Source: Actinomycetota bacterium (GTDB lineage: Bacteria; Actinomycetota; Acidimicrobiia; Spongiisociales; UBA11373). From it: a stretch of DNA of 49,476 bases. The translations under genes and the position numbers were made by a program. Below the pieces are notes generated by a model. It worked only from the letters and a program-made list of their open reading frames with translations, was not told where the DNA came from and ran no database searches. The DNA lies in assembly GCA_020444505.1 (NCBI GenBank), contig JAHLKU010000015.1, forward strand, positions 1-49,476, written 5' to 3'. This document shows positions 1-49,476 of the stretch, piece by piece (positions within the stretch are counted from its first letter, which is position 1; every line of letters starts with the position of its first letter).

Positions 1-2
1 CG

Positions 3-869
3 GCCCCCGAGCCCGAGCCCGAATCGGCCCCCGAGCCCGAGCCCGAGCCTGAGCCCGAATCGGCCCCCGAGCCAGAACCGGACCCCGAGCCCGCGTCTGA
101 CGCGGACGAGGTCGGCGGCCTGTTCGAGAGGCTGCGGAGGACCGATGAGATCCCGGTGGTCGAGGTCGTGTCCGAGCCCGAGACGAAACCCGAACCCGCG
201 CCGGAACCAGAGCCGGAGCCGGAGCCGCCGCGGCCCCGGGGCCCCGACGCCGTCGAGATCAGGGAGCAGGCCGTCCTCCCGGTGCTCAACGCCCACGTCC
301 GGGAGGCCCGGCGGGTGCTGATGGAGATCCAGAACGACGCACTCGACCAGGTCCGCACCCTGCGCAAGGGTGCCCGGTGGGAGCCCGACACGGCGGCGAT
401 GGCGGCTGCGCTCACCGCGGTGGCCGCTCCGATCGGGGCCGAGGCGGTGGAGGCCGGCGCGGCTGCGGCCGCCGTCTACGGCGCCACCACCGCCGCGGAG
501 GCGGCATCCGACGCCAGGGCACGGGGAGTGGTCGACGACATGGGCGCCGCGTTCGCCGCGTCGGTGGAGAAGGCGGCCCGGGCCGACGACCCGGCCGCCG
601 CTGCGGGGCGGGCGTTCCGGGGATGGCGCAACGACGAGGCCGCCCGCTGGCTGCGGACCGCCGCCTACGCCGGGTACCACGACGGCCTGGGCGCAGCCCT
701 GTCGGCCTCCGGCATCACCGAGGTGGTCGGCGTGCGCCACGGGCGCCTGTGCAACGTCTGCCCTGCGGCAGCCGGCGTGGTGTGGGACCCTGCAGGCAGC
801 CCGCCGGGGGGTCTGGAGGCCCCTCCGGCCGGCCCGGATTGCACGTGCGCGGTCCAACCGCACACCTGA
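3..869 (+). CDS. Glu-Pro-rich protein, C-terminal part (5' end outside window)
   Basis: The reading frame is open from the left edge, so only the last 288 residues are seen. The visible part begins with about 70 residues of alternating Glu-Pro, followed by a short segment containing GLFERLRR, a second Glu-Pro stretch, and an Ala-rich helical region containing [20 protein letters not shown]. It ends in a Cys cluster: CNVC, then GVVW, a Pro-Gly turn, and CTC near the C-terminus. From memory, the linker and helical region resemble the C-terminal part of large actinobacterial DivIVA-domain proteins; the DivIVA domain itself would lie upstream and is not visible. The terminal CxxC...CxC pattern resembles the end of Mu gpF-like phage head morphogenesis domains. 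Function is therefore uncertain. GTG at 156 is only an internal codon, not the start. Confidence 0.6.
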
Positions 870-894
870 GCAGCGCCTCCGCCCCGGTTCCCCA

Positions 895-900
895 TAGAAT
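895..900 (+). promoter_or_regulatory. -10 box of near-leaderless promoter for UPF0182 gene
   Basis: TAGAAT (5/6 to TATAAT) ends 9 nt before the ATG at 910, and there is no Shine-Dalgarno in between. Transcription would start about 3 nt before the ATG. I see no clear -35 element. Confidence 0.45.
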
Positions 901-909
901 GGCTCACCG

Positions 910-3759
910 ATGATCGAACGTGAACCCACCCCCATGCCCGCGCGCCGATCCGTCGGCGCGGGCCGCCGCTGGCTCATCATTGCCCTGGTGGTCTTGGCCG
1001 TCCTGGTCCTGTCGTTGCGCGGTATCGCCACGTTCTGGACCGACTACCTCTGGTTCGACTCCGTGGACTACGGCTCGGTGTGGTCGACGCTCGTCGTCAC
1101 CAGGATCGTCCTGGTGGTCCTCGCCACCGTGGTGGCGGCGCTGCTGCTGTTCGGCAACCTCTTCATGGCCGACCGGCTGTCGCCCAAGACCCTGCGGGGC
1201 ACCGGCAGCCCCGACGAGGAGCTCATCGAGCGCTACCAGGCCTGGGCACGGCCCCGCATCACCTGGCTCCGGCTGGCGGTCGCCGGGTTCTTCGGGCTGC
1301 TGATCGGCCTCGGTGCGAGCGCCTGGTGGGAGAACTGGCTGCTGTTCTCCAACGCCGAGAGCTTCGGGGTCACCGACCCGGTGTTCAACAACGACATCAG
1401 CTTCTACGTGTTCAAGGTGCCGTTCTACCGGGACCTGTTCGCCTGGGGCTTCCAGCTGGTGCTGATCACCACGCTGATCGTCGCCGCCCTCCACTACCTC
1501 AACGGCGGCATCCAGGTGCAGGCCCGGCCGGGGGAGCGCATCTCGTCGGGGGTGAAGGTGCACCTGTCGGTGCTGCTGGCCACCCTCGCCGTGCTGAAGG
1601 CCGTCGCCTACTACCTGGACCAGTTCGACCTGCTCTACTCGTCCCGGGGCTTCGTGGCCGGCGCCGCCTACACCGACGTCACCGCACAGCTGCCTGCAGT
1701 GCGGCTGCTGATCTTCATCTCCCTGTTCGCCGCGATCCTGCTGCTGGTGAACATCCGCTTCCAGGGCTGGGTGCTGCCGGCCGCCGCCGTCGGCCTGTGG
1801 GCCGTCACCTCCTTCGTGGTGGGCTTCGTCATCCCCGAGGCGGTGCAGCGGTTCAGCGTCGAGCCGAACGAGATCAACCGGGAGCTGCCCTACATCGAGA
1901 GGAACATCGAGTTCACGAGGGCGGCGTTCGGGCTGGACGACATCGAGACGAAGGCCTTCGAGGCGTCGGAGGACCTCGACAGCGGGGACATCGCCGCCAA
2001 CGCCCCGATCATCGACAACATCCGGCTCTGGGACCCGACGGTCCTGCTCACCACGTACCGGCAGCTGCAGGAGCTGCGGCCCTTCTACCAGTTCGACGAC
2101 GTGGATGTGGACCGGTACCTGCTCGACGGCCAGCTGACCCAGGTGATGCTGGCGGCGCGCGAGTTGGACACCGCCGGCGTGCCGGAGGACAACTGGGTGA
2201 ACCAGCACCTGGTGTACACCCACGGGTACGGGGCGGTGCTGTCGCCGGCCAACACGGTCACCACCGACGGCCAGCCCGACTTCCTGGTGCGTGACATCAA
2301 TCCCGACGACGGGTCGCCTCCCGAGGTGGCGATCGACCAGGCGAGGATCTACTTCGGTGAGGAGTCCGGTCTGGGCGACTTCGTCATCGTGGGCAGCAAC
2401 GAGCGCGAGGTCGACTTCCCGCTCGAGACGGCGGGGGCCGAGACCGTGGCGTTCAACTCCTACGACGGCGAGGGCGGCATCGAGGTGGGCGGGTTCTTCC
2501 GCAGGGCCGCGTTTGCCCTCCGCTTCGCCGACGTCAACACCCTCATCTCCGGCCAGGTGACCGGCGACTCGCGGGTGCTGCTGGTCCGCAACATCCGGGA
2601 GCGATTCGCCAAGGCGGCGCCGTTCCTGCGCATGGACACCGATCCGTATCTGGCCATCGTCGACGGCCGCCTGGTGTGGATCGCCGACCTGTACACGGTC
2701 ACCGACCGCTACCCGTACTCGTCGCTGGCCGACAAGACGCGGCTCAGCACCGCCTCGGGCCTGTGGGACGTGGACTTCAACTACATCCGCAACAGCGTCA
2801 AGGGCACCGTCGACGCCTACGACGGCACCATCACCATGTACGTCATCGACGAGAGCGATGCCATGGTGCGGGCCTACCGCAACGTCTTCCCGGCGCTGTT
2901 CACCGACGGCGACCAGATGCCGGCGGCGGTGCGGGAGCACCTGCGGTACCCCGAGGACCTGTTCAAGGTGCAGGCCAACATGTTCACCCGCTGGCACATG
3001 ACCGAAGCCCGGGTGTTCTTCAACAACGGCGACCCGTGGCAGATCGCCCGCGACCCGTCCACCATCGGCGGCGCGAGCAGCACCGAGGCGCGGCTGATGA
3101 ACCCGTACTACCTGCTGATGTCGCTGCCGGACGAGGAGGACCTGTCCTACCTGTTGCTGCAGCCGTTCACCGCCGCCGACCGCCCCAACATGGTGTCGTT
3201 CGTGGTGGCCAAGAGCGACCCCGACACCTACGGCGAGATGATCAACTTCGAGTTGCCGCGCGACTCGTTCGTGGACGGTCCCGGCCAGATCGGAGCGCGC
3301 ATCAACCAGGACCCCGACATCTCCCGCGAGTTCACCCTGCTGGGCCAGGAGGGCTCGGAGGTGATCCAGGGGAACTTGCTGGTGGTGCCGATCGAGTCGT
3401 CGATCCTGTACGTGCAGCCCATCTACCTGCAGGGCAGCAACGACACCGCCCTGCCCGAGTTCAAGCGGGTGGTGGTGGTGTTCGGCGACCGCATCGTGAT
3501 GCGGGACACCCTCGCCGAGGCCCTGCTGGACGTGTTCGGCGACGCCCCGCCGGAGACCATCGAGCCGACCGAGCCCACCGAGCCCGGCCAGCCGGCCGAG
3601 GTGGACGCCAGGGTCGTGGCCCTGCTCACCCAGGCCGAGGCGGCGTTCCAGCGGGCCGACACCGCGCTGCGGGCCGGGGACCTGGGCGCCTACGCCGACG
3701 AGATCGCCGAGGCGCAGCGCCTGGTCGAGCAGGCCACCGCCCTCATCGAGGCTCCCTGA
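910..3759 (+). CDS. UPF0182 family membrane protein
   Basis: A 949-aa protein with about seven hydrophobic helices in the first 310 residues (near 20-45, 60-80, 115-135, 172-192, 215-235, 255-275 and 285-308), followed by a large soluble, probably extracytoplasmic domain. Family-typical segments include TDYLWFDSV after the first helix, NDISFYVFKVPFYRDLF, and ERNIEFTRAAFGLD at the start of the soluble part. UPF0182 proteins are common in actinobacteria and have no assigned function. The C-terminus is an acidic Pro-Thr linker and a short Ala-rich amphipathic helix. The ATG at 910 lacks a ribosome binding site but sits just after a TAGAAT box; an internal ATG at 943 also lacks one. A strong terminator follows. 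Confidence 0.93.
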   Translation: MIEREPTPMPARRSVGAGRRWLIIALVVLAVLVLSLRGIATFWTDYLWFDSVDYGSVWSTLVVTRIVLVVLATVVAALLLFGNLFMADRLSPKTLRGTGSPDEELIERYQAWARPRITWLRLAVAGFFGLLIGLGASAWWENWLLFSNAESFGVTDPVFNNDISFYVFKVPFYRDLFAWGFQLVLITTLIVAALHYLNGGIQVQARPGERISSGVKVHLSVLLATLAVLKAVAYYLDQFDLLYSSRGFVAGAAYTDVTAQLPAVRLLIFISLFAAILLLVNIRFQGWVLPAAAVGLWAVTSFVVGFVIPEAVQRFSVEPNEINRELPYIERNIEFTRAAFGLDDIETKAFEASEDLDSGDIAANAPIIDNIRLWDPTVLLTTYRQLQELRPFYQFDDVDVDRYLLDGQLTQVMLAARELDTAGVPEDNWVNQHLVYTHGYGAVLSPANTVTTDGQPDFLVRDINPDDGSPPEVAIDQARIYFGEESGLGDFVIVGSNEREVDFPLETAGAETVAFNSYDGEGGIEVGGFFRRAAFALRFADVNTLISGQVTGDSRVLLVRNIRERFAKAAPFLRMDTDPYLAIVDGRLVWIADLYTVTDRYPYSSLADKTRLSTASGLWDVDFNYIRNSVKGTVDAYDGTITMYVIDESDAMVRAYRNVFPALFTDGDQMPAAVREHLRYPEDLFKVQANMFTRWHMTEARVFFNNGDPWQIARDPSTIGGASSTEARLMNPYYLLMSLPDEEDLSYLLLQPFTAADRPNMVSFVVAKSDPDTYGEMINFELPRDSFVDGPGQIGARINQDPDISREFTLLGQEGSEVIQGNLLVVPIESSILYVQPIYLQGSNDTALPEFKRVVVVFGDRIVMRDTLAEALLDVFGDAPPETIEPTEPTEPGQPAEVDARVVALLTQAEAAFQRADTALRAGDLGAYADEIAEAQRLVEQATALIEAP

Positions 3760-3779
3760 CGGCCCGGCCTTCGAACGGG

Positions 3780-3809
3780 AAGAGCCCCCGGGGATTCCCG
3801 GGGGCTCTT
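3780..3809. terminator. Bidirectional intrinsic terminator between UPF0182 and PorA-like genes
   Basis: A perfect 13-bp stem (3780-3792 with 3797-3809) around a GATT loop lies between convergent genes. Its AAGAG/CTCTT ends give a short T-rich tail on both strands. Confidence 0.85.
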
Positions 3810-3829
3810 CGTTCGTCCGGTCCGGTCTC

Positions 3830-4870
3830 CTACGCGGCGGCTGCGGCCTCGTCCTCCTTGCGGAAGGCGAAGAACCCGCCGCCCAGCGCCAGCACGGCGC
3901 CCAGGCCGATGGCCAGGTAGGGCACGATGACGCCGAACAGGTTGAGCAGGCTCTGCCCGTCCTCGGCGTCCACCTTGGCATCGGCGATGGCGTCGTCGGT
4001 GTGCTGGTACACCAGGCCGAGCACCGGCCCGACCGGGGCGATCCCGCCGGGGATCGCATCGGCCATGATGGCGAGGACGATCGCCTCGTCCTTGGTGTAG
4101 TCGATCAGCACGCCGGTCGCCGGGTCCACCCAGTAGTTGGTCTCGTACTCGTACAGGTACGTGAACGGGACCGGGTCGGGCAGCGCCGGCAGGATCTGGC
4201 CGAGCATCGGCAGCATGTCCTCGGGCGCCAGCGACGGGGCGAGCGCCGTGACGGTGGCCAGCGGCAGCCCGGCCGGGAACATGGCCAGGGTCGCCGGGTC
4301 GGTGATCGGAGCGATCGCCGACTGCGCCCGGAAGTGGTACAGATCCCACCCGGCGCGCTCTTCCTCGGCCACGAACTCCAGCGGCACGACCTTCTGGAAG
4401 TAGTCCGACCACCCGTCGTACGTCTTCTTCTCGGTCCCGATCGGGAACCCGACCACCAGGCCCTGCCGTGCGTCGATCACGTCCGGGTTGTCGGTGAAGT
4501 TGGGGATGTGCTCCATCGTCTTGCGATCGATGGTGTACCAGTCCTCACTCCCCAGCGGCAGCGGGGTCCCGTCGGCCGCCGTCATGGTCGCCACCTCGTG
4601 CACCAGCGCCTTGCCGCCGTCGGTCTCCTCGGTGGTCACATGGCGGGACAGGTTGATCGGGATGTTCTCCATGAAGATGTTCGCCATGTCGCCGGTCGCC
4701 AGGGCGTCGGCGTTCAGCATCACCTCCAGGGTGCCCTCGTAGGTGCGGGTGGAGTCGACGTCGTCGGGGAACACCGCCAGCGCCGGCACCACCACGAACT
4801 TGACGATCAGGCCTGCCACGATCAGCAGGACGCCCAATCCCAATGCGATGAACGGTCCGGTCTTCTTCAT
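3830..4870 (-). CDS. PorA/DUF3068 family protein
   Basis: A 346-aa protein with an N-terminal signal-anchor helix (residues 5-32, FIALGLGVLLIVAGLIV), a long extracytoplasmic beta-rich domain (with RTYEGTLEVML, EDWYTIDRKT and FPIGTEKKTYDGW), and a C-terminal helix (about 315-337) ending in basic and Ala-rich residues. This two-anchor layout is typical of the PorA/DUF3068 family found in actinobacteria. Some members are linked to cell-envelope porin activity, but pore formation here is not shown. The ATG at 4870 is chosen because GGGAGAGG lies just upstream and the membrane anchor begins there; the longer open frame upstream has no such support. Confidence 0.82.
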   Translation of the reverse strand: MKKTGPFIALGLGVLLIVAGLIVKFVVVPALAVFPDDVDSTRTYEGTLEVMLNADALATGDMANIFMENIPINLSRHVTTEETDGGKALVHEVATMTAADGTPLPLGSEDWYTIDRKTMEHIPNFTDNPDVIDARQGLVVGFPIGTEKKTYDGWSDYFQKVVPLEFVAEEERAGWDLYHFRAQSAIAPITDPATLAMFPAGLPLATVTALAPSLAPEDMLPMLGQILPALPDPVPFTYLYEYETNYWVDPATGVLIDYTKDEAIVLAIMADAIPGGIAPVGPVLGLVYQHTDDAIADAKVDAEDGQSLLNLFGVIVPYLAIGLGAVLALGGGFFAFRKEDEAAAAA

Positions 4871-5001
4871 ACCTCTCCCATGCTCGATCCGTGAGATGAA
4901 CCTCCCTGCAACGCTACGCGAGCGGTGCCGGGCATGCGGTGCCCGGGGCACGTCCGGGCTTCCGGTTGGGCACGCAGCGCTGGTACAGTTCGTCCCTACG
5001 A

Positions 5002-5153
<152 letters not shown>

Positions 5154-5222
5154 TGTGGTCGGGTGCGTTGGCCCGGTGGGGTGGTGGTGGTCGGGTGCGG
5201 TCCGGGGTGGTTGCGCGTCGAC

Positions 5223-5322
5223 GGTTCGAATCCCGCCCCCGCTACGAAGCAGGAACCCGGCCTCTGGGCCGGGTTCTTCGCGTCGGGGGGTGGTGGTGTC
5301 TGTGGGCCTTGCGGTGGCGGGG
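5223..5322 (+). repeat. 100-bp direct repeat, copy 2 (pseudo-tRNA 3' fragment plus terminator)
   Basis: Second copy of the repeat beginning in the tRNA-fMet T-arm. It has no anticodon or D-arm upstream, and its own T-stem cannot form (GACGG facing CCCGC), so it is not a working tRNA. The terminator copy at 5251-5278 is identical to copy 1. The 69-bp stretch between the repeats (5154-5222) is G-rich with no recognisable feature. Confidence 0.9.
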
Positions 5323-5335
5323 CCTGCTGTTGCTC

Positions 5336-5500
5336 GTGACGCCCTCCCGACGCGGCGAGGAGCGGGCCGATCTCGAGGAGGCCATCACGGGAGGGAGGTT
5401 CCCCTACGAGCCGCACGCCCGGGGGACGGCCGACCTGAGAGACGAGGTGCCGGAGCCGGCCGAGGAGGGAGACGGGCCCTCCGAGGAGCAGGATCGCTGA
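5336..5500 (+). CDS. Possible 54-aa acidic protein
   Basis: A GTG-initiated frame encodes 54 residues rich in Glu, Asp, Arg and Pro (with ADLEEAITGG and FPYEPHARG), ending just before a terminator-like hairpin. No convincing ribosome binding site is seen, and the frame is also open upstream through the repeat. The composition looks like real coding sequence rather than a shadow frame, and there is no gene opposite. I do not recognise it; it could be the remnant of a longer gene cut by the upstream duplication. Confidence 0.35.
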   Translation: MTPSRRGEERADLEEAITGGRFPYEPHARGTADLRDEVPEPAEEGDGPSEEQDR

Positions 5501-5523
5501 TCCCATCCCTCCCGGCTGCGAGC

Positions 5524-5551
5524 AGGGACCCGGCCTCTGGGCCGGGTCCCT
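5524..5551. terminator. Third copy of the tRNA-type terminator
   Basis: A perfect 12-bp stem (5524-5535 with 5540-5551) with the same TCTG loop and the same flanks as the tRNA terminator. An A-U pair is changed to G-C on both sides and a G-U pair is repaired to G-C. It lies between the small + frame and the end of the - strand VIT gene, so it could stop transcription from both sides. Confidence 0.75.
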
Positions 5552-5593
5552 CGCGTCGGGCGGGTCCGGTCCCGGGCGGGGCTGCGTCGGCGG

Positions 5594-6718
5594 TCAGCCG
5601 CCGACGGCGGTGCCCAGCAGGGTGCCGATCCCGAACGTGGCGCCGGCGGCGACGAGGCCGAGCAGCAGCGACCGGGTCCCGGTGCGGAGGATGCCGGTCC
5701 CGGTGACGAGTGCGGTCGTCAGGCCCAGGAGGAACAGGCCGAGCGCGGCCGCCCCCAGGCTGGCGACGACCGCCCATGCTCCGTCGAGGAAGAAGAACGG
5801 CACCACCGGGATGATCGCCCCGATCGAGAAGAGGAAGAACGACGTGCCGGCCGCCTCCCACGCAGATCCGCCCAGGTCCTGTGGATCGATGCCGAGCTCC
5901 TCGCGGACCTTCGTCTCGAGGAACGCCTCCGGGTCGGCCATCACGTCGGTCGCCGCCCGGCGCGCCTGGTCGGGGGTCATCCCCTTCGCCTCGTAGATGA
6001 GGGCGAGCTCCTCTGCCTCCGCCTCGGGCATGGCGAGGATCTCCTCCCGCTCGGTCCGGATCTGCGCCTCGTGCAGCTCGCGCGAGCTCTGCACCGACAG
6101 CCACTCTCCCAGCGCCATCGAGACGGCGCCGGCGAGGAGGCCCGCCAGCCCAGAGATCAGCACCGCGGTGGCCGAGAAGGACGCCCCCGCCACTCCCATG
6201 ACCAGCGACGTGTTCGACACCAGCCCGTCGTTGGCGCCGAGGACGGCGGCGCGCAGCGCATTGCCGCCCACCGCCCGGTGTCGCCCTTCGAGCCTGGCGA
6301 GAACCCTGCCGCGCACCCCGCCGCGGGCTTCCTTGCGCAGCGCGTCGAGCATCACGGCGTGCGATCGCTCGTCGGCGGGCAGTGAGGTGCCGGCCGCCTC
6401 GGGCTGGTCGTCGTACATCGTGCGGCCCGTCATCTCGGTAGACGCCATCACCTGGGTGAGCACGCCGGGGCCGAGCCTGCGGGCCAGCCAGGCCAGGATC
6501 CGCGACCGGCGGTCGGGCCGGCGCTCGGGTGGCTCCTCGCCGGCCTCGCGGAGCTGGCGCTCCCACAGCTCGGCATGCCGCTCCTCGGTCTCGGCGAGCC
6601 GGCGGTACACCCCGCTGATGGTCTCGTCGCTCTCCAGGTCGGCGGCCACCCGGTAGAGGTAGGCGGCGTTGACCTCGTCGGTGAAGTTGGCTCGGTAGCG
6701 CTCGGTGTCGCTCGGCAT
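5594..6718 (-). CDS. Ferritin-like/rubrerythrin domain fused to VIT1/CCC1 iron transporter
   Basis: A 374-aa protein. Residues 1-145 form a ferritin-like diiron domain with Glu in FTDEVNAAYLY, an ExxH motif in ETEERHAELW and a second in PADERSHAVM. Residues 150-374 are a VIT1/CCC1 membrane domain with ALRAAVLGANDGLVSNTSLVMGV, a cytoplasmic metal-binding-type Glu-rich helix (RTEREEILAMPEAEAEEL) and further helices. This is the MbfA-type architecture, in which the diiron domain senses or delivers Fe(II) to a transporter that moves Fe or Mn out of the cytoplasm. The ATG at 6718 is supported by GAGGAG 8 nt upstream. No iron-box-like operator was recognised. Confidence 0.9.
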   Translation of the reverse strand: MPSDTERYRANFTDEVNAAYLYRVAADLESDETISGVYRRLAETEERHAELWERQLREAGEEPPERRPDRRSRILAWLARRLGPGVLTQVMASTEMTGRTMYDDQPEAAGTSLPADERSHAVMLDALRKEARGGVRGRVLARLEGRHRAVGGNALRAAVLGANDGLVSNTSLVMGVAGASFSATAVLISGLAGLLAGAVSMALGEWLSVQSSRELHEAQIRTEREEILAMPEAEAEELALIYEAKGMTPDQARRAATDVMADPEAFLETKVREELGIDPQDLGGSAWEAAGTSFFLFSIGAIIPVVPFFFLDGAWAVVASLGAAALGLFLLGLTTALVTGTGILRTGTRSLLLGLVAAGATFGIGTLLGTAVGG

Positions 6719-6816
6719 CCTGGATGCTCCTCGTCGATGCTGCGGCGGTCCCCCCGGGGGAGGAGGTCCCGCTCTCGTCGATTCTGGTCGATGTGGGGGC
6801 CGGCGCCGCCGGCCGC

Positions 6817-8619
6817 TCAGAGGCCGGCCCCCTTGGTGACCTCGTCGGGATACACCTGCTCCTCGAGCCCCTCGGCGGCGTCGTCCCGGTACCCGGGGCC
6901 GTAGAAGGGCATGTTGACCGACGACGCGAACAGGGCCGACACCTCGTCCGGGTCGTCGCAGACGGCGGCGAGGCCCAGATCGAGCCACGCCGAGCACGGC
7001 GCCTCCCACTCGACCCAGATCTCGTAGCGGCCGGGAGGGAGGCCGTCGGGGAAGTCGTGCACGAACCACTCGCACGGCTGCGGGTCGGTCTGCTCCCAGT
7101 ACGCCGGCCCGCACTTCACCGCCATGCCGTCGACCACGTAGTCGGTGTGGAACCGGTAGGTCGTACCGAGCTCGAACGTCCCGTCGTCCGGCTCGGGGCC
7201 CACCAACCGGGTGACCGACACCGCGAGGTCGTACCCCGCTCCGAGCGGCTCGTCTCCCCGGTGCACGAAGCCCTGGCGGATGTGGAACGGCAGCCCGGCG
7301 AGCCACGCCGTCGTCCCGCGGGAGGCGTCCTCGGGGTCGAGGAAGTGCCCCTCGCGCCGGCACGACGAGTCCTCCGACACGGGGTCGCAGACGGTCGCCA
7401 GGAAGTCGAGCCGGGCGTCGTCGGGAGGGTCGGACCGCACCTCCCGGGCGGCGCCGGCGTCGCCCGGATCGCCGTCGGCCGTCTCCACCGCTTGCATCAC
7501 CCAGCGGCGGGTGGCGGTGCCGTCGAACCCCTTGATGCCCCCACCCGGGTCGGCGGCCGGCGCCCACAGCACCCCGGAGGGGTCGACGACCGCCCCGAAG
7601 CCGAACCCGGCGGTGCCGGGGAAGGACTCCCACTGCGAGCCGTCGAACCGGGCCAGTCCCTCGAGGGCGACGGCCCACACGGTCCCGTCCCGGCCCGATG
7701 CCACGGCAGCGTTGTCGGAGACCAGGCCGTCGTCGGCGGTGTAGACCGTCCAACCCGACCCATCGAAGCGGGCGATGCCTCCGCCGGGCCGGCGGTCGGC
7801 CGCCCCGCCCATCGACCCCACCCACAGGGTCCCGTCCGGGGTCACCGTCACCGACCCGCCGATCGGCCCCGGCAGGCCCTCGGCGGCGGCGTGCACCACC
7901 CACCCGGACCCGTCGTACGCCACGACACCGTCGTGCGTGTCGTCGGTGGAGGCCGTCGCCGCCCACACCGTCCCGTCCGGTGCGATCGCCATCGACTCGG
8001 ACCCCATCGGGACGACGTCGTGGAACACCTCCCACCGCGCGCCGTCGAACGAGCCGATGACGCCGCCGTCGCCCGACCCCCACCACACCACGCCGCCGTC
8101 CTCGACCGCCAGGGGGTGGTCGAAGCCGGACGGCGCCGCGTAGCGGGTCCACGCTCCGTCCCACCGGGCGATCCAGCCGGGAGACCCGATCCAGACCGTG
8201 CCGTTGGATCCGATCACCACGCCGGCGACGCCCGTGTCCGGCAGTTCCTCGCCGGAGACGAAGGTGTGGAACGCCCCGGTGTCGGGGTTCCAGCGGATCA
8301 CGCCCCCGTCGGTGGCCGCCCACAGGCTGCCGTCGGGGGCCGCCGCCACTCCCCGAACCCGGTTGAGCCCGTCCCTCAGGGTGAGGGGCCCTTCCGGGAT
8401 CGGGCTCGGCTCGGAGAGGCCGATGGTCTCGCCCTCGAGGACGGCGGGGTCGGGGGGCGTGAGAGAGGTGGCCGGCCCGAGATCGGGCTCTTCGGTGCCG
8501 CCGGTGGTCTGTGCTCCCGACCCGACGGCCCACACCACGGCCCCGAACGCGACGACGACCGCGAGCGCGACCGGCCACCGCAGTCGCGGACCGGGGCTTC
8601 GAGCGGGTCTCCCGGCCAA
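6817..8619 (-). CDS. Membrane-anchored beta-propeller (two-component-regulator propeller repeats)
   Basis: A 600-aa protein starting at TTG 8619, with GGAGGG about 5 nt upstream. An N-terminal helix (about 15-33) anchors it or serves as a signal. Residues about 80-360 carry at least six blades of the pattern DG(S/T)(L/V)WA...GGxxRxDG, the Reg_prop type. The C-terminal 240 residues form a separate beta-rich domain with CDDP and paired cysteines, probably extracytoplasmic. No kinase or DNA-binding domain is attached, so it is a stand-alone propeller, perhaps a ligand-binding or scaffold protein at the cell surface. It diverges from the peptidase-like lipoprotein gene at 8784, with a 164-bp gap. 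Confidence 0.8.
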   Translation of the reverse strand: MAGRPARSPGPRLRWPVALAVVVAFGAVVWAVGSGAQTTGGTEEPDLGPATSLTPPDPAVLEGETIGLSEPSPIPEGPLTLRDGLNRVRGVAAAPDGSLWAATDGGVIRWNPDTGAFHTFVSGEELPDTGVAGVVIGSNGTVWIGSPGWIARWDGAWTRYAAPSGFDHPLAVEDGGVVWWGSGDGGVIGSFDGARWEVFHDVVPMGSESMAIAPDGTVWAATASTDDTHDGVVAYDGSGWVVHAAAEGLPGPIGGSVTVTPDGTLWVGSMGGAADRRPGGGIARFDGSGWTVYTADDGLVSDNAAVASGRDGTVWAVALEGLARFDGSQWESFPGTAGFGFGAVVDPSGVLWAPAADPGGGIKGFDGTATRRWVMQAVETADGDPGDAGAAREVRSDPPDDARLDFLATVCDPVSEDSSCRREGHFLDPEDASRGTTAWLAGLPFHIRQGFVHRGDEPLGAGYDLAVSVTRLVGPEPDDGTFELGTTYRFHTDYVVDGMAVKCGPAYWEQTDPQPCEWFVHDFPDGLPPGRYEIWVEWEAPCSAWLDLGLAAVCDDPDEVSALFASSVNMPFYGPGYRDDAAEGLEEQVYPDEVTKGAGL

Positions 8620-8747
8620 AGGGCCCTCCGGCGTCGCAGGGGCGCCATGCTACCGCTCGCCCCCGGTGGACGGGCAGGGCGCACCGGCCGCGCCACCGAT
8701 GACGAGTTGCCGCCGGGCCGGGGCATACTGCAGCGATACTCAGTCGG

Positions 8748-8766
8748 ATGCCTCCGTGGGAGGCAT
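8748..8766. promoter_or_regulatory. Perfect inverted repeat upstream of peptidase-like lipoprotein gene
   Basis: ATGCCTCC-GTG-GGAGGCAT has 8-bp perfect arms and a 3-nt spacer and ends 17 nt before the start codon. It could be an operator or a 5'UTR hairpin. Candidate -10 boxes CATACT (8724-8729) and GATACT (8735-8740) lie just upstream, which would place the repeat in the transcript. Confidence 0.5.
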
Positions 8767-8783
8767 GGCACACAGGAGCGTCG

Positions 8784-10898
8784 ATGCGGCGGCGGAGGAT
8801 CTCATCGTTCGGGGTCGCGGCCCTGGCGGCCCTGCTCGTCGCCGTCTCCGGGTGCGCGTCGGACGGCCTGGGTCCGGGCCCGTCTGAGAGCAGCACGAGC
8901 ACGGCCACCACCTCCGTCCCTGCGACGGCCCCCACCACCACGACCACGACCACCACCACGACCACGGAGCCGGTAGCACCGAGCACCACGGCTGCCGGGC
9001 CGCCGTCGCGCCACGCCCGGTACGTGGTGTCGGACGACGAGATCGAACCGGAGGCGAAGCAACTCGCCACCGACATCGCCTATGCCCTCACCACCTACGA
9101 GGAGTCCGACGACGACTTCCTGCGGCTCTGGCCGATCGCGGGAGGCGGCGGCATGCTCTCCCTGCTCGAGGCGAGCCGCCCCCTGAGCTACCCGACGCAG
9201 TGGTCCCGGGGCGAGGTCGTCTACCCCCAGATGGGCGGGCTGACCGACGACCGGACCTCGGTGATGGTGGTCACCCGCCAGACGGTCGGCTCCGGCCCCG
9301 AACCGGCCTTCACGGTCGTCCGGACGCTCGACATCCGGCTCGTGAAGGGCGAATCGGGCTGGGAGTTCGAAGCGCTCGCCTCGGCCGGCGGCGTCTTCGA
9401 CAGCCTCGACGACCTGGTCCTCGCCGGCGCCGTCGCCGCCGATCCCCGCATCGAACTGCCCGACTCGGCCCGGCTCGACATCCTGGAAGGCGGCGTCTCG
9501 CCGATCCTGCTCGAGGTGATGGCGGACCTCGCCGACATCACCCCCTACGGCGTGACGGTGATGCACACCGGCCACCCGTACCACGTGTTCGAGACGAACC
9601 GGGTGAGCCACCACTCGCTGGGCCGGGCGATCGACATCTACCGGGTGGGCGACCGGGAGGTGGTCGACGATCGCGGTGCCAACTCCGTCTCGGAGGCCCT
9701 CGTCGAGTGGCTGTGGCAGAACTCCGACATCATCCAGGTGGGCAGCCCGTGGGACGTGGACGGGGGCCCGGGACGCTCCTTCGCCAACACGGTGCACCAG
9801 GACCACATCCATGTGGCCGTCATCGGCGCCAACGACCCCCGCTGGGTCCCGGCGATCGGCGACCTCGTGTGGGAGGACCTCGACGCCGACGGCATCCGCG
9901 ACGCCGGGGAGCCCGGCCTCGCCGGGGTCACGGTGCGGCTCTTCGACGACGCCGGCCGTGAGGTGGGGTCCATCCTCACCGACTCCAACGGCGCCTACTC
10001 GTTCCGCGAGCTCTCCTACGGCGAGTACCACGTGGAGGTCGACGTCCCCTCCGGCTACCTGGTGTCGCCCCGGAACCGGGGCTCGGACGATTCGATCGAC
10101 TCCGACATCGACGCCGGCGGCGTCATGGCGACGACCCTACTCGACCCGCGGGAGCACGACCCGAGTTGGGACGCCGGGCTCTACCGGAAGGCCTCGATCG
10201 GCGACTTCGTGTGGGCGGACGCCGACGGCGACGGCATCCAGGACCCCGGCGAGGGCGGCCTGGAGGGCGTCACGGTGCGCCTGTTCGACGGCACCGGCGC
10301 CCAGGTGGGCTCCATGGTCACCGGCGGCGACGGCGCCTATGCCTTCACCGGGCTGACGCCGGGCACCTACCACGTGGAGATCGACGTGCCCGCGGGGTAC
10401 GTCGCTCCCTCCAGGGACCGGGGCTCCGACGACGCGCTCGACTCCGACATCGACGCCGGCGGCACGATGGCGGCCACCACGCTGGTGTCCGGCGAGGACG
10501 ACACGTCGTGGGACGCCGGGCTGACCCGCCCGTCGTCGATCGGGGATTTCGTGTGGGAGGACGCCGACGGCGACGGCATCCAGGACCCCGGCGAGGACGG
10601 CCTGGAGGGCGTCACGGTGCGCCTGTTCGATGGGGCCGGACGGGAGGTGGGCTCGGTCGAGACCGACGAGGACGGCGCCTACGAGTTCACCGGCCTGCGG
10701 CCGGGCAGGTACCACCTGGAGATCGAGTTCCCCGACGGCTACGGGGCCTCGCTGCAGGACGAGGGCACCGACGACGAGGTGGACTCCGACATCGACGACG
10801 AAGGGGTGACCGAGGAGGTCGTGCTCGCCCCCGGCGCGGACGACCCGGACTGGGATGCCGGTCTCGTCCCGCTGCCGCCCGACCGGCGGTCCGGCTAG
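8784..10898 (+). CDS. Lipoprotein with M15-like peptidase domain and three SdrD-B repeats
   Basis: A 704-aa protein. The start is ATG 8784, with AGGAG 5 nt upstream. A lipoprotein signal ends in the lipobox VSGC, followed by a Thr-rich linker to about residue 70. The domain to about residue 350 carries the metal-ligand pattern of M15/DD-peptidases: SHHSLGRAID (H277, D284) and HxDHIH (H338-H343). Then come three tandem 114-aa SdrD-B/Cna-B-like units (from residues 357, 471 and 585), each opening with IGD(F/L)VW and a calcium-type DxDxDG loop and ending in SDIDxxG...WDAGL. It probably cleaves or binds peptidoglycan peptides on the outside of the membrane, with the repeats acting as a stalk. A truncated paralogue lies at 11124. 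Its stop overlaps that of the opposite-strand small lipoprotein (shared CTAG). Confidence 0.82.
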   Translation: MRRRRISSFGVAALAALLVAVSGCASDGLGPGPSESSTSTATTSVPATAPTTTTTTTTTTTEPVAPSTTAAGPPSRHARYVVSDDEIEPEAKQLATDIAYALTTYEESDDDFLRLWPIAGGGGMLSLLEASRPLSYPTQWSRGEVVYPQMGGLTDDRTSVMVVTRQTVGSGPEPAFTVVRTLDIRLVKGESGWEFEALASAGGVFDSLDDLVLAGAVAADPRIELPDSARLDILEGGVSPILLEVMADLADITPYGVTVMHTGHPYHVFETNRVSHHSLGRAIDIYRVGDREVVDDRGANSVSEALVEWLWQNSDIIQVGSPWDVDGGPGRSFANTVHQDHIHVAVIGANDPRWVPAIGDLVWEDLDADGIRDAGEPGLAGVTVRLFDDAGREVGSILTDSNGAYSFRELSYGEYHVEVDVPSGYLVSPRNRGSDDSIDSDIDAGGVMATTLLDPREHDPSWDAGLYRKASIGDFVWADADGDGIQDPGEGGLEGVTVRLFDGTGAQVGSMVTGGDGAYAFTGLTPGTYHVEIDVPAGYVAPSRDRGSDDALDSDIDAGGTMAATTLVSGEDDTSWDAGLTRPSSIGDFVWEDADGDGIQDPGEDGLEGVTVRLFDGAGREVGSVETDEDGAYEFTGLRPGRYHLEIEFPDGYGASLQDEGTDDEVDSDIDDEGVTEEVVLAPGADDPDWDAGLVPLPPDRRSG
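9852..10877 (+). repeat. Three 342-bp tandem units encoding SdrD-B-like domains
   Basis: Units begin at about 9852, 10194 and 10536, exactly 342 bp (114 codons) apart. Units 2 and 3 are nearly identical over their first 95 bases, which suggests recent duplication; unit 1 is more diverged. Confidence 0.85.
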
Positions 10899-11041
10899 GA
10901 GCCGACCGGCTCGGTGGTCTCCACGACGGGGGTCGTGGTGGTGGAGGTGGACGGGCTGTCGTCGTCGCCGCAGGCGGCGACGCCGATGGCGAGGGCGGCG
11001 GCGAGGATCGCCGCAACGAGACGGTTCACTGAGGCCGGCAT
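10895..11041 (-). CDS. Small lipoprotein (48 aa)
   Basis: A 48-codon frame opposite the end of the peptidase-like gene: basic N-terminus (MPASVNR), hydrophobic core LVAAILAAALAIG, lipobox VAAC, then acidic GDDD and a Ser/Thr-Pro tail. This is the pattern of a complete short lipoprotein. Its TAG stop shares CTAG (10895-10898) with the stop of the convergent gene. It lies between two paralogous exported proteins. No strong Shine-Dalgarno is seen. The exact signal-lipobox-linker order makes a chance frame unlikely; function is unknown. Confidence 0.65.
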   Translation of the reverse strand: MPASVNRLVAAILAAALAIGVAACGDDDSPSTSTTTTPVVETTEPVGS

Positions 11042-11111
11042 CCCGCCATCGTACTGCCGGGCCCCGGGCCAGCGAAGGAACCGGATTGCTTGGACTCCCG
11101 GCCGGGGAACC

Positions 11112-11117
11112 TAACCT
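11112..11117 (+). promoter_or_regulatory. -10 box of leaderless promoter for M15-like paralogue
   Basis: TAACCT (TANNNT type) ends 6 nt before the ATG at 11124. No Shine-Dalgarno is present. A weak TTGGAC lies at 11090-11095 (16-nt spacing). Confidence 0.45.
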
Positions 11118-11123
11118 CTCCCC

Positions 11124-12221
11124 ATGGGCCCAGGCACCGCGGTACCCCGGAGATCGACGCCCGGCCTCCAGTTCCAGTCGAGGATCCTGAGGCTCCTCAG
11201 GCTCGGGCTCGTCCTGGTGGTCGGCCTGCTCGCCGTGGCCATGACCGACACGGCGCGCTCGCCGGCGCCGCCGGCCCCGGCGGCTGCCTCCACGTCCACC
11301 GTCGCAGCCGCCACGACCGCCGCTCCGGCCACCTCGCTCGCGGCCTCGGCGTCGACCACGTCGGCGCCCGAGGACCCGTCGCCGCCGCCGCTCGCGGCCC
11401 GCTACGTGGTCCCCGACACCGAGATCGAGCCGGAGATGAAGCAGCTCGCCGTGGACGTCGCCTACGCGCTGACCAGCTACGAGCAGTCCGACGACCCGGC
11501 GGAGCGCTTCTCGGACATCGCCGGCACGGCGGGCGCCGATGTCCTGGCGGCCGCCGGCGAGCCGCTCACTCACGCAGGGCAGTGGTCGCGCGGCGACGTC
11601 GTCTACCCGCAGATGGGCGGCCTGAAGGACGGCAAGGCGTCGGTGATGGTGGTGACGCGGCAGTCGGTGGGGAGGGGCGCCGAGCCGGCGTACTCGGTGG
11701 TGCGCACGCTCGACATCCGGCTCGTGACGGGGGAGTCCGGGTGGGAGTTCGACGAACTTGCCTCGGCCGGGGGGAGGTTCGGCGACGTGGAGGACCTGGC
11801 ACTCGCCCATGCCGTGGCCTCGGACCCGCGCATCGAGATGCCCGACTCCGCCCGGCTCGACATCGTGGCCGGCGAGGTCTCGCCGGTCCTGCTCGGGTTG
11901 ATGGCGGACCTCGCCGAGGTCACCCCCTACGGCGTCACCGTGATGATGACGGGGCACCCGTACCACGTGTTCGGGACCGACCGCGTCAGCCATCACACCA
12001 TCGGCAGGGCCATCGACATCTACCGGGTGGGCGACGACCTGGTGGTCGACGACCGGGACGACGGCTCCGCCGCCCGGGCGATCGCCGAGTGGCTGTACGC
12101 GCGGTCCGACGTGGTGCAGGTGGGCAGCCCGTGGGACCTCGACGGCGACGGCGACGACCGGTCGTTCGCGGACCTGGTCCACCAGGACCACATCCATGTC
12201 GCCGTGGTGGGGGAGTCCTGA
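11124..12221 (+). CDS. Exported M15-like peptidase domain protein, paralogue without SdrD repeats
   Basis: A 365-aa protein with an N-terminal hydrophobic segment (about 22-40), an Ala/Pro/Thr/Ser linker to about 90, and one domain that matches the domain of the gene at 8784 almost throughout: RYVVxDxEIEPExKQLA, QWSRGxVVYPQMGGL, VVRTLDIRLV, SHHxxGRAIDIYRVGD, and a terminal HQDHIHVAV. The same H...D...HxDHIH metal-ligand pattern is kept. It lacks both the lipobox cysteine and the C-terminal repeats, so the tandem pair has diverged in anchoring. A leaderless start is likely. Confidence 0.8.
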   Translation: MGPGTAVPRRSTPGLQFQSRILRLLRLGLVLVVGLLAVAMTDTARSPAPPAPAAASTSTVAAATTAAPATSLAASASTTSAPEDPSPPPLAARYVVPDTEIEPEMKQLAVDVAYALTSYEQSDDPAERFSDIAGTAGADVLAAAGEPLTHAGQWSRGDVVYPQMGGLKDGKASVMVVTRQSVGRGAEPAYSVVRTLDIRLVTGESGWEFDELASAGGRFGDVEDLALAHAVASDPRIEMPDSARLDIVAGEVSPVLLGLMADLAEVTPYGVTVMMTGHPYHVFGTDRVSHHTIGRAIDIYRVGDDLVVDDRDDGSAARAIAEWLYARSDVVQVGSPWDLDGDGDDRSFADLVHQDHIHVAVVGES

Positions 12222-12228
12222 CCCGCCG

Positions 12229-13452
12229 CTAGGGGGGATCGGTGGCGAACCACCGCATCGCGGCCTGGTACACCATCTCGTGGTTCGCCCGGAAGTAGAC
12301 GATCCAGACGTCGGCCGAGTGCCGGGCGTACAGCACCTCCGGGTCGCCGGGGCCGAAGAAGGTCTCGATCTCGGGGTCCATGGTGAGGTCCTCGGGCACC
12401 TGCCTCCGGCCGAACGCAGCGATCTGCTCCTCGGTGAAGCGGTCTCCGGGGTCGGCGAGCACGTTGAAGGCCTGCGCCGACTGGCGGGGGCTGAGGATCG
12501 TGTCCCCGAGGCCGTGGCCGAGGAACACGGCGACCCCCGCCTCCCTCGCCCCCTCCAGGTAGGTCATCGGGCTCCTGAGGAGGCACTCGTCCTGTGCGGG
12601 CCCCTCCACCCGTGGGTCGCCGCCGCAGGCACTCGAGATCTCCCACCCGTAGTGGCGGCCCGCCGACCGGGACCGGGCGTAGAACGCGGCCAGGTCGAAG
12701 ACGGCGCCCCAGGCCGCCACGGCGGTCACCTTGTCCGGGTGCCGCCCGGCGAGCAGGAGTCCCATCATCCCGCCGCCCGAGTACCCGACCACGAAGACGC
12801 GGCCGGGGTCCACGCCGCCCTGGGCGACCGCGAAGTCGATGGCGTCGACGGCGTCCTGCACGGCGGCCTCCGACCCGATCTGCTCGGGGCCGCTGTTGCG
12901 GCCCCGGAAGTTGGGGGCGATCACCGCCCATCCGTTCTCCTGCGCCCACATCGCATACGGGATGCCGGCGTGCTGCACGTAGTTGGAGCTCCAGGAGTGG
13001 AGGATCACCAGCAGCGGGCGCTCGCCGTCCCCGTCGGGCGGCAGCCACAGCGCCGGCTGCTCGGTCCCGTCCGCCGTCGAGGTGATCCGCACGTCCTCGA
13101 TCTCGGGAACGTACTGCTGCCAGCGATACATGCCCCGCGAGGTGAACCCGGCGAACTCGCTGATGAGGTTGATGGTGTCCACCGTCTCGAACGTCGGCGG
13201 GTCCAGCGGCGGCTTGGTCGTCGTCGTGGTCGGCGGCACGGCGGAGGGGATCGTCGTGGGGACGGACGGCTCCGTCCAGACCGTGGTCGCGACGGTCGGC
13301 GGCGGCGCGGCCACGGTGGTGGTCGTGGAGGTGGACGGCGCAGGCGCGGCGCTGGTGGCGGCAGTTTCGGTGGTGCTGCACGCGGTGGTCAGGACCATCA
13401 GCCCTGCCACCGCGAGCCGTGCGACTGCGGCCCTGGTGCGTGGGACCGTCAT
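12229..13452 (-). CDS. Lipoprotein alpha/beta hydrolase (esterase-like)
   Basis: A 407-aa protein. The N-terminus has a lipobox (LTTAC) followed by a long Ser/Thr/Pro/Val linker to about residue 85. The hydrolase domain has the nucleophile elbow GYSGGG, an acid region after VFLGHGLGDT, and a late catalytic His candidate in RANHEMVYQ. The LLVILHSWSSN strand carries the oxyanion region. Overall it resembles exported dienelactone-hydrolase or prolyl-oligopeptidase-like esterases; the substrate is unknown. The ATG at 13452 is chosen because it begins the signal sequence and follows a TACAAT box by 8 nt; the frame continues upstream without signal character. Confidence 0.82.
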   Translation of the reverse strand: MTVPRTRAAVARLAVAGLMVLTTACSTTETAATSAAPAPSTSTTTTVAAPPPTVATTVWTEPSVPTTIPSAVPPTTTTTKPPLDPPTFETVDTINLISEFAGFTSRGMYRWQQYVPEIEDVRITSTADGTEQPALWLPPDGDGERPLLVILHSWSSNYVQHAGIPYAMWAQENGWAVIAPNFRGRNSGPEQIGSEAAVQDAVDAIDFAVAQGGVDPGRVFVVGYSGGGMMGLLLAGRHPDKVTAVAAWGAVFDLAAFYARSRSAGRHYGWEISSACGGDPRVEGPAQDECLLRSPMTYLEGAREAGVAVFLGHGLGDTILSPRQSAQAFNVLADPGDRFTEEQIAAFGRRQVPEDLTMDPEIETFFGPGDPEVLYARHSADVWIVYFRANHEMVYQAAMRWFATDPP

Positions 13453-13460
13453 GACGGGCG

Positions 13461-13466
13461 ATTGTA
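13461..13466 (-). promoter_or_regulatory. -10 box for hydrolase gene
   Basis: TACAAT (5/6) on the minus strand, 8 nt before the ATG at 13452. No ribosome binding site lies between, which suggests a leaderless or near-leaderless transcript. Confidence 0.4.
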
Positions 13467-13613
13467 TCGGCAGGGGCGCCCTCCTCCGCCCATCGCGCCC
13501 GTGCCCACCGGTCGGCCCGGAGGCGGCGGCTGCTACGGTGGCTCGAACCCGTTGGGGGCCGCCCGTCGCGGGTCTCCCGAGGAGCGCTGCGGGGCAACGG
13601 ACTGCCGAGGGAC

Positions 13614-14579
13614 ATGGAACGGATACCGGCACTCGACGGCCTGCGTGCGCTGGCGATCGCAATGGTCGTCGGCTACCACATCGACCGGGACGTGGTCCCC
13701 GCCGGGTTCTGGGGCGTGCTCCTGTTCTTCGTGCTCTCCGGGTACCTCATCACCAGGCTGCTGATCGCCGAGCGCGACCGGACCGGCAGGGTGCTGCTCC
13801 GGGGCTTCTACCTCCGGCGGGCCCTGCGCCTGCTGCCGGCGTTGGGCATCGTCTGCATCAGCCTGCTCGTGGTGGGGATCGCCTGGTCCAGCGTCCTCCC
13901 GGTGATCGGGTACTACGGGAACTACGCCCGCATCGCCGGCGTCGACCTCGGCCTGCTCACCCACAGCTGGTCGCTGGCGGTGGAGGAGCACTTCTACCTG
14001 GTGTGGCCGTTCGTGATCGGCTTCGTCCCTGCCCGGCACCGGCTGCGCGTGGTCGGCGGCATCGCCGTGGCCGCGATCGCGTGGCGGGGGGTGGCGATCC
14101 TGGTGCTGTCGAGGGGCTGGGTCTACAACGCGACCGACACGAACGCCGCCGCGCTGCTCGCAGGCTGCTGGCTCGCCGTGGCCCGCCCGCCCGCCCGCCG
14201 GTGGGCCGGATGGTTCGTGCCGGCGCTGCTCGCCCTCGTGTTCGTCCCCGCGTTCGGGACGGACGGCCCGTTGTTCGCCTGGGGTGGCTTCCTGGCGATC
14301 GCCCTGTCGGCGGCGGCCGTCCAGTTCGCCCTGACCCGGCCCTCCGTGCTCGAGGGGCGCGTGATCGTGTGGGTGGGCAAGGTCTCCTACGGCCTCTACC
14401 TGTGGCACTACGTGTTCGTGCGCAGTGACCTCTCCACCTGGGTGGCGCTGGCGTGCACGCTCGCCGCCACGACGGCCAGCTGGTATCTCGTCGAAGTGCC
14501 GATCCGGAGATGGAGGTCGCGTCTCGAGCGGCGCCACCCGTCGCTGGCGGGATCGTCCCCGGCGCCGGCGGGACCGTAG
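13614..14579 (+). CDS. Acyltransferase family 3 (OafA/YrhL-like)
   Basis: A 321-aa integral membrane protein with about nine to ten helices. The N-terminus is the family signature IPALDGLRALAIAMVVGYH, with the catalytic-type His at the end of the first helix; FFVLSGYLIT, RRALRLLPAL and HSWSLAVEEHFYLVWP follow. Family members transfer acetyl or other acyl groups to extracytoplasmic sugars or lipids. There is no C-terminal SGNH domain, so it is the short form. The ATG is preceded by GAGGG. The target substrate cannot be told from context. Confidence 0.92.
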   Translation: MERIPALDGLRALAIAMVVGYHIDRDVVPAGFWGVLLFFVLSGYLITRLLIAERDRTGRVLLRGFYLRRALRLLPALGIVCISLLVVGIAWSSVLPVIGYYGNYARIAGVDLGLLTHSWSLAVEEHFYLVWPFVIGFVPARHRLRVVGGIAVAAIAWRGVAILVLSRGWVYNATDTNAAALLAGCWLAVARPPARRWAGWFVPALLALVFVPAFGTDGPLFAWGGFLAIALSAAAVQFALTRPSVLEGRVIVWVGKVSYGLYLWHYVFVRSDLSTWVALACTLAATTASWYLVEVPIRRWRSRLERRHPSLAGSSPAPAGP

Positions 14580-14587
14580 CCGGGGCA

Positions 14588-14604
14588 CGCTCCCGCCGGG
14601 AGCG
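14588..14604. terminator. Hairpin after acyltransferase gene
   Basis: A CGCTCCC-GCC-GGGAGCG stem of 7 bp starting 8 nt after the stop. No T-tract. It lies between convergent genes and is probably a terminator or 3' barrier. I see nothing else in the remaining gap to 14713. Confidence 0.45.
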
Positions 14605-14713
14605 GGGGTGCCGTCCGGGGGCGGGTTCCCGTTCCCGCCGGGCCGTCGCGCCGTGCGGCGTTCGACGTCCGGGGGCGCCTCCGGTGCCGTGGCCGGGGAC
14701 CCGGCGGTCCCCC

Positions 14714-15304
14714 TCAGCCGAGCCGCACGTCCCCCAGGTGCAGGTCGAGCACCGGGGCGACCCGTTCGACGATGTCCTCGAGGTCGGCGTGGGCCAGTGC
14801 GTCGAGGCCGACGAACCGCCGTAGGAACAGCACCCCGAGCATCTGCGCCGCCGCCAACCCCATCCGGAGGCGGGCGTCCTCCCCGCCGATGCGGTCCTGG
14901 TATGCGTCGAACACCGTCCGCTGCATGAAGTCGCGCAGCAGCGCCCTGGCGTGCTCGTTGGTGGCGGCCGAGCGGAGGAGGCCCTCCACGTTCGGGTTCG
15001 CCTCCATCGCGCCGAGGTAGGCCCGCGCCAGGCGCTCGCCGGGAGTGCCCCTCCCCGCCGCCATCGCGGCGGCGACGGAGGCCGGGATGGCCTCCACGTC
15101 GTGGGCGGCGACGAACAGCTCCTCCTTGGTGCCGAAGTGGTGGTGGACCAGCGCCGGGTCGACCCCGGCCCGCTCGGCGATGGCGCGGATCGTGGCGCCG
15201 TCGTAGGCCGAGGCGGCGAACTCGTCGCGGGCGGCGTCGAGGATCGCCCGCCGGGTCTCCCCGGGGTCGCCGGGACGCCTGCCGCGGCGCGGGGCGGGAG
15301 TCAT
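14714..15304 (-). CDS. TetR family regulator of the ABC exporter operon
   Basis: A 196-aa protein with an N-terminal TetR helix-turn-helix (residues about 15-62: TRRAILDAARDEF, then IRAIAERAGVDPALVHHHFGTKEELF) and a C-terminal ligand-binding domain of helices. It is the last gene of the four-gene minus-strand operon; its ATG overlaps the TGA of the upstream ATPase by 4 bp (ATGA at 15301-15304), so translation is coupled. By analogy with such operons it represses its own exporter until a toxic ligand binds. The palindrome at 17998-18015 is the candidate operator. Confidence 0.9.
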   Translation of the reverse strand: MTPAPRRGRRPGDPGETRRAILDAARDEFAASAYDGATIRAIAERAGVDPALVHHHFGTKEELFVAAHDVEAIPASVAAAMAAGRGTPGERLARAYLGAMEANPNVEGLLRSAATNEHARALLRDFMQRTVFDAYQDRIGGEDARLRMGLAAAQMLGVLFLRRFVGLDALAHADLEDIVERVAPVLDLHLGDVRLG

Positions 15305-16143
15305 GACGTGGCGGCTACCACCATCGCCTCCTCGAGGGTGGCGTGGCCGGTGGTCACCTCTGCGTCGACGCCGGCGGCCCGCAACGCCGCCCCGACCTCG
15401 CCGGTGGTGGCGCCGGGCACCCGCAGCGCCCTGCCCGCCAGGGTGGCGGCGAGGCCGGCGTCCTCGATGACCCCGAAGGCGGCCTCCCAGCGGTCGGTGG
15501 TCACCACGACGGCCTCGAGGGAGCCCACGATGTCCCGCTCGCTGCCGCGCCCGACGACGGTGCCCCTGGCCATCAGGATCAGCCGGTCGGCCTGCCGGGC
15601 TTCGTCCATGTAGTGGGTGGTCACCAGGACGGCGACGCCCCGCTCGGCCTGGGCCCGGATCTCCTCCCACAGCCGCGCTCTCGACAGCGGGGCGACCCCG
15701 GAGGTCGGCTCGTCCAGGATGAGCAGGTCGGGGCGATGCTGCAGCGCGGCGGCGAACGCCACGCGCCGCTGGACACCCAGCGACAGGTTGCCGACCAGCC
15801 GGCCGCCGGCACCGGCCGGCGTGTCGGTCGGCGGCACGCCGAACACTCCGGCGGAGAACTCCATGTTCTCCGCTGCGGTGAGGTCCCTCCAGAGCCCGAG
15901 GCTCTGCGGCACGTACCCGATGCGGAGCCGGGTGGCCCGCCCCGGCGGCTCCCCGAACAGGGTGACGGAGCCCGAGGTGGGCCGCAGCAGCCCCAGGATC
16001 ATCCGCATCAGCGTGGTCTTGCCCGCGCCGTTGGCGCCCAGCACCCCGACCACCTCGCCGGGGCCCACCTCGAGGTCCACGGCGTCGACGGCGGTGAACG
16101 ACCCGAAGCGGCGGGTGACGGCACGTGTCTCGACGACGGTCAT
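15301..16143 (-). CDS. ABC-2 exporter ATP-binding protein, degenerate signature motif
   Basis: A 280-aa nucleotide-binding protein. Walker A GANGAGKTT, Q-loop YVPQ, Walker B LLILDEPTSG and H-loop VTTHYMDEA are intact. The signature motif reads LSLGV where LSGGQ is expected. A C-terminal extension (about 215-280) of alternating beta and helix resembles the regulatory tail of DrrA-type ATPases. Start and stop overlap its neighbours by 4 bp on both sides. It pairs with the ATPase at 16140, which has the complementary defect. Confidence 0.92.
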   Translation of the reverse strand: MTVVETRAVTRRFGSFTAVDAVDLEVGPGEVVGVLGANGAGKTTLMRMILGLLRPTSGSVTLFGEPPGRATRLRIGYVPQSLGLWRDLTAAENMEFSAGVFGVPPTDTPAGAGGRLVGNLSLGVQRRVAFAAALQHRPDLLILDEPTSGVAPLSRARLWEEIRAQAERGVAVLVTTHYMDEARQADRLILMARGTVVGRGSERDIVGSLEAVVVTTDRWEAAFGVIEDAGLAATLAGRALRVPGATTGEVGAALRAAGVDAEVTTGHATLEEAMVVAATS

Positions 16144-16940
16144 CGGGACGCCTCCTCCTCGGCGAGGCCGGCGGCGATCAGCACGTCCTCCAGCGTGGGC
16201 GCGACCCCGTCGGGTGATCCGTCCGGGACCCACTCCCTCCAGCGGCGTCCCTGCCGCCAGGCGCGCGACCGGTCTGCGGGCTCGTCCACCACCACCACCG
16301 AGCCCGGCAGCGACGCCCGCACCTCGTCGGGCGTGCCCGCCACCAGGCTCCGGCCCCGGTGGAGGACGGTGACGGACGAAGCCCGCTCCGACTCGTCCAG
16401 GTAGGCGGACGACACCACCACCGCCGCGCCGCCGGTGGCTGCTGCGCCGATGAGGCGCCACAGGTCGCTGCGGCTCACCGGGTCCACGCCGGTGGTCGGC
16501 TCGTCCAGGATGAGCAGGTCCGGGGAGTGGAGCATGGCCCCGACGACGGCCAGTTTGCGGCGCATGCCGCCGGAGAGGTCGCCGGCGAGCCTGCCGGTGA
16601 AGGGGGCCAGGCCGGTGCGCTCCAGCAGGGGCGCCGCGGCGGCGGCGATGTCGGGCACCCGGTAGGCGCCGCCGGTGAACGAGAGGTTCTCGGCGACGGT
16701 GAGGTCGTCGAACACCCCGCCGGCGGCGGGGACGTAGCCGATGCGGCGCCGCTCCGGGGCGGTCACCGACCCCTCGTGGCGGATCGGGATGCCGGCCAGC
16801 ACCCGGAGCAGGGTGGTCTTGCCCGCACCGTCGCCGCCGACCACGGCGCTCACGCGGTGCGGCTCTGCCGCCAGGCTCACGTCTTCCACCGCGGTCGTGT
16901 GCCCGAAGCGCACCGTGAGGTGCTCGACGCCCCAGGTCAT
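16140..16940 (-). CDS. ABC-2 exporter ATP-binding protein, H-loop His replaced
   Basis: A 266-aa nucleotide-binding protein with Walker A GGDGAGKTT, a canonical signature LSGGM, and Walker B LLILDEPTTGVDP. The switch region reads VVSSAYLDESE, so the conserved H-loop histidine is Ala. It overlaps the permease gene upstream (16937-16940) and the second ATPase downstream (16140-16143), each by 4 bp. Together with its partner it would form one consensus and one degenerate ATP site. Confidence 0.92.
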   Translation of the reverse strand: MTWGVEHLTVRFGHTTAVEDVSLAAEPHRVSAVVGGDGAGKTTLLRVLAGIPIRHEGSVTAPERRRIGYVPAAGGVFDDLTVAENLSFTGGAYRVPDIAAAAAPLLERTGLAPFTGRLAGDLSGGMRRKLAVVGAMLHSPDLLILDEPTTGVDPVSRSDLWRLIGAAATGGAAVVVSSAYLDESERASSVTVLHRGRSLVAGTPDEVRASLPGSVVVVDEPADRSRAWRQGRRWREWVPDGSPDGVAPTLEDVLIAAGLAEEEASR

Positions 16941-17983
16941 GCCGCCACCTCCTCCGCAGCGCCGCGCCGGCCGGTGGGGGCCAGATCGCGCCGGAAGCGG
17001 AGCACGGCCAGGGCGAACACGGCCACCGCCATCAGCGTGAGGATGAGGTAGGGGATCGTGAGCGAGGCGAAGGGGGCCGCCTTCAGGAACACGCCGCGCA
17101 TGATCTGCACGAAGTAGGTGAGCGGCAGGCAGTAGGAGATCCAGCGGACGCCGAGCGGCATCGAGGTGAGCGGGAAGATCATCCCCGACAGCAGGATCTG
17201 GGGGACCATCACCATGATCGCCAACTGGATCGCCTCGCCCTGACTCTGCGACACCGTGCTGATCAGCACCCCGAAGCCGAGGGCGACGAACAGGAACAGC
17301 AGGCCCCCCACGGCGAACATGAGGATCGAGCCGCGGAACGGCACGTCGAACAGCAGCAGGCCGACCACCGTGATCAGCACCAGGTCGAGCACGCCGACCA
17401 GGAAGTACGGGGCGATCTTGCCGAGGATGACGTCGCGGGGCTTCAACGGCAGCACCGCCAGTTGCTCGATGGTGCCCTCGGCCCGCTCCTTGACCACCCC
17501 GAGGCTGGTGATGATGGTGCCGACCGCGAGGAGCACGAACCCGATCAGGCCCGGCACCATGATGTTGGCGGTGCTCAGTTCGGGGTTGAACAGCACCTCC
17601 ACCCGGACCCCGTCGGGCAGCGACCCGGCCTGGCGGAGCGCCGATTGCGCGGCGAAGATCTCGGTCCCGTCCACGTAGACGGTGGTGGGCGTCCCGGTGA
17701 CGACCGCGATGATGGCCTTGCCGTCCCGCAGCAGGTCGTGGGCGTCGTCGGCGGTGCCGGCGGGGTCGACGTGCACGATCTCGAACACGTCGGGCTGGGT
17801 GTCGACCAGGGGGTTCGTGGTGCCCACCGCGGGCCCGAGCACCGCGGTGGGGATCCGCTCGATGTCGAAGCTGGCGGCGTACCCGAACACCGTCAGCAGG
17901 ACGATCGGGATGGCCACCAGCATCGCCACGGTCCGGCGGTCCCGGCGCAGCTGCCGGAACTCTTTGAGGATCATCGCCTTCAT
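16937..17983 (-). CDS. ABC-2 type transporter permease
   Basis: A 348-aa permease: cytoplasmic N-terminus (KEFRQLRRDRRTV), helix 1 at about 20-38, a large extracytoplasmic domain of about 125 residues, then five C-terminal helices with the ABC-2 motif VKERAEGTIEQLAVLPLKPRDVILGK. It resembles the YhhJ/DrrB-like permeases of efflux pumps for hydrophobic compounds. It is the first gene of the exporter-TetR operon. The ATG at 17983 has GGGAG 6 nt upstream, and the promoter overlaps a TetR-type palindrome. Confidence 0.93.
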   Translation of the reverse strand: MKAMILKEFRQLRRDRRTVAMLVAIPIVLLTVFGYAASFDIERIPTAVLGPAVGTTNPLVDTQPDVFEIVHVDPAGTADDAHDLLRDGKAIIAVVTGTPTTVYVDGTEIFAAQSALRQAGSLPDGVRVEVLFNPELSTANIMVPGLIGFVLLAVGTIITSLGVVKERAEGTIEQLAVLPLKPRDVILGKIAPYFLVGVLDLVLITVVGLLLFDVPFRGSILMFAVGGLLFLFVALGFGVLISTVSQSQGEAIQLAIMVMVPQILLSGMIFPLTSMPLGVRWISYCLPLTYFVQIMRGVFLKAAPFASLTIPYLILTLMAVAVFALAVLRFRRDLAPTGRRGAAEEVAA

Positions 17984-17997
17984 GTGCGCTCCCTGGA

Positions 17998-18015
17998 ATT
18001 CAACATGCGTTGAAT
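17998..18015. promoter_or_regulatory. Candidate TetR operator over the exporter promoter
   Basis: ATTCAAC-N4-GTTGAAT, with perfect 7-bp arms, is AT-rich against a very GC-rich background. A TAGTAT -10 box on the minus strand (18014-18019) predicts transcription start at about 18007, the centre of the palindrome, 24 nt before the permease ATG. The TetR gene at the end of this operon is the obvious candidate binder. Confidence 0.7.
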
Positions 18016-18072
18016 ACTAGCGGCGCCACCGGACGGCGCCGACGCGCCGGCGGGCCGTGGCACACTGGGCCC

Positions 18073-19056
18073 ATGCGGGCCATGGTCCTCGACGCCCCCG
18101 GGACGCCGCTCCGCGCGGCCGACCTGCCCGAGCCCGTGCCGGGCCCCGGCGAGGTCCGGGTGCGGGTGTCGGCCTGCGGGGTGTGCCGCACCGACCTGCA
18201 CGTGCGCGACGGCGAACTCACCCGGGCGGCCCTGCCGCTGGTGCCGGGGCACGAGATCGTCGGTGTCGTGGACGAGGTGGGGGCGGGGGTGGACGGACCG
18301 GCGCCCGGCGACCGGGTGGGCGTCCCGTGGCTCGGATGGACCTGCGGGGAGTGCAGGCAGTGCCGGGCGGGCCGGGAGAACCTGTGCGAACGGGCCCGCT
18401 TCACCGGCTACACCCGCGACGGCGGGTACGCAGAGGCGGCGGTCGCCGACGCCCGCTACTGCTTCCCCATCCCCGACGGCTACGACGACGTGGCCGCCGC
18501 CCCGCTGCTGTGCGCCGGGCTGATCGGCTACCGCTCGCTGCGGATGGCCGGCGAGGCCGGCCGCCTCGGGCTGTACGGGTTCGGGGCGGCGGCCCATCTC
18601 ATCGCCCAGGTGGCCGTTGCCCGGGGCGTGGAGGTGTTCGCCTTCACCCGTCCCGGCGACCGCGAGGGCGCCCGGTTCGCCACCGGCCTCGGGGCCGTGT
18701 GGGCGGGCGGCTCCGACCAGGCGCCGCCGGCACCCCTCGACGCGGCGATCGTCTTCGCCCCGGTGGGTGCCCTGGTCCCCGCAGCGCTGGCCGCCGTCCG
18801 GCCGGGCGGGCGGGTGGTCTGCGCCGGCATCCACATGAGCGACATCCCCTCGTTCGCATACTCGCTGCTGTGGGAGGAGCGGTCCGTCGCGTCGGTGGCC
18901 AACCTCACCCGGGCCGACGGCATCGAGTTCATGGAGGAGGCGGCGCGGACGCCGCTGCGGGTGTCGGCCGAGGCGGTGCCGCTGGAAGACGCCGAGGAGG
19001 CGCTGCGCAGGCTGCGGGAGGGCGAGGTGGAGGGGGCGCTCGTCCTCCGGCCCTAG
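18073..19056 (+). CDS. Zinc-dependent alcohol dehydrogenase
   Basis: A 327-aa medium-chain dehydrogenase. Catalytic zinc ligands are Cys in CGVCRTDLH and His in PGHEIVG; the four structural-zinc cysteines are in [15 protein letters not shown]. The Rossmann motif is [11 protein letters not shown]. The overall pattern matches the AdhA-like Zn-binding alcohol dehydrogenase family acting on primary alcohols and aldehydes with NAD(P). The ATG at 18073 has no ribosome binding site but follows CACACT by 6 nt, suggesting a leaderless message. Its TAG stop shares CTAG with the convergent cydC stop. It is transcribed divergently from the ABC exporter. Confidence 0.9.
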
Positions 19057-20750
19057 GCGCCCCGCAGGCGGGCGTAGCGGCCGCCCGCCGCCAGCAGTTG
19101 ACGGTGGGTGCCCCGCTCGGCGACCCTGCCCTGGTCCAGCACCACGATCTCGTCGACCCGGTCGAGGCCCTCGGTGCCGTGGGTGATGAGCAGCACGCCA
19201 CGACCGGTCGACAGCACCTCGTCCACGACCGCGGCGGCCGTGGCGGGGTCCAGGCCGGCGGTGGGCTCGTCGGCGATCAGGATGGGGAAACGGGCCAGCA
19301 GGGCCCTGGCGAGCGAGATGCGGCGCCGCTCGCCCCCCGACACCGGCCGTCCGCCCGGGCCGATCGGCGTGTCGAGGCCGTCGGGGAGGCCGGCCAGCCA
19401 GTCCCCGAGGTGCACCTCGGCCAGTGCTGCGACGAGATCGTCGTCGCCGGCGTCGGGGTCGGCGATCGCCAGGTTGGCCCGCACGCTGGCGGCGAGCAGG
19501 TGGGCGTCCTCGGCTGCGGCGCCCACCACCCGGCGCACCCGCGCGGCGGGGATCTCTCCGGCGTCCACGCCGCCGACGGTGTAGGTGCCGCGTGCGAGGT
19601 CCCGGAAGCGCAGCAGGCCGGCCGCCACGCTCGACTTGCCGGCCCCGCTCTCGCCGACGAGGGCCACCGTGCGGCCGGGGCGCAGGTCGAGGTCCAGGTC
19701 CCGCACCGCGTGGTCGGCGCCGGCGCGATGCCGGATCCAGGCGCCGCGCAGCACCAGCGCCGGCTCGAGGTGGTCCGGGCCCCGCCCGTCGGGCTCCGGC
19801 ACCGGATCGGGCCGCGCCGCCAGCGCATCCAGCCGCCCCGCCGCAGCGACGCCCGGCCCCAGCCGGTCGAGGCCCGAGGGGAGGGTGGCGGCCGGCTCGA
19901 ACGCGGCGATCGCCAGCAATGCCAGCACCCCCACCAGCAGCGGGTCGAGGGCGCCGGCCGACGAGGCGGCCACCGCCACCCGGAGCACCAGCCACAGCGC
20001 CAGGCCGCTTCCCAGCGCCACCAGCGCCGAGCCGAGGCCCGACGCCCACGCCGCCCGGCGGGAGAGCCGCCGCAACGCGGCGTCGGCATCGGCCGCCCGC
20101 TCCAGCAGCCCGGGTGCCCTGCCGAAGGCCACGGCCTCGGCCGCCCCCTCCACCAGGTCCACGACCGCCCCGGCGAGGCCGGCGCGGGCCGGACCGAGCC
20201 GGGTCGCCGCCCACCGGCCCCACCGGGCGGCGACGATGCCCGCCGCGCCCGCGGTCACCGCCAGGGCTGCCGCCAGCACGGCTCCCGCCGACGGCAGCAT
20301 CAGCCCGGCGATCAGACCGGCGAGCAGACTCACGGCGGCCGTGACGGCGGCGGGCAGCAGGCTGCGGACCATGGACTCCTGCAGGTCCTCCAGGTCGTCG
20401 GCGATGCCGGCCAGCAGTTCCCCGGCGCGGTCGGTCTCCAGGCCGCCGGGGGAGAGGCGCTCCACGTGGGAGAACGCGTCGGTGCGCAGGCGTGCCGTGA
20501 GCCGCAGCGCGGCGCCGTGGGCGACGAGCCGCTCCAGGTAGCGGAGCGCAGCACGGGCGATGCCGAAGAAGCGGACACCGACGATGGCAACGGTCAGGTC
20601 CAGGATCGGGGGGTGGAGCCCTGCCCGGAGGATGAGGTAGGCGCCGGTGGCCAGCAGCCCGGCGCCGGCGGCGACCGTGCCGGTGCCGGTGGCCACCGCA
20701 GCCGCCAGACGCCACCGGTCCCCCCGCCACAGCGACAGCAGTCTCCTCAT
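19053..20750 (-). CDS. cydC: Thiol reductant ABC exporter subunit CydC
   Basis: A 565-aa fused membrane/ATPase half-transporter. The membrane domain has six helices with the CydC-typical VRFFGIARAALRYLERLVAH; the ATPase has Walker A GESGAGKSS, signature VSGGERRR, Walker B ILIADEPT and H-loop LLITHGTEG. CydDC exports glutathione or cysteine (or affects haem delivery) and is needed for cytochrome bd assembly. Here it is the last gene of cydABDC; its ATG overlaps the cydD stop by 4 bp. Confidence 0.93.
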   Translation of the reverse strand: MRRLLSLWRGDRWRLAAAVATGTGTVAAGAGLLATGAYLILRAGLHPPILDLTVAIVGVRFFGIARAALRYLERLVAHGAALRLTARLRTDAFSHVERLSPGGLETDRAGELLAGIADDLEDLQESMVRSLLPAAVTAAVSLLAGLIAGLMLPSAGAVLAAALAVTAGAAGIVAARWGRWAATRLGPARAGLAGAVVDLVEGAAEAVAFGRAPGLLERAADADAALRRLSRRAAWASGLGSALVALGSGLALWLVLRVAVAASSAGALDPLLVGVLALLAIAAFEPAATLPSGLDRLGPGVAAAGRLDALAARPDPVPEPDGRGPDHLEPALVLRGAWIRHRAGADHAVRDLDLDLRPGRTVALVGESGAGKSSVAAGLLRFRDLARGTYTVGGVDAGEIPAARVRRVVGAAAEDAHLLAASVRANLAIADPDAGDDDLVAALAEVHLGDWLAGLPDGLDTPIGPGGRPVSGGERRRISLARALLARFPILIADEPTAGLDPATAAAVVDEVLSTGRGVLLITHGTEGLDRVDEIVVLDQGRVAERGTHRQLLAAGGRYARLRGA

Positions 20751-22411
20751 CGCAGCGCCCCCGCCTCGGGGGCCGGGAGGCGCAGCACCCGCTGCGCCCG
20801 GCGCGCCGCTGCTTCGCGATGGGTCGCCACCACGATGGTGCGCTCCCCGGCGAGGCTGTCCAGGGTGTCTAGCACCTGAATCTCGGTGACCGGGTCGAGG
20901 TGGGCCGTCGGCTCGTCGAGGAGCAGCACCGGCGCGTCCCGGATCAAGGCCCTGGCCAGCGCCACCCGGCTCCGCTGCCCGGCCGAGAGCCCGGCGCCCC
21001 GCTCTCCCAGCACCGTGCCGGGCCCCTCCGGCAGCCGGAGCGCGAACCCGGCGCCTGCGTCCCGCAGCGCTGCGGCCACCCGGTCGTCACCGGCGTCGGG
21101 GGCGCCGAAACGGACGTTGTCGGCGATGGTGCCCGCAAACAGGTGGGGAGTCTGCGGGAGCCATGCGATCTGCGCCAGCCATCCGTCGGGGTCGAGGTCG
21201 GCGATGGGGATGCCTCCCGCCTCCGCGCGCCCCGCCGCCACCGGCACCAGTCCCATCAGCACGCCGAGCAGGGTGCTCTTGCCCGCACCCGACGGCGCCG
21301 CCACCGCCACGTAGGCGCCCGCCGCCACGTCGAGGGAGACCCGGTCGAGCACCGGGGCCTCCCTGCCCGGGTAGGAGACCGTCACGTCCGCCAGCGCCAG
21401 CCGGGGACGGCGGGGCGGGGCGGCCGTCCCGTGCGGCGTCGCGGGGGCGGGGGCGTCGAGCAGGTCCAGGATGCGGCCGGCGGCCTCCACCCCCTCGGCC
21501 GCGGCATGGAACTCGGCCGCCAGGCGGCGCAGCGGGACGTAGGCCTCCGGCGCCAGGATCAGCACCGTCACCGCCGCCTGCAGGTCGAGGCCGGCGCCGA
21601 GCACCCGCAACCCGACGGCCACCGCCACCACCGCGATGGAGATGGTGGCGGCCAGTTCGAGCGCGAGCGCCGACAGGAAGGCGATCCGCAAGGTGGCCAT
21701 CGTCTCGGCCCGGTGGGCCTCGGCGAGGCGCCCGAAGCGCCGGACGGCGTCGGCGCTGCGGCCGAACACCTTCAGCGTGGGCAGCGACCGCACCGCCTCG
21801 ACGAAGGCGCTGCTCAGGTCGGTGAACGCCTGCCACCGGCGCCGCATGCGCGCCCTGGTCGCGGTGCCGGTGAGCGCTGCGAACAGCGGGATGAGCGGGA
21901 GCGTGGCGGTCACGATCACCGCAGACCACGGGTCGAGGACGGCGAGCACCGCCACCACCCCGACCGGGACGATCGCCGCCAGCGCCACCTGGGGCAGGTA
22001 GCGGGCGAAGTACGGGTGGAGCGCCTCGATGCCCCGCCCTGCGGCCGCCGCCACCGCCCCGGGGTCGGACCCGGCGCCCCGGCCGGCCACCACCCGCTGC
22101 AGCAGCGCGGCCCGCAGGGCCCCTGCGGTGGCGTCGGCGCTGCGATGGGCCGTCACCTCGGTGGCCCAGGCGGCGGCGGCCCTGAGCCCGGTGACCGCCA
22201 GCAGGCCGGCGAGCGGCCCGGCCACGTCGGAGGTGCCCGCCCCATCGAAGGCGGCGGCGATCACCCTCCCGACGAGGAGGGCCTGGACGACGATGAGCGC
22301 CGCCGCAGCGACGCCCAGCCCCGCGGTGGCGGCCAGGAAGCCGCGCACCGGGCGGCCGAGCCGCAGCAGGCGCTTGTCGAAGGCCTGCCGCGGCCCGGTC
22401 CGCTGCCTCAC
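20747..22411 (-). CDS. cydD: Thiol reductant ABC exporter subunit CydD
   Basis: A 554-aa half-transporter with six membrane helices, then an ATPase with Walker A APSGAGKST, Q-loop WLPQTPHLF, signature LSAGQRSR, Walker B VLLLDEPTAHLDP and H-loop VATHREA. I place the start at GTG 22411, overlapping the cydB TGA as GTGA. The open frame runs 60 bases further upstream, but that part overlaps cydB and lacks family character. CydD pairs with CydC. Confidence 0.93.
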   Translation of the reverse strand: MRQRTGPRQAFDKRLLRLGRPVRGFLAATAGLGVAAAALIVVQALLVGRVIAAAFDGAGTSDVAGPLAGLLAVTGLRAAAAWATEVTAHRSADATAGALRAALLQRVVAGRGAGSDPGAVAAAAGRGIEALHPYFARYLPQVALAAIVPVGVVAVLAVLDPWSAVIVTATLPLIPLFAALTGTATRARMRRRWQAFTDLSSAFVEAVRSLPTLKVFGRSADAVRRFGRLAEAHRAETMATLRIAFLSALALELAATISIAVVAVAVGLRVLGAGLDLQAAVTVLILAPEAYVPLRRLAAEFHAAAEGVEAAGRILDLLDAPAPATPHGTAAPPRRPRLALADVTVSYPGREAPVLDRVSLDVAAGAYVAVAAPSGAGKSTLLGVLMGLVPVAAGRAEAGGIPIADLDPDGWLAQIAWLPQTPHLFAGTIADNVRFGAPDAGDDRVAAALRDAGAGFALRLPEGPGTVLGERGAGLSAGQRSRVALARALIRDAPVLLLDEPTAHLDPVTEIQVLDTLDSLAGERTIVVATHREAAARRAQRVLRLPAPEAGALR

Positions 22412-23436
22412 GACTTCGTGGTCGTGAACTGCTCCCTCGAGATCCGCTTCGAGAACACCTTGTACGACCATGCCTGGTAGCCCAGCACGATCGGGGTGAA
22501 GATGAGCGCCACCACCGTCATGACCTTGAGGGTCATGTTGGTCGAGGAAGCGTTGTAGATGTCGAGGCCGGCGACGCCTTCGGTGGTCGAGGGCATCACG
22601 GCCGGGTACAGGTACAGGAACAGGGTGACGGTCACCAGGACGATCGTCAGGCCGGTGCCGACGAAGGCCCAGCCCTCCCGCTCCCGCATCACGGCGAGCA
22701 CCGCCCCCACCGCGGCCAGGGCCACGAGGACCGAAGCGACCACGGCGGCGACGTCGGTGCCGTCCAGGTCACCGGCCTCGTTGAGGAACGTCCACACCAG
22801 GACGATCACGCCGAGGCCGGCCATGGGCAAGGCGAGCCGCTTGGCCAGCGCCTTGGCTGCCTCGGCCACCGTTCCCTCCGCCTTGAGGGCCAGGAACACC
22901 GCGCCGTGCAGCGTGAACAGCACGAACGTGGTGACCCCGACGACCAGGGCGTAGGGGTTGAGCAGCGTGAACAGGTTGCCCGTGTACTCCTTGGCCCCGT
23001 CGATCGGCACGCCGTTGACGATGTTGGCGAAGGCCACGCCCCACAGCAGGGCGGGGAGGGCGCTCCCGAAGAAGATCGCCCGGTCGAACCAGGCGCGCCA
23101 CTCGGGACGCTTGTCCTTGCCCCGGTACTCGAACGCCACGCCCCTGGCGATCAGCGCCACCAGGATCAGGAACAGCGGCAGGTAGAAGCCGCTGAACAGC
23201 GTGGCGTACCACTCGGGGAAGGCGGCGAACGTCGCACCGCCCGCCACCAGCAGCCAGACCTCGTTCCCGTCCCAGACCGGGCCGATCGTGTTGATCATCA
23301 CCCGGCGGTCGGTGTCGTCCTTCCCCAGGAACGGCAGCAGGATGCCGACCCCGAAGTCGAAGCCCTCCAGGAAGAAGTAGGCCACCCACAGGACCGTGAT
23401 CAGGAAGAACCACAGGGTGTTCAGGTCGAATTCCAT
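22408..23436 (-). CDS. cydB: Cytochrome bd ubiquinol oxidase subunit II
   Basis: A 342-aa protein with about nine helices and typical CydB motifs: FFLEGFDFGVGILLPF near the N-terminus, NTIGPVWDGNEVWLLVAGGATFAAFP, and VGVTTFVLFTLHGAVFLALK. It forms the quinol:O2 oxidoreductase with CydA. The ATG at 23436 has GGAGG 7 nt upstream. The cydA stop lies 11 bp upstream. Confidence 0.96.
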   Translation of the reverse strand: MEFDLNTLWFFLITVLWVAYFFLEGFDFGVGILLPFLGKDDTDRRVMINTIGPVWDGNEVWLLVAGGATFAAFPEWYATLFSGFYLPLFLILVALIARGVAFEYRGKDKRPEWRAWFDRAIFFGSALPALLWGVAFANIVNGVPIDGAKEYTGNLFTLLNPYALVVGVTTFVLFTLHGAVFLALKAEGTVAEAAKALAKRLALPMAGLGVIVLVWTFLNEAGDLDGTDVAAVVASVLVALAAVGAVLAVMREREGWAFVGTGLTIVLVTVTLFLYLYPAVMPSTTEGVAGLDIYNASSTNMTLKVMTVVALIFTPIVLGYQAWSYKVFSKRISREQFTTTKS

Positions 23437-23447
23437 CTCCAGTCCTC

Positions 23448-24827
23448 CTAGTACGCCAGCGCCTTGGCGACTTCGTCGGCCGTGGCCTCGTCGGTGACGC
23501 CCTCCTGGGCGTACTTCTTCATCAGGTAGACGTCGACGACGGCCAGCAGGCCGTAGAGCAGGGTGAACCCGATGAGGGTCACCAGGACCTCACCGGCGCT
23601 GACGCCGGGGGAGACCCCGTCCCTCACCAGCAGTTCGCCGTACACCACCCAGGGCTGGCGGCCGATCTCGGTGACGGCCCACCCGAAGATGTTCGCCAGG
23701 AACGGCAGGGCCAGCGCCCACACGGCGAGTCGGTGGAACCACCTGGTGTCGGCGATGCGCTGCTTCCACAGCAGCCAGGTCCCCACCGCGCCGAGCGCCA
23801 TGAGGGCGAAGCCGATGCCGATCATCAACCGGAACGACCAGTAGACGGTGCCGACCGGCGGGATGTAGTCGCCGGGCCCGAACTCCTCCTCGAACTCGGC
23901 CTGCAGCGGGTTGATGCCCAGCACCTCGCCGTCGAGCGAGTTGGTGGCCAGCAGGCTCAACGCCCTCGGGATCGCGATGTTGATGTGGTTGCGCCCGTTC
24001 TCGACGTCGCCGACGGCGAACAGCGAGAAGGCCGCAGGCTGCTCGGTCTCCCAGAGCGCCTCGGCGGCGGCCATCTTCATGGGCTGCACGTCGGTCATCA
24101 CCTGGCCCATCCAGTGGCCGGAGAACGCCACACCGATGCTGGCGACGAAGATCGCCACGGAGGCGAACCCCGCCGAGAACCGGTACACGGCGTCCTTGCG
24201 GTCCCGCAGCATGTGCCACGCGCTCGTGGCCAGCATCAGGGTCGCTGCCGTGAGGACCGCCAGGAAGATCGTGTGGATGAAGTGCACCCACGCCACCTTG
24301 TTGGTGACCACGTCGAGGAATGACGTCAGTTCGGCCCGGCCGGTGGCCGCGTTCACCTCGTACCCCACCGGGTACTGCATGAAGGCGTTCGCCGCCAGGA
24401 TCCAGAACGCCGACACGGCGGTGCCGATGGACACCATCCACGCCGACCACATGTGCTGCTTCGGGGTCAGCTTGTTCCACCCGAAGATCCACAGCCCGAT
24501 GAAGGTGGACTCCAGGAAGAAGGCAGCGAGGCCTTCGATGGCCAGCGGCGCCCCGAAGATGTCCCCGACGAAGCGGGAGTAGGCGGACCAGTTCATCCCG
24601 AACTGGAACTCCTGCACGATCCCGGTGACGACGCCGATGGCGAAGTTGATCAGGAACAGCTTGCCCCAGAATTTCGTGGCCTTCAGGTACTTGACGTCCT
24701 TGGTGCGGACGTAGAGGGTCTCCTGGATCGCCACCAGCAAGGCGAGCCCGATGGTGAGCGGGACGAACAGGAAGTGGTAGACGGTGGTGATCCCGAATTG
24801 CCACCGTGCCACGATCAACGGATCCAT
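23448..24827 (-). CDS. cydA: Cytochrome bd ubiquinol oxidase subunit I
   Basis: A 459-aa haem-bearing subunit. His18 in TTVYHFLFVPLTIG is the haem b595 ligand; WVHFIHTIF contains the b558 His region; QEFQFGMNWSAYSRFVGDIFGAPLA and GRQPWVVYGEL are family signatures. The segment between the conserved helices is short, so this is the short-Q-loop type usual in Gram-positives. It works as a high-affinity quinol oxidase under low oxygen or stress. Start ATG 24827 has GGAGG 7 nt upstream; the leader is about 24 nt. The palindrome at 24888-24901 lies at about -43. Confidence 0.96.
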   Translation of the reverse strand: MDPLIVARWQFGITTVYHFLFVPLTIGLALLVAIQETLYVRTKDVKYLKATKFWGKLFLINFAIGVVTGIVQEFQFGMNWSAYSRFVGDIFGAPLAIEGLAAFFLESTFIGLWIFGWNKLTPKQHMWSAWMVSIGTAVSAFWILAANAFMQYPVGYEVNAATGRAELTSFLDVVTNKVAWVHFIHTIFLAVLTAATLMLATSAWHMLRDRKDAVYRFSAGFASVAIFVASIGVAFSGHWMGQVMTDVQPMKMAAAEALWETEQPAAFSLFAVGDVENGRNHINIAIPRALSLLATNSLDGEVLGINPLQAEFEEEFGPGDYIPPVGTVYWSFRLMIGIGFALMALGAVGTWLLWKQRIADTRWFHRLAVWALALPFLANIFGWAVTEIGRQPWVVYGELLVRDGVSPGVSAGEVLVTLIGFTLLYGLLAVVDVYLMKKYAQEGVTDEATADEVAKALAY

Positions 24828-24857
24828 AGCTGCGCCTCCGGTCGCTTTCGACAGTCC

Positions 24858-24863
24858 AACCTA
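24858..24863 (-). promoter_or_regulatory. -10 box of cydABDC promoter
   Basis: TAGGTT on the minus strand gives a predicted start near 24851 and a 24-nt leader with the cydA ribosome binding site. Confidence 0.45.
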
Positions 24864-24887
24864 GGGGCGCGTCCCGGGGCCCAAGTA

Positions 24888-24901
24888 GGGCCGATCGGCC
24901 C
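24888..24901. promoter_or_regulatory. Perfect palindrome upstream of cydABDC (shared with malic enzyme)
   Basis: GGGCCGATCGGCCC is a perfect 14-bp palindrome, flanked TA/A. The centre is about 43 bp upstream of the predicted cyd start. A near-identical box lies at the same distance upstream of the malic enzyme gene (45660-45673). The geometry GGGNC-N4-GNCCC resembles DosR/DevR-type (NarL-family) sites; this is a resemblance only. Confidence 0.6.
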
Positions 24902-24920
24902 AGATGGGGAAGCCCCGGAA

Positions 24921-24934
24921 TCAGGCGCGCCTGA
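24921..24934. repeat. Perfect 14-bp palindrome TCAGGCGCGCCTGA
   Basis: Lies 12 bp after the end of the NadR-like gene and 94 bp before cydA. A GGGGCTTCCCC hairpin (minus strand) lies between it and the other palindrome. Together they could end the upstream transcript or bind a second regulator. Confidence 0.5.
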
Positions 24935-24946
24935 CGCTGCCGGGAG

Positions 24947-25588
24947 TCAGCGGTCGCTCCACCGGGGGCGGGGGTTGAGCCGGGCGTAGCGGGCCGGCTC
25001 GGCGGAGACCCGTGCCGGGTCGGGCGGCCCGACCAGGCGCTCGACCAGCGCCGCCCAGTCGAACGTCTCGGAGACCTCGGACGCCGCGATCCGGACCGAC
25101 TTCTCCACGGGGACGATGCGGGGCAGGATGTCGTCGAGGATCGCCTCGATCTCGTCACGGAAGGCGTCGCTCGTGCTCCGCACGCCGTCGTAGATCATCG
25201 GGACGTCGGGCAGCAGCCGGACGTGGAGGTCGTAGGTGGCGCTCCAGTTGCGGACGAGGGGCTCCACGTCGAAGGGGTCTCCGCCCCCGGTGACCCGCAG
25301 GTAGTAGGCGTAGTTGTCCACCACGGCGCGGTCGGTCACCAGCACCTCGGTGCGGTTGCGCAGCTCCAGCTCCTGCTGGATCTGGCTCATCAGCACCCAC
25401 AGCTGGGCTTCGGGCGTCGCCCCCTCGTTGAGCCCGAGCGGGTTGAAGCGCACCACCTCGCGGCCCACCTCGACGCTGCGCCCGCTGCGGCCCACGGCGC
25501 CGGCGAACGAGTGGACGGCGTTGGTCTTGCGGACCGAGTGGGAGCCGATGAAGGCGATCTTGGCGGCTGGTCCGTCGGGCATCGGCAT
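24947..25588 (-). CDS. NadR/AAA_28-like P-loop NTPase with altered Walker A
   Basis: A 213-aa protein. The N-terminal KIAFIGSHSVRKTNAVHSF is placed like a P-loop, but the usual GxGKT reads VRKT, with Arg where Gly is expected. VLVTDRAVVDNYAYYLRV is a Walker B-like strand and helix typical of the NadR/AAA_28 group. The remainder is a small kinase-like fold ending in Arg/Pro-rich residues. It could be a nucleotide-dependent kinase or sensor; the substrate is unknown. ATGs at 25588 and 25582 are both possible, and neither has a good ribosome binding site. It precedes cydABDC on the same strand across a 119-bp gap. Confidence 0.7.
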   Translation of the reverse strand: MPMPDGPAAKIAFIGSHSVRKTNAVHSFAGAVGRSGRSVEVGREVVRFNPLGLNEGATPEAQLWVLMSQIQQELELRNRTEVLVTDRAVVDNYAYYLRVTGGGDPFDVEPLVRNWSATYDLHVRLLPDVPMIYDGVRSTSDAFRDEIEAILDDILPRIVPVEKSVRIAASEVSETFDWAALVERLVGPPDPARVSAEPARYARLNPRPRWSDR

Positions 25589-25706
25589 CCGTGGTGGGCT
25601 GACCGCACGGTACCGCCTCCGCGGGCGCCGCGCCGAATCACCCATCCCCCCTCCGGGCGGTGTGCGTAGGCTGAGCGGCGAGGGCGCCGGGGCACCCGAC
25701 CCCTCC

Positions 25707-25723
25707 CTATCAGTCGATAGAAT
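25707..25723 (+). promoter_or_regulatory. Promoter and inverted repeat of alanine dehydrogenase gene
   Basis: CTATC-AGTC-GATAG (25707-25720) is an inverted repeat that overlaps a good -10 box TAGAAT (25718-25723). The transcript would start near 25730 with a 25-nt leader. The overlap suggests repressor control. Confidence 0.5.
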
Positions 25724-25754
25724 CGCAGGCAAGGCAGCCGTCAGGAGACGCACG

Positions 25755-26879
25755 ATGATCATCGGGGTTCCCAAGGAGATCAAGCCCGCCGAGCGCCGGG
25801 TCGGGATGACGCCCTCCAGCGTTCGAGAGGTGGTGGCACACGGCCACGAGGTGGTCGTGGAGGCCTCCGCCGGCCTCGGCATCGCCGCCTCCGACGAGGA
25901 CTACCGGGCGGTCGGCGCCACCATCGCCGCCGACGCCGACGAGGTGTTCGAACGGGCCACCATGATCGTGAAGGTGAAGGAGCCGCAGGCGGTGGAGCGG
26001 GCGAGGCTGCGCCCCCACCACGTGCTGTTCACCTACCTGCACCTCGCCCCCGACCCGGACCAGACCGCCGACCTGGTGGCCGGCGGCGCCACCTGCATCG
26101 CCTATGAGACCGTCACCGACCACGCCGGCCGCCTCCCCCTGCTCGCCCCGATGTCGCAGGTGGCGGGCCGCATGGCCATCCAGGCCGGCGCCCATTGCCT
26201 GGAGGCGCCCAACGGCGGGGCCGGCCTGCTGCTGGGCGGCGTGCCCGGCGTGCACTCCGCCAAGGTCGTCGTGATCGGCGGGGGCGTGGTGGGCGAGAAC
26301 GCCATCGAGATGGCCATCGGCCTGCAGGCCCAGGTGACGGTCCTCGACCGCGACCTCGGGGTCCTCGACCGCCTGGCGCACCGCTTCGGCAGCAGCATCG
26401 AGACCGTGTACTCCACCACCGCCTCGCTCGAGGACCACGTCCTCGACGCCGACCTGGTGGTCGGCGCCGTGCTGGTCGCCGGGGACAAGGCCCCCAAGCT
26501 GGTCACCGACGACATGGTGAAGGAGATGCGGCGCGGGTCGGTGCTCGTGGACGTGGCGATCGACCAGGGAGGGTGCTTCGAGACGAGCCGCCCCACCACG
26601 CACACCGAGCCCACCTACGAGGTCCACGGCGTGGTGCACTACTGCGTCGCCAACATGCCGGGAGCGGTCCCCAAGACCTCCACCTACGCCCTCAACAACG
26701 CCACGCTGCCGTTCACCGTGGCGCTGGCCGACAAGGGCGCCAAGGCGGCGCTGCAGGCCGACGTCCACCTCCGCAACGGGCTCAACGTGTGCGGCGGCAG
26801 GGTCACCGAGGAGCACGTGGCCGTCGCCCTCGGCTACGAGTACCAGCCTCCCGAGGAGGCGGTGGCGGCGATGGCCTAG
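25755..26879 (+). CDS. ald: Alanine dehydrogenase
   Basis: A 374-aa NAD-dependent enzyme that interconverts L-alanine and pyruvate plus ammonia. The N-terminal MIIGVPKEIKPAERRVGMTP is diagnostic. The catalytic Lys lies in IVKVKEPQ and the His in FTYLHLA; the Rossmann motif is VIGGGVVGENA; DVAIDQGGCFETSRPTTH and NMPGAVPKTSTYALNNATLP are family signatures. Full length, with start ATG 25755 and AGGAG 7 nt upstream. In mycobacteria this enzyme helps redox balance under low oxygen, which fits the neighbouring cyd operon. Confidence 0.97.
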   Translation: MIIGVPKEIKPAERRVGMTPSSVREVVAHGHEVVVEASAGLGIAASDEDYRAVGATIAADADEVFERATMIVKVKEPQAVERARLRPHHVLFTYLHLAPDPDQTADLVAGGATCIAYETVTDHAGRLPLLAPMSQVAGRMAIQAGAHCLEAPNGGAGLLLGGVPGVHSAKVVVIGGGVVGENAIEMAIGLQAQVTVLDRDLGVLDRLAHRFGSSIETVYSTTASLEDHVLDADLVVGAVLVAGDKAPKLVTDDMVKEMRRGSVLVDVAIDQGGCFETSRPTTHTEPTYEVHGVVHYCVANMPGAVPKTSTYALNNATLPFTVALADKGAKAALQADVHLRNGLNVCGGRVTEEHVAVALGYEYQPPEEAVAAMA

Positions 26880-26889
26880 GAGGCCGGGC

Positions 26890-27336
26890 TCAGTCGAAGA
26901 CGCGCGTGACGGCCTCGATGTAGGCCGCCGGCCGTTCCGAGCCCTCCAGGTCGATCGTCACGGCGTTGGTGATCTGCACGCCGCCCTCCACGGCGGCGGC
27001 ATCCTTGAGCACCGACCGGGCGCGCACCCGGGAGCCGACCGGCACCGGGGTGATGAACCGCACCTTGTCGAGCCCGTAGTTGATGACCATGCCGGCGCCT
27101 TCCACCAGCGCAGGGACGCTGGCGGTGAGGTGCCACAGCAGCGACAGCGTCAGGAACCCGTGGGCGATGGGCCCGCCGAAGGGCCCGGCATCGGCGGCAG
27201 GGCCCGCCTGGTGGATCCACTGGTGGTCGAGCGTGGCGTCGGCGAACGCGTCGACGCGGTCCTGGTCGATGCGGAGCCACTCGCCGGTGCCGATCTCCTC
27301 GCCGATGCGTGCGGTCAGGGCGTCCAGGTCGGGCAT
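26890..27336 (-). CDS. MaoC family dehydratase
   Basis: A 148-aa single hot-dog domain with the hydratase-2 motif: the catalytic Asp and His in DATLDHQWIHQ, and the downstream GPIAHGFLTLSL. Family members hydrate (R)-specific enoyl-CoA; stand-alone actinobacterial ones are of uncertain specificity. The ATG has GAGGAGG upstream. Confidence 0.93.
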   Translation of the reverse strand: MPDLDALTARIGEEIGTGEWLRIDQDRVDAFADATLDHQWIHQAGPAADAGPFGGPIAHGFLTLSLLWHLTASVPALVEGAGMVINYGLDKVRFITPVPVGSRVRARSVLKDAAAVEGGVQITNAVTIDLEGSERPAAYIEAVTRVFD

Positions 27337-27364
27337 GGGCCTCCTCGGGTGGGTGTGCCCGATG

Positions 27365-29056
27365 CTATTCGCTGGGGTCGCCGCACTCGTTCCTGTCGCC
27401 CTCCGACGAGCCCTCGCCGGTGCCGTCGAGCATGGTGCGGACCCGCCATCGCATGTGCGACAACTCGGGCGTCGGGATGCCGCGCCAATCCTCTTCGTCG
27501 TAGTAGTAGGAGCCGGTCAGCGACACGGTGGCGATGTCGTCGAGCTGCAGCTCGGCGGCGGCCCGCACCAGCTCCGGCAGGAACTCCAGCGGGATGTTGG
27601 TGGTCGTGTTGTCCTTGATGGCGCCGACGATGGATGAGAAGTTCCACAGCAGGGTCAGCGGGTCGGCGGCGGCGGCCACCGAGCGGATCAGGCACCGTTG
27701 GCGGCGGATGCGCCCCGTGTCGCCCACGTTGTCACGGGACCGCACGTACGCCAGCGCCTGGTTCCCGTCCAGGTGGTGGTAGCCGGGGTCCACGTCCACC
27801 CGGACGATCGGCCCGCCCTCCACCGCCGGCGAGAACCCCTGGTGGACCGGTTCGTACACCCACAGGTCCACGCCCCCCAGGGCGTCCACGAGGGAGACGA
27901 ACCCCGCCATGTCCACCAGCACGTAGTAGTCGATCGGGATGGCCAGCATCGTCTGCATCGCCTGGCGGAGCGCCTCCATCCCGGGGGCGGGGGAGTCCGG
28001 CCAGGTGGCCGACCAGTTGCGGGTGTACGTGTAGATGGCGTTGAGCCGGTCCGGGAAGCACTCGCACCGCTCGGGCTGCACGATCTCCTCGGGGCAGGAC
28101 TCGGGGGGGTTCTTCTTCCACTGGCCGTTCTTCTTGCAGGAGGCGTCCTGGTCGGCGAACCAGTCCTGGTACTCGATCTCCCACAGCCGGTCCTCGAGCT
28201 CCTCGAACGCGCCGTCCCACGCCGAGGGCAGCGGGATGTGGACCAGTTCCCTGGAGATGCCGAACAGGTAGGCGCGGTCGAGCTCCAGGTCGAGGGTCGC
28301 GACGATCATCGTGTCGGTGCGGAGCCCGCCCCGTCCCGGGCCGGCGTCGCCGCCCGCGAGGAGGATGCTGAGGTACCTGCCCTCGGCGAGGCCATCGAGC
28401 GGCAGGAACTCCTCGGCGGGCAGCGTGGCCTCCGGCAGCGTGAACTCGGGGACGCCGATGGGGCGAGGCTCGGTGGTGGTCGTGGTGGTGGCCTGCGGGG
28501 GCGGCGTGGTCGTGGTGGTGAGGATCGGCCCGGCGTACACGTCGGGGTCGGTGGTGGCGGTGGTGGACGGCGGGTCGAACACGGTCTGCAGGAAGTCGAT
28601 CTGGTCGATGGTGTACGAGGCGACCAGCACGTGGGGGACGGCGGTGATCGCGAGGGCCGCGGCGAGGCCGGCGGGGGCGATCCACCGCCGCTGCAGCGAC
28701 CGTCGCCCCAGCATCCAGGCGTCGGTGGTGGACACCGCCCGGAAGGCGAGCAGGGCCAGGTTCACGGCGAACAGCGCCCACAGCCAGGGCACCTGCACGG
28801 ACTTCACCAGCAACTCGGTGCGGCCCTGGGCGACGGCGAACACCGCTCCGGCGGCGAGCACGATGCCGGTGGGGAGGAAGAACCACAGGGCGCGTCTGCG
28901 GCGGCCGGCGTACCACTGGCCGGCGCCGGTGACCACCGACGACAGCAGCCCGGCCGGGACCGCGGGCGGCCGGCCGTCGTAGGAGACGACCGGCTCGTCG
29001 GCCGCGTCGCCGTGCTCGCCGGCGTCGTCGGCCCGGGGGGTCTCGTGCTCGTCCAT
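27365..29056 (-). CDS. LytR-CpsA-Psr (LCP) family protein with three N-terminal helices
   Basis: A 563-aa protein. Three hydrophobic helices (about 56-78, 91-110 and 125-150) precede a Thr/Pro-rich linker and the LCP domain: ILLAGGDAGPGRGGLRTDTM, GISRELVHIPLP, VDMAGFVSLVDALGGVDLWV, and LDGNQALAYVRSRD followed by RIRRQRCL. LCP enzymes transfer polyprenyl-linked glycopolymers to peptidoglycan at the outer face of the membrane. Two features are unusual: three helices rather than one, and a Lys/Cys-rich insertion (four cysteines, with CEC) inside the catalytic domain. The start ATG 29056 has no ribosome binding site but follows TACCAT by 7 nt. Confidence 0.9.
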   Translation of the reverse strand: MDEHETPRADDAGEHGDAADEPVVSYDGRPPAVPAGLLSSVVTGAGQWYAGRRRRALWFFLPTGIVLAAGAVFAVAQGRTELLVKSVQVPWLWALFAVNLALLAFRAVSTTDAWMLGRRSLQRRWIAPAGLAAALAITAVPHVLVASYTIDQIDFLQTVFDPPSTTATTDPDVYAGPILTTTTTPPPQATTTTTTEPRPIGVPEFTLPEATLPAEEFLPLDGLAEGRYLSILLAGGDAGPGRGGLRTDTMIVATLDLELDRAYLFGISRELVHIPLPSAWDGAFEELEDRLWEIEYQDWFADQDASCKKNGQWKKNPPESCPEEIVQPERCECFPDRLNAIYTYTRNWSATWPDSPAPGMEALRQAMQTMLAIPIDYYVLVDMAGFVSLVDALGGVDLWVYEPVHQGFSPAVEGGPIVRVDVDPGYHHLDGNQALAYVRSRDNVGDTGRIRRQRCLIRSVAAAADPLTLLWNFSSIVGAIKDNTTTNIPLEFLPELVRAAAELQLDDIATVSLTGSYYYDEEDWRGIPTPELSHMRWRVRTMLDGTGEGSSEGDRNECGDPSE

Positions 29057-29063
29057 CCGGCGG

Positions 29064-29069
29064 ATGGTA
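29064..29069 (-). promoter_or_regulatory. -10 box of leaderless promoter for LCP gene
   Basis: TACCAT on the minus strand ends 7 nt before the ATG at 29056; no Shine-Dalgarno is present. Confidence 0.4.
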
Positions 29070-29074
29070 GGGCG

Positions 29075-29100
29075 CGTTCCCCGTTCTGTGAGGGGGAACG
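29075..29100. terminator. Inverted repeat between HD-GYP and LCP genes
   Basis: CGTTCCCC and GGGGAACG (8-bp arms, 10-nt loop) lie just after the HD-GYP stop on the minus strand. It could terminate that message or act upstream of the LCP promoter. Confidence 0.4.
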
Positions 29101-29108
29101 GCGGATGC

Positions 29109-30509
29109 TCAGACGCCGGCAGGCAGCGACTCCAGGACGTCGGCGGGTTGCAGGCCCAGTGCCGCCGGCCCGACCTGATCCACGATGTCGCGTGCCGAGA
29201 AGGCCACCGGCTCCGGGGCGGCGACCGGGTTCCCCGCCGCATCGCGGACCACCACCGCCGCCGGCATCGCCCCCGGGTCGGGGGAGGGGGAGACCACCAT
29301 GACGACGGCTCCCGAGGTGAGGCGGAGGAACGTGCCGGGCGGGTAGATGCCCATCATCGAGGCGAACGCGGTCACGAAGTCCGGGTCGTACGAGCGGCCC
29401 GCCTCCGCCAGCAGGACCTGCAGGGCGCGGCTCGGCGACTCGGCCCGGCGGTAGGAGCGGCGGGTGGTGATCGCGTCGTAGGTGTCGGCGACGGCGACCA
29501 GCCGGCTGTAGAAGTGGAGGGGGTGCCGGCCGCCGGTGCCGTGGCCGTGGCCGTGGTGGTGCCCGCCCTCCCCGTGGGGGTGCCGGGTGCCGTCGTGGTA
29601 CACCAGACGCGGGTACCCGGAGCCGTCGAAGCGGGCGTGGTGCTCGAAGGCGACCACGGCGGCCAGTTCCTCGCCCGGGGCGGCGGCCCGCAGGATCGCC
29701 TCGGCGCCCAGTTGCGGGTGGCGGCGGATCTCGGCCCACTGGTCGGCGTCCAGGCGCCCGGGGTGCTGCAGGACCGCTCTCGACACCCCGATCTTGCCGA
29801 TGTCGTGCAGCATCGCCCCGATGCCCAGCACCACCTGGTCCCGCTCGGGCAGGCCCGTGAGTCGGGCCAGGCTGAGCGACAGGATGCTGGTGTTGACCGA
29901 GTGGTAGAAGGTGTACTCGTGGTGGCTCTTCACCGTGGAGAGCAGCAGGGTCGCCGCCGGGTTCTCGAGGCTCTTGTCCAGCAGGTCCTTCACCACCGCG
30001 GCGGTGTCCTCCAGCGTCGGCGGATCGCCGTCCACCACCGATCGGCCGAAGCCCCGCAGCGCGTCGAGCGAGCGGGTGTAGGCCCGCCGGAGGCGGGCCA
30101 CCGGGGTCGTGTCGTCGGCCGCCACCGCAACCCCTTTCGCGCCGTTCACCACGATGCTGCCGCCGGTCGGCCCGCCGCCCTCTCCGGCGATGAGGTGGAC
30201 CAGGGCCGCGGCGTCGGCGTGGGACACCGGGGGCGTGGCGATGACCGTCTCGATCCCGGCGGCCAGCACCTCGCGCACGAACGCGTTGAACTGCAGGGAG
30301 ATCAGACCGAGGGCGTGACCGTCGAGGAACAGGGTGTCGTCGGCCGCTCCGAGCATGATCCCGGCGCGGTCGCCGATCAGGCCGTCGAGGGCGGCGGCCG
30401 TCTCACGCACCGCCTCCTCGGTGAGTGCGTGCCGGGGACCGTACAGCCGGACGTAGCCGGTGGCCCTTCGCAGGGCGCGGACGACGGCGGCGGCGCGTGC
30501 TTCACTCAC
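29109..30509 (-). CDS. HD-GYP domain protein with His-rich loop and new N-terminal domain
   Basis: A 466-aa protein. The HD-GYP phosphodiesterase domain spans about 195-400: HSVNTSILSLSLA, MLHDIGKIGV (HD pair), FEHHARFDGSGYPR (GYP), and ADTYDAITTRRSYR. Such domains hydrolyse cyclic di-GMP. A loop after GYP carries at least nine His (GEGGHHHGHGHG and flanks), which is unusual. The N-terminal 8-109 forms a domain shared with the upstream HEAT protein. Start GTG 30509: AGGAGG 6 nt upstream, and 8-bp overlap with the end of the HEAT gene (GTGAGTGA). The C-terminal 60 residues are a small beta-rich domain. Confidence 0.9.
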   Translation of the reverse strand: MSEARAAAVVRALRRATGYVRLYGPRHALTEEAVRETAAALDGLIGDRAGIMLGAADDTLFLDGHALGLISLQFNAFVREVLAAGIETVIATPPVSHADAAALVHLIAGEGGGPTGGSIVVNGAKGVAVAADDTTPVARLRRAYTRSLDALRGFGRSVVDGDPPTLEDTAAVVKDLLDKSLENPAATLLLSTVKSHHEYTFYHSVNTSILSLSLARLTGLPERDQVVLGIGAMLHDIGKIGVSRAVLQHPGRLDADQWAEIRRHPQLGAEAILRAAAPGEELAAVVAFEHHARFDGSGYPRLVYHDGTRHPHGEGGHHHGHGHGTGGRHPLHFYSRLVAVADTYDAITTRRSYRRAESPSRALQVLLAEAGRSYDPDFVTAFASMMGIYPPGTFLRLTSGAVVMVVSPSPDPGAMPAAVVVRDAAGNPVAAPEPVAFSARDIVDQVGPAALGLQPADVLESLPAGV

Positions 30510-32415
30510 GGTGGGCCTCCTGTGCCGTGCGAGCCGCCCTGCGCAGCGCACGCGCCCGGCCGAACCACGCTCTGCGTCCGGCCAGGGCGGCGAGGGCGGT
30601 GCGGGCCTCGCCGGTGGACCGCCACCCGAGGGCTGCGGTGGCGGCGAGCGCCGTGTCGAGGTCGGGCGAGCGGGTGGCGTCGATCAGGCTGCGGTCGATC
30701 CCGGGGCCGCCGAGCGAGCCGAGCAGCCGTCCGGCCTCCGCTCTCACCGCCGGGTGGGCGTCGGCGAGGCGGTCCACCAACAGCCGGGCGGCGTCGGGGT
30801 CGTCGAGGCGCCGCAGCGCGCGCAGGGCCTCGATGCGCACCCGGTGGTCGCCGTGGCGGGCCGGGGGGTGGAGGGCGGCGGCGGCTTCGGCCCAGCGAGA
30901 GGTCCCGAGGGCGACCACGGCGTTGCGTACCACGTGCCAGCGTTCGTCGGCCAGGTGGGGCAGCAGCGCCGCCGGCTGGTGGCGGGCGGCCACCTGGAGC
31001 GCCCGGAGCAGCCCCTTGCGGCGGCTCTTGCGGTCCTCGGCGGCCAGTTCCTCCACCAGCAGGTCGACGGCGAACAGCGGCGCCGCCCTGGCGACGACCG
31101 CCCCGGGCGCCCCGTCCCCGGGAGGCTCGGCCAGCACGGTGGCGACGGCGGCGAGCGACGGCCGTCCGACGGCGGCGCGCAGCGCGCCCATCAGCGTGCG
31201 CCGGTCGGCGGGGGAGACACCGGGCTCGAGGGCGGCCGTCATCCAGTCGTCGGCGGTGCCCAGGTCGCCGGCCTCCAGGGCGCCGGCCACACGGGACGCC
31301 CACACCTCGGAGATCCCGGCCATCTCGCCGTCGGCGGCGGACAGCTTCAGCATGCCGCGCAGCAGGTTGGCGACCGACCGGTGAGCGTCACCGCCGTCCG
31401 GCAGCGACGCCGCGATCCTGGCGAGGGCCTCCTCGGTGGCGCCCCGGCCCGACCGGTCCGTGGCCTGCAGCACCGTGGCCACCTGATCCACGATCTGGGC
31501 GCCGAGGGGCCGGCTGCGGTCGGTGTCGCGTGCCAGGCGGTCGGTGGGGCGGCCTCCCTCCTCACCGGCGACCCGCAGGTACTCGGCCAGCAGGGGGTGC
31601 CCGTCGGAGCCGAACATGCGGTCGAGCTCGGCGATCTCCAGCCCGCTCAACTGGTCGAGGAAGGCGGTGTTCTCGGGGCGGTGGCCCCGCTGCAGCAGCA
31701 GGGAGAAGATCGCGGCGCGGTGGGCCTCCGGCAGGTAGGAGAAGCCCTCCACGAAGGCGTGGATCAGCTCCTCCATGCCCCAGGTGTCGTCGAGGTCCAC
31801 CAGCAGGTGCGCCCGCTCGTACTCCTCGACGAACTGCAGCGCGACGTCGGCGGGCTCGGCCGACCCGTCCGACAGCATCGCGAGCACGAACGCCGCGGGG
31901 TGGTCGGTGCCGATGGCGGCCGCCCGGGTCGCGGTGTCGTCGTCGGGGGGCGTCTCGCCGCCCAGCAGCATCGCCCGGTCCAGCAGGCGGACGGAGGTGA
32001 CCCCGCGCGCCGCGAGCAGCTTGCGGGCCTCGTCCTCCCCGGTCTCCGGCCCGAGCAGGTCGAACAGGGCCAGCAGGTCGCCGGGGGACGGCGGCGCCAC
32101 GACGTCGACGGCGGCGATGCCCAGCGAGAACAGGCGGCGGGCCACTCGCAGCGAGCCCTCCCGGCGCGCGGCCACCAGCTCGCCCTGAGCCAGGAACCCG
32201 TCCACGCCGGTCTCGATCCGCCACGGGTAGGTGTGCGCCCGCCCCAGGGTCTCGACGGCGCGGGCGAAGGCGGTCTCGCCGGTGGGGTCGTCGTACAGCG
32301 TGAAGGTGGCGAAGGCCATGCCGAGCGCGTCCACCAGGGCCTCGGTGGAGGCCGGCCCGCCGGTTGCGCCCCACCCGGGGGCGGCGGCGTCGTGGCGCGT
32401 GCGGTCGTGCGGCAT
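30502..32415 (-). CDS. HEAT-repeat protein sharing its N-terminal domain with the HD-GYP protein
   Basis: A 637-aa protein without membrane segments. Residues 26-122 match the N-terminal domain of the downstream HD-GYP protein in order and spacing (ALxxAL, LY, a beta hairpin ending in G, GI, PPxS, DxxAL). A middle helical region follows (about 125-400), then helical HEAT-like repeats in the last 200 residues (HVVRNAVVALG, HRVRIEALRALRRLDDPDAARLL, HPAVRAEAGRLLGSLG). Likely a scaffold or regulator for the HD-GYP enzyme, to which it is translationally coupled by an 8-bp overlap. ATG 32415 follows GGAAGGG. Confidence 0.8.
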   Translation of the reverse strand: MPHDRTRHDAAAPGWGATGGPASTEALVDALGMAFATFTLYDDPTGETAFARAVETLGRAHTYPWRIETGVDGFLAQGELVAARREGSLRVARRLFSLGIAAVDVVAPPSPGDLLALFDLLGPETGEDEARKLLAARGVTSVRLLDRAMLLGGETPPDDDTATRAAAIGTDHPAAFVLAMLSDGSAEPADVALQFVEEYERAHLLVDLDDTWGMEELIHAFVEGFSYLPEAHRAAIFSLLLQRGHRPENTAFLDQLSGLEIAELDRMFGSDGHPLLAEYLRVAGEEGGRPTDRLARDTDRSRPLGAQIVDQVATVLQATDRSGRGATEEALARIAASLPDGGDAHRSVANLLRGMLKLSAADGEMAGISEVWASRVAGALEAGDLGTADDWMTAALEPGVSPADRRTLMGALRAAVGRPSLAAVATVLAEPPGDGAPGAVVARAAPLFAVDLLVEELAAEDRKSRRKGLLRALQVAARHQPAALLPHLADERWHVVRNAVVALGTSRWAEAAAALHPPARHGDHRVRIEALRALRRLDDPDAARLLVDRLADAHPAVRAEAGRLLGSLGGPGIDRSLIDATRSPDLDTALAATAALGWRSTGEARTALAALAGRRAWFGRARALRRAARTAQEAHRE

Positions 32416-32511
32416 CGATCCCTTCCGGGGACCATGTCCCATCGGCACCGCGCCGGTCGGTCCTGAGGGGAAGGCGCCCGCGGGGGCGGCGCCGGTGGCA
32501 TGATGTGCGGC

Positions 32512-33513
32512 ATGGCATGGAGGCTGCTGACCGACCTGCCCGACGTCACCGGCCTGTCGTTTCGGGGCTTCGGAGGCCCCGACGACTTCCCGGGGATGGT
32601 CGAGGTGCTGAACGCGGCGTGCGCCGCCGACGAGATCGACCGGTTCGAGACGGTGGACCAGATGGAGCGCAACTACCGCCACCTCGACCACTGCGACCCC
32701 GAGACCGACATGGTGCTGGCCGAGATCGACGGGCGGGTGGTGGCCTACGCACGGGTCACCTGGTGGGACGAGGCCGGGGGGCCCCGCCGCCTGATGCCGT
32801 TCTGCTTCGTCCACCCCGACGTCCGGGGCAAGGGCATCGGATCGGCGATGCTGGCGCACAACGAGGCCCGGCTCCGGGAGATCGACGCCGGCCTGCCGCA
32901 AGACCGCGAGCGGACGCTGTTCGTGATCCATGCTCAGACCGAGACCGCCGCAGAGGCCCTCTACACCGCCACCGGGTACGTCCCCAACGACTACCAGGCC
33001 GACATGGTCCGCCCCGACCTGGAGGACCTGCCGGACGCCCCGCTGCCCGACGGCCTGGAGGTACGGACCCCGGGCGACGGCGAGATGCGGAAGGTGTGGG
33101 AGGCAGCCGTCGAGGCGTTCCGGGACCACGTCGGATTCTCCGAGCCCACCGAGGCCGACTTCGAGTACTTCCTCGACAGCCCACACCGCGATCCGTCGCT
33201 GTGGAGGGTGGCCTGGGACGGGGACGAGGTGGCCGGGCAGGTGCGCTCGTTCATCAACCCGGCGGAGAACGAGGAGATGCGCCACAAGCGGGGCTACACC
33301 GAGGACATCTCGGTCCGGCGCCCCTACCGGCGGCGGGGCCTGGCGCGGGCGCTGCTGGTGCAGAGCCTGCAGGCCGTCAAGGACCGGGGCATGGAAGAGG
33401 CGGCGCTGGGGGTCCACACCGGCAACACCGACCGGGCGTTCGACCTCTACGAGAGCGTCGGGTTCCGGGTGGTCCGGCTCTGGACCTCCCGCGTCAAGCC
33501 GCTCGAGCCCTAG
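32512..33513 (+). CDS. Double-domain GNAT acetyltransferase
   Basis: A 333-aa protein with two tandem GNAT folds. The first (about 15-165) has VHPDVRGKGIGSAML, the acetyl-CoA pyrophosphate loop. The second (about 175-333) has VRRPYRRRGLARALL and NTDRAFDLYESVGFRVV. The arrangement resembles mycothiol synthase and other tandem GNATs, but residues specific to MshD are not obvious, so the substrate is left open. I choose ATG 32512 because it follows a CATGAT box by 7 nt (leaderless pattern); ATG 32500 is the alternative. The TAG stop shares CTAG with the convergent Na/Pi cotransporter gene. Confidence 0.85.
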   Translation: MAWRLLTDLPDVTGLSFRGFGGPDDFPGMVEVLNAACAADEIDRFETVDQMERNYRHLDHCDPETDMVLAEIDGRVVAYARVTWWDEAGGPRRLMPFCFVHPDVRGKGIGSAMLAHNEARLREIDAGLPQDRERTLFVIHAQTETAAEALYTATGYVPNDYQADMVRPDLEDLPDAPLPDGLEVRTPGDGEMRKVWEAAVEAFRDHVGFSEPTEADFEYFLDSPHRDPSLWRVAWDGDEVAGQVRSFINPAENEEMRHKRGYTEDISVRRPYRRRGLARALLVQSLQAVKDRGMEEAALGVHTGNTDRAFDLYESVGFRVVRLWTSRVKPLEP

Positions 33514-35186
33514 ACGTCGGGGCGCTCGGCACGGGGGACCGCCACCCGGGCGATCCGCTTGGTGTGGTAGAAGACCCGCTTGAGATTGGACACCACGTCG
33601 GTCTCGAAGCGGTAGGTGTCCACCCGCATCGGGGCGTCGGCCACCAGGCGCTCTGCCTCGTGGGTGAGGGCCGAGCGCTCCACGCTGTTGACGGTGGACT
33701 TCATGGAGGCCACCTGCCCTGCCGCCTCGGCGTTCTTCTGCGTGACCGCCATCATCGCCAGTTCCAGCGCCTGGACGGTGAGGCGGTGGAGGTCGGAGAG
33801 GAGCGCCCGGGTGCCGGCGCTGACCCGGATGTCCTTCTCGATCCGATCGAGGCCGAGCATGACCAGGTTGGTCTCCACGATGTCGCCGATGGACTCCAGT
33901 TCGTTGGCGGCTTCGAGCAGCGCCAGCATCTCCTCGGTGCTCCGTTCCGACAGCCGGTGCTCGCTCACCCGCCCCAGGTAGGCGGTGATCGCACCGTGCA
34001 GCAGGTCGATCTCGTCGTCCATCGCCTCGATGTCGTTGAGGTCCTGGCGATCGCCGTCGAGGACGGCGTCCAGGATGCCGGTGAGCATGGTGAGTGTGCG
34101 GTTGGCCATGTGGAGCAGTTCGAGGCGGGTGCGGTCCAGCGCCAGGGTCGGCGTGTGCAGCAGGTCCTCGTCCAGGTACTTGGCCCCGAAGCGGCGCTCC
34201 CCTGCGGGGTCGGGCACGAGGCGCTCGATCAGCCGCGCGAACGGCCCCGTGAACCAGATGAACACCACCGTGTTGGCGACGTTGAAGATGGTGTGGGCGT
34301 TGGCCACCTGACGGGCCGGCGAGCCCCCGATGGACGTCACCAGGTCGGCGAGGGCGCCGATCAGGAACACCCACACCAGGGCGCCGGCGACGTTGAACAC
34401 CGTATGGGCGACCGCGGCGCGCACCGCCTCGCGCGGCCGCCCGATGGAGGCCAGCATCGCGGTGGCGGCGGTGCCGATGTTGGCGCCGATCACCAGGGCG
34501 AGCCCCGCCTCGAGCGGGATGATGCCCTGGCCGGCGAGGACGATGACGATGCCGGTGGTGGCCGCAGACGCCTGCACGACCGCGGTGAACACGGCGCCCA
34601 CCGCCAGGCCGAGCAGGGGCATCTCCATGTGGGCCATCAGGTCGATGAACCCCTGCTGGTCGCGCAGCGGGCGCATCGCATCGCCCATCAGCGACATGCC
34701 GAAGAACACCAGGCCGATGCCCATGATCATCCGTCCCTGGATGACGCGGCGGTCACGGCGGGCGAAGAACGAGACGGCGAAGCCGACGGCGACGAGGGCC
34801 AGGGCGACGTCGCCGACGTCGAAGGCGATGATCTGCGCCGTGACGGTGGTGCCGATGTTGGCGCCCATGATCACCGGCAGCGACTGGGCGAATGTCATCA
34901 CCCCGCCGGAGATGAACCCCACCACCAGCACGGTGGTGACCGACGACGACTGGATGACGGCGGTGACGCCGATGCCGGTGGCGAGGCCCCGGAACCGGTT
35001 GCCGGTCATGCGGGCCAGGAGGCCGCGCATGCGATCCCCGGCCACCATCCGCAGCGCCTCGGTGAGGCGGTCGAGGCCGTGGAGGAACAACGCCAGGCCG
35101 CCCAGGAGGGTCACCACGACGAGGACGACGTCGACGTCCCCGCCGGTGGTCGCCTGGGCCAGGAGGTGCAGGCCACCGGTGCGCAT
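33510..35186 (-). CDS. Na/Pi cotransporter family protein with PhoU-like C-terminus
   Basis: A 558-aa protein. Two inverted PNaS repeats each carry the QSSS/QxSAAT motif: VTAVIQSSSVTTVLVV and FTAVVQASAATTGIVI, each followed by a GANIGT motif. About eight to nine membrane helices reach residue 340; the C-terminal 200 residues are helical and PhoU-like (ELLHMANRTL, DEIDLLHGAI, ANELESIGDIVET). Family members take up phosphate with sodium. ATG 35186 follows TACGGT by 6 nt, with no clear ribosome binding site. Confidence 0.92.
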   Translation of the reverse strand: MRTGGLHLLAQATTGGDVDVVLVVVTLLGGLALFLHGLDRLTEALRMVAGDRMRGLLARMTGNRFRGLATGIGVTAVIQSSSVTTVLVVGFISGGVMTFAQSLPVIMGANIGTTVTAQIIAFDVGDVALALVAVGFAVSFFARRDRRVIQGRMIMGIGLVFFGMSLMGDAMRPLRDQQGFIDLMAHMEMPLLGLAVGAVFTAVVQASAATTGIVIVLAGQGIIPLEAGLALVIGANIGTAATAMLASIGRPREAVRAAVAHTVFNVAGALVWVFLIGALADLVTSIGGSPARQVANAHTIFNVANTVVFIWFTGPFARLIERLVPDPAGERRFGAKYLDEDLLHTPTLALDRTRLELLHMANRTLTMLTGILDAVLDGDRQDLNDIEAMDDEIDLLHGAITAYLGRVSEHRLSERSTEEMLALLEAANELESIGDIVETNLVMLGLDRIEKDIRVSAGTRALLSDLHRLTVQALELAMMAVTQKNAEAAGQVASMKSTVNSVERSALTHEAERLVADAPMRVDTYRFETDVVSNLKRVFYHTKRIARVAVPRAERPDV

Positions 35187-35192
35187 CCGCTC

Positions 35193-35232
35193 ACCGTACC
35201 GCAGCGGGGGGCGCCTGTGGCCCATCTATCGT
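35193..35232. promoter_or_regulatory. Divergent leaderless promoter pair
   Basis: On the minus strand TACGGT (35193-35198) lies 6 nt before the ATG of the Na/Pi cotransporter (35186). On the plus strand TATCGT (35227-35232) lies 6 nt before the ATG at 35239. The whole 52-bp gap is thus two face-to-face leaderless promoters. Confidence 0.5.
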
Positions 35233-35238
35233 GACCCC

Positions 35239-35853
35239 ATGGACGACGCCACCCGCCTCGCCGCCGGGCAACTGGCCCGCATGCGCGGCATGACCCGCAT
35301 GTACCACGAGCGGTTCTTCTCCGACGTGCGCTTCACCACCATCGCCGGCCTCGCCCTGCTCGCCGCAGGGTGGTGGGGCGTGCCCGAGGCGTTCCTGCTG
35401 GTGCCGGTGGTGGCGCTGATGGGGGCGGTGGCCACGGCCTTCGACGCCTCCTACCTCCTGTTCGCCCGGCACTACGCCGCCGCGCTGGAGCAGCACCTCA
35501 ACGGCTCCGTCGGGCGGCAGGTGCTGGTCGCCTCCCACCTCGAGGACGCCTACCTGTTCCCCCTCGGGCGCCGCAAGGTGGTGACCGTGGCCTGGGGCGG
35601 CGGGTTCTCGTGGTTCGGGTTCGTGACGGTGTTCCTCACCTTCTGCGGCGCGGCCCTGTTCGGCTTCGGCCTGGCCCTGGGGTGGCCGGTGCTCACCGGG
35701 CACGGCCGGGGATGGGCCGTCGCCTACCTCGGCACGCTCGGCGCAGCCCTCCTGGGCGCCCTCGCCGCCGGGGTGTGGTGGTTCCCGCTGGGCGCCGGGG
35801 AGCGGCGGCTGCGGGCGGTGCTGGAGGCCCGGTTCGGTGAGCCGTCCGCCTGA
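35239..35853 (+). CDS. Hypothetical membrane protein (four helices)
   Basis: A 204-aa protein with a soluble Arg/Met-rich N-terminus, a hairpin of two helices (about 35-75), a soluble loop of about 50 residues (with ALEQHLNGSVGRQ and HLEDAYLFPLGRRK), and a second helix pair (about 125-190). No family recognised. Leaderless start. Transcribed divergently from the phosphate transporter gene. Confidence 0.75.
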   Translation: MDDATRLAAGQLARMRGMTRMYHERFFSDVRFTTIAGLALLAAGWWGVPEAFLLVPVVALMGAVATAFDASYLLFARHYAAALEQHLNGSVGRQVLVASHLEDAYLFPLGRRKVVTVAWGGGFSWFGFVTVFLTFCGAALFGFGLALGWPVLTGHGRGWAVAYLGTLGAALLGALAAGVWWFPLGAGERRLRAVLEARFGEPSA

Positions 35854-35899
35854 GCGCGAGTCGGCTGCACATCGCCGCCGGCGCGCCACAATGGCGCCG

Positions 35900-37315
35900 A
35901 TGACACGGCGCTGGCCTGCGGCCCTCCTCGCCATCCTGCTCGCTGCTGCGGCCGTGCCGGCCGGGGCCCGCCAGTCCGCGCCCTCGGTGTCGGTCCCCGA
36001 CGAGCCGCGGTCGTGGCGCGACCGGGCGGCGCTGGTCATGGTGCACGGCGACCTGTTCACGGCGCTGCAGCAGACCGGCGGCCGGGTGGAGCCCGGCGCC
36101 GAGATCTACGCCGCCGAAGTGGTGCCCGGGGTGGGCCAGCCGGCGCTGGTGATGTTCGACGCCGGGCAGGGGGCGTTCTCCCAGGGGTTCTGGCCGGCGT
36201 CGTCGGTGAAGCTGATCGCCGCGGTGGCGGCGCTGGAGTCGGCGGGGGAGCGGGGCTTCGACGGCGAGGCGCTGGTGTCGGGCGCCTGGGTGGCGGAGCG
36301 CACCATCCGCTCCATCTACGAGCCGGCGATCATCAACAGCGACAACCACGCCTACGACCTGCTGGTCCGCATCGCCGGCATCGACTACCTGAACCGCGTG
36401 TTCGCCCCGGCCCGCGGGCTGGGCTCGCTGACCATCGGCTCCGACTACTCGGGCACCTCGGTGCTGGTGACTCCCGCCTACTCGATGCGGGAGCGGATCC
36501 GGGTGGGGCAGGTGCCGGTGGCGATGCGGGGGCAGCCGCTCGAGGTGACCAACGACCAGTCGTTCCCCCGGCAGGGCGCCGCCTACTGGTACCGCTCCAA
36601 CAACGTGGACCTGTTCGACCTGGCGGAGACGGTGCGGCGGGTGATGCTGCACGACGAGATCCCCGAGGACCAGCGGTTCGCCATCGCCGACACCGACGTG
36701 GCGGCGCTGCAGGCGGCGCTGTGCGCCGCCGAGCCGGCGCACTTCGAGTACGGCGCCCGCCGGCTGCTGGGCGACGACGTCGAGGTGTGCGGGAAGTCGG
36801 GCTGGTGGGACCGCACCCCCGACCCGGAGGAGGCCACCACCACCACCACGACCGCCGCCCCCGACGAGGAGGGCGGCGAGGGCGGCGGCGAGGAGGCCCC
36901 GCCGCCGCTGTGCATCGACGCCGCCCTCATCAGCGACCCGGACACGGGGCGGCGGGTGGTGCTGGCCGCCACCGGCGGGTGCGGCGGCGCCGGCCTGGCC
37001 GCGCTGGCGGAGCCGGCGCTGAAGGCGCTGTCCATGCTGGACGGCACGCCGCTGCAGGAGGACGCCGGCATCCCCATCGGGGTGTCGCTCGAGGCGGCCG
37101 ACGGCATGCTCCGGGTGCGGATGGACACCGAGTCGTCCTGGGTCTCGGTGCGGGTGGACACCGGCGGGCCGGTGCTGGCCGCCCGGCGCGACGGCGCGAT
37201 GGAGGCGGTGCTGCCGCTGCCGGCGAACGGCCCCCACCTGCTGGTGGTGACGGCGCACGCCTACGGGCTGCCGGTGGGCTACCGGGCGGTGGACTTCGAC
37301 GTGAGCGGGGCCTGA
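35900..37315 (+). CDS. Exported serine hydrolase of beta-lactamase (class A) fold
   Basis: A 471-aa protein with a signal peptide to about residue 25. The active-site motifs of the beta-lactamase/DD-peptidase fold are in order: SxxK in PASSVKLIAAV, SDN in INSDNHAYDLL, and a KTG equivalent in CGKSGWW. No clear ExxLN (deacylating Glu) is seen between the second and third motifs, so true class A beta-lactamase activity is doubtful; a peptidase, esterase or acyl carrier are alternatives. After the KSG strand comes a Thr/Glu/Gly low-complexity insertion (about residues 310-335) inside the domain, and the last 100 residues are a small beta-sandwich. ATG 35900 follows CACAAT by 7 nt; 35891 is the alternative. 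Confidence 0.8.
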   Translation: MTRRWPAALLAILLAAAAVPAGARQSAPSVSVPDEPRSWRDRAALVMVHGDLFTALQQTGGRVEPGAEIYAAEVVPGVGQPALVMFDAGQGAFSQGFWPASSVKLIAAVAALESAGERGFDGEALVSGAWVAERTIRSIYEPAIINSDNHAYDLLVRIAGIDYLNRVFAPARGLGSLTIGSDYSGTSVLVTPAYSMRERIRVGQVPVAMRGQPLEVTNDQSFPRQGAAYWYRSNNVDLFDLAETVRRVMLHDEIPEDQRFAIADTDVAALQAALCAAEPAHFEYGARRLLGDDVEVCGKSGWWDRTPDPEEATTTTTTAAPDEEGGEGGGEEAPPPLCIDAALISDPDTGRRVVLAATGGCGGAGLAALAEPALKALSMLDGTPLQEDAGIPIGVSLEAADGMLRVRMDTESSWVSVRVDTGGPVLAARRDGAMEAVLPLPANGPHLLVVTAHAYGLPVGYRAVDFDVSGA

Positions 37316-37322
37316 GCCGCGT

Positions 37323-38342
37323 TCAGGAGTGCAGTTCGACGACGTCGCCGTCGCGGACCGGGTGATCCCGGCCCACCTGCTGGCCGTCGAACCACCCCTT
37401 CCCCCAGATGCGGGCGTACTTCAGCGAGGCGGCGATGTCGCGGTGCACCAGTTCGGCGACGTCGCCGACGGTCTGGCCCACCCGCACGGTGAACGGGCGC
37501 CCGAGGTCGGCCGACGCGCCGGGGATCTTGGTGTACACCCGCACGATGCCGAGCCGCTCGAACAGCCACGGCCCCAGCCGGTCCAGGCCCTCGCCGGTCT
37601 CCACCGACGTGGTGAGGGACGGGAAGTCCACGCCGGCGAGGTCCTCGAGCACCTCCAGTTCGTCCTGCACGGCGTCGAGGCGCTCCGCCTTGTTCACCAC
37701 CAGCACGGTCGGCAGCACGGTGGTGAAGGGGTCGGGCACGGCGTCGTCGCCGGGGTCGTCGCCCCCGTCGGCCGGCCAGCGGGGGGTGAGCAGGATCTGG
37801 CGCTCCGCCAGGATCTCGATCGCCTGCACCACGCCTTCGACGCAGCCGGGGCTGAGGTCCACCACGAACACGGCGGCGTCGGCGGTCTGCAGGGCGTTGC
37901 CGATCCACGGGATGGGGTGCTGCGGCGAGATCGAGGGCTGGTCCACCAGTTGGATCGCCACGTCGTCCACCGGCAGCATCCCCGGCAGCGGGTACTGGGT
38001 GGCGAACGGGTAGGGGCCCACCTCGGCGTGGGAGCCGGTGAGGGCGGCGTGCAGCGACGATTTGCCGGTGTTGGGGGGGCCGACCAGCGACACCTGGGCG
38101 GCGCCCTCGGGGCGGATGACGGTGGGCGGGCCGCCGCGGGCGCCGGTCTTCTTCGCCGTGGCGATCTCGTCGGTGAGCTCCTTGACCCGGGTCTTGATGT
38201 CGGCCCGCAGGTGCTCGGTCCCCTTGTGCTTGGGGATGGTGCGGAGCATCTCCTTGAGGCCGGCCAGGCGCTCCCGCGGGTCGGCGGCCGACTTGTACGC
38301 CGCCTCGGCGGCCTTGTACTCGGGGGTCAGGTTGGCCGGCAT
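37323..38342 (-). CDS. DRG/Obg-like GTPase with TGS domain
   Basis: A 339-aa protein: N-terminal helical region (1-70), G domain with G1 GPPNTGKSS, switch region GPYPFATQYPLPGML, G3-like DQPSIS (DxxG altered), and G4 NKAE instead of NKxD, then a C-terminal TGS domain (about 255-339, with FTVRVGQTVGDVAELVHRDIAASLKYARIWG). It resembles archaeal/eukaryotic DRG proteins more than ObgE. Likely a ribosome- or RNA-associated GTPase; the altered G3 and G4 motifs leave GTP specificity open. ATG 38342 follows CATGGT by 5 nt. Confidence 0.87.
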   Translation of the reverse strand: MPANLTPEYKAAEAAYKSAADPRERLAGLKEMLRTIPKHKGTEHLRADIKTRVKELTDEIATAKKTGARGGPPTVIRPEGAAQVSLVGPPNTGKSSLHAALTGSHAEVGPYPFATQYPLPGMLPVDDVAIQLVDQPSISPQHPIPWIGNALQTADAAVFVVDLSPGCVEGVVQAIEILAERQILLTPRWPADGGDDPGDDAVPDPFTTVLPTVLVVNKAERLDAVQDELEVLEDLAGVDFPSLTTSVETGEGLDRLGPWLFERLGIVRVYTKIPGASADLGRPFTVRVGQTVGDVAELVHRDIAASLKYARIWGKGWFDGQQVGRDHPVRDGDVVELHS

Positions 38343-38400
38343 CTCCCACCATGTTGCCCGAATCCACCGGGAGGCGGGTGGGGTGGCGACGGGAGGCGGG

Positions 38401-39306
38401 TCAGCCGGCGGCCGGCTCCGGGTGGTGCTCGCGGTGGCGGGCCACGAGCGTCTCCCACTGGCGGTCGATGAGCCGCCGCACCCTGGCCAGTTCCTCCGGG
38501 TCGTCCAGCAGGGGCCGGAAGCGGCCCTGCATGGCGAAGTACGCCTCGGGGTCCACCTCGTGCTCCGGCCACCGGGTGATGGTGACGTCCAGCCCGTCCC
38601 GCACCTCGTACAACGGGAACACCCTGGAGTCCACCGCCGCCCGCATGGCGGCGATGGCGTCGCCGGAGCCCATCTTCCATCCCGGCGGGCAGGCCGACAG
38701 GATGTGGAGGAACCGCGTGCCCCGCAGGTCCCTGGCGATCTCCACCTTGGCCAGCAGGTCGTCGGGGTACGCCGGGGTGGCGGTGGCGGCGTAGGGGATG
38801 CGGTGCGCCGCCATGATCTCCATGATGTTCTTCTTGGGGCGGGTCTCGGGCCGCTCGTCGGGGGTGGTGGTGGTCCAGGTGCCGATGGGGGTGGACGACG
38901 AGCGCTGGATGCCGGTGTTCATGTACGCCTCGTTGTCGTAGCAGACGTAGATGATGTCCTCGTTGCGCTCGGCGGCGCCCGACAGCGCCTGCAGGCCGAT
39001 GTCGAACGTCCCCCCGTCGCCGGCCCACGCCATCACGGTGGTGTCCTTGCCCTGCTGCAGCTTGGCGGCCTTGATGCCGGTGGCCATGATCGCCGCCGTC
39101 TCGAAGGCGGTGTGGAACACCGGCACCTGCAGGGCGTGCACCGGCCACGGCCCGTCGATGATCGACCAGCAGCACGCCGGGATCACCGCCACCGTGTCGT
39201 CGCTGAGGCCCTTCAGCACCATGCGCATCGACAGCGCCCCGCCGCATCCCTGGCAGCCCAGGTTGCCGGGCTCGATCCGCTCCTCGAGGGGGATGCCGAA
39301 CCTCAC
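38401..39306 (-). CDS. 2-oxoacid:ferredoxin oxidoreductase beta subunit
   Basis: A 301-aa thiamine-diphosphate subunit. The TPP motif is GDGGTFDIGLQALSGAAERN followed by YVCYDNEAYMNTGIQRS, and CQGCG lies near the N-terminus; FLHILSACPPGWKM is the typical PorB end. It pairs with the alpha subunit upstream. Start GTG 39306 overlaps the alpha stop as GTGA (4 bp). Pyruvate is the likely substrate by motif resemblance, but 2-oxoglutarate or a branched oxoacid cannot be excluded. Confidence 0.93.
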   Translation of the reverse strand: MRFGIPLEERIEPGNLGCQGCGGALSMRMVLKGLSDDTVAVIPACCWSIIDGPWPVHALQVPVFHTAFETAAIMATGIKAAKLQQGKDTTVMAWAGDGGTFDIGLQALSGAAERNEDIIYVCYDNEAYMNTGIQRSSSTPIGTWTTTTPDERPETRPKKNIMEIMAAHRIPYAATATPAYPDDLLAKVEIARDLRGTRFLHILSACPPGWKMGSGDAIAAMRAAVDSRVFPLYEVRDGLDVTITRWPEHEVDPEAYFAMQGRFRPLLDDPEELARVRRLIDRQWETLVARHREHHPEPAAG

Positions 39307-40526
39307 GGCGACACCTCCTCCAGGGGGGCGAGGCGGGCGATCTCCCGGTCCGCTCGGGCCGGGCCGATGGGCAGGCCCTTCACCCCCACGTACAGGGTGC
39401 GGGCCGGTTCGTCGCGGGACATCAGGTCGTCGGCCACGTCCAGCACCGTCTCGACCCGGATGTCGCGGCCGCCGATGCCCAGCACGTAGCCGTACACCTC
39501 GGTGGGCGCCGCCCCCATGGACAGCGCCGAGCGGATCTCCTCGGCGAAGATGCCGGAGTGCCCGCTGCTCATGTTGCGGTCGAGCACGGCCACCTTGCGG
39601 CCCTCGAGCAGGCGGCGGACCTCCTCGAAGGGGAAGGGCCGGAACGCCACCAGGCGCAGCAGGCCGGCCTTGATGCCCCGCTCCCGCAGCAGGGTGACGG
39701 CATAGCGGACGTTGGAGGTCATCGCCCCGGCCGACACGAACACGATCTCGGCGTCGTCCATCATGAACGGGTCCACCGGGCCGTAGCGGTGCCCGAGCGC
39801 CTCGCCGAACTCCTCACCGGCCTCCACCAGCAGCCGCCCGGCCCGTTCCATGGCCTCGAACGCCTTGTAGCGGATCTCGAAGTAGTGGTCCCGGTTCACC
39901 AGGCCGCCGTAGGCGCGCGGCTCGGCGGGGTCCAGGGTGTACAGCGGGTCGAAGGGGGGCAGGTAGGCATCCACCGCCGCCTGGTCGTGGACGATCAACG
40001 GCTCGGAGGTGTGGGAGAGGATGAAGGCGTCCATGGCCACCATCCCCGGCAGGAACACCTGCTCGGCCACCCGGTACATCCAGACGACGAAGTCCTGGGC
40101 CTCCTGCACCGTCTCGGCGAAGAGCATCATCCAGCCGACGTCGCGCTGCGACAGGAAGTCGGTCTGCTCGCTCCAGATGCTCCACCCCGGCGCCATGGCG
40201 CGGGTCACGTTGGTGAGCACCACCGGGGTGCGGGCGCCCACCGCCCAGTGCAGCATCTCGTGCATCAGGGCGAGGCCCTGGCCGCTGGTGGCGGTGTAGG
40301 TGCGGCACCCCGCCGCCGAGGCGCCGATGACCGCGGCCATCGCCGAGTGCTCCGACTCCACGGTGATGTAGCGGGCGTCGAGCTCGCCCGAGGCCACCAT
40401 CTCCGACAGCAGCTCGACGATGGTGGTCTGCGGCGTGATCGGGTACGCCGAGATCACCTCGGCGCGGGACAGCTTGGCGCCGTACGAGGCGGCGTGGTTG
40501 CCGGTCAGCAGGTGGCGCTCACCCAC
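39303..40526 (-). CDS. 2-oxoacid:ferredoxin oxidoreductase alpha subunit
   Basis: A 407-aa subunit with the family start GNHAASYGAKLSRAEVISAYPITPQTTIVELL, an EHSAMAAVIGASAAG binding helix, TATSGQGLALMHEML, and SAGAMTSNVRYAV in the C-terminal domain. Start GTG 40526 has AGGAGGAGG upstream and overlaps the upstream gene by 8 bp (GTGGGTGA). Third gene of a gamma, delta-GltD, alpha, beta operon. Confidence 0.94.
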   Translation of the reverse strand: MGERHLLTGNHAASYGAKLSRAEVISAYPITPQTTIVELLSEMVASGELDARYITVESEHSAMAAVIGASAAGCRTYTATSGQGLALMHEMLHWAVGARTPVVLTNVTRAMAPGWSIWSEQTDFLSQRDVGWMMLFAETVQEAQDFVVWMYRVAEQVFLPGMVAMDAFILSHTSEPLIVHDQAAVDAYLPPFDPLYTLDPAEPRAYGGLVNRDHYFEIRYKAFEAMERAGRLLVEAGEEFGEALGHRYGPVDPFMMDDAEIVFVSAGAMTSNVRYAVTLLRERGIKAGLLRLVAFRPFPFEEVRRLLEGRKVAVLDRNMSSGHSGIFAEEIRSALSMGAAPTEVYGYVLGIGGRDIRVETVLDVADDLMSRDEPARTLYVGVKGLPIGPARADREIARLAPLEEVSP

Positions 40527-42192
40527 GGGCCACCTCCTCCTCCTTGACGGTCAGGATCACGTGGCCGGGGCACTCGGTGGTGCAGATGTCGCATCCTTTG
40601 CAGAACGTGTAGTCGAACACGGGGCCGTCCTCCCAGCGGATCGCCACGTCGGGGCAGAAGACGAAGCAGGTGCCGCACTCGTTGCAGTACCCGCACGAGT
40701 AGCAGCGCTCGATCTCGGCGAGCGCCTCTGCGTCGGTCATCGTGCCCGCCTCCTCGCCCATGCCGGCGGCGAGGCGGGCGGCGGCGTCGAGGTGCGGCGC
40801 GTGGTGCGGGTCGGTGTCGGGGAAGGTCGCCGGGTTGATGTCGGTGGGACCGACGACGCCGTCTCCCTGTTCGGCGACCCAGTCCGGCACCTCGTACCCG
40901 CCGCCGATGCGCTCGTTGACGGCCTCGGCGGTGCGGCGCCCCCAGGCGATCGCCTCGACGACGGTGGCGGGGCCGGTGGCCAGGTCGCCGCCGACGAACA
41001 CGCGGTCGGCCTTGGTCTCGCCGGACGGGCCCACCGCCAGCCACCCGTCTCCGCCCTTCAGGGCGTCGGGGAACGGCTCCAGCGAGGCGGTCTCGCCGAT
41101 GGCCGAGTAGACGGCGTCGAAGCGGGCCTCTCGATCGTCCCCGGTCGGCTCGGGGCGGCGGCGTCCGGAGTCGTCCGGGTCGCCGAGGCGCATCGTTTCC
41201 AGCGTCACCACCAGGTCGGCGCCGTCCTTGCGCAGCGCCCGGGGCAGGGTCAGGAACTCGAAGGCGACGCCCTCCTCCACGGCCGCCCGGTACTCCTCGC
41301 CGATGGCCGGCATCTCGTCGGGGGTCCGCCGGTACAGCACGGTGGCCTCGGCGCCGAGGCGGCGGAGGGTGCGGGCGACGTCGAGGGCGGTGTTGCCGCC
41401 GCCGACCACGGCGCAGCGCCGCCCCGGCGGGCGGACGCCGGCGTCGTGGGAGGCCACCAGGAAGTCGAGGCCCGACTCCATGAGGCTCTCGCCCTCCACG
41501 CCCATGGAGCGGCCCAGCCACGCCCCGGTGGCCACGAACACCGCGTCGTACTCGTCCTCCAGGTTGCCGAGGTCCAGGTCGCCGCCCAGGGCGACGCCGG
41601 TGCGGAAGCGGATGCCCATGGCCTGCAGGCGGGCGATCTCGTCGTCCACCACCGCAGACGGCAGCCGGTACTCGGGGATGCCGTAGCGGAGCATGCCGCC
41701 CGCCTCGGGCTGCGACTCGAACACCACCACCTCGTGCCCCGACCGGCGCAGGTAGTAGGCGGCAGACAGGCCGGCGGGGCCGGAGCCGACGACGGCCACC
41801 TTCGACCCGGTGGCCTCGGCCGATGGCAGGTGGGGGAGGCCGGCGGTGGCCTCCCCCAGGTAGCGTTCCAGATCGCGGATCGACACCGGCCCCTCCCGGT
41901 CCACCCGATTGCACCCGGCCTCGCAGGTGCGGGGGCACACCCGCCCGGTGATGCGGGGGAACGGGTTGCGCAGGGTGAACGTGGCGAACGCCTCCTCCAG
42001 ACGCCCGGCGGCCAGGTGGTGGAAGTAGCGGGGGATGGGCACCGAGGCCGGGCACTCGTGGGTGCACGCCGACACCCGCTCGGCGAGCACCGGCCGCATG
42101 TTGCGCCAGTCGCCGGTGCGCAGCACGCCTCTGCTGCTCCGCAGCGAGACCGGGATCTCGGGGTAGTCGTCCACATGCGAGAGGTCAGGCAC
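40519..42192 (-). CDS. Fused NAD(P)H:ferredoxin-type flavoprotein (GltD-like) and delta ferredoxin of POR
   Basis: A 557-aa protein in three parts: an N-terminal GltD-like cysteine region (C43xxxC47P and CPRTCEAGC), a two-Rossmann FAD/NAD(P)H module (VVGSGPAGLSAAYYL about 133, VVGGGNTALDVART about 266), and a C-terminal POR-delta ferredoxin with two 4Fe-4S motifs (CYSCGYCNECGTCFVFCP, CKGCDICTTECP). It would carry electrons between the oxoacid reductase and NAD(P). The order of genes and overlaps on both sides (8 bp) mark it as a stoichiometric subunit. Start GTG 42192 overlaps the gamma stop. Confidence 0.9.
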   Translation of the reverse strand: MPDLSHVDDYPEIPVSLRSSRGVLRTGDWRNMRPVLAERVSACTHECPASVPIPRYFHHLAAGRLEEAFATFTLRNPFPRITGRVCPRTCEAGCNRVDREGPVSIRDLERYLGEATAGLPHLPSAEATGSKVAVVGSGPAGLSAAYYLRRSGHEVVVFESQPEAGGMLRYGIPEYRLPSAVVDDEIARLQAMGIRFRTGVALGGDLDLGNLEDEYDAVFVATGAWLGRSMGVEGESLMESGLDFLVASHDAGVRPPGRRCAVVGGGNTALDVARTLRRLGAEATVLYRRTPDEMPAIGEEYRAAVEEGVAFEFLTLPRALRKDGADLVVTLETMRLGDPDDSGRRRPEPTGDDREARFDAVYSAIGETASLEPFPDALKGGDGWLAVGPSGETKADRVFVGGDLATGPATVVEAIAWGRRTAEAVNERIGGGYEVPDWVAEQGDGVVGPTDINPATFPDTDPHHAPHLDAAARLAAGMGEEAGTMTDAEALAEIERCYSCGYCNECGTCFVFCPDVAIRWEDGPVFDYTFCKGCDICTTECPGHVILTVKEEEVARG

Positions 42193-42754
42193 GGAGGGCT
42201 CCCATCCTCACGGTCTCGTAGGCCTCGGTGGCCGCCGCGATGTTGTCGGCGGCGCGGGCAGGCACTTCGTGCTCGATGGCGGCCAGCACCTCGTCGAGCG
42301 TCACCACGCCGGTGGCGCGGGCGAAGGCGCCGAGGATGGCGGTGTTCACCACCGGCTGGGCGGCGGTCCCCAGGCCGTGGCGGACCGCGATCGCCGAGGC
42401 GTCCACCGCCGCCACCCGGTACTGCGGTGGCACGCCGAGCGTGCCGGGCTCGTCGGGGCTGTTGACCACCACCCAGCCGCCGTCCTGCAGGCCCTGCAGC
42501 GGGGCGCCGCTCTCCAGCAGGGTGGGGTCGAGCACCAGGATGTGGTCGGGCTCCCGGATGTCCTGACGGACGAAGTAGCGGTCGTCGGGCTCGGCGATGC
42601 GGGCGAACGCCACCACGGGCGCGCCGCGGCGCTCGACGCCGTAGTCGGGGTACGACTGGACGTAGTGCCCCTGCTGGAAGGCGGCCTGGGCGAGGGCCTT
42701 GGATGCGACCACCGCTCCCTGGCCGCCACGGCCATGGATCCGAAGCTCGATCAT
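42185..42754 (-). CDS. 2-oxoacid:ferredoxin oxidoreductase gamma subunit
   Basis: A 189-aa subunit: the start IHGRGGQGAVVASKALAQAA is the family signature, followed by YPDYGVERRGAP (PorC-type FxxxVRGG region). First gene of the operon. ATG 42754 has GGGAGGAG upstream. No other gene in the 114-bp gap to the divergent PEBP gene; a perfect inverted repeat GGACCG-N4-CGGTCC lies at 42818-42833. Confidence 0.93.
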   Translation of the reverse strand: MIELRIHGRGGQGAVVASKALAQAAFQQGHYVQSYPDYGVERRGAPVVAFARIAEPDDRYFVRQDIREPDHILVLDPTLLESGAPLQGLQDGGWVVVNSPDEPGTLGVPPQYRVAAVDASAIAVRHGLGTAAQPVVNTAILGAFARATGVVTLDEVLAAIEHEVPARAADNIAAATEAYETVRMGALRA

Positions 42755-42856
42755 GTGCTCCTCCCATTGAACGGCGCCGGGGCGGCGTTTCGCAGGGCCG
42801 AACGGACCTAATCGCCGGGACCGCCCCCGGTCCGGGCGCACCGCGGGCCGGAGGCC

Positions 42857-42862
42857 TACGGT
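42857..42862 (+). promoter_or_regulatory. -10 box of leaderless promoter for PEBP gene
   Basis: TACGGT ends 6 nt before the ATG at 42869. Confidence 0.45.
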
Positions 42863-42868
42863 TCGGGC

Positions 42869-43291
42869 ATGCGGGTGACCTCGCCCTCGTTCGAGTACGG
42901 GCGCCGCATCCCGGCGCGCCACACCTGTGACGGCGACGGCGTGCCGCCCCGCCTGGACGTGGACGGCATCCCCGCCGGCGCCATCTCGCTGGCGGTGCTG
43001 GTGGAGGACCCCGACGCCCCCGGTGGCACCTGGGTGCACTGGGTGCGCTTCGACCTGCCGCCCGAGAGCCCGGTGGCGGCGGAGGGCGGGAGGACCGGGG
43101 CCAACTCGTGGCGGCGTGCGGCCTACGACGGCCCGTGCCCGCCCACCGGCACCCACCGCTACCTGTACCGGGTGTACGCCCTGTCGGACACCCTCCGCCT
43201 CCCCGACCGCAGCACCGCCGCCGAGGTCCGCGCCGCCATGGAGGGCACGGTCCTCGACGAGGCCGTCCTGATGGGGAGGTACGGGCGGTAG
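42869..43291 (+). CDS. YbhB/YbcL family PEBP-like protein
   Basis: A 140-aa cytoplasmic protein: IPARHTCDGDGVPPRL, VEDPDAPGGTWVHWVRF and GPCPPTGTHRYLYRVYAL are the conserved PEBP ligand-pocket motifs. Bacterial members have no well-fixed role. Leaderless start. Divergent from the POR operon. Confidence 0.93.
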   Translation: MRVTSPSFEYGRRIPARHTCDGDGVPPRLDVDGIPAGAISLAVLVEDPDAPGGTWVHWVRFDLPPESPVAAEGGRTGANSWRRAAYDGPCPPTGTHRYLYRVYALSDTLRLPDRSTAAEVRAAMEGTVLDEAVLMGRYGR

Positions 43292-43360
43292 GGGGGATGG
43301 TGCCTCCGGCGCCGGCCGCCCCCGGCTAGCCTCGCCGCCGGACGCTGACAGGAGGGGACC

Positions 43361-43843
43361 GTGCCGTCGTTCGTGAAGAAGGTCGTCAAGCACTGCAGCG
43401 GCGACCTGCACCCGGGGGAGACCGTCGAAGGGGCCACGTTCGGCCGCCCGGCCGGGACGTTCGGGCGCAGCGTCGCCTTCGGCGCCGCCGGCGTCGTCGG
43501 GGCGGTCGCCGCCGCGGGGACCACGGCAAAGCGAGAGGCCGGGCACGAGGGCGCCACCGCCGAGGGAAAGGCGGCCGGGTTCCCCTCCGGCGACGTGGTG
43601 CTCGCGGTCACCCCGATGCGGTTCCTGGTGTTCGGGTTCGCCCAGATGAGCGGCAAGCCGAAGGAACTGCGGGCCGAGTACCCGCTCACCGAGGTGGCCG
43701 GGGTGTCCCAGGAGCAGCGCAAGCTGCACCGCTCGCTCCAGATCCGCTTCGACGACGGTTCCCTGGTGGACCTCGACGTGGTGAAGATGGCCAGGCCCGA
43801 CGACTTCCAGGCCGCCTTCGAGCGGCTCAAGGGACTCGCCTAG
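43361..43843 (+). CDS. Hypothetical protein, PH-like domain
   Basis: A 160-aa protein. An Ala/Gly-rich stretch (FGAAGVVGAVAAAGT) may be a membrane or surface helix. The C-terminal half (VVLAVTPMRFLVFGFA ... IRFDDGSLVDLDV ... RPDDFQAAFERLKG) reads like the strand-helix order of a small bacterial PH domain. This is a guess from pattern; I do not recognise the family. Start GTG 43361 has AGGAGG 6 nt upstream, and TAGCCT (43327-43332) is a plausible -10. Confidence 0.6.
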   Translation: MPSFVKKVVKHCSGDLHPGETVEGATFGRPAGTFGRSVAFGAAGVVGAVAAAGTTAKREAGHEGATAEGKAAGFPSGDVVLAVTPMRFLVFGFAQMSGKPKELRAEYPLTEVAGVSQEQRKLHRSLQIRFDDGSLVDLDVVKMARPDDFQAAFERLKGLA

Positions 43844-43896
43844 AGGGGCGGACCCGCCGGACGGCTCCTCCCGGTGGCGTGGGCCGCCCTACGCGG

Positions 43897-45600
43897 TCAC
43901 GCCGGCCGGTACGGCAGGTAGACCGGCGCCCACATCATCTGGCCGATCACGCTCTCGATGTCCACGATCGCCCCGGCGACGCCCTCGGCGACGGCCTGCT
44001 CGGCGACGGCGTGCGCCACGAGGTGGGAGATCTCCCGCACCCGGCCGATCGGCGGGTACAGCGACCCCGACTTGAGGGTCTCGTCCTCGATGGCCTCGGC
44101 CAGCGCCCTGGCCGCCGCGTTGAACATGCCCGGCGTCACCCGGGAGGCGTGCGCCACCAGGCAGCCGAGGCCCATGCCGGGGAAGACGAACACGTTGTTG
44201 GCCTGGCCGATGCGGTGCACCTCGCCCTCGTAGGTGACGGGGGCGAACGGGCTGCCGGTGGCGATGAGCGCCCGGCCGCCGGACCAGGCGAGGATGTCGG
44301 CCGGCACCGCCTCCGCCTTGGACGTCGGGTTGGACAGCGGCATCACGATGGGGGTCTCGTGGGCCTCGGCCATCGCCCGGATCATCGGCTCCGAGAACGT
44401 GCAGGCGATGCCGCAGACGCCGATGAGCACCGACGGGCGCACCTGCTCGACCAGTTCGTCGTGGCCGATCTCCTTGCCCTTGATGCCGCGCTCCTTGACG
44501 GCGGCCTTGGAGGCGGCCATCGCCCGCTTGCGGTCGTCCATGGGGGCGCCGCGGCCCTCGAACAGCAGGCCGTGGCTGTCGGTGACCATGATGCGGGCCC
44601 TGGCCTCCTCCTCGCTGAGGCCCTCCTGCATCATGGTGGCGACCAGCTGGTCGTAGATGCCGGTACCGGCCGAACCGGCGCCGACGATCACGTACGTCTG
44701 TGCGCTCAACGTGCTGCCGGTGAGCCGCATGCCGGCCAGCAGCCCGGCCACCACCACGGCGGCGGTGCCCTCGATATCGTCGTTGAACGACGGGACCACG
44801 TCGCGGTAGGTGTGCAGGTTGTGGAACGACGTGATGTTGGCGAAGTCCTCCCACTGCAGCAGGGCGCTGGGGAACACCTCCTTGACGGCGAGCACGAACT
44901 CTTCGATGAACGAGTCGTACTCGGCGCCGCGCAGCCGCTTGCCCCGGTAGCCCAGGTAGAGCGGGTCGTCGAGCAGCTCCTGGTTGTTGGTGCCGACGTC
45001 GAGGGAGACCGGCACCGTCAGCGATGGGTGGATGCCGGCGGCGGCCGTGTACAGGGCCAGCTTGCCGATGGGGATGCCCATGCCGCCTGCGCCCTGGTCG
45101 CCGATGCCGAGGATGCGCTCGTTGTCGGTGACCACGATCACCCGCGCCTCGCGGTCTCCCGCCATGCGGAGCACCCGGGAGATCTGGCCGCGGTCGTCGG
45201 GGGTGAGGTAGATGCCGCGCGGGTCGCGGTGGATGCGGCTCCACAACCGGCAGGCCTCGGCCACCACCGGCGTGTAGATGATCGGGACGGTCTCCTCGAG
45301 GTTCTCCAGGATGAAGCGGAAGAAGAGCGTCTCGTTGCGGTCGTGGAGGGCGGCCATGTAGATGGCTCGCTCCAGGTCGGTCTCCTTGGAGCGGAATGCC
45401 TCGCAGACGCGGTGCAGTTGCTCCTCCATCGTGCTCGAGTGCGGCGGCAGCAGGCCGCGCAACTGGAGCGCCTCGCGCTCCCGCTGGGTGAAGGCGGTGC
45501 CCTTGTTGAGCAGCGGTTCCTCGAGCAACTGGCGACCGCGTTCCTCCACGGGCAGGTACATCTCGCCCGTGGTCGAATCGATGGCAGCACGGAATCTCAT
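43897..45600 (-). CDS. NAD-type malic enzyme (oxaloacetate-decarboxylating)
   Basis: A 567-aa long-form malic enzyme. IIYTPVVAEACRLWS holds the catalytic Tyr, DRGQISRVLRMAG and ILGIGDQGAGGMGIPIGKLALY the substrate/Lys region, FNDDIEGTAAVVVAG the metal Asp pair, and VIVGAGSAGTGIYDQL the dinucleotide site. It converts malate to pyruvate and CO2. ATG 45600 is preferred over GTG 45606 because GAAAGG lies 7 nt upstream. The leader is about 24 nt, with TAGCGT as -10 and a palindromic box at -42 that matches the cyd operon. Confidence 0.95.
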   Translation of the reverse strand: MRFRAAIDSTTGEMYLPVEERGRQLLEEPLLNKGTAFTQREREALQLRGLLPPHSSTMEEQLHRVCEAFRSKETDLERAIYMAALHDRNETLFFRFILENLEETVPIIYTPVVAEACRLWSRIHRDPRGIYLTPDDRGQISRVLRMAGDREARVIVVTDNERILGIGDQGAGGMGIPIGKLALYTAAAGIHPSLTVPVSLDVGTNNQELLDDPLYLGYRGKRLRGAEYDSFIEEFVLAVKEVFPSALLQWEDFANITSFHNLHTYRDVVPSFNDDIEGTAAVVVAGLLAGMRLTGSTLSAQTYVIVGAGSAGTGIYDQLVATMMQEGLSEEEARARIMVTDSHGLLFEGRGAPMDDRKRAMAASKAAVKERGIKGKEIGHDELVEQVRPSVLIGVCGIACTFSEPMIRAMAEAHETPIVMPLSNPTSKAEAVPADILAWSGGRALIATGSPFAPVTYEGEVHRIGQANNVFVFPGMGLGCLVAHASRVTPGMFNAAARALAEAIEDETLKSGSLYPPIGRVREISHLVAHAVAEQAVAEGVAGAIVDIESVIGQMMWAPVYLPYRPA

Positions 45601-45630
45601 CGACACGCCTTTCTCGGTCGGTCCGCGCTC

Positions 45631-45636
45631 ACGCTA
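45631..45636 (-). promoter_or_regulatory. -10 box of malic enzyme promoter
   Basis: TAGCGT on the minus strand predicts a start near 45624 and a 24-nt leader. Confidence 0.4.
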
Positions 45637-45659
45637 CGGGCGCCCCGCGCGGGCGAATA

Positions 45660-45673
45660 GGGGAGATCGGCCC
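45660..45673. promoter_or_regulatory. Palindromic box upstream of malic enzyme, matching cyd box
   Basis: GGGGAGATCGGCCC matches 12 of 14 positions of the cyd palindrome, and 15 of 17 including the TA/A flanks (TAGGGNNGATCGGCCCA). The centre lies 66 bp before the start codon and about 42 bp before the predicted transcript start. Confidence 0.55.
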
Positions 45674-45701
45674 AACCGCCGGGGCGAGCGCCCGAAGCCG
45701 C

Positions 45702-46625
45702 TCAGCCCTCCCGCAGCGGCCGCAGTGCCTCCCGCAACCGGCCGTGCACCAGGGCCACCGCGTCGGACGGCCACGAGGCGGGGTCGCCCCGCAGGAACGA
45801 CGTCAGGTCGGTGCGGTTGTCGAAGCGGGCGGTGGGGATCTCGAACCGCTCGCCGTCCCGTTCCACGGCGACTGCTCCCGGCGTGCCGCTGGTCTCGAGC
45901 AGCCAGCCGAGGTCGTCGGTGCCGTAGTCGCCGCGCATCACCACCTCGGGGACGCCGTGGTGGAGGATGCTGGCGTCGCCCTCCGGCCCCGGCGCCGCCC
46001 GATCCCGGTTGCGGCGGCGGCTCTCGGCGGGGGTCACCCACACGTAGAGGATCGCCGCCCGGCGCAGCAGGCCGGGGTCGAGGCAGGCGAGCGCGTACCG
46101 GTACCCCAGCGGGGCGGGCAGCGGCATCGACGCCCCCTCCGGGCCGCCCCTGGCGAACTCCACCACCACGGTGGACCCCGGCGCCGCAGGTTGCGGCGGC
46201 GGCGGCGCCTCGCCGGCCACCGCCGCCTCGATCTCCGCCCGGGCGGCGGCGTCCATGCCCGCCGTGGCGGGGGCGGCCCCGGCGGCGGCGCGGGCCCGGT
46301 CGAAGCGCTCCAGGACGGTCCCGGCCACCGGGGTCCCCTCCAGGGCGGCGTAGTCCTCGTTGAGCAGGTGGATGAGCGTCCCCCAGTCGCGCGGCTCCAG
46401 CATCTGCGAGGCGTCGTCGGCGAAGAACGACGGGGCGAGGCCCCTGGCGCGCTGCTCCTGGGAGATGCGGCGCATCAGGTGCACGTAGGGGTAGTCGTCG
46501 AGCTGCACCTGCGGGCCGAAGCCGAGGTCGGCGAGCGCGTCGCCGTCGAGGCTGTCGAGGTAGGTGCGGATCTCCGACTTGCCGGCGGCCGGCAGGGCGA
46601 GGAGCAGGAGGATGTCGCGTGCCAT
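45702..46625 (-). CDS. Hypothetical P-loop protein
   Basis: A 307-aa protein with an N-terminal Walker A (ALPAAGKS, residues 10-17) after a hydrophobic strand. The middle has a Pro/Ala-rich linker (about 130-155) between two halves. A second strand (LGYRYALACLDPGLLRRAAILYVWVTP) and an Arg-rich helix follow. The layout is that of a small nucleotide kinase or transferase, but no known family is recognised. AAGGA lies 8 nt before ATG 46625. Confidence 0.65.
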   Translation of the reverse strand: MARDILLLLALPAAGKSEIRTYLDSLDGDALADLGFGPQVQLDDYPYVHLMRRISQEQRARGLAPSFFADDASQMLEPRDWGTLIHLLNEDYAALEGTPVAGTVLERFDRARAAAGAAPATAGMDAAARAEIEAAVAGEAPPPPQPAAPGSTVVVEFARGGPEGASMPLPAPLGYRYALACLDPGLLRRAAILYVWVTPAESRRRNRDRAAPGPEGDASILHHGVPEVVMRGDYGTDDLGWLLETSGTPGAVAVERDGERFEIPTARFDNRTDLTSFLRGDPASWPSDAVALVHGRLREALRPLREG

Positions 46626-46664
46626 GACCCCATCCTTCCACGGCGGCGGCGGGAGGCGGCGGTC

Positions 46665-46670
46665 TAGGCT
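46665..46670 (+). promoter_or_regulatory. -10 box of leaderless promoter
   Basis: TAGGCT ends 7 nt before GTG 46678. Confidence 0.4.
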
Positions 46671-46677
46671 CGCCGGC

Positions 46678-47856
46678 GTGAAGCGCCGTCTCGCCGTCCA
46701 CGCCGCCTTCTGGGCCGCCGGCCTCCTGGTCGTGCGGGTGGCGCTGGTGCCGGCGGAGGCCTGCCCGCCGGTGACCGCCGCCCGGGTGGAGCAGGCGATC
46801 GTCGAGGCGGCCGACTGGCTGGCGGGCGGGATGGACGCCGAGGGCCAGTACGTCTACGGCTACGACCTGGGCGCCGACGAGGTGTCCACCGGCTACAACG
46901 CCGCCCGCCACGCCGGAGTCACCATGTCGCTGGTCCAGGTGTACGCCGCGACCGGCGAGGAGCGGTTCCTCGCCGCCGCCGACCGGGGCCTCGGCTACAT
47001 GGCGGACCGCCTGGAGCAGGGCGACGGGTGGGCGGCGTGGGGCCGCTCGGCCGCCGACCGGCCCACCGGGGCCAACGCCCTGTACCTGGCGGCGATGGCG
47101 CTGCGCCGTGAGGCCACCGGCGACCCGGTGCACGACGAGGTGATGCGCCGGGTGGGCGCGTTCCTGGTGGGGCAGATCGAGCCGGGAGGTGCGGTGTCGG
47201 CGTCGTTCGACCTGCTCGCCGGCGCCCCGGTCCCCGGAGTGCACGGCGCCTTCGCCACCGGCGAGGCGGCGTGGGCGCTGGTGCTGCTGGGGAGGGTGCT
47301 CCCGGGGGAGGGGTGGACCGAAGCGGCGCTGCCGGTGATCGACTACGTCGCGACGGCCCGCGACCGCGAGGAGGGCTACATCTCGCGCCTCCCCGACCAC
47401 TGGGCCGCCTATGCCCTGGGCGACCTGCCGCCCGAGCACCTCGACGAGACGCGCCTGGGCCTGGCCGCCCGCCTGGCCGGCTACTTCGGCATGCGGCTCC
47501 GCTTCGAGGCCGGGCGCACCGGCGAGGGGGTCAACCTGGCGCTGCGGTGGTACCCGGGCCCGCCGGCGGGCGTGGGCACCGCCGGAGAGGGCATCGGGGC
47601 GCTGCACGCCCTGACGGCGACGCAGCCGTCGCTCGCAGGGCTGCGGGCCAACGTGGAGGAGCGGATGGCCTGCACCGCCGGGATCATGGTGGAGCGGCAG
47701 GTGACGGCCGCCCAGGCGGCCGCCCTGCCCCGTCCCGACCTGGCGGCCGGGGCGTGGTTCTACCGGGGGTACACCCAGATGGACGGCCAGCAGCACGTGG
47801 TGTCGGCGCTGCTGGCCGCCCTGCCGATCGTCGAAGCACGGGAGGGACGGGGATGA
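46678..47856 (+). CDS. Exported alpha/alpha-toroid (six-hairpin-like) protein
   Basis: A 392-aa protein with a signal peptide (about 5-28) and repeating helical hairpins: AADWLAGGMDAEGQYVYGYDL, NAARHAGVTMSLVQVYAATG, ADRGLGYMADRLEQGDGW, ANALYLAAMALR, ATGEAAWALVLLGR. The pattern recalls secreted six-hairpin glycosidases or terpene-cyclase-like toroids. No catalytic residue set is obvious. GTG 46678 is the start nearest to the signal and follows TAGGCT. It overlaps the next gene by 4 bp (ATGA), suggesting they act together. Confidence 0.72.
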   Translation: MKRRLAVHAAFWAAGLLVVRVALVPAEACPPVTAARVEQAIVEAADWLAGGMDAEGQYVYGYDLGADEVSTGYNAARHAGVTMSLVQVYAATGEERFLAAADRGLGYMADRLEQGDGWAAWGRSAADRPTGANALYLAAMALRREATGDPVHDEVMRRVGAFLVGQIEPGGAVSASFDLLAGAPVPGVHGAFATGEAAWALVLLGRVLPGEGWTEAALPVIDYVATARDREEGYISRLPDHWAAYALGDLPPEHLDETRLGLAARLAGYFGMRLRFEAGRTGEGVNLALRWYPGPPAGVGTAGEGIGALHALTATQPSLAGLRANVEERMACTAGIMVERQVTAAQAAALPRPDLAAGAWFYRGYTQMDGQQHVVSALLAALPIVEAREGRG

Positions 47857-48407
47857 ACGGGATCCTGCTGGCCGCCGCCTACCTGGGGGCGGTCGCCCCG
47901 CCCCGGGCCCGCCTCGGGCTGCCGGAGCGCCCCGACGGGCGGGGGAGGATGGGCGTCATCGGCGGCGGCGCCGTCCTGGCGCTGGCCGGGGTGTGGGCGC
48001 TGGCCGGGTGGTCGGGGCCGCTGCTCGACGCGCTGGAGGTGGCGCCGGAGACGTTCCGCCTGGCGGCCGGCATCGTGATGGCGGTGGCGGCGATGGTGGT
48101 GCTGGCCCGGCCCCGCCCCGCCGAAGAGCCGGAGGCGAAGGGGGCGCTGGCGGCGCTGTGGCCGGTGGCGTACCCGCGCCTGCTGCGCGCCGAGGTGGTG
48201 GCGCTCGCCCTCACCACGGGCGCCAAGGAGGGCGCGGCGGCCACGGTGGCGGCCGCAGGGGCGGCGTTCGCGATCACGGTCGCGCTGGGGGCGCTGCGCC
48301 GCACCCCCTTCTCGGACCGGGTGCTGGAGGGCATCGGCCGCCTGGCGGCGGTGCTGCTGGTGCTGGCGGCCGTGTTCCTGATGATCGACGGCATCAGGGA
48401 CGTCTGA
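47853..48407 (+). CDS. Small membrane protein, possibly MarC/SnatA-like
   Basis: A 184-aa protein with five hydrophobic helices (about 3-15, 34-52, 65-84, 100-125 and 160-180). The RLAAGIVMAVAAMVVL and P-containing WPVAYPRLLRAEVVALALTTG segments recall the two repeats of MarC-type transporters, but the match is weak. GGAGGG upstream; ATG overlaps the upstream stop. Coupled to the exported toroid protein. Confidence 0.6.
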   Translation: MNGILLAAAYLGAVAPPRARLGLPERPDGRGRMGVIGGGAVLALAGVWALAGWSGPLLDALEVAPETFRLAAGIVMAVAAMVVLARPRPAEEPEAKGALAALWPVAYPRLLRAEVVALALTTGAKEGAAATVAAAGAAFAITVALGALRRTPFSDRVLEGIGRLAAVLLVLAAVFLMIDGIRDV

Positions 48408-48413
48408 GCGGCC

Positions 48414-48419
48414 TAGGGT
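48414..48419 (+). promoter_or_regulatory. -10 box of fabH promoter
   Basis: TAGGGT gives a start at about 48426 and a 27-nt leader that holds the GGAGG ribosome binding site. Confidence 0.4.
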
Positions 48420-48452
48420 TGCCGCCACAGTGGTCCCGGAGGGAGGCCCCGC

Positions 48453-49466
48453 ATGACGGCCCGAGCACGCATCACCGGCATCGGGAGGTACCTGCCGCCG
48501 AAGGTGGTCACCAACGACGACCTGGCGGCCCGCATCGACACGTCCGACGAGTGGATCACCCAGCGCACCGGCATCAAGGAGCGGCGCTGGGTGGAACACC
48601 CCACCACCACCTCCGACCTGGCGCTGGAGGCGTCCACCGAGGCGCTGGAGTCGGCCGGGGTGGGGCCGGGCGACCTCGACATGGTGGTGCTGGCCACGCT
48701 CAGCCCCGACCACGAGTTCCCCGGCACGGCGTGCTTCCTGCAGGCGAAGCTCGACGTGCCGGCCGGCGTGCCGGCCATGGACGTCCGCCAGCAGTGCACC
48801 GGGTTCGTGTACGCCTCGTCGGTGGCCGACCAGTTCCTGCGCACCGGGTTCGCCCGCCGCATCCTGGTGGTGGGCGCCGAGGTGCACTCCAAGGGCCTGG
48901 ACGTCAGCGACGAGGGCCGCGACGTCTCGGTGCTGTTCGGCGACGGGGCGGGCGCGGTGGTGATGGAGGCCACCGAGGTGGCCGACCCGTCCGCCGACCC
49001 GCACCTCCTGTCCACCCACCTGCACGCCGACGGCAGGGGCGCCGAGGACCTGTGGCTGCCTGCGCCCGGCATGGCCTACGACCGCTTCATGTCGCACGAC
49101 CAGGTGTCGGCCGGCGACGTCTACCCCAAGATGAACGGCCGGTCGGTGTACGTGAACGCCGTCAAGCGGATGTCGGAGGCGGTGGTGGAGACGCTGGAGG
49201 CCAACGCCGCCCCGATCGAGGCCGTGGACCTGTTCGTGTTCCACCAGGCCAACCTGCGCATCAACGAAGCGGTGTCGGAGCGCCTCGGCATCCCGCCGGA
49301 GAAGGTGTTCAACACCATCGACCGGTTCGCCAACACCACCGCGGCCACCATCCCGATCGGCCTGTACGAGGCGGTGCAGCAGGGGGCGCTGCAGCCGGGG
49401 ATGCTGGTGGCGGTGGCCGCCTTCGGCAGCGGCTTCACCTGGGGGTCGATGCTGCTCCGCTGGTAG
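48453..49466 (+). CDS. fabH: 3-oxoacyl-ACP synthase III (FabH)
   Basis: A 337-aa complete thiolase-fold enzyme that starts fatty acid synthesis by condensing acyl-CoA with malonyl-ACP. The triad is visible: Cys in RQQCTGF, His in FHQANLR, and Asn in FANTTAATIP; GDGAGAVV and the C-terminal GSGFTWGS are typical. ATG 48453 has GGAGGG upstream. Related KAS III enzymes of secondary pathways cannot be excluded without a tree. The last 10 bases of the window hold nothing I recognise. Confidence 0.9.
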   Translation: MTARARITGIGRYLPPKVVTNDDLAARIDTSDEWITQRTGIKERRWVEHPTTTSDLALEASTEALESAGVGPGDLDMVVLATLSPDHEFPGTACFLQAKLDVPAGVPAMDVRQQCTGFVYASSVADQFLRTGFARRILVVGAEVHSKGLDVSDEGRDVSVLFGDGAGAVVMEATEVADPSADPHLLSTHLHADGRGAEDLWLPAPGMAYDRFMSHDQVSAGDVYPKMNGRSVYVNAVKRMSEAVVETLEANAAPIEAVDLFVFHQANLRINEAVSERLGIPPEKVFNTIDRFANTTAATIPIGLYEAVQQGALQPGMLVAVAAFGSGFTWGSMLLRW

Positions 49467-49476
49467 CGGCGGCGCC

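Follow-up and report, generated by a model that had tools for sequence, protein, structure and literature searches.

Two adjacent ABC ATPase genes of an actinomycetotal contig carry complementary motif changes, and the question they raise is whether their products form one motor with a single hydrolysing ATP site. The stretch of DNA analysed, 49,476 nucleotides long, is called the window here. An earlier note on it had claimed that one ATPase (NBD2 below) keeps the H-loop His but has LSLGV as its signature, and that its partner (NBD1) has LSGGM but Ala for the H-loop His. In a head-to-tail dimer this was expected to give one complete and one doubly degenerate site, as in asymmetric heterodimeric exporters.

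The operon and the motifs of its two ATPases

On the minus strand of the window, the genes for an ABC-2 permease, NBD1, NBD2 and a TetR-family regulator follow one another in this order, and all four are intact and joined by ATGA overlaps (Table 1). The ORFs of NBD1 and NBD2 start with ATG, end with TGA and contain no internal stops. Beside the pair, no permease gene other than the one listed was found, and no adaptor gene was seen adjoining it among the neighbours scanned (TetR, alcohol dehydrogenase (ADH), CydC and CydD). In at least 13 of the 26 loci from the window's own class, whose flanks are short, the two ATPase genes are likewise followed by a TetR relative in the same orientation.

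Table 1. Coordinates of the operon genes, motif positions and candidate operator in the window
Feature	Position	Strand	Remarks
ABC-2 permease, 348 aa	16937..17983	-	Pfam ABC2_membrane_3, E 3.8e-36; first operon gene; ATGA overlap with NBD1
NBD1, A-type ATPase, 266 aa	16140..16940	-	LSGGM intact; Ala179 for H-loop His; Ala72 for Q-loop Gln; Walker A GGDG
NBD2, B-type ATPase, 280 aa	15301..16143	-	His177 and Q-loop Gln present; signature LSLGV; D-loop TSGVAP
TetR-family regulator, 196 aa	14714..15304	-	Pfam TetR_N, TetR_C_16; last operon gene; ATGA overlap with NBD2
LSGGM signature, NBD1	16563..16577	-	belongs to complete site
Ala179, NBD1 H-loop position	16404..16406	-	belongs to degenerate site
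Ala72, NBD1 Q-loop position	16725..16727	-	belongs to degenerate site
LSLGV signature, NBD2	15772..15786	-	belongs to degenerate site
His177, NBD2 H-loop	15613..15615	-	belongs to complete site
Ala151, NBD2 D-loop Asp position	15691..15693	-	belongs to degenerate site
Palindrome ATTCAAC-ATGC-GTTGAAT	17998..18015	.	14 bp upstream of permease start; candidate TetR operator

NBD1 reads GGDGAGKTT at Walker A, PA at the Q-loop, LSGGM at the signature, LLILDEP at Walker B, TTGVDP at the D-loop and SSAYLDESE around the H-loop position, and the corresponding motifs of NBD2 are GANGAGKTT, PQ, LSLGV, LLILDEP, TSGVAP and TTHYMDEAR. Both motif claims of the earlier note are borne out by these residues. 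NBD1 and NBD2 both retain the Walker B Glu. As for the composite sites, the defects are one-sided as claimed, and "doubly degenerate" falls short, since the Q-loop Gln and the D-loop Asp are also gone at the degenerate site.

To weigh the single changes, we read 40 stretches from the 62 other ATPase matches in the window's own genome, counting by eye and using a length-fixed alignment for the motif columns. The first signature Gly is missing in 17 of the 40, the Q-loop Gln in 13 and the D-loop Asp in 7, while the His stands in the aligned column in 35, is shifted in one more and is missing in 4. A GxDG Walker A was not found among these 40 domains. Because so many of them lack that signature Gly, LSLGV alone is a mild, weak defect, and we rejected it as a strong defect by itself. 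Strong evidence comes from the loss of the His and, most of all, from the confinement of the defects to one side.

Losses in related pairs and the proposed motor

We analysed 125 pairs from five sources, namely the window (1), its class (25), the genome_contigs sample (77), a search by permease (20) and E. coli (two proteins). For the class sample, NBD1 was matched at E <= 1e-40 in 27 of 296 genomes, the window's own included. The genome_contigs pairs came from the best 80 of 564 loci found by NBD1 alignment, where NBD1 was selected by its Walker A and by its Walker B/D-loop region and the H-loop played no part. The permease search of the phylum, which selected on no ATPase motif, matched 35 of 296 genomes and gave 31 fetched stretches with the 20 pairs, and an NBD2 search (12 of 296 genomes) was used for gene order only. 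Pairs were labelled A and B by gene order alone, before any tree. Loci in which the second ATPase is missing at contig ends (L036, L042, L056, L123, L160, L172, L181 and L184) were left out of the count, together with L161 (permease only), the decayed L069 and five single-ATPase loci (L185-L189). NBD2 was readable only at Walker A and the Q-loop in L022, L073 and L175, and NBD1 of L037 is in two pieces.

The H-loop His is absent from NBD1 in all 125 pairs, and the signature Ser, Gly and Gly, the Walker B Glu and the D-loop Asp are each present in 125 of 125. The Walker A Lys is there in all 124 domains where it could be read, and the Q-loop Gln in 81 of 125. NBD2 has the His and the Glu in 122 of 122 readable domains and the Gln in 125 of 125; its signature Ser remains in 47, the first Gly in 43, the second Gly in 119 and the D-loop Asp in 94 of the 122. 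Counted per composite site, the NBD1-pocket site has lost 354 of its 987 positions and the NBD2-pocket site 0 of its 994. Chance would not produce such one-sidedness, though several of the single departures are common. All 20 permease-search pairs have the same His pattern. The earlier note had named alignment with other paired ABC-2 ATPases as a check, and the outcome supports it; homologues intact in both subunits, which it had named as a counterexample, were searched for, and none of the 125 pairs has the His in both. The full SGG is retained in NBD2 of 19 of 76 readable genome_contigs pairs (from the best 80 of the 564 loci), so the universal half of the pattern is the His loss and not the signature.

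Relatives with a single ATPase give a different picture. The five such loci, found by the permease search and lying off contig ends, have GPNG and the His in 5 of 5 and LSGGM in 4 of 5, and no second ATPase was found within the roughly 10.7 kb fetched for each. L188 is partly intact, with the His and GPNG present but with an FSTG signature and Glu at the Q-loop. The loci can be arranged as a graded series, from single intact ATPases (L185, L186, L187 and L189) to pairs that have lost only the His, with NBD2 still reading LSGGW (L043, for example), then pairs with LPGG or LPLG, and then pairs that also lack the Q-loop Gln and the D-loop Asp, such as the window's. In the window's clade the Q-loop Gln is lost and the D-loop Asp is often lost too. 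Among E. coli pairs, OppD/F, NikD/E and CydC/D have the His in both members, with LSVG in CydD (length-fixed alignment); DppD yielded no usable domain for this comparison.

The motif changes could in principle stem from a redundant pump decaying neutrally or from a sequence error, and decay does occur in this group: in L069 (3929-5317) an NBD1-type ATPase is followed by a 103-aa permease remnant, and the rest of the stretch shows no NBD2. For the window this reading is scarcely credible, given that all four ORFs are intact, that the operon is kept in class relatives at roughly 44-80% identity and that the pattern recurs in loci of many phyla.

Based on the one-sided losses in the 125 pairs and the His kept in the five single-ATPase relatives, the two ATPases of the window very probably form an obligate heterodimer in which a single site hydrolyses ATP. 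The complete site would consist of Walker A, Q-loop, Walker B and His of NBD2 with LSGGM and the D-loop of NBD1, and would hydrolyse ATP. The degenerate site would consist of Walker A and Walker B of NBD1, lacking Gln and His, with the drifted signature and D-loop of NBD2; it would hold ATP as a standing hinge and hydrolyse it poorly or not at all. By analogy with NBS1 of Pdr5, ATP is probably retained in the NBD1 pocket during turnover at the NBD2 pocket. The channel would be formed by two copies of the single permease. That the two subunits dimerise, which of the sites hydrolyses, in what order the residues were lost and that two permease copies make the channel are all inferred, and we consider the explanation as a whole, an ABC-2 exporter with an obligate NBD1:NBD2 motor, split site roles and an origin by duplication, to be well favoured.

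Considering that NBD1 keeps both the Walker B Glu and the Walker A Lys wherever these were readable, the degenerate site may still hydrolyse ATP. A heterodimer in which both sites hydrolyse, the NBD1 His being dispensable and the other drift being tuning rather than inactivation, would also accommodate the genome_contigs pairs that retain SGG in NBD2 and the frequency of LSxG signatures in the window's own genome. Such a motor seems unlikely to us, as the contrast between the two composite sites implies that selection treats them very differently, the single-ATPase relatives retain the His without exception, and the window's clade lacks the Q-loop Gln as well and often the D-loop Asp.

That NBD1 and NBD2 are separate genes in the window, with only one permease gene found beside them, might instead suggest that each ATPase forms a homodimer of its own, the two working with different permeases or in different regulatory states. 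An NBD1 homodimer would have two His-less sites and an NBD2 homodimer two drifted-signature sites, and the two genes overlap translationally. Evidence for homodimers, by which the earlier note would have been contradicted, was not found; instead, both domains are fused in one chain in 29 of the 125 pairs, and we regard separate homodimers as very improbable.

The heterodimeric arrangement was further compared with AlphaFold2 models of two natural fusions, L110 (pLDDT 92.1, pTM 0.89) and L079 from Bifidobacterium aquikefiri (pLDDT 83.1, pTM 0.83). The L110 model aligned with ATP-bound ABCA4 (7e7q) over both domains (Z 30.7, 523 residues, 3.8 Å) and with ABCA7 (8eop) over 470 residues at 3.6 Å, and the L079 model aligned with ATP-bound ABCC4 (8j3z) over 435 residues at 3.2 Å. 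Although the models of the fused relatives would fit a head-to-tail NBD pair, apo chains (DppD 8wd9 and ABCB1 8avy) match about equally to ATP-bound ones, so that open and closed states are indistinguishable from these alignments, and full-length Foldseek alignments have rmsd values of 5-37 Å.

Family assignment and comparison with known systems

The best NCBIfam model for all three transport proteins of the window is RbbA, each protein matching its own portion (positions 4-226 for NBD1, 266-487 for NBD2 and 696-906 for the permease). Against the equivalog cut-off of 1050 bits, the three separate proteins score 192.7, 160.3 and 153.4 bits with NF033858, and the NBD-NBD-permease single chain is lacking, so the window system is not an RbbA equivalog. 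The YbhF/RbbA-type features, as defined from the sample analysed here (GxDG and SGG without the H-loop His in NBD1, GxNG and the His in NBD2), occur in the window and the 124 other pairs, except that one of 124 readable NBD1 domains (L083) has a GxNG Walker A. An ABC-2 permease also lies in the window's operon. By these sequence features, the window pair reads as a split, unfused form of the tandem ATPase family of E. coli YbhF and RbbA.

The two E. coli proteins carry the same complementary changes. In YbhF, the first of the tandem NBDs has LSGGM and Ser at the H-loop and the second has LPLGF and His, and in RbbA, NBD1 has LSGGM and Ala at the H-loop and NBD2 has LPLGI and His. YbhFSR shares with the window ABC-2 type permeases and an adjoining regulator gene, cecR, whose product we take to be of the TetR family. 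It differs in that its NBDs share a single chain and are accompanied by two permeases and by YbhG, an adaptor of the HlyD family. With two NBD genes and a single permease, the window system is not of the YbhFSR type in the strict sense. RbbA with YhhJ differs in that NBDs and permease form one chain, accompanied by a second permease. The TetR linkage together with the kinship to YbhFSR suggests efflux of a small compound.

A degenerate composite site beside a complete one is also found in Pdr5, TAP, TM287/288 and BmrCD, according to the portions of PMC7756269 and PMC8421411 used here. In Pdr5, the same portions place the changed halves in the NBD1 pocket, H-loop included, and in the NBD2 signature, which is the topology of the window. 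Among human degenerate sites, the signature is altered in all, and changes of the Walker B Glu come second, being frequent and not universal (PMC7756269, in part). By contrast with most asymmetric exporters covered by that review, the window's family has the Glu intact in all pairs read, a universal His loss and a variable signature. The likeness to asymmetric heterodimeric exporters that the earlier note had drawn thus stands as regards confinement of the defects to one composite site, and does not extend to replacement of the Walker B Glu. On these sequence features, we place the complementary one-sided defects as a variant within the known class of asymmetric exporters, of which the retained Walker B Glu would be distinctive.

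Importers of other families have similar patterns in the length-fixed alignment. E. coli LivF has SGG and Gln at the H-loop while LivG has the His and an AYG signature, and in RbsA the C-half has LSGG and Ser at the H-loop and the N-half has the His and LSIG; the C-half of RbsA differs further in having Arg for the Walker A Lys. The livF and livG genes were read at L230 725-2207. In the window's own genome, L205 and L215 appear from their motifs to be Liv-type ATPases, a group in which the LivF type has SGG and Gln at the H-loop and its LivG-type partner has the His and a changed signature.

Purified YbhF of E. coli is reported to show ATP hydrolysis in vitro, according to the portion of PMC7190983 used, so the role of each loss step would be assayable. 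In the corresponding portions of PMC7190983 and PMC9951867, the YbhF motifs, the switch motif included, are given as present and the missing H-loop residue goes unmentioned, and the present reading sharpens that annotation. Among the titles and abstract beginnings found by searching the open-licence PMC literature, there was no mention of complementary defects in YbhF or RbbA. This family offers a natural bacterial series bearing on why so many ABC transporters keep a non-hydrolysing ATP site.

Gene history, permease arrangement and candidate operator

For the domain tree, the trait columns were removed and 49 of the 125 pairs were used after thinning at 60% identity. The A and B domains almost separate, with the B rows of the window's clade placed beside A rows, at weak support, in the free tree. 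A second duplication within this clade, with B arising beside A, was suggested by that first tree and was rejected when the one-clade tests found better trees: a single origin was not rejected for A or for B (p-AU 0.922 and 0.942), and trees holding A and B each together outscored the free search by 52 log units. These tests were run without L008 and L004, two paralogue rows on long branches. On the pair tree of 121 pairs, the fewest changes required are 2 for the NBD1 Q-loop, 12 for the NBD2 signature Gly, 21 for the signature Ser and 6 for the D-loop, all at one site. In the raw counts, every pair without the NBD1 Q-loop Gln also lacks the NBD2 signature Gly (43 of 43), as if the two had been lost together; the claim was dropped because two Q-loop changes are too few for a test.

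The simplest reading of this history is one duplication, an early His loss in one copy and later, repeated drift of the opposing half-site. An intact ATPase would have been duplicated, and loss of the H-loop His from one copy would then have left the half-site facing it, in the other copy, free to drift. The His is gone from NBD1 in every pair and signature drift is partial; the His loss would have come first and the signature changes later.

On the same pair tree, fused and split states have changed at least 6 times, and the window's own 33-row clade includes 3 fused members (L079, L168 and L169). The common gene order in the genome_contigs sample, among the best 80 of 564 loci, is A-B-permease-permease, fused or split, and the order in the window's clade is permease-A-B. 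Another phylum group (L170, L171, L173-L180 and L183) has the order NBD1-permease-permease-NBD2. One permease per locus was found in those clade members whose flanks extend over several kb (L038, L079, L162-L165, L168 and L169), and the window genome gave one match to the window permease at E <= 1e-25, with 7 of 11 candidates scored. Because of this single permease per locus and per genome match, the window's clade likely combines a homodimeric permease with a heterodimeric motor, so that the asymmetry would lie in the motor alone; an unlinked or diverged second permease partner is a possible alternative. Taken together, we lean towards, with some reserve, an exporter family of many phyla with an ancient and unreversed NBD1 His loss, an intact Glu and stepwise erosion of one site, whose window branch probably has a homodimeric permease and carries its asymmetry wholly in the ATPases.

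The palindrome of Table 1 lies in the gap between the permease gene and a divergent zinc alcohol dehydrogenase gene. It is perfect, has no second copy in the window even when as many as 3 mismatches are allowed, and had no counterpart in 100 shuffles. The core TTCAAC-N4-GTTGAA is found 15-16 bp upstream of the permease gene in 4 of 26 class loci (L024, L030, L031 and L037), with differing spacers, and this strict pattern was not found in the other 22. The palindrome is a likely candidate for the operator of the operon's own TetR protein. Beyond the alcohol dehydrogenase gene, the region at 19053-24827 holds a CydDC-like exporter pair (Pfam) and ORFs that read, by eye, as cytochrome bd subunits; in a length-fixed alignment, Walker A of the CydD-like protein starts with Ala and not Gly. 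Two similar tandem ORFs occupy 8748-10898 and 11124-12221, the first of which has C-terminal repeated segments when read by eye.

Follow-up and report, generated by a model that had tools for sequence, protein, structure and literature searches.

A HEAT-repeat protein and an HD-GYP protein encoded by overlapping genes share one N-terminal domain when their families are compared as profiles, and, judged by gene neighbourhoods, their pairing is ancient and the module they form is real and widespread. We regard it as an evenly balanced proposition that they represent an undescribed, phylum-spanning two-protein cyclic-dinucleotide module, built from a new domain that has no solved relative, with HEAT and HD-GYP subunits as domain-sharing partners that predate its spread across phyla, and fused in places to diguanylate cyclase and Ser/Thr kinase modules. 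Judged by titles and abstracts, none of the open-licence papers that mention HEAT repeats together with HD-GYP (three) or with c-di-GMP (seven) deals with a pair of this kind. The DNA examined, here called the window, is a stretch of 49,476 nt from an Actinomycetota bacterium (GCA_020444505.1, JAHLKU010000015.1), in which we focus on positions 29,109-32,415.

Results

The gene pair and its parts

The 8-bp overlap of the two genes claimed by the sequence-only reading is present at 30502-30509 (Table 1); on the coding strand the junction reads CACCGTGAGTGAAGC, with the TGA of the HEAT gene and the GTG of the HD-GYP gene both inside the overlap. The HEAT protein consists of an N-terminal domain (N-domain), a helical middle and a C-terminal HEAT solenoid, and its match to HEAT_2 (45.4 bits against a cut-off of 27.7, E 1e-11) places it among the HEAT-repeat proteins. 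The C-terminal half is the sole part retained by short HEAT partners, the paralogue in the same genome aligning to residues 332-630 only. The same solenoid is found in HEAT_2 and PBS-lyase-like HEAT proteins (PF13646, PF03130), from which the window protein differs in its extra unnamed N-domain and its gene link to an HD-GYP protein.

Table 1. Features of the gene pair in the window and of related loci, with positions on the respective stretch of DNA
Feature	Position	Strand	Basis or composition
HEAT-repeat partner gene	30502..32415	(-)	translation, ATG start, 637 aa
HEAT protein N-domain, ~residues 22-150	31966..32352	(-)	hhalign 96.9% to HD-GYP N-domain; AlphaFold2
HEAT protein C-terminal half, ~residues 330-630, with HEAT repeats	30526..31428	(-)	HEAT_2 stretches
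HD-GYP gene	29109..30509	(-)	translation, GTG start, 466 aa; HD_5 9.1e-19; PDB relatives PmGH 4mcw, 5z7c
HD-GYP protein N-domain, ~residues 3-121	30147..30503	(-)	hhalign; AlphaFold2
HD-GYP domain, ~residues 193-390	29340..29933	(-)	residue table aligned to PmGH
Reading-frame overlap GTGAGTGA, 8 bp	30502..30509	(-)	sequence
His/Gly-rich insert HPHGEGGHHHGHGHGTGGRHP, ~residues 304-331 of HD-GYP protein	29517..29600	(-)	alignment and sequence
Degenerate pair, same genome, contig C83 (L001)	3818-4822 and 4819-6114		N-domain absent from the short HEAT protein; HDLGR in the HD-GYP protein
L241	4024-8217		GGDEF - AAA ATPase - N-domain - HEAT, 1397 residues
L286	2577-6794		GGDEF - AAA ATPase - two N-domains - HEAT, 1406 residues
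L279 (Myxococcota)	3184-6507		Ser/Thr kinase - N-domain - degenerate HD-GYP-like - HEAT
L282 (Myxococcota)	2418-5729		Ser/Thr kinase - N-domain - degenerate HD-GYP-like - HEAT

The shared N-terminal domain

A likeness between the two N-termini had been proposed from a series of landmarks, and these lie at the claimed positions, among them LY at HEAT residues 40-41 and HD-GYP residues 22-23, LGI/AGI, DLLAL/DAAAL and, in the HD-GYP protein, PPVS; two are loose, however, the HD-GYP protein carrying AVVRAL for ALxxAL and the HEAT protein APPS for PPxS. Direct BLASTP between the two proteins returned no N-terminal similarity (best E 2.2, located elsewhere), and the two sequences alone are therefore insufficient as proof of a shared domain. 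Profiles of the N-termini were made from aligned relatives collected from whole genomes (42 HEAT, 54 HD-GYP), and hhalign matched them at 96.9% with an E of 1.6e-10 over 112 columns, as compared with less than 1% for every one of the 15 remaining pairings of segments, 0.6% for a reversed profile and at best 1.9% in 200 column shuffles. This profile-profile comparison had been named beforehand as a test that could refute the similarity, and its significant outcome upholds it, with the domain slightly longer (approximately 22-150 in the HEAT and 3-121 in the HD-GYP protein) than the 26-122 and 8-109 first given. The statement that no named family covers the segment likewise stands for Pfam, NCBIfam and PDB sequences: neither Pfam nor NCBIfam holds a model over either N-domain or over those of relatives in other phyla, and the PDB sequence search with either profile gave nothing significant (best E 0.047, an unrelated reductase).

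AlphaFold2 was run separately for each N-domain with alignment rows from its own family alone, giving a pLDDT of 85.5 and pTM of 0.80 for the HEAT N-domain and 89.8 and 0.83 for that of the HD-GYP protein. Both models follow the order helix, helix, strand hairpin, helix, strand, helix, strand. Compared as three-state secondary structure along the hhalign alignment, the models have the same assignment at 89/107 aligned positions, and at 68/68 where both are in regular structure, against 30-53% agreement when the alignment is slid by 5-15 residues. The predicted folds agree in element order and so do not refute the earlier claim, against which differing folds were to count. For neither model did Foldseek return a match better than E 0.6, and in a second fold comparison the best Z reached 4.3 with the HD-GYP N-domain (a ribosomal protein) and only 2.0 with that of the HEAT protein; the candidates from both searches were dropped, none being credible. 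As for GAF, the Foldseek rows have E of 0.6-9, the best GAF-type rows of the second comparison have Z of 2.0-2.7, and Pfam shows no match over this region even at E 10. On these predicted models the N-domain appears to be without an established relative of known fold, which does not in itself demonstrate a new fold.

The HD-GYP active site

The window HD-GYP protein resembles the HD-GYP phosphodiesterases (PmGH 4mcw; the 3'3'-cGAMP phosphodiesterase 5z7c; 4r8z) in HDxGK, HHxxxDGxGYP and the metal ligands, and is unlike them in an input domain that is not recognisably GAF, REC or a known fold, in HHA for HHE and, for proteins of its type, in a near-constant HEAT gene neighbour. In the residue table against PmGH (numbering and mutant data from PMC4159591), H203, H235-D236, K239, H264, H290-H291, GYP 298-300 and D342 are all present, so that HDxGK and the metal-ligand set are complete, and the loop motif HHExxDGxGYP reads HHARFDGSGYP, with A for E and the rest kept. 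Y199 takes the place of PmGH E185, where Y or F marks a proposed binuclear group (PMC4159591). H197 stands at PmGH D183, an essential position whose alanine mutant is inactive (PMC4159591), and activity of the window protein is for this reason not assured.

Among the Acidimicrobiia, HD-GYP proteins with a full-length HEAT partner (n=30) have the HDxGK lysine in 30/30 and the seven metal ligands in 29/30, whereas those with a short HEAT partner (n=13) have arginine for the lysine in 13/13, two having lost the HD histidine also. The catalytic residues are kept in most other phyla; the HDxGK motif is lost in four Myxococcota HD-GYP proteins.

The pair in Acidimicrobiia and in other phyla

When the whole class was searched with just the N-domain of the HD-GYP protein, 32/296 genomes contained it, and in all 55 Acidimicrobiia pair loci read (55/55) the HEAT and HD-GYP genes stand together. 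A LuxR-type response regulator gene lies immediately upstream in 40/55 and secA immediately downstream in 38/55, from which the ancestral order was likely regulator - HEAT - HD-GYP - secA - prfB. As a second copy, the window pair lies at another place and is followed by an LCP-family gene, which we rejected as an operon partner as it is retained in one congener only. The ancestral position in this genome is occupied by a degenerate pair, which sits between a LuxR-type regulator and secA. It is one of 13 paralogous Acidimicrobiia pairs whose HEAT partner has no N-domain and whose HD-GYP protein has HDxGR for HDxGK; these look like one paralogous group, and the perfect association with arginine may represent a single event.

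Whether HEAT and HD-GYP genes are neighbours elsewhere, a check suggested by the sequence-only reading, can be answered in the affirmative. One scan of 84,980 species genomes gave at least 80 HD-GYP loci of all kinds, and among the matches listed 13 of 80 have the N-domain, with a HEAT gene beside the HD-GYP gene in 13/13 of these as against 1/67 of the others (Fisher 4e-14), the sole HEAT frame among the 67 lying some kb off on the opposite strand; most of the counts in this study come from related genomes and are not independent. Pairs recur in at least five phyla (Actinomycetota, Armatimonadota, Nitrospirota, desulfobacterial lineages and Myxococcota), and this recurring linkage bears out the view that the two genes form one unit. 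The upstream partner itself carries the N-domain, among the matches listed, in other Actinomycetota (L122, L123, L125), Thermodesulfovibrionia (L124), Desulfobacteraceae (L126) and Armatimonadetes (L128), and at least seven upstream proteins, including L127, exceed the Pfam HEAT_2 cut-off. Whole-genome searches found the N-domain in 49/77 Myxococcota and 54/80 Nitrospirota genomes, including Nitrospira moscoviensis (L284), whose pair lies near 1,576,450-1,580,010 of NZ_CP011801.1; in Nitrospirota 126/148 hits fall in same-strand pairs spaced 1.6-2.4 kb apart, the longer frame coming first in 60/63. Just upstream of the Thermodesulfovibrionia pair (L124, 2548-2907) is a receiver-only response regulator frame, echoing the regulator of the Acidimicrobiia, and upstream of a Myxococcota pair is a protein with a transporter-like N-terminal part and HEAT repeats (L277, 3-2108).

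Fusions, stand-alone forms and the domain tree

Proteins of the form GGDEF-AAA-N-domain-HEAT come from two phyla (L241 and L286), and in two Myxococcota proteins (L279 and L282) a kinase precedes a single N-domain and an HD-GYP-like stretch that scores about 30 bits to degenerate HD-GYP proteins of Myxococcota. That HEAT occurs within a single polypeptide together with an HD-GYP-like domain is the best hint, on the level of sequence, that the partners associate physically. Some N-domain-HEAT proteins stand alone, with no HD-GYP gene nearby, and the HEAT partner can therefore work otherwise; they cluster with the GGDEF fusions in a tree of 98 N-domains. In this tree HEAT-side and HD-GYP-side domains fall mostly into separate groups, with 5 label changes against a shuffled mean of 33.6, which fits an old (paired) duplication, undated and with weak deep forks, the domain being short.

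Link to c-di-GMP

The window genome has four GGDEF matches and one EAL. The HEAT protein is present in 43/99 relatives searched at the order level, and the protein or pair occurs in 43/64 of those with strong GGDEF (E <1e-29) against 0/35 of those with weak or no GGDEF (Fisher 2e-12 over the 99 relatives, ignoring phylogeny). The earlier suggestion of a c-di-GMP link thus finds support in the intact HD-GYP residues, the GGDEF fusions and the restriction of the pairs to relatives with strong GGDEF, and we hold with good confidence that the module is c-di-GMP-linked.

Discussion

We consider it very probable that the HEAT and HD-GYP products act together, and with somewhat better than even confidence we propose that in c-di-GMP signalling the HEAT protein scaffolds a complex with the HD-GYP protein, the N-domain serving as an accessory docking or input element. 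The model starts from the shared domain, the ancient pairing, the fusions and the residue conservation, each read from the sequence, and would add to them a complex, a scaffold role, a substrate or ligand, an activity and a role for the domain. Each gene would supply one half of a single signalling module, in which the HEAT protein, as an alpha-solenoid scaffold, may bind the HD-GYP protein chiefly by its C-terminal HEAT part. The alpha/beta N-domain at the input end of both proteins would most likely be a docking or dimerisation element, or may take up a common upstream signal. The window HD-GYP domain, with its metal-binding residues kept, is probably a hydrolase of c-di-GMP (or of a related cyclic dinucleotide) that acts locally and under the control of its HEAT partner, and degenerate HD-GYP copies may serve as a non-catalytic receptor or adaptor. 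That the HEAT partner scaffolds or regulates the HD-GYP protein is the most likely reading, and the scaffold proposed by the sequence-only reading is plausible because natural fusions combine HEAT with an HD-GYP-like domain in a single polypeptide. As pairs persist after the HEAT partner has lost its N-domain, it is probably the HEAT part that makes the contact, the N-domain being accessory.

The earlier proposal that the two partners use one and the same domain for sensing finds no support as a universal rule: the HEAT partner is without it in 13 Acidimicrobiia pairs, and the kinase-fused Myxococcota proteins hold the N-domain once. A ligand sensor like GAF or PAS, through which both partners read the same small molecule and the HEAT protein is a second receptor and not a scaffold, is possible but doubtful: an N-terminal alpha/beta domain ahead of different outputs (HD-GYP, HEAT), and inside GGDEF-AAA and kinase fusions, would suit it, as would the many GAF domains among the weak Foldseek rows of both models, but those rows have E of 0.6 or worse, probability below 0.25 and TM of about 0.2, the single GAF row of the second fold comparison for the HEAT model has Z 2.0, and the 13 pairs outlast the loss of the domain from the HEAT partner. 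To docking or dimerisation rather than ligand sensing as the function of the N-domain we give an even chance.

Gene adjacency alone can mirror co-regulation without contact, and the occurrence of the N-domain in HEAT proteins that stand alone, as in fusions to kinase or GGDEF, would also be seen if unconnected, merely co-transcribed proteins had each acquired a common bacterial module; the persistence of adjacency across at least five phyla, the joining of HEAT to an HD-GYP-like domain in single chains and the separation of the two sides in the tree, expected of an old paired duplication, make this highly improbable. It is rather unlikely that the conserved role is non-catalytic, the HD-GYP protein being mainly a receptor or adaptor and hydrolysis secondary. 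Pairs do outlast catalytic decay, in the 13 HDxGR paralogues as in the four Myxococcota proteins without the motif, and PmGH K225A is inactive (PMC4159591), but the invariant lysine of the full-length-type Acidimicrobiia proteins and the residues kept in most other phyla point to selection for activity there.

The usual picture of an HD-GYP protein is that of a single polypeptide headed by a sensor. In the pairs described here, the same domain, as yet without a name, heads an HD-GYP protein as well as a HEAT solenoid linked to it by gene order, in many phyla and even where the enzyme has decayed, which points to a general and testable rule that a dedicated scaffold partner governs HD-GYP output. 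A large set of proteins with no annotation beyond 'HEAT repeat protein' thereby gains a function hypothesis, and the domain itself is a new family in need of a name.

RpfG (REC-HD-GYP) of Xanthomonas is not known to have a HEAT partner or a shared domain. It forms complexes with GGDEF and PilZ proteins, and its likeness to the window protein is that of an HD-GYP protein acting through protein-protein contacts (as cited in PMC4877007). The HD region of Bd1817 of Bdellovibrio (3tm8) is a sequence relative of that of the window protein and its N-terminal part is unmatched by the N-domain profiles; it was rejected as a full-length relative of solved structure, the HD region alone matching. We take Bd1817 to be an inactive HD-GYP protein and thus a precedent for catalytically inactive ones. 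Finally, the His/Gly-rich insert of the window HD-GYP protein, missing from most relatives and shorter in L065 and L063, lies directly after the GYP motif, near the metal site.
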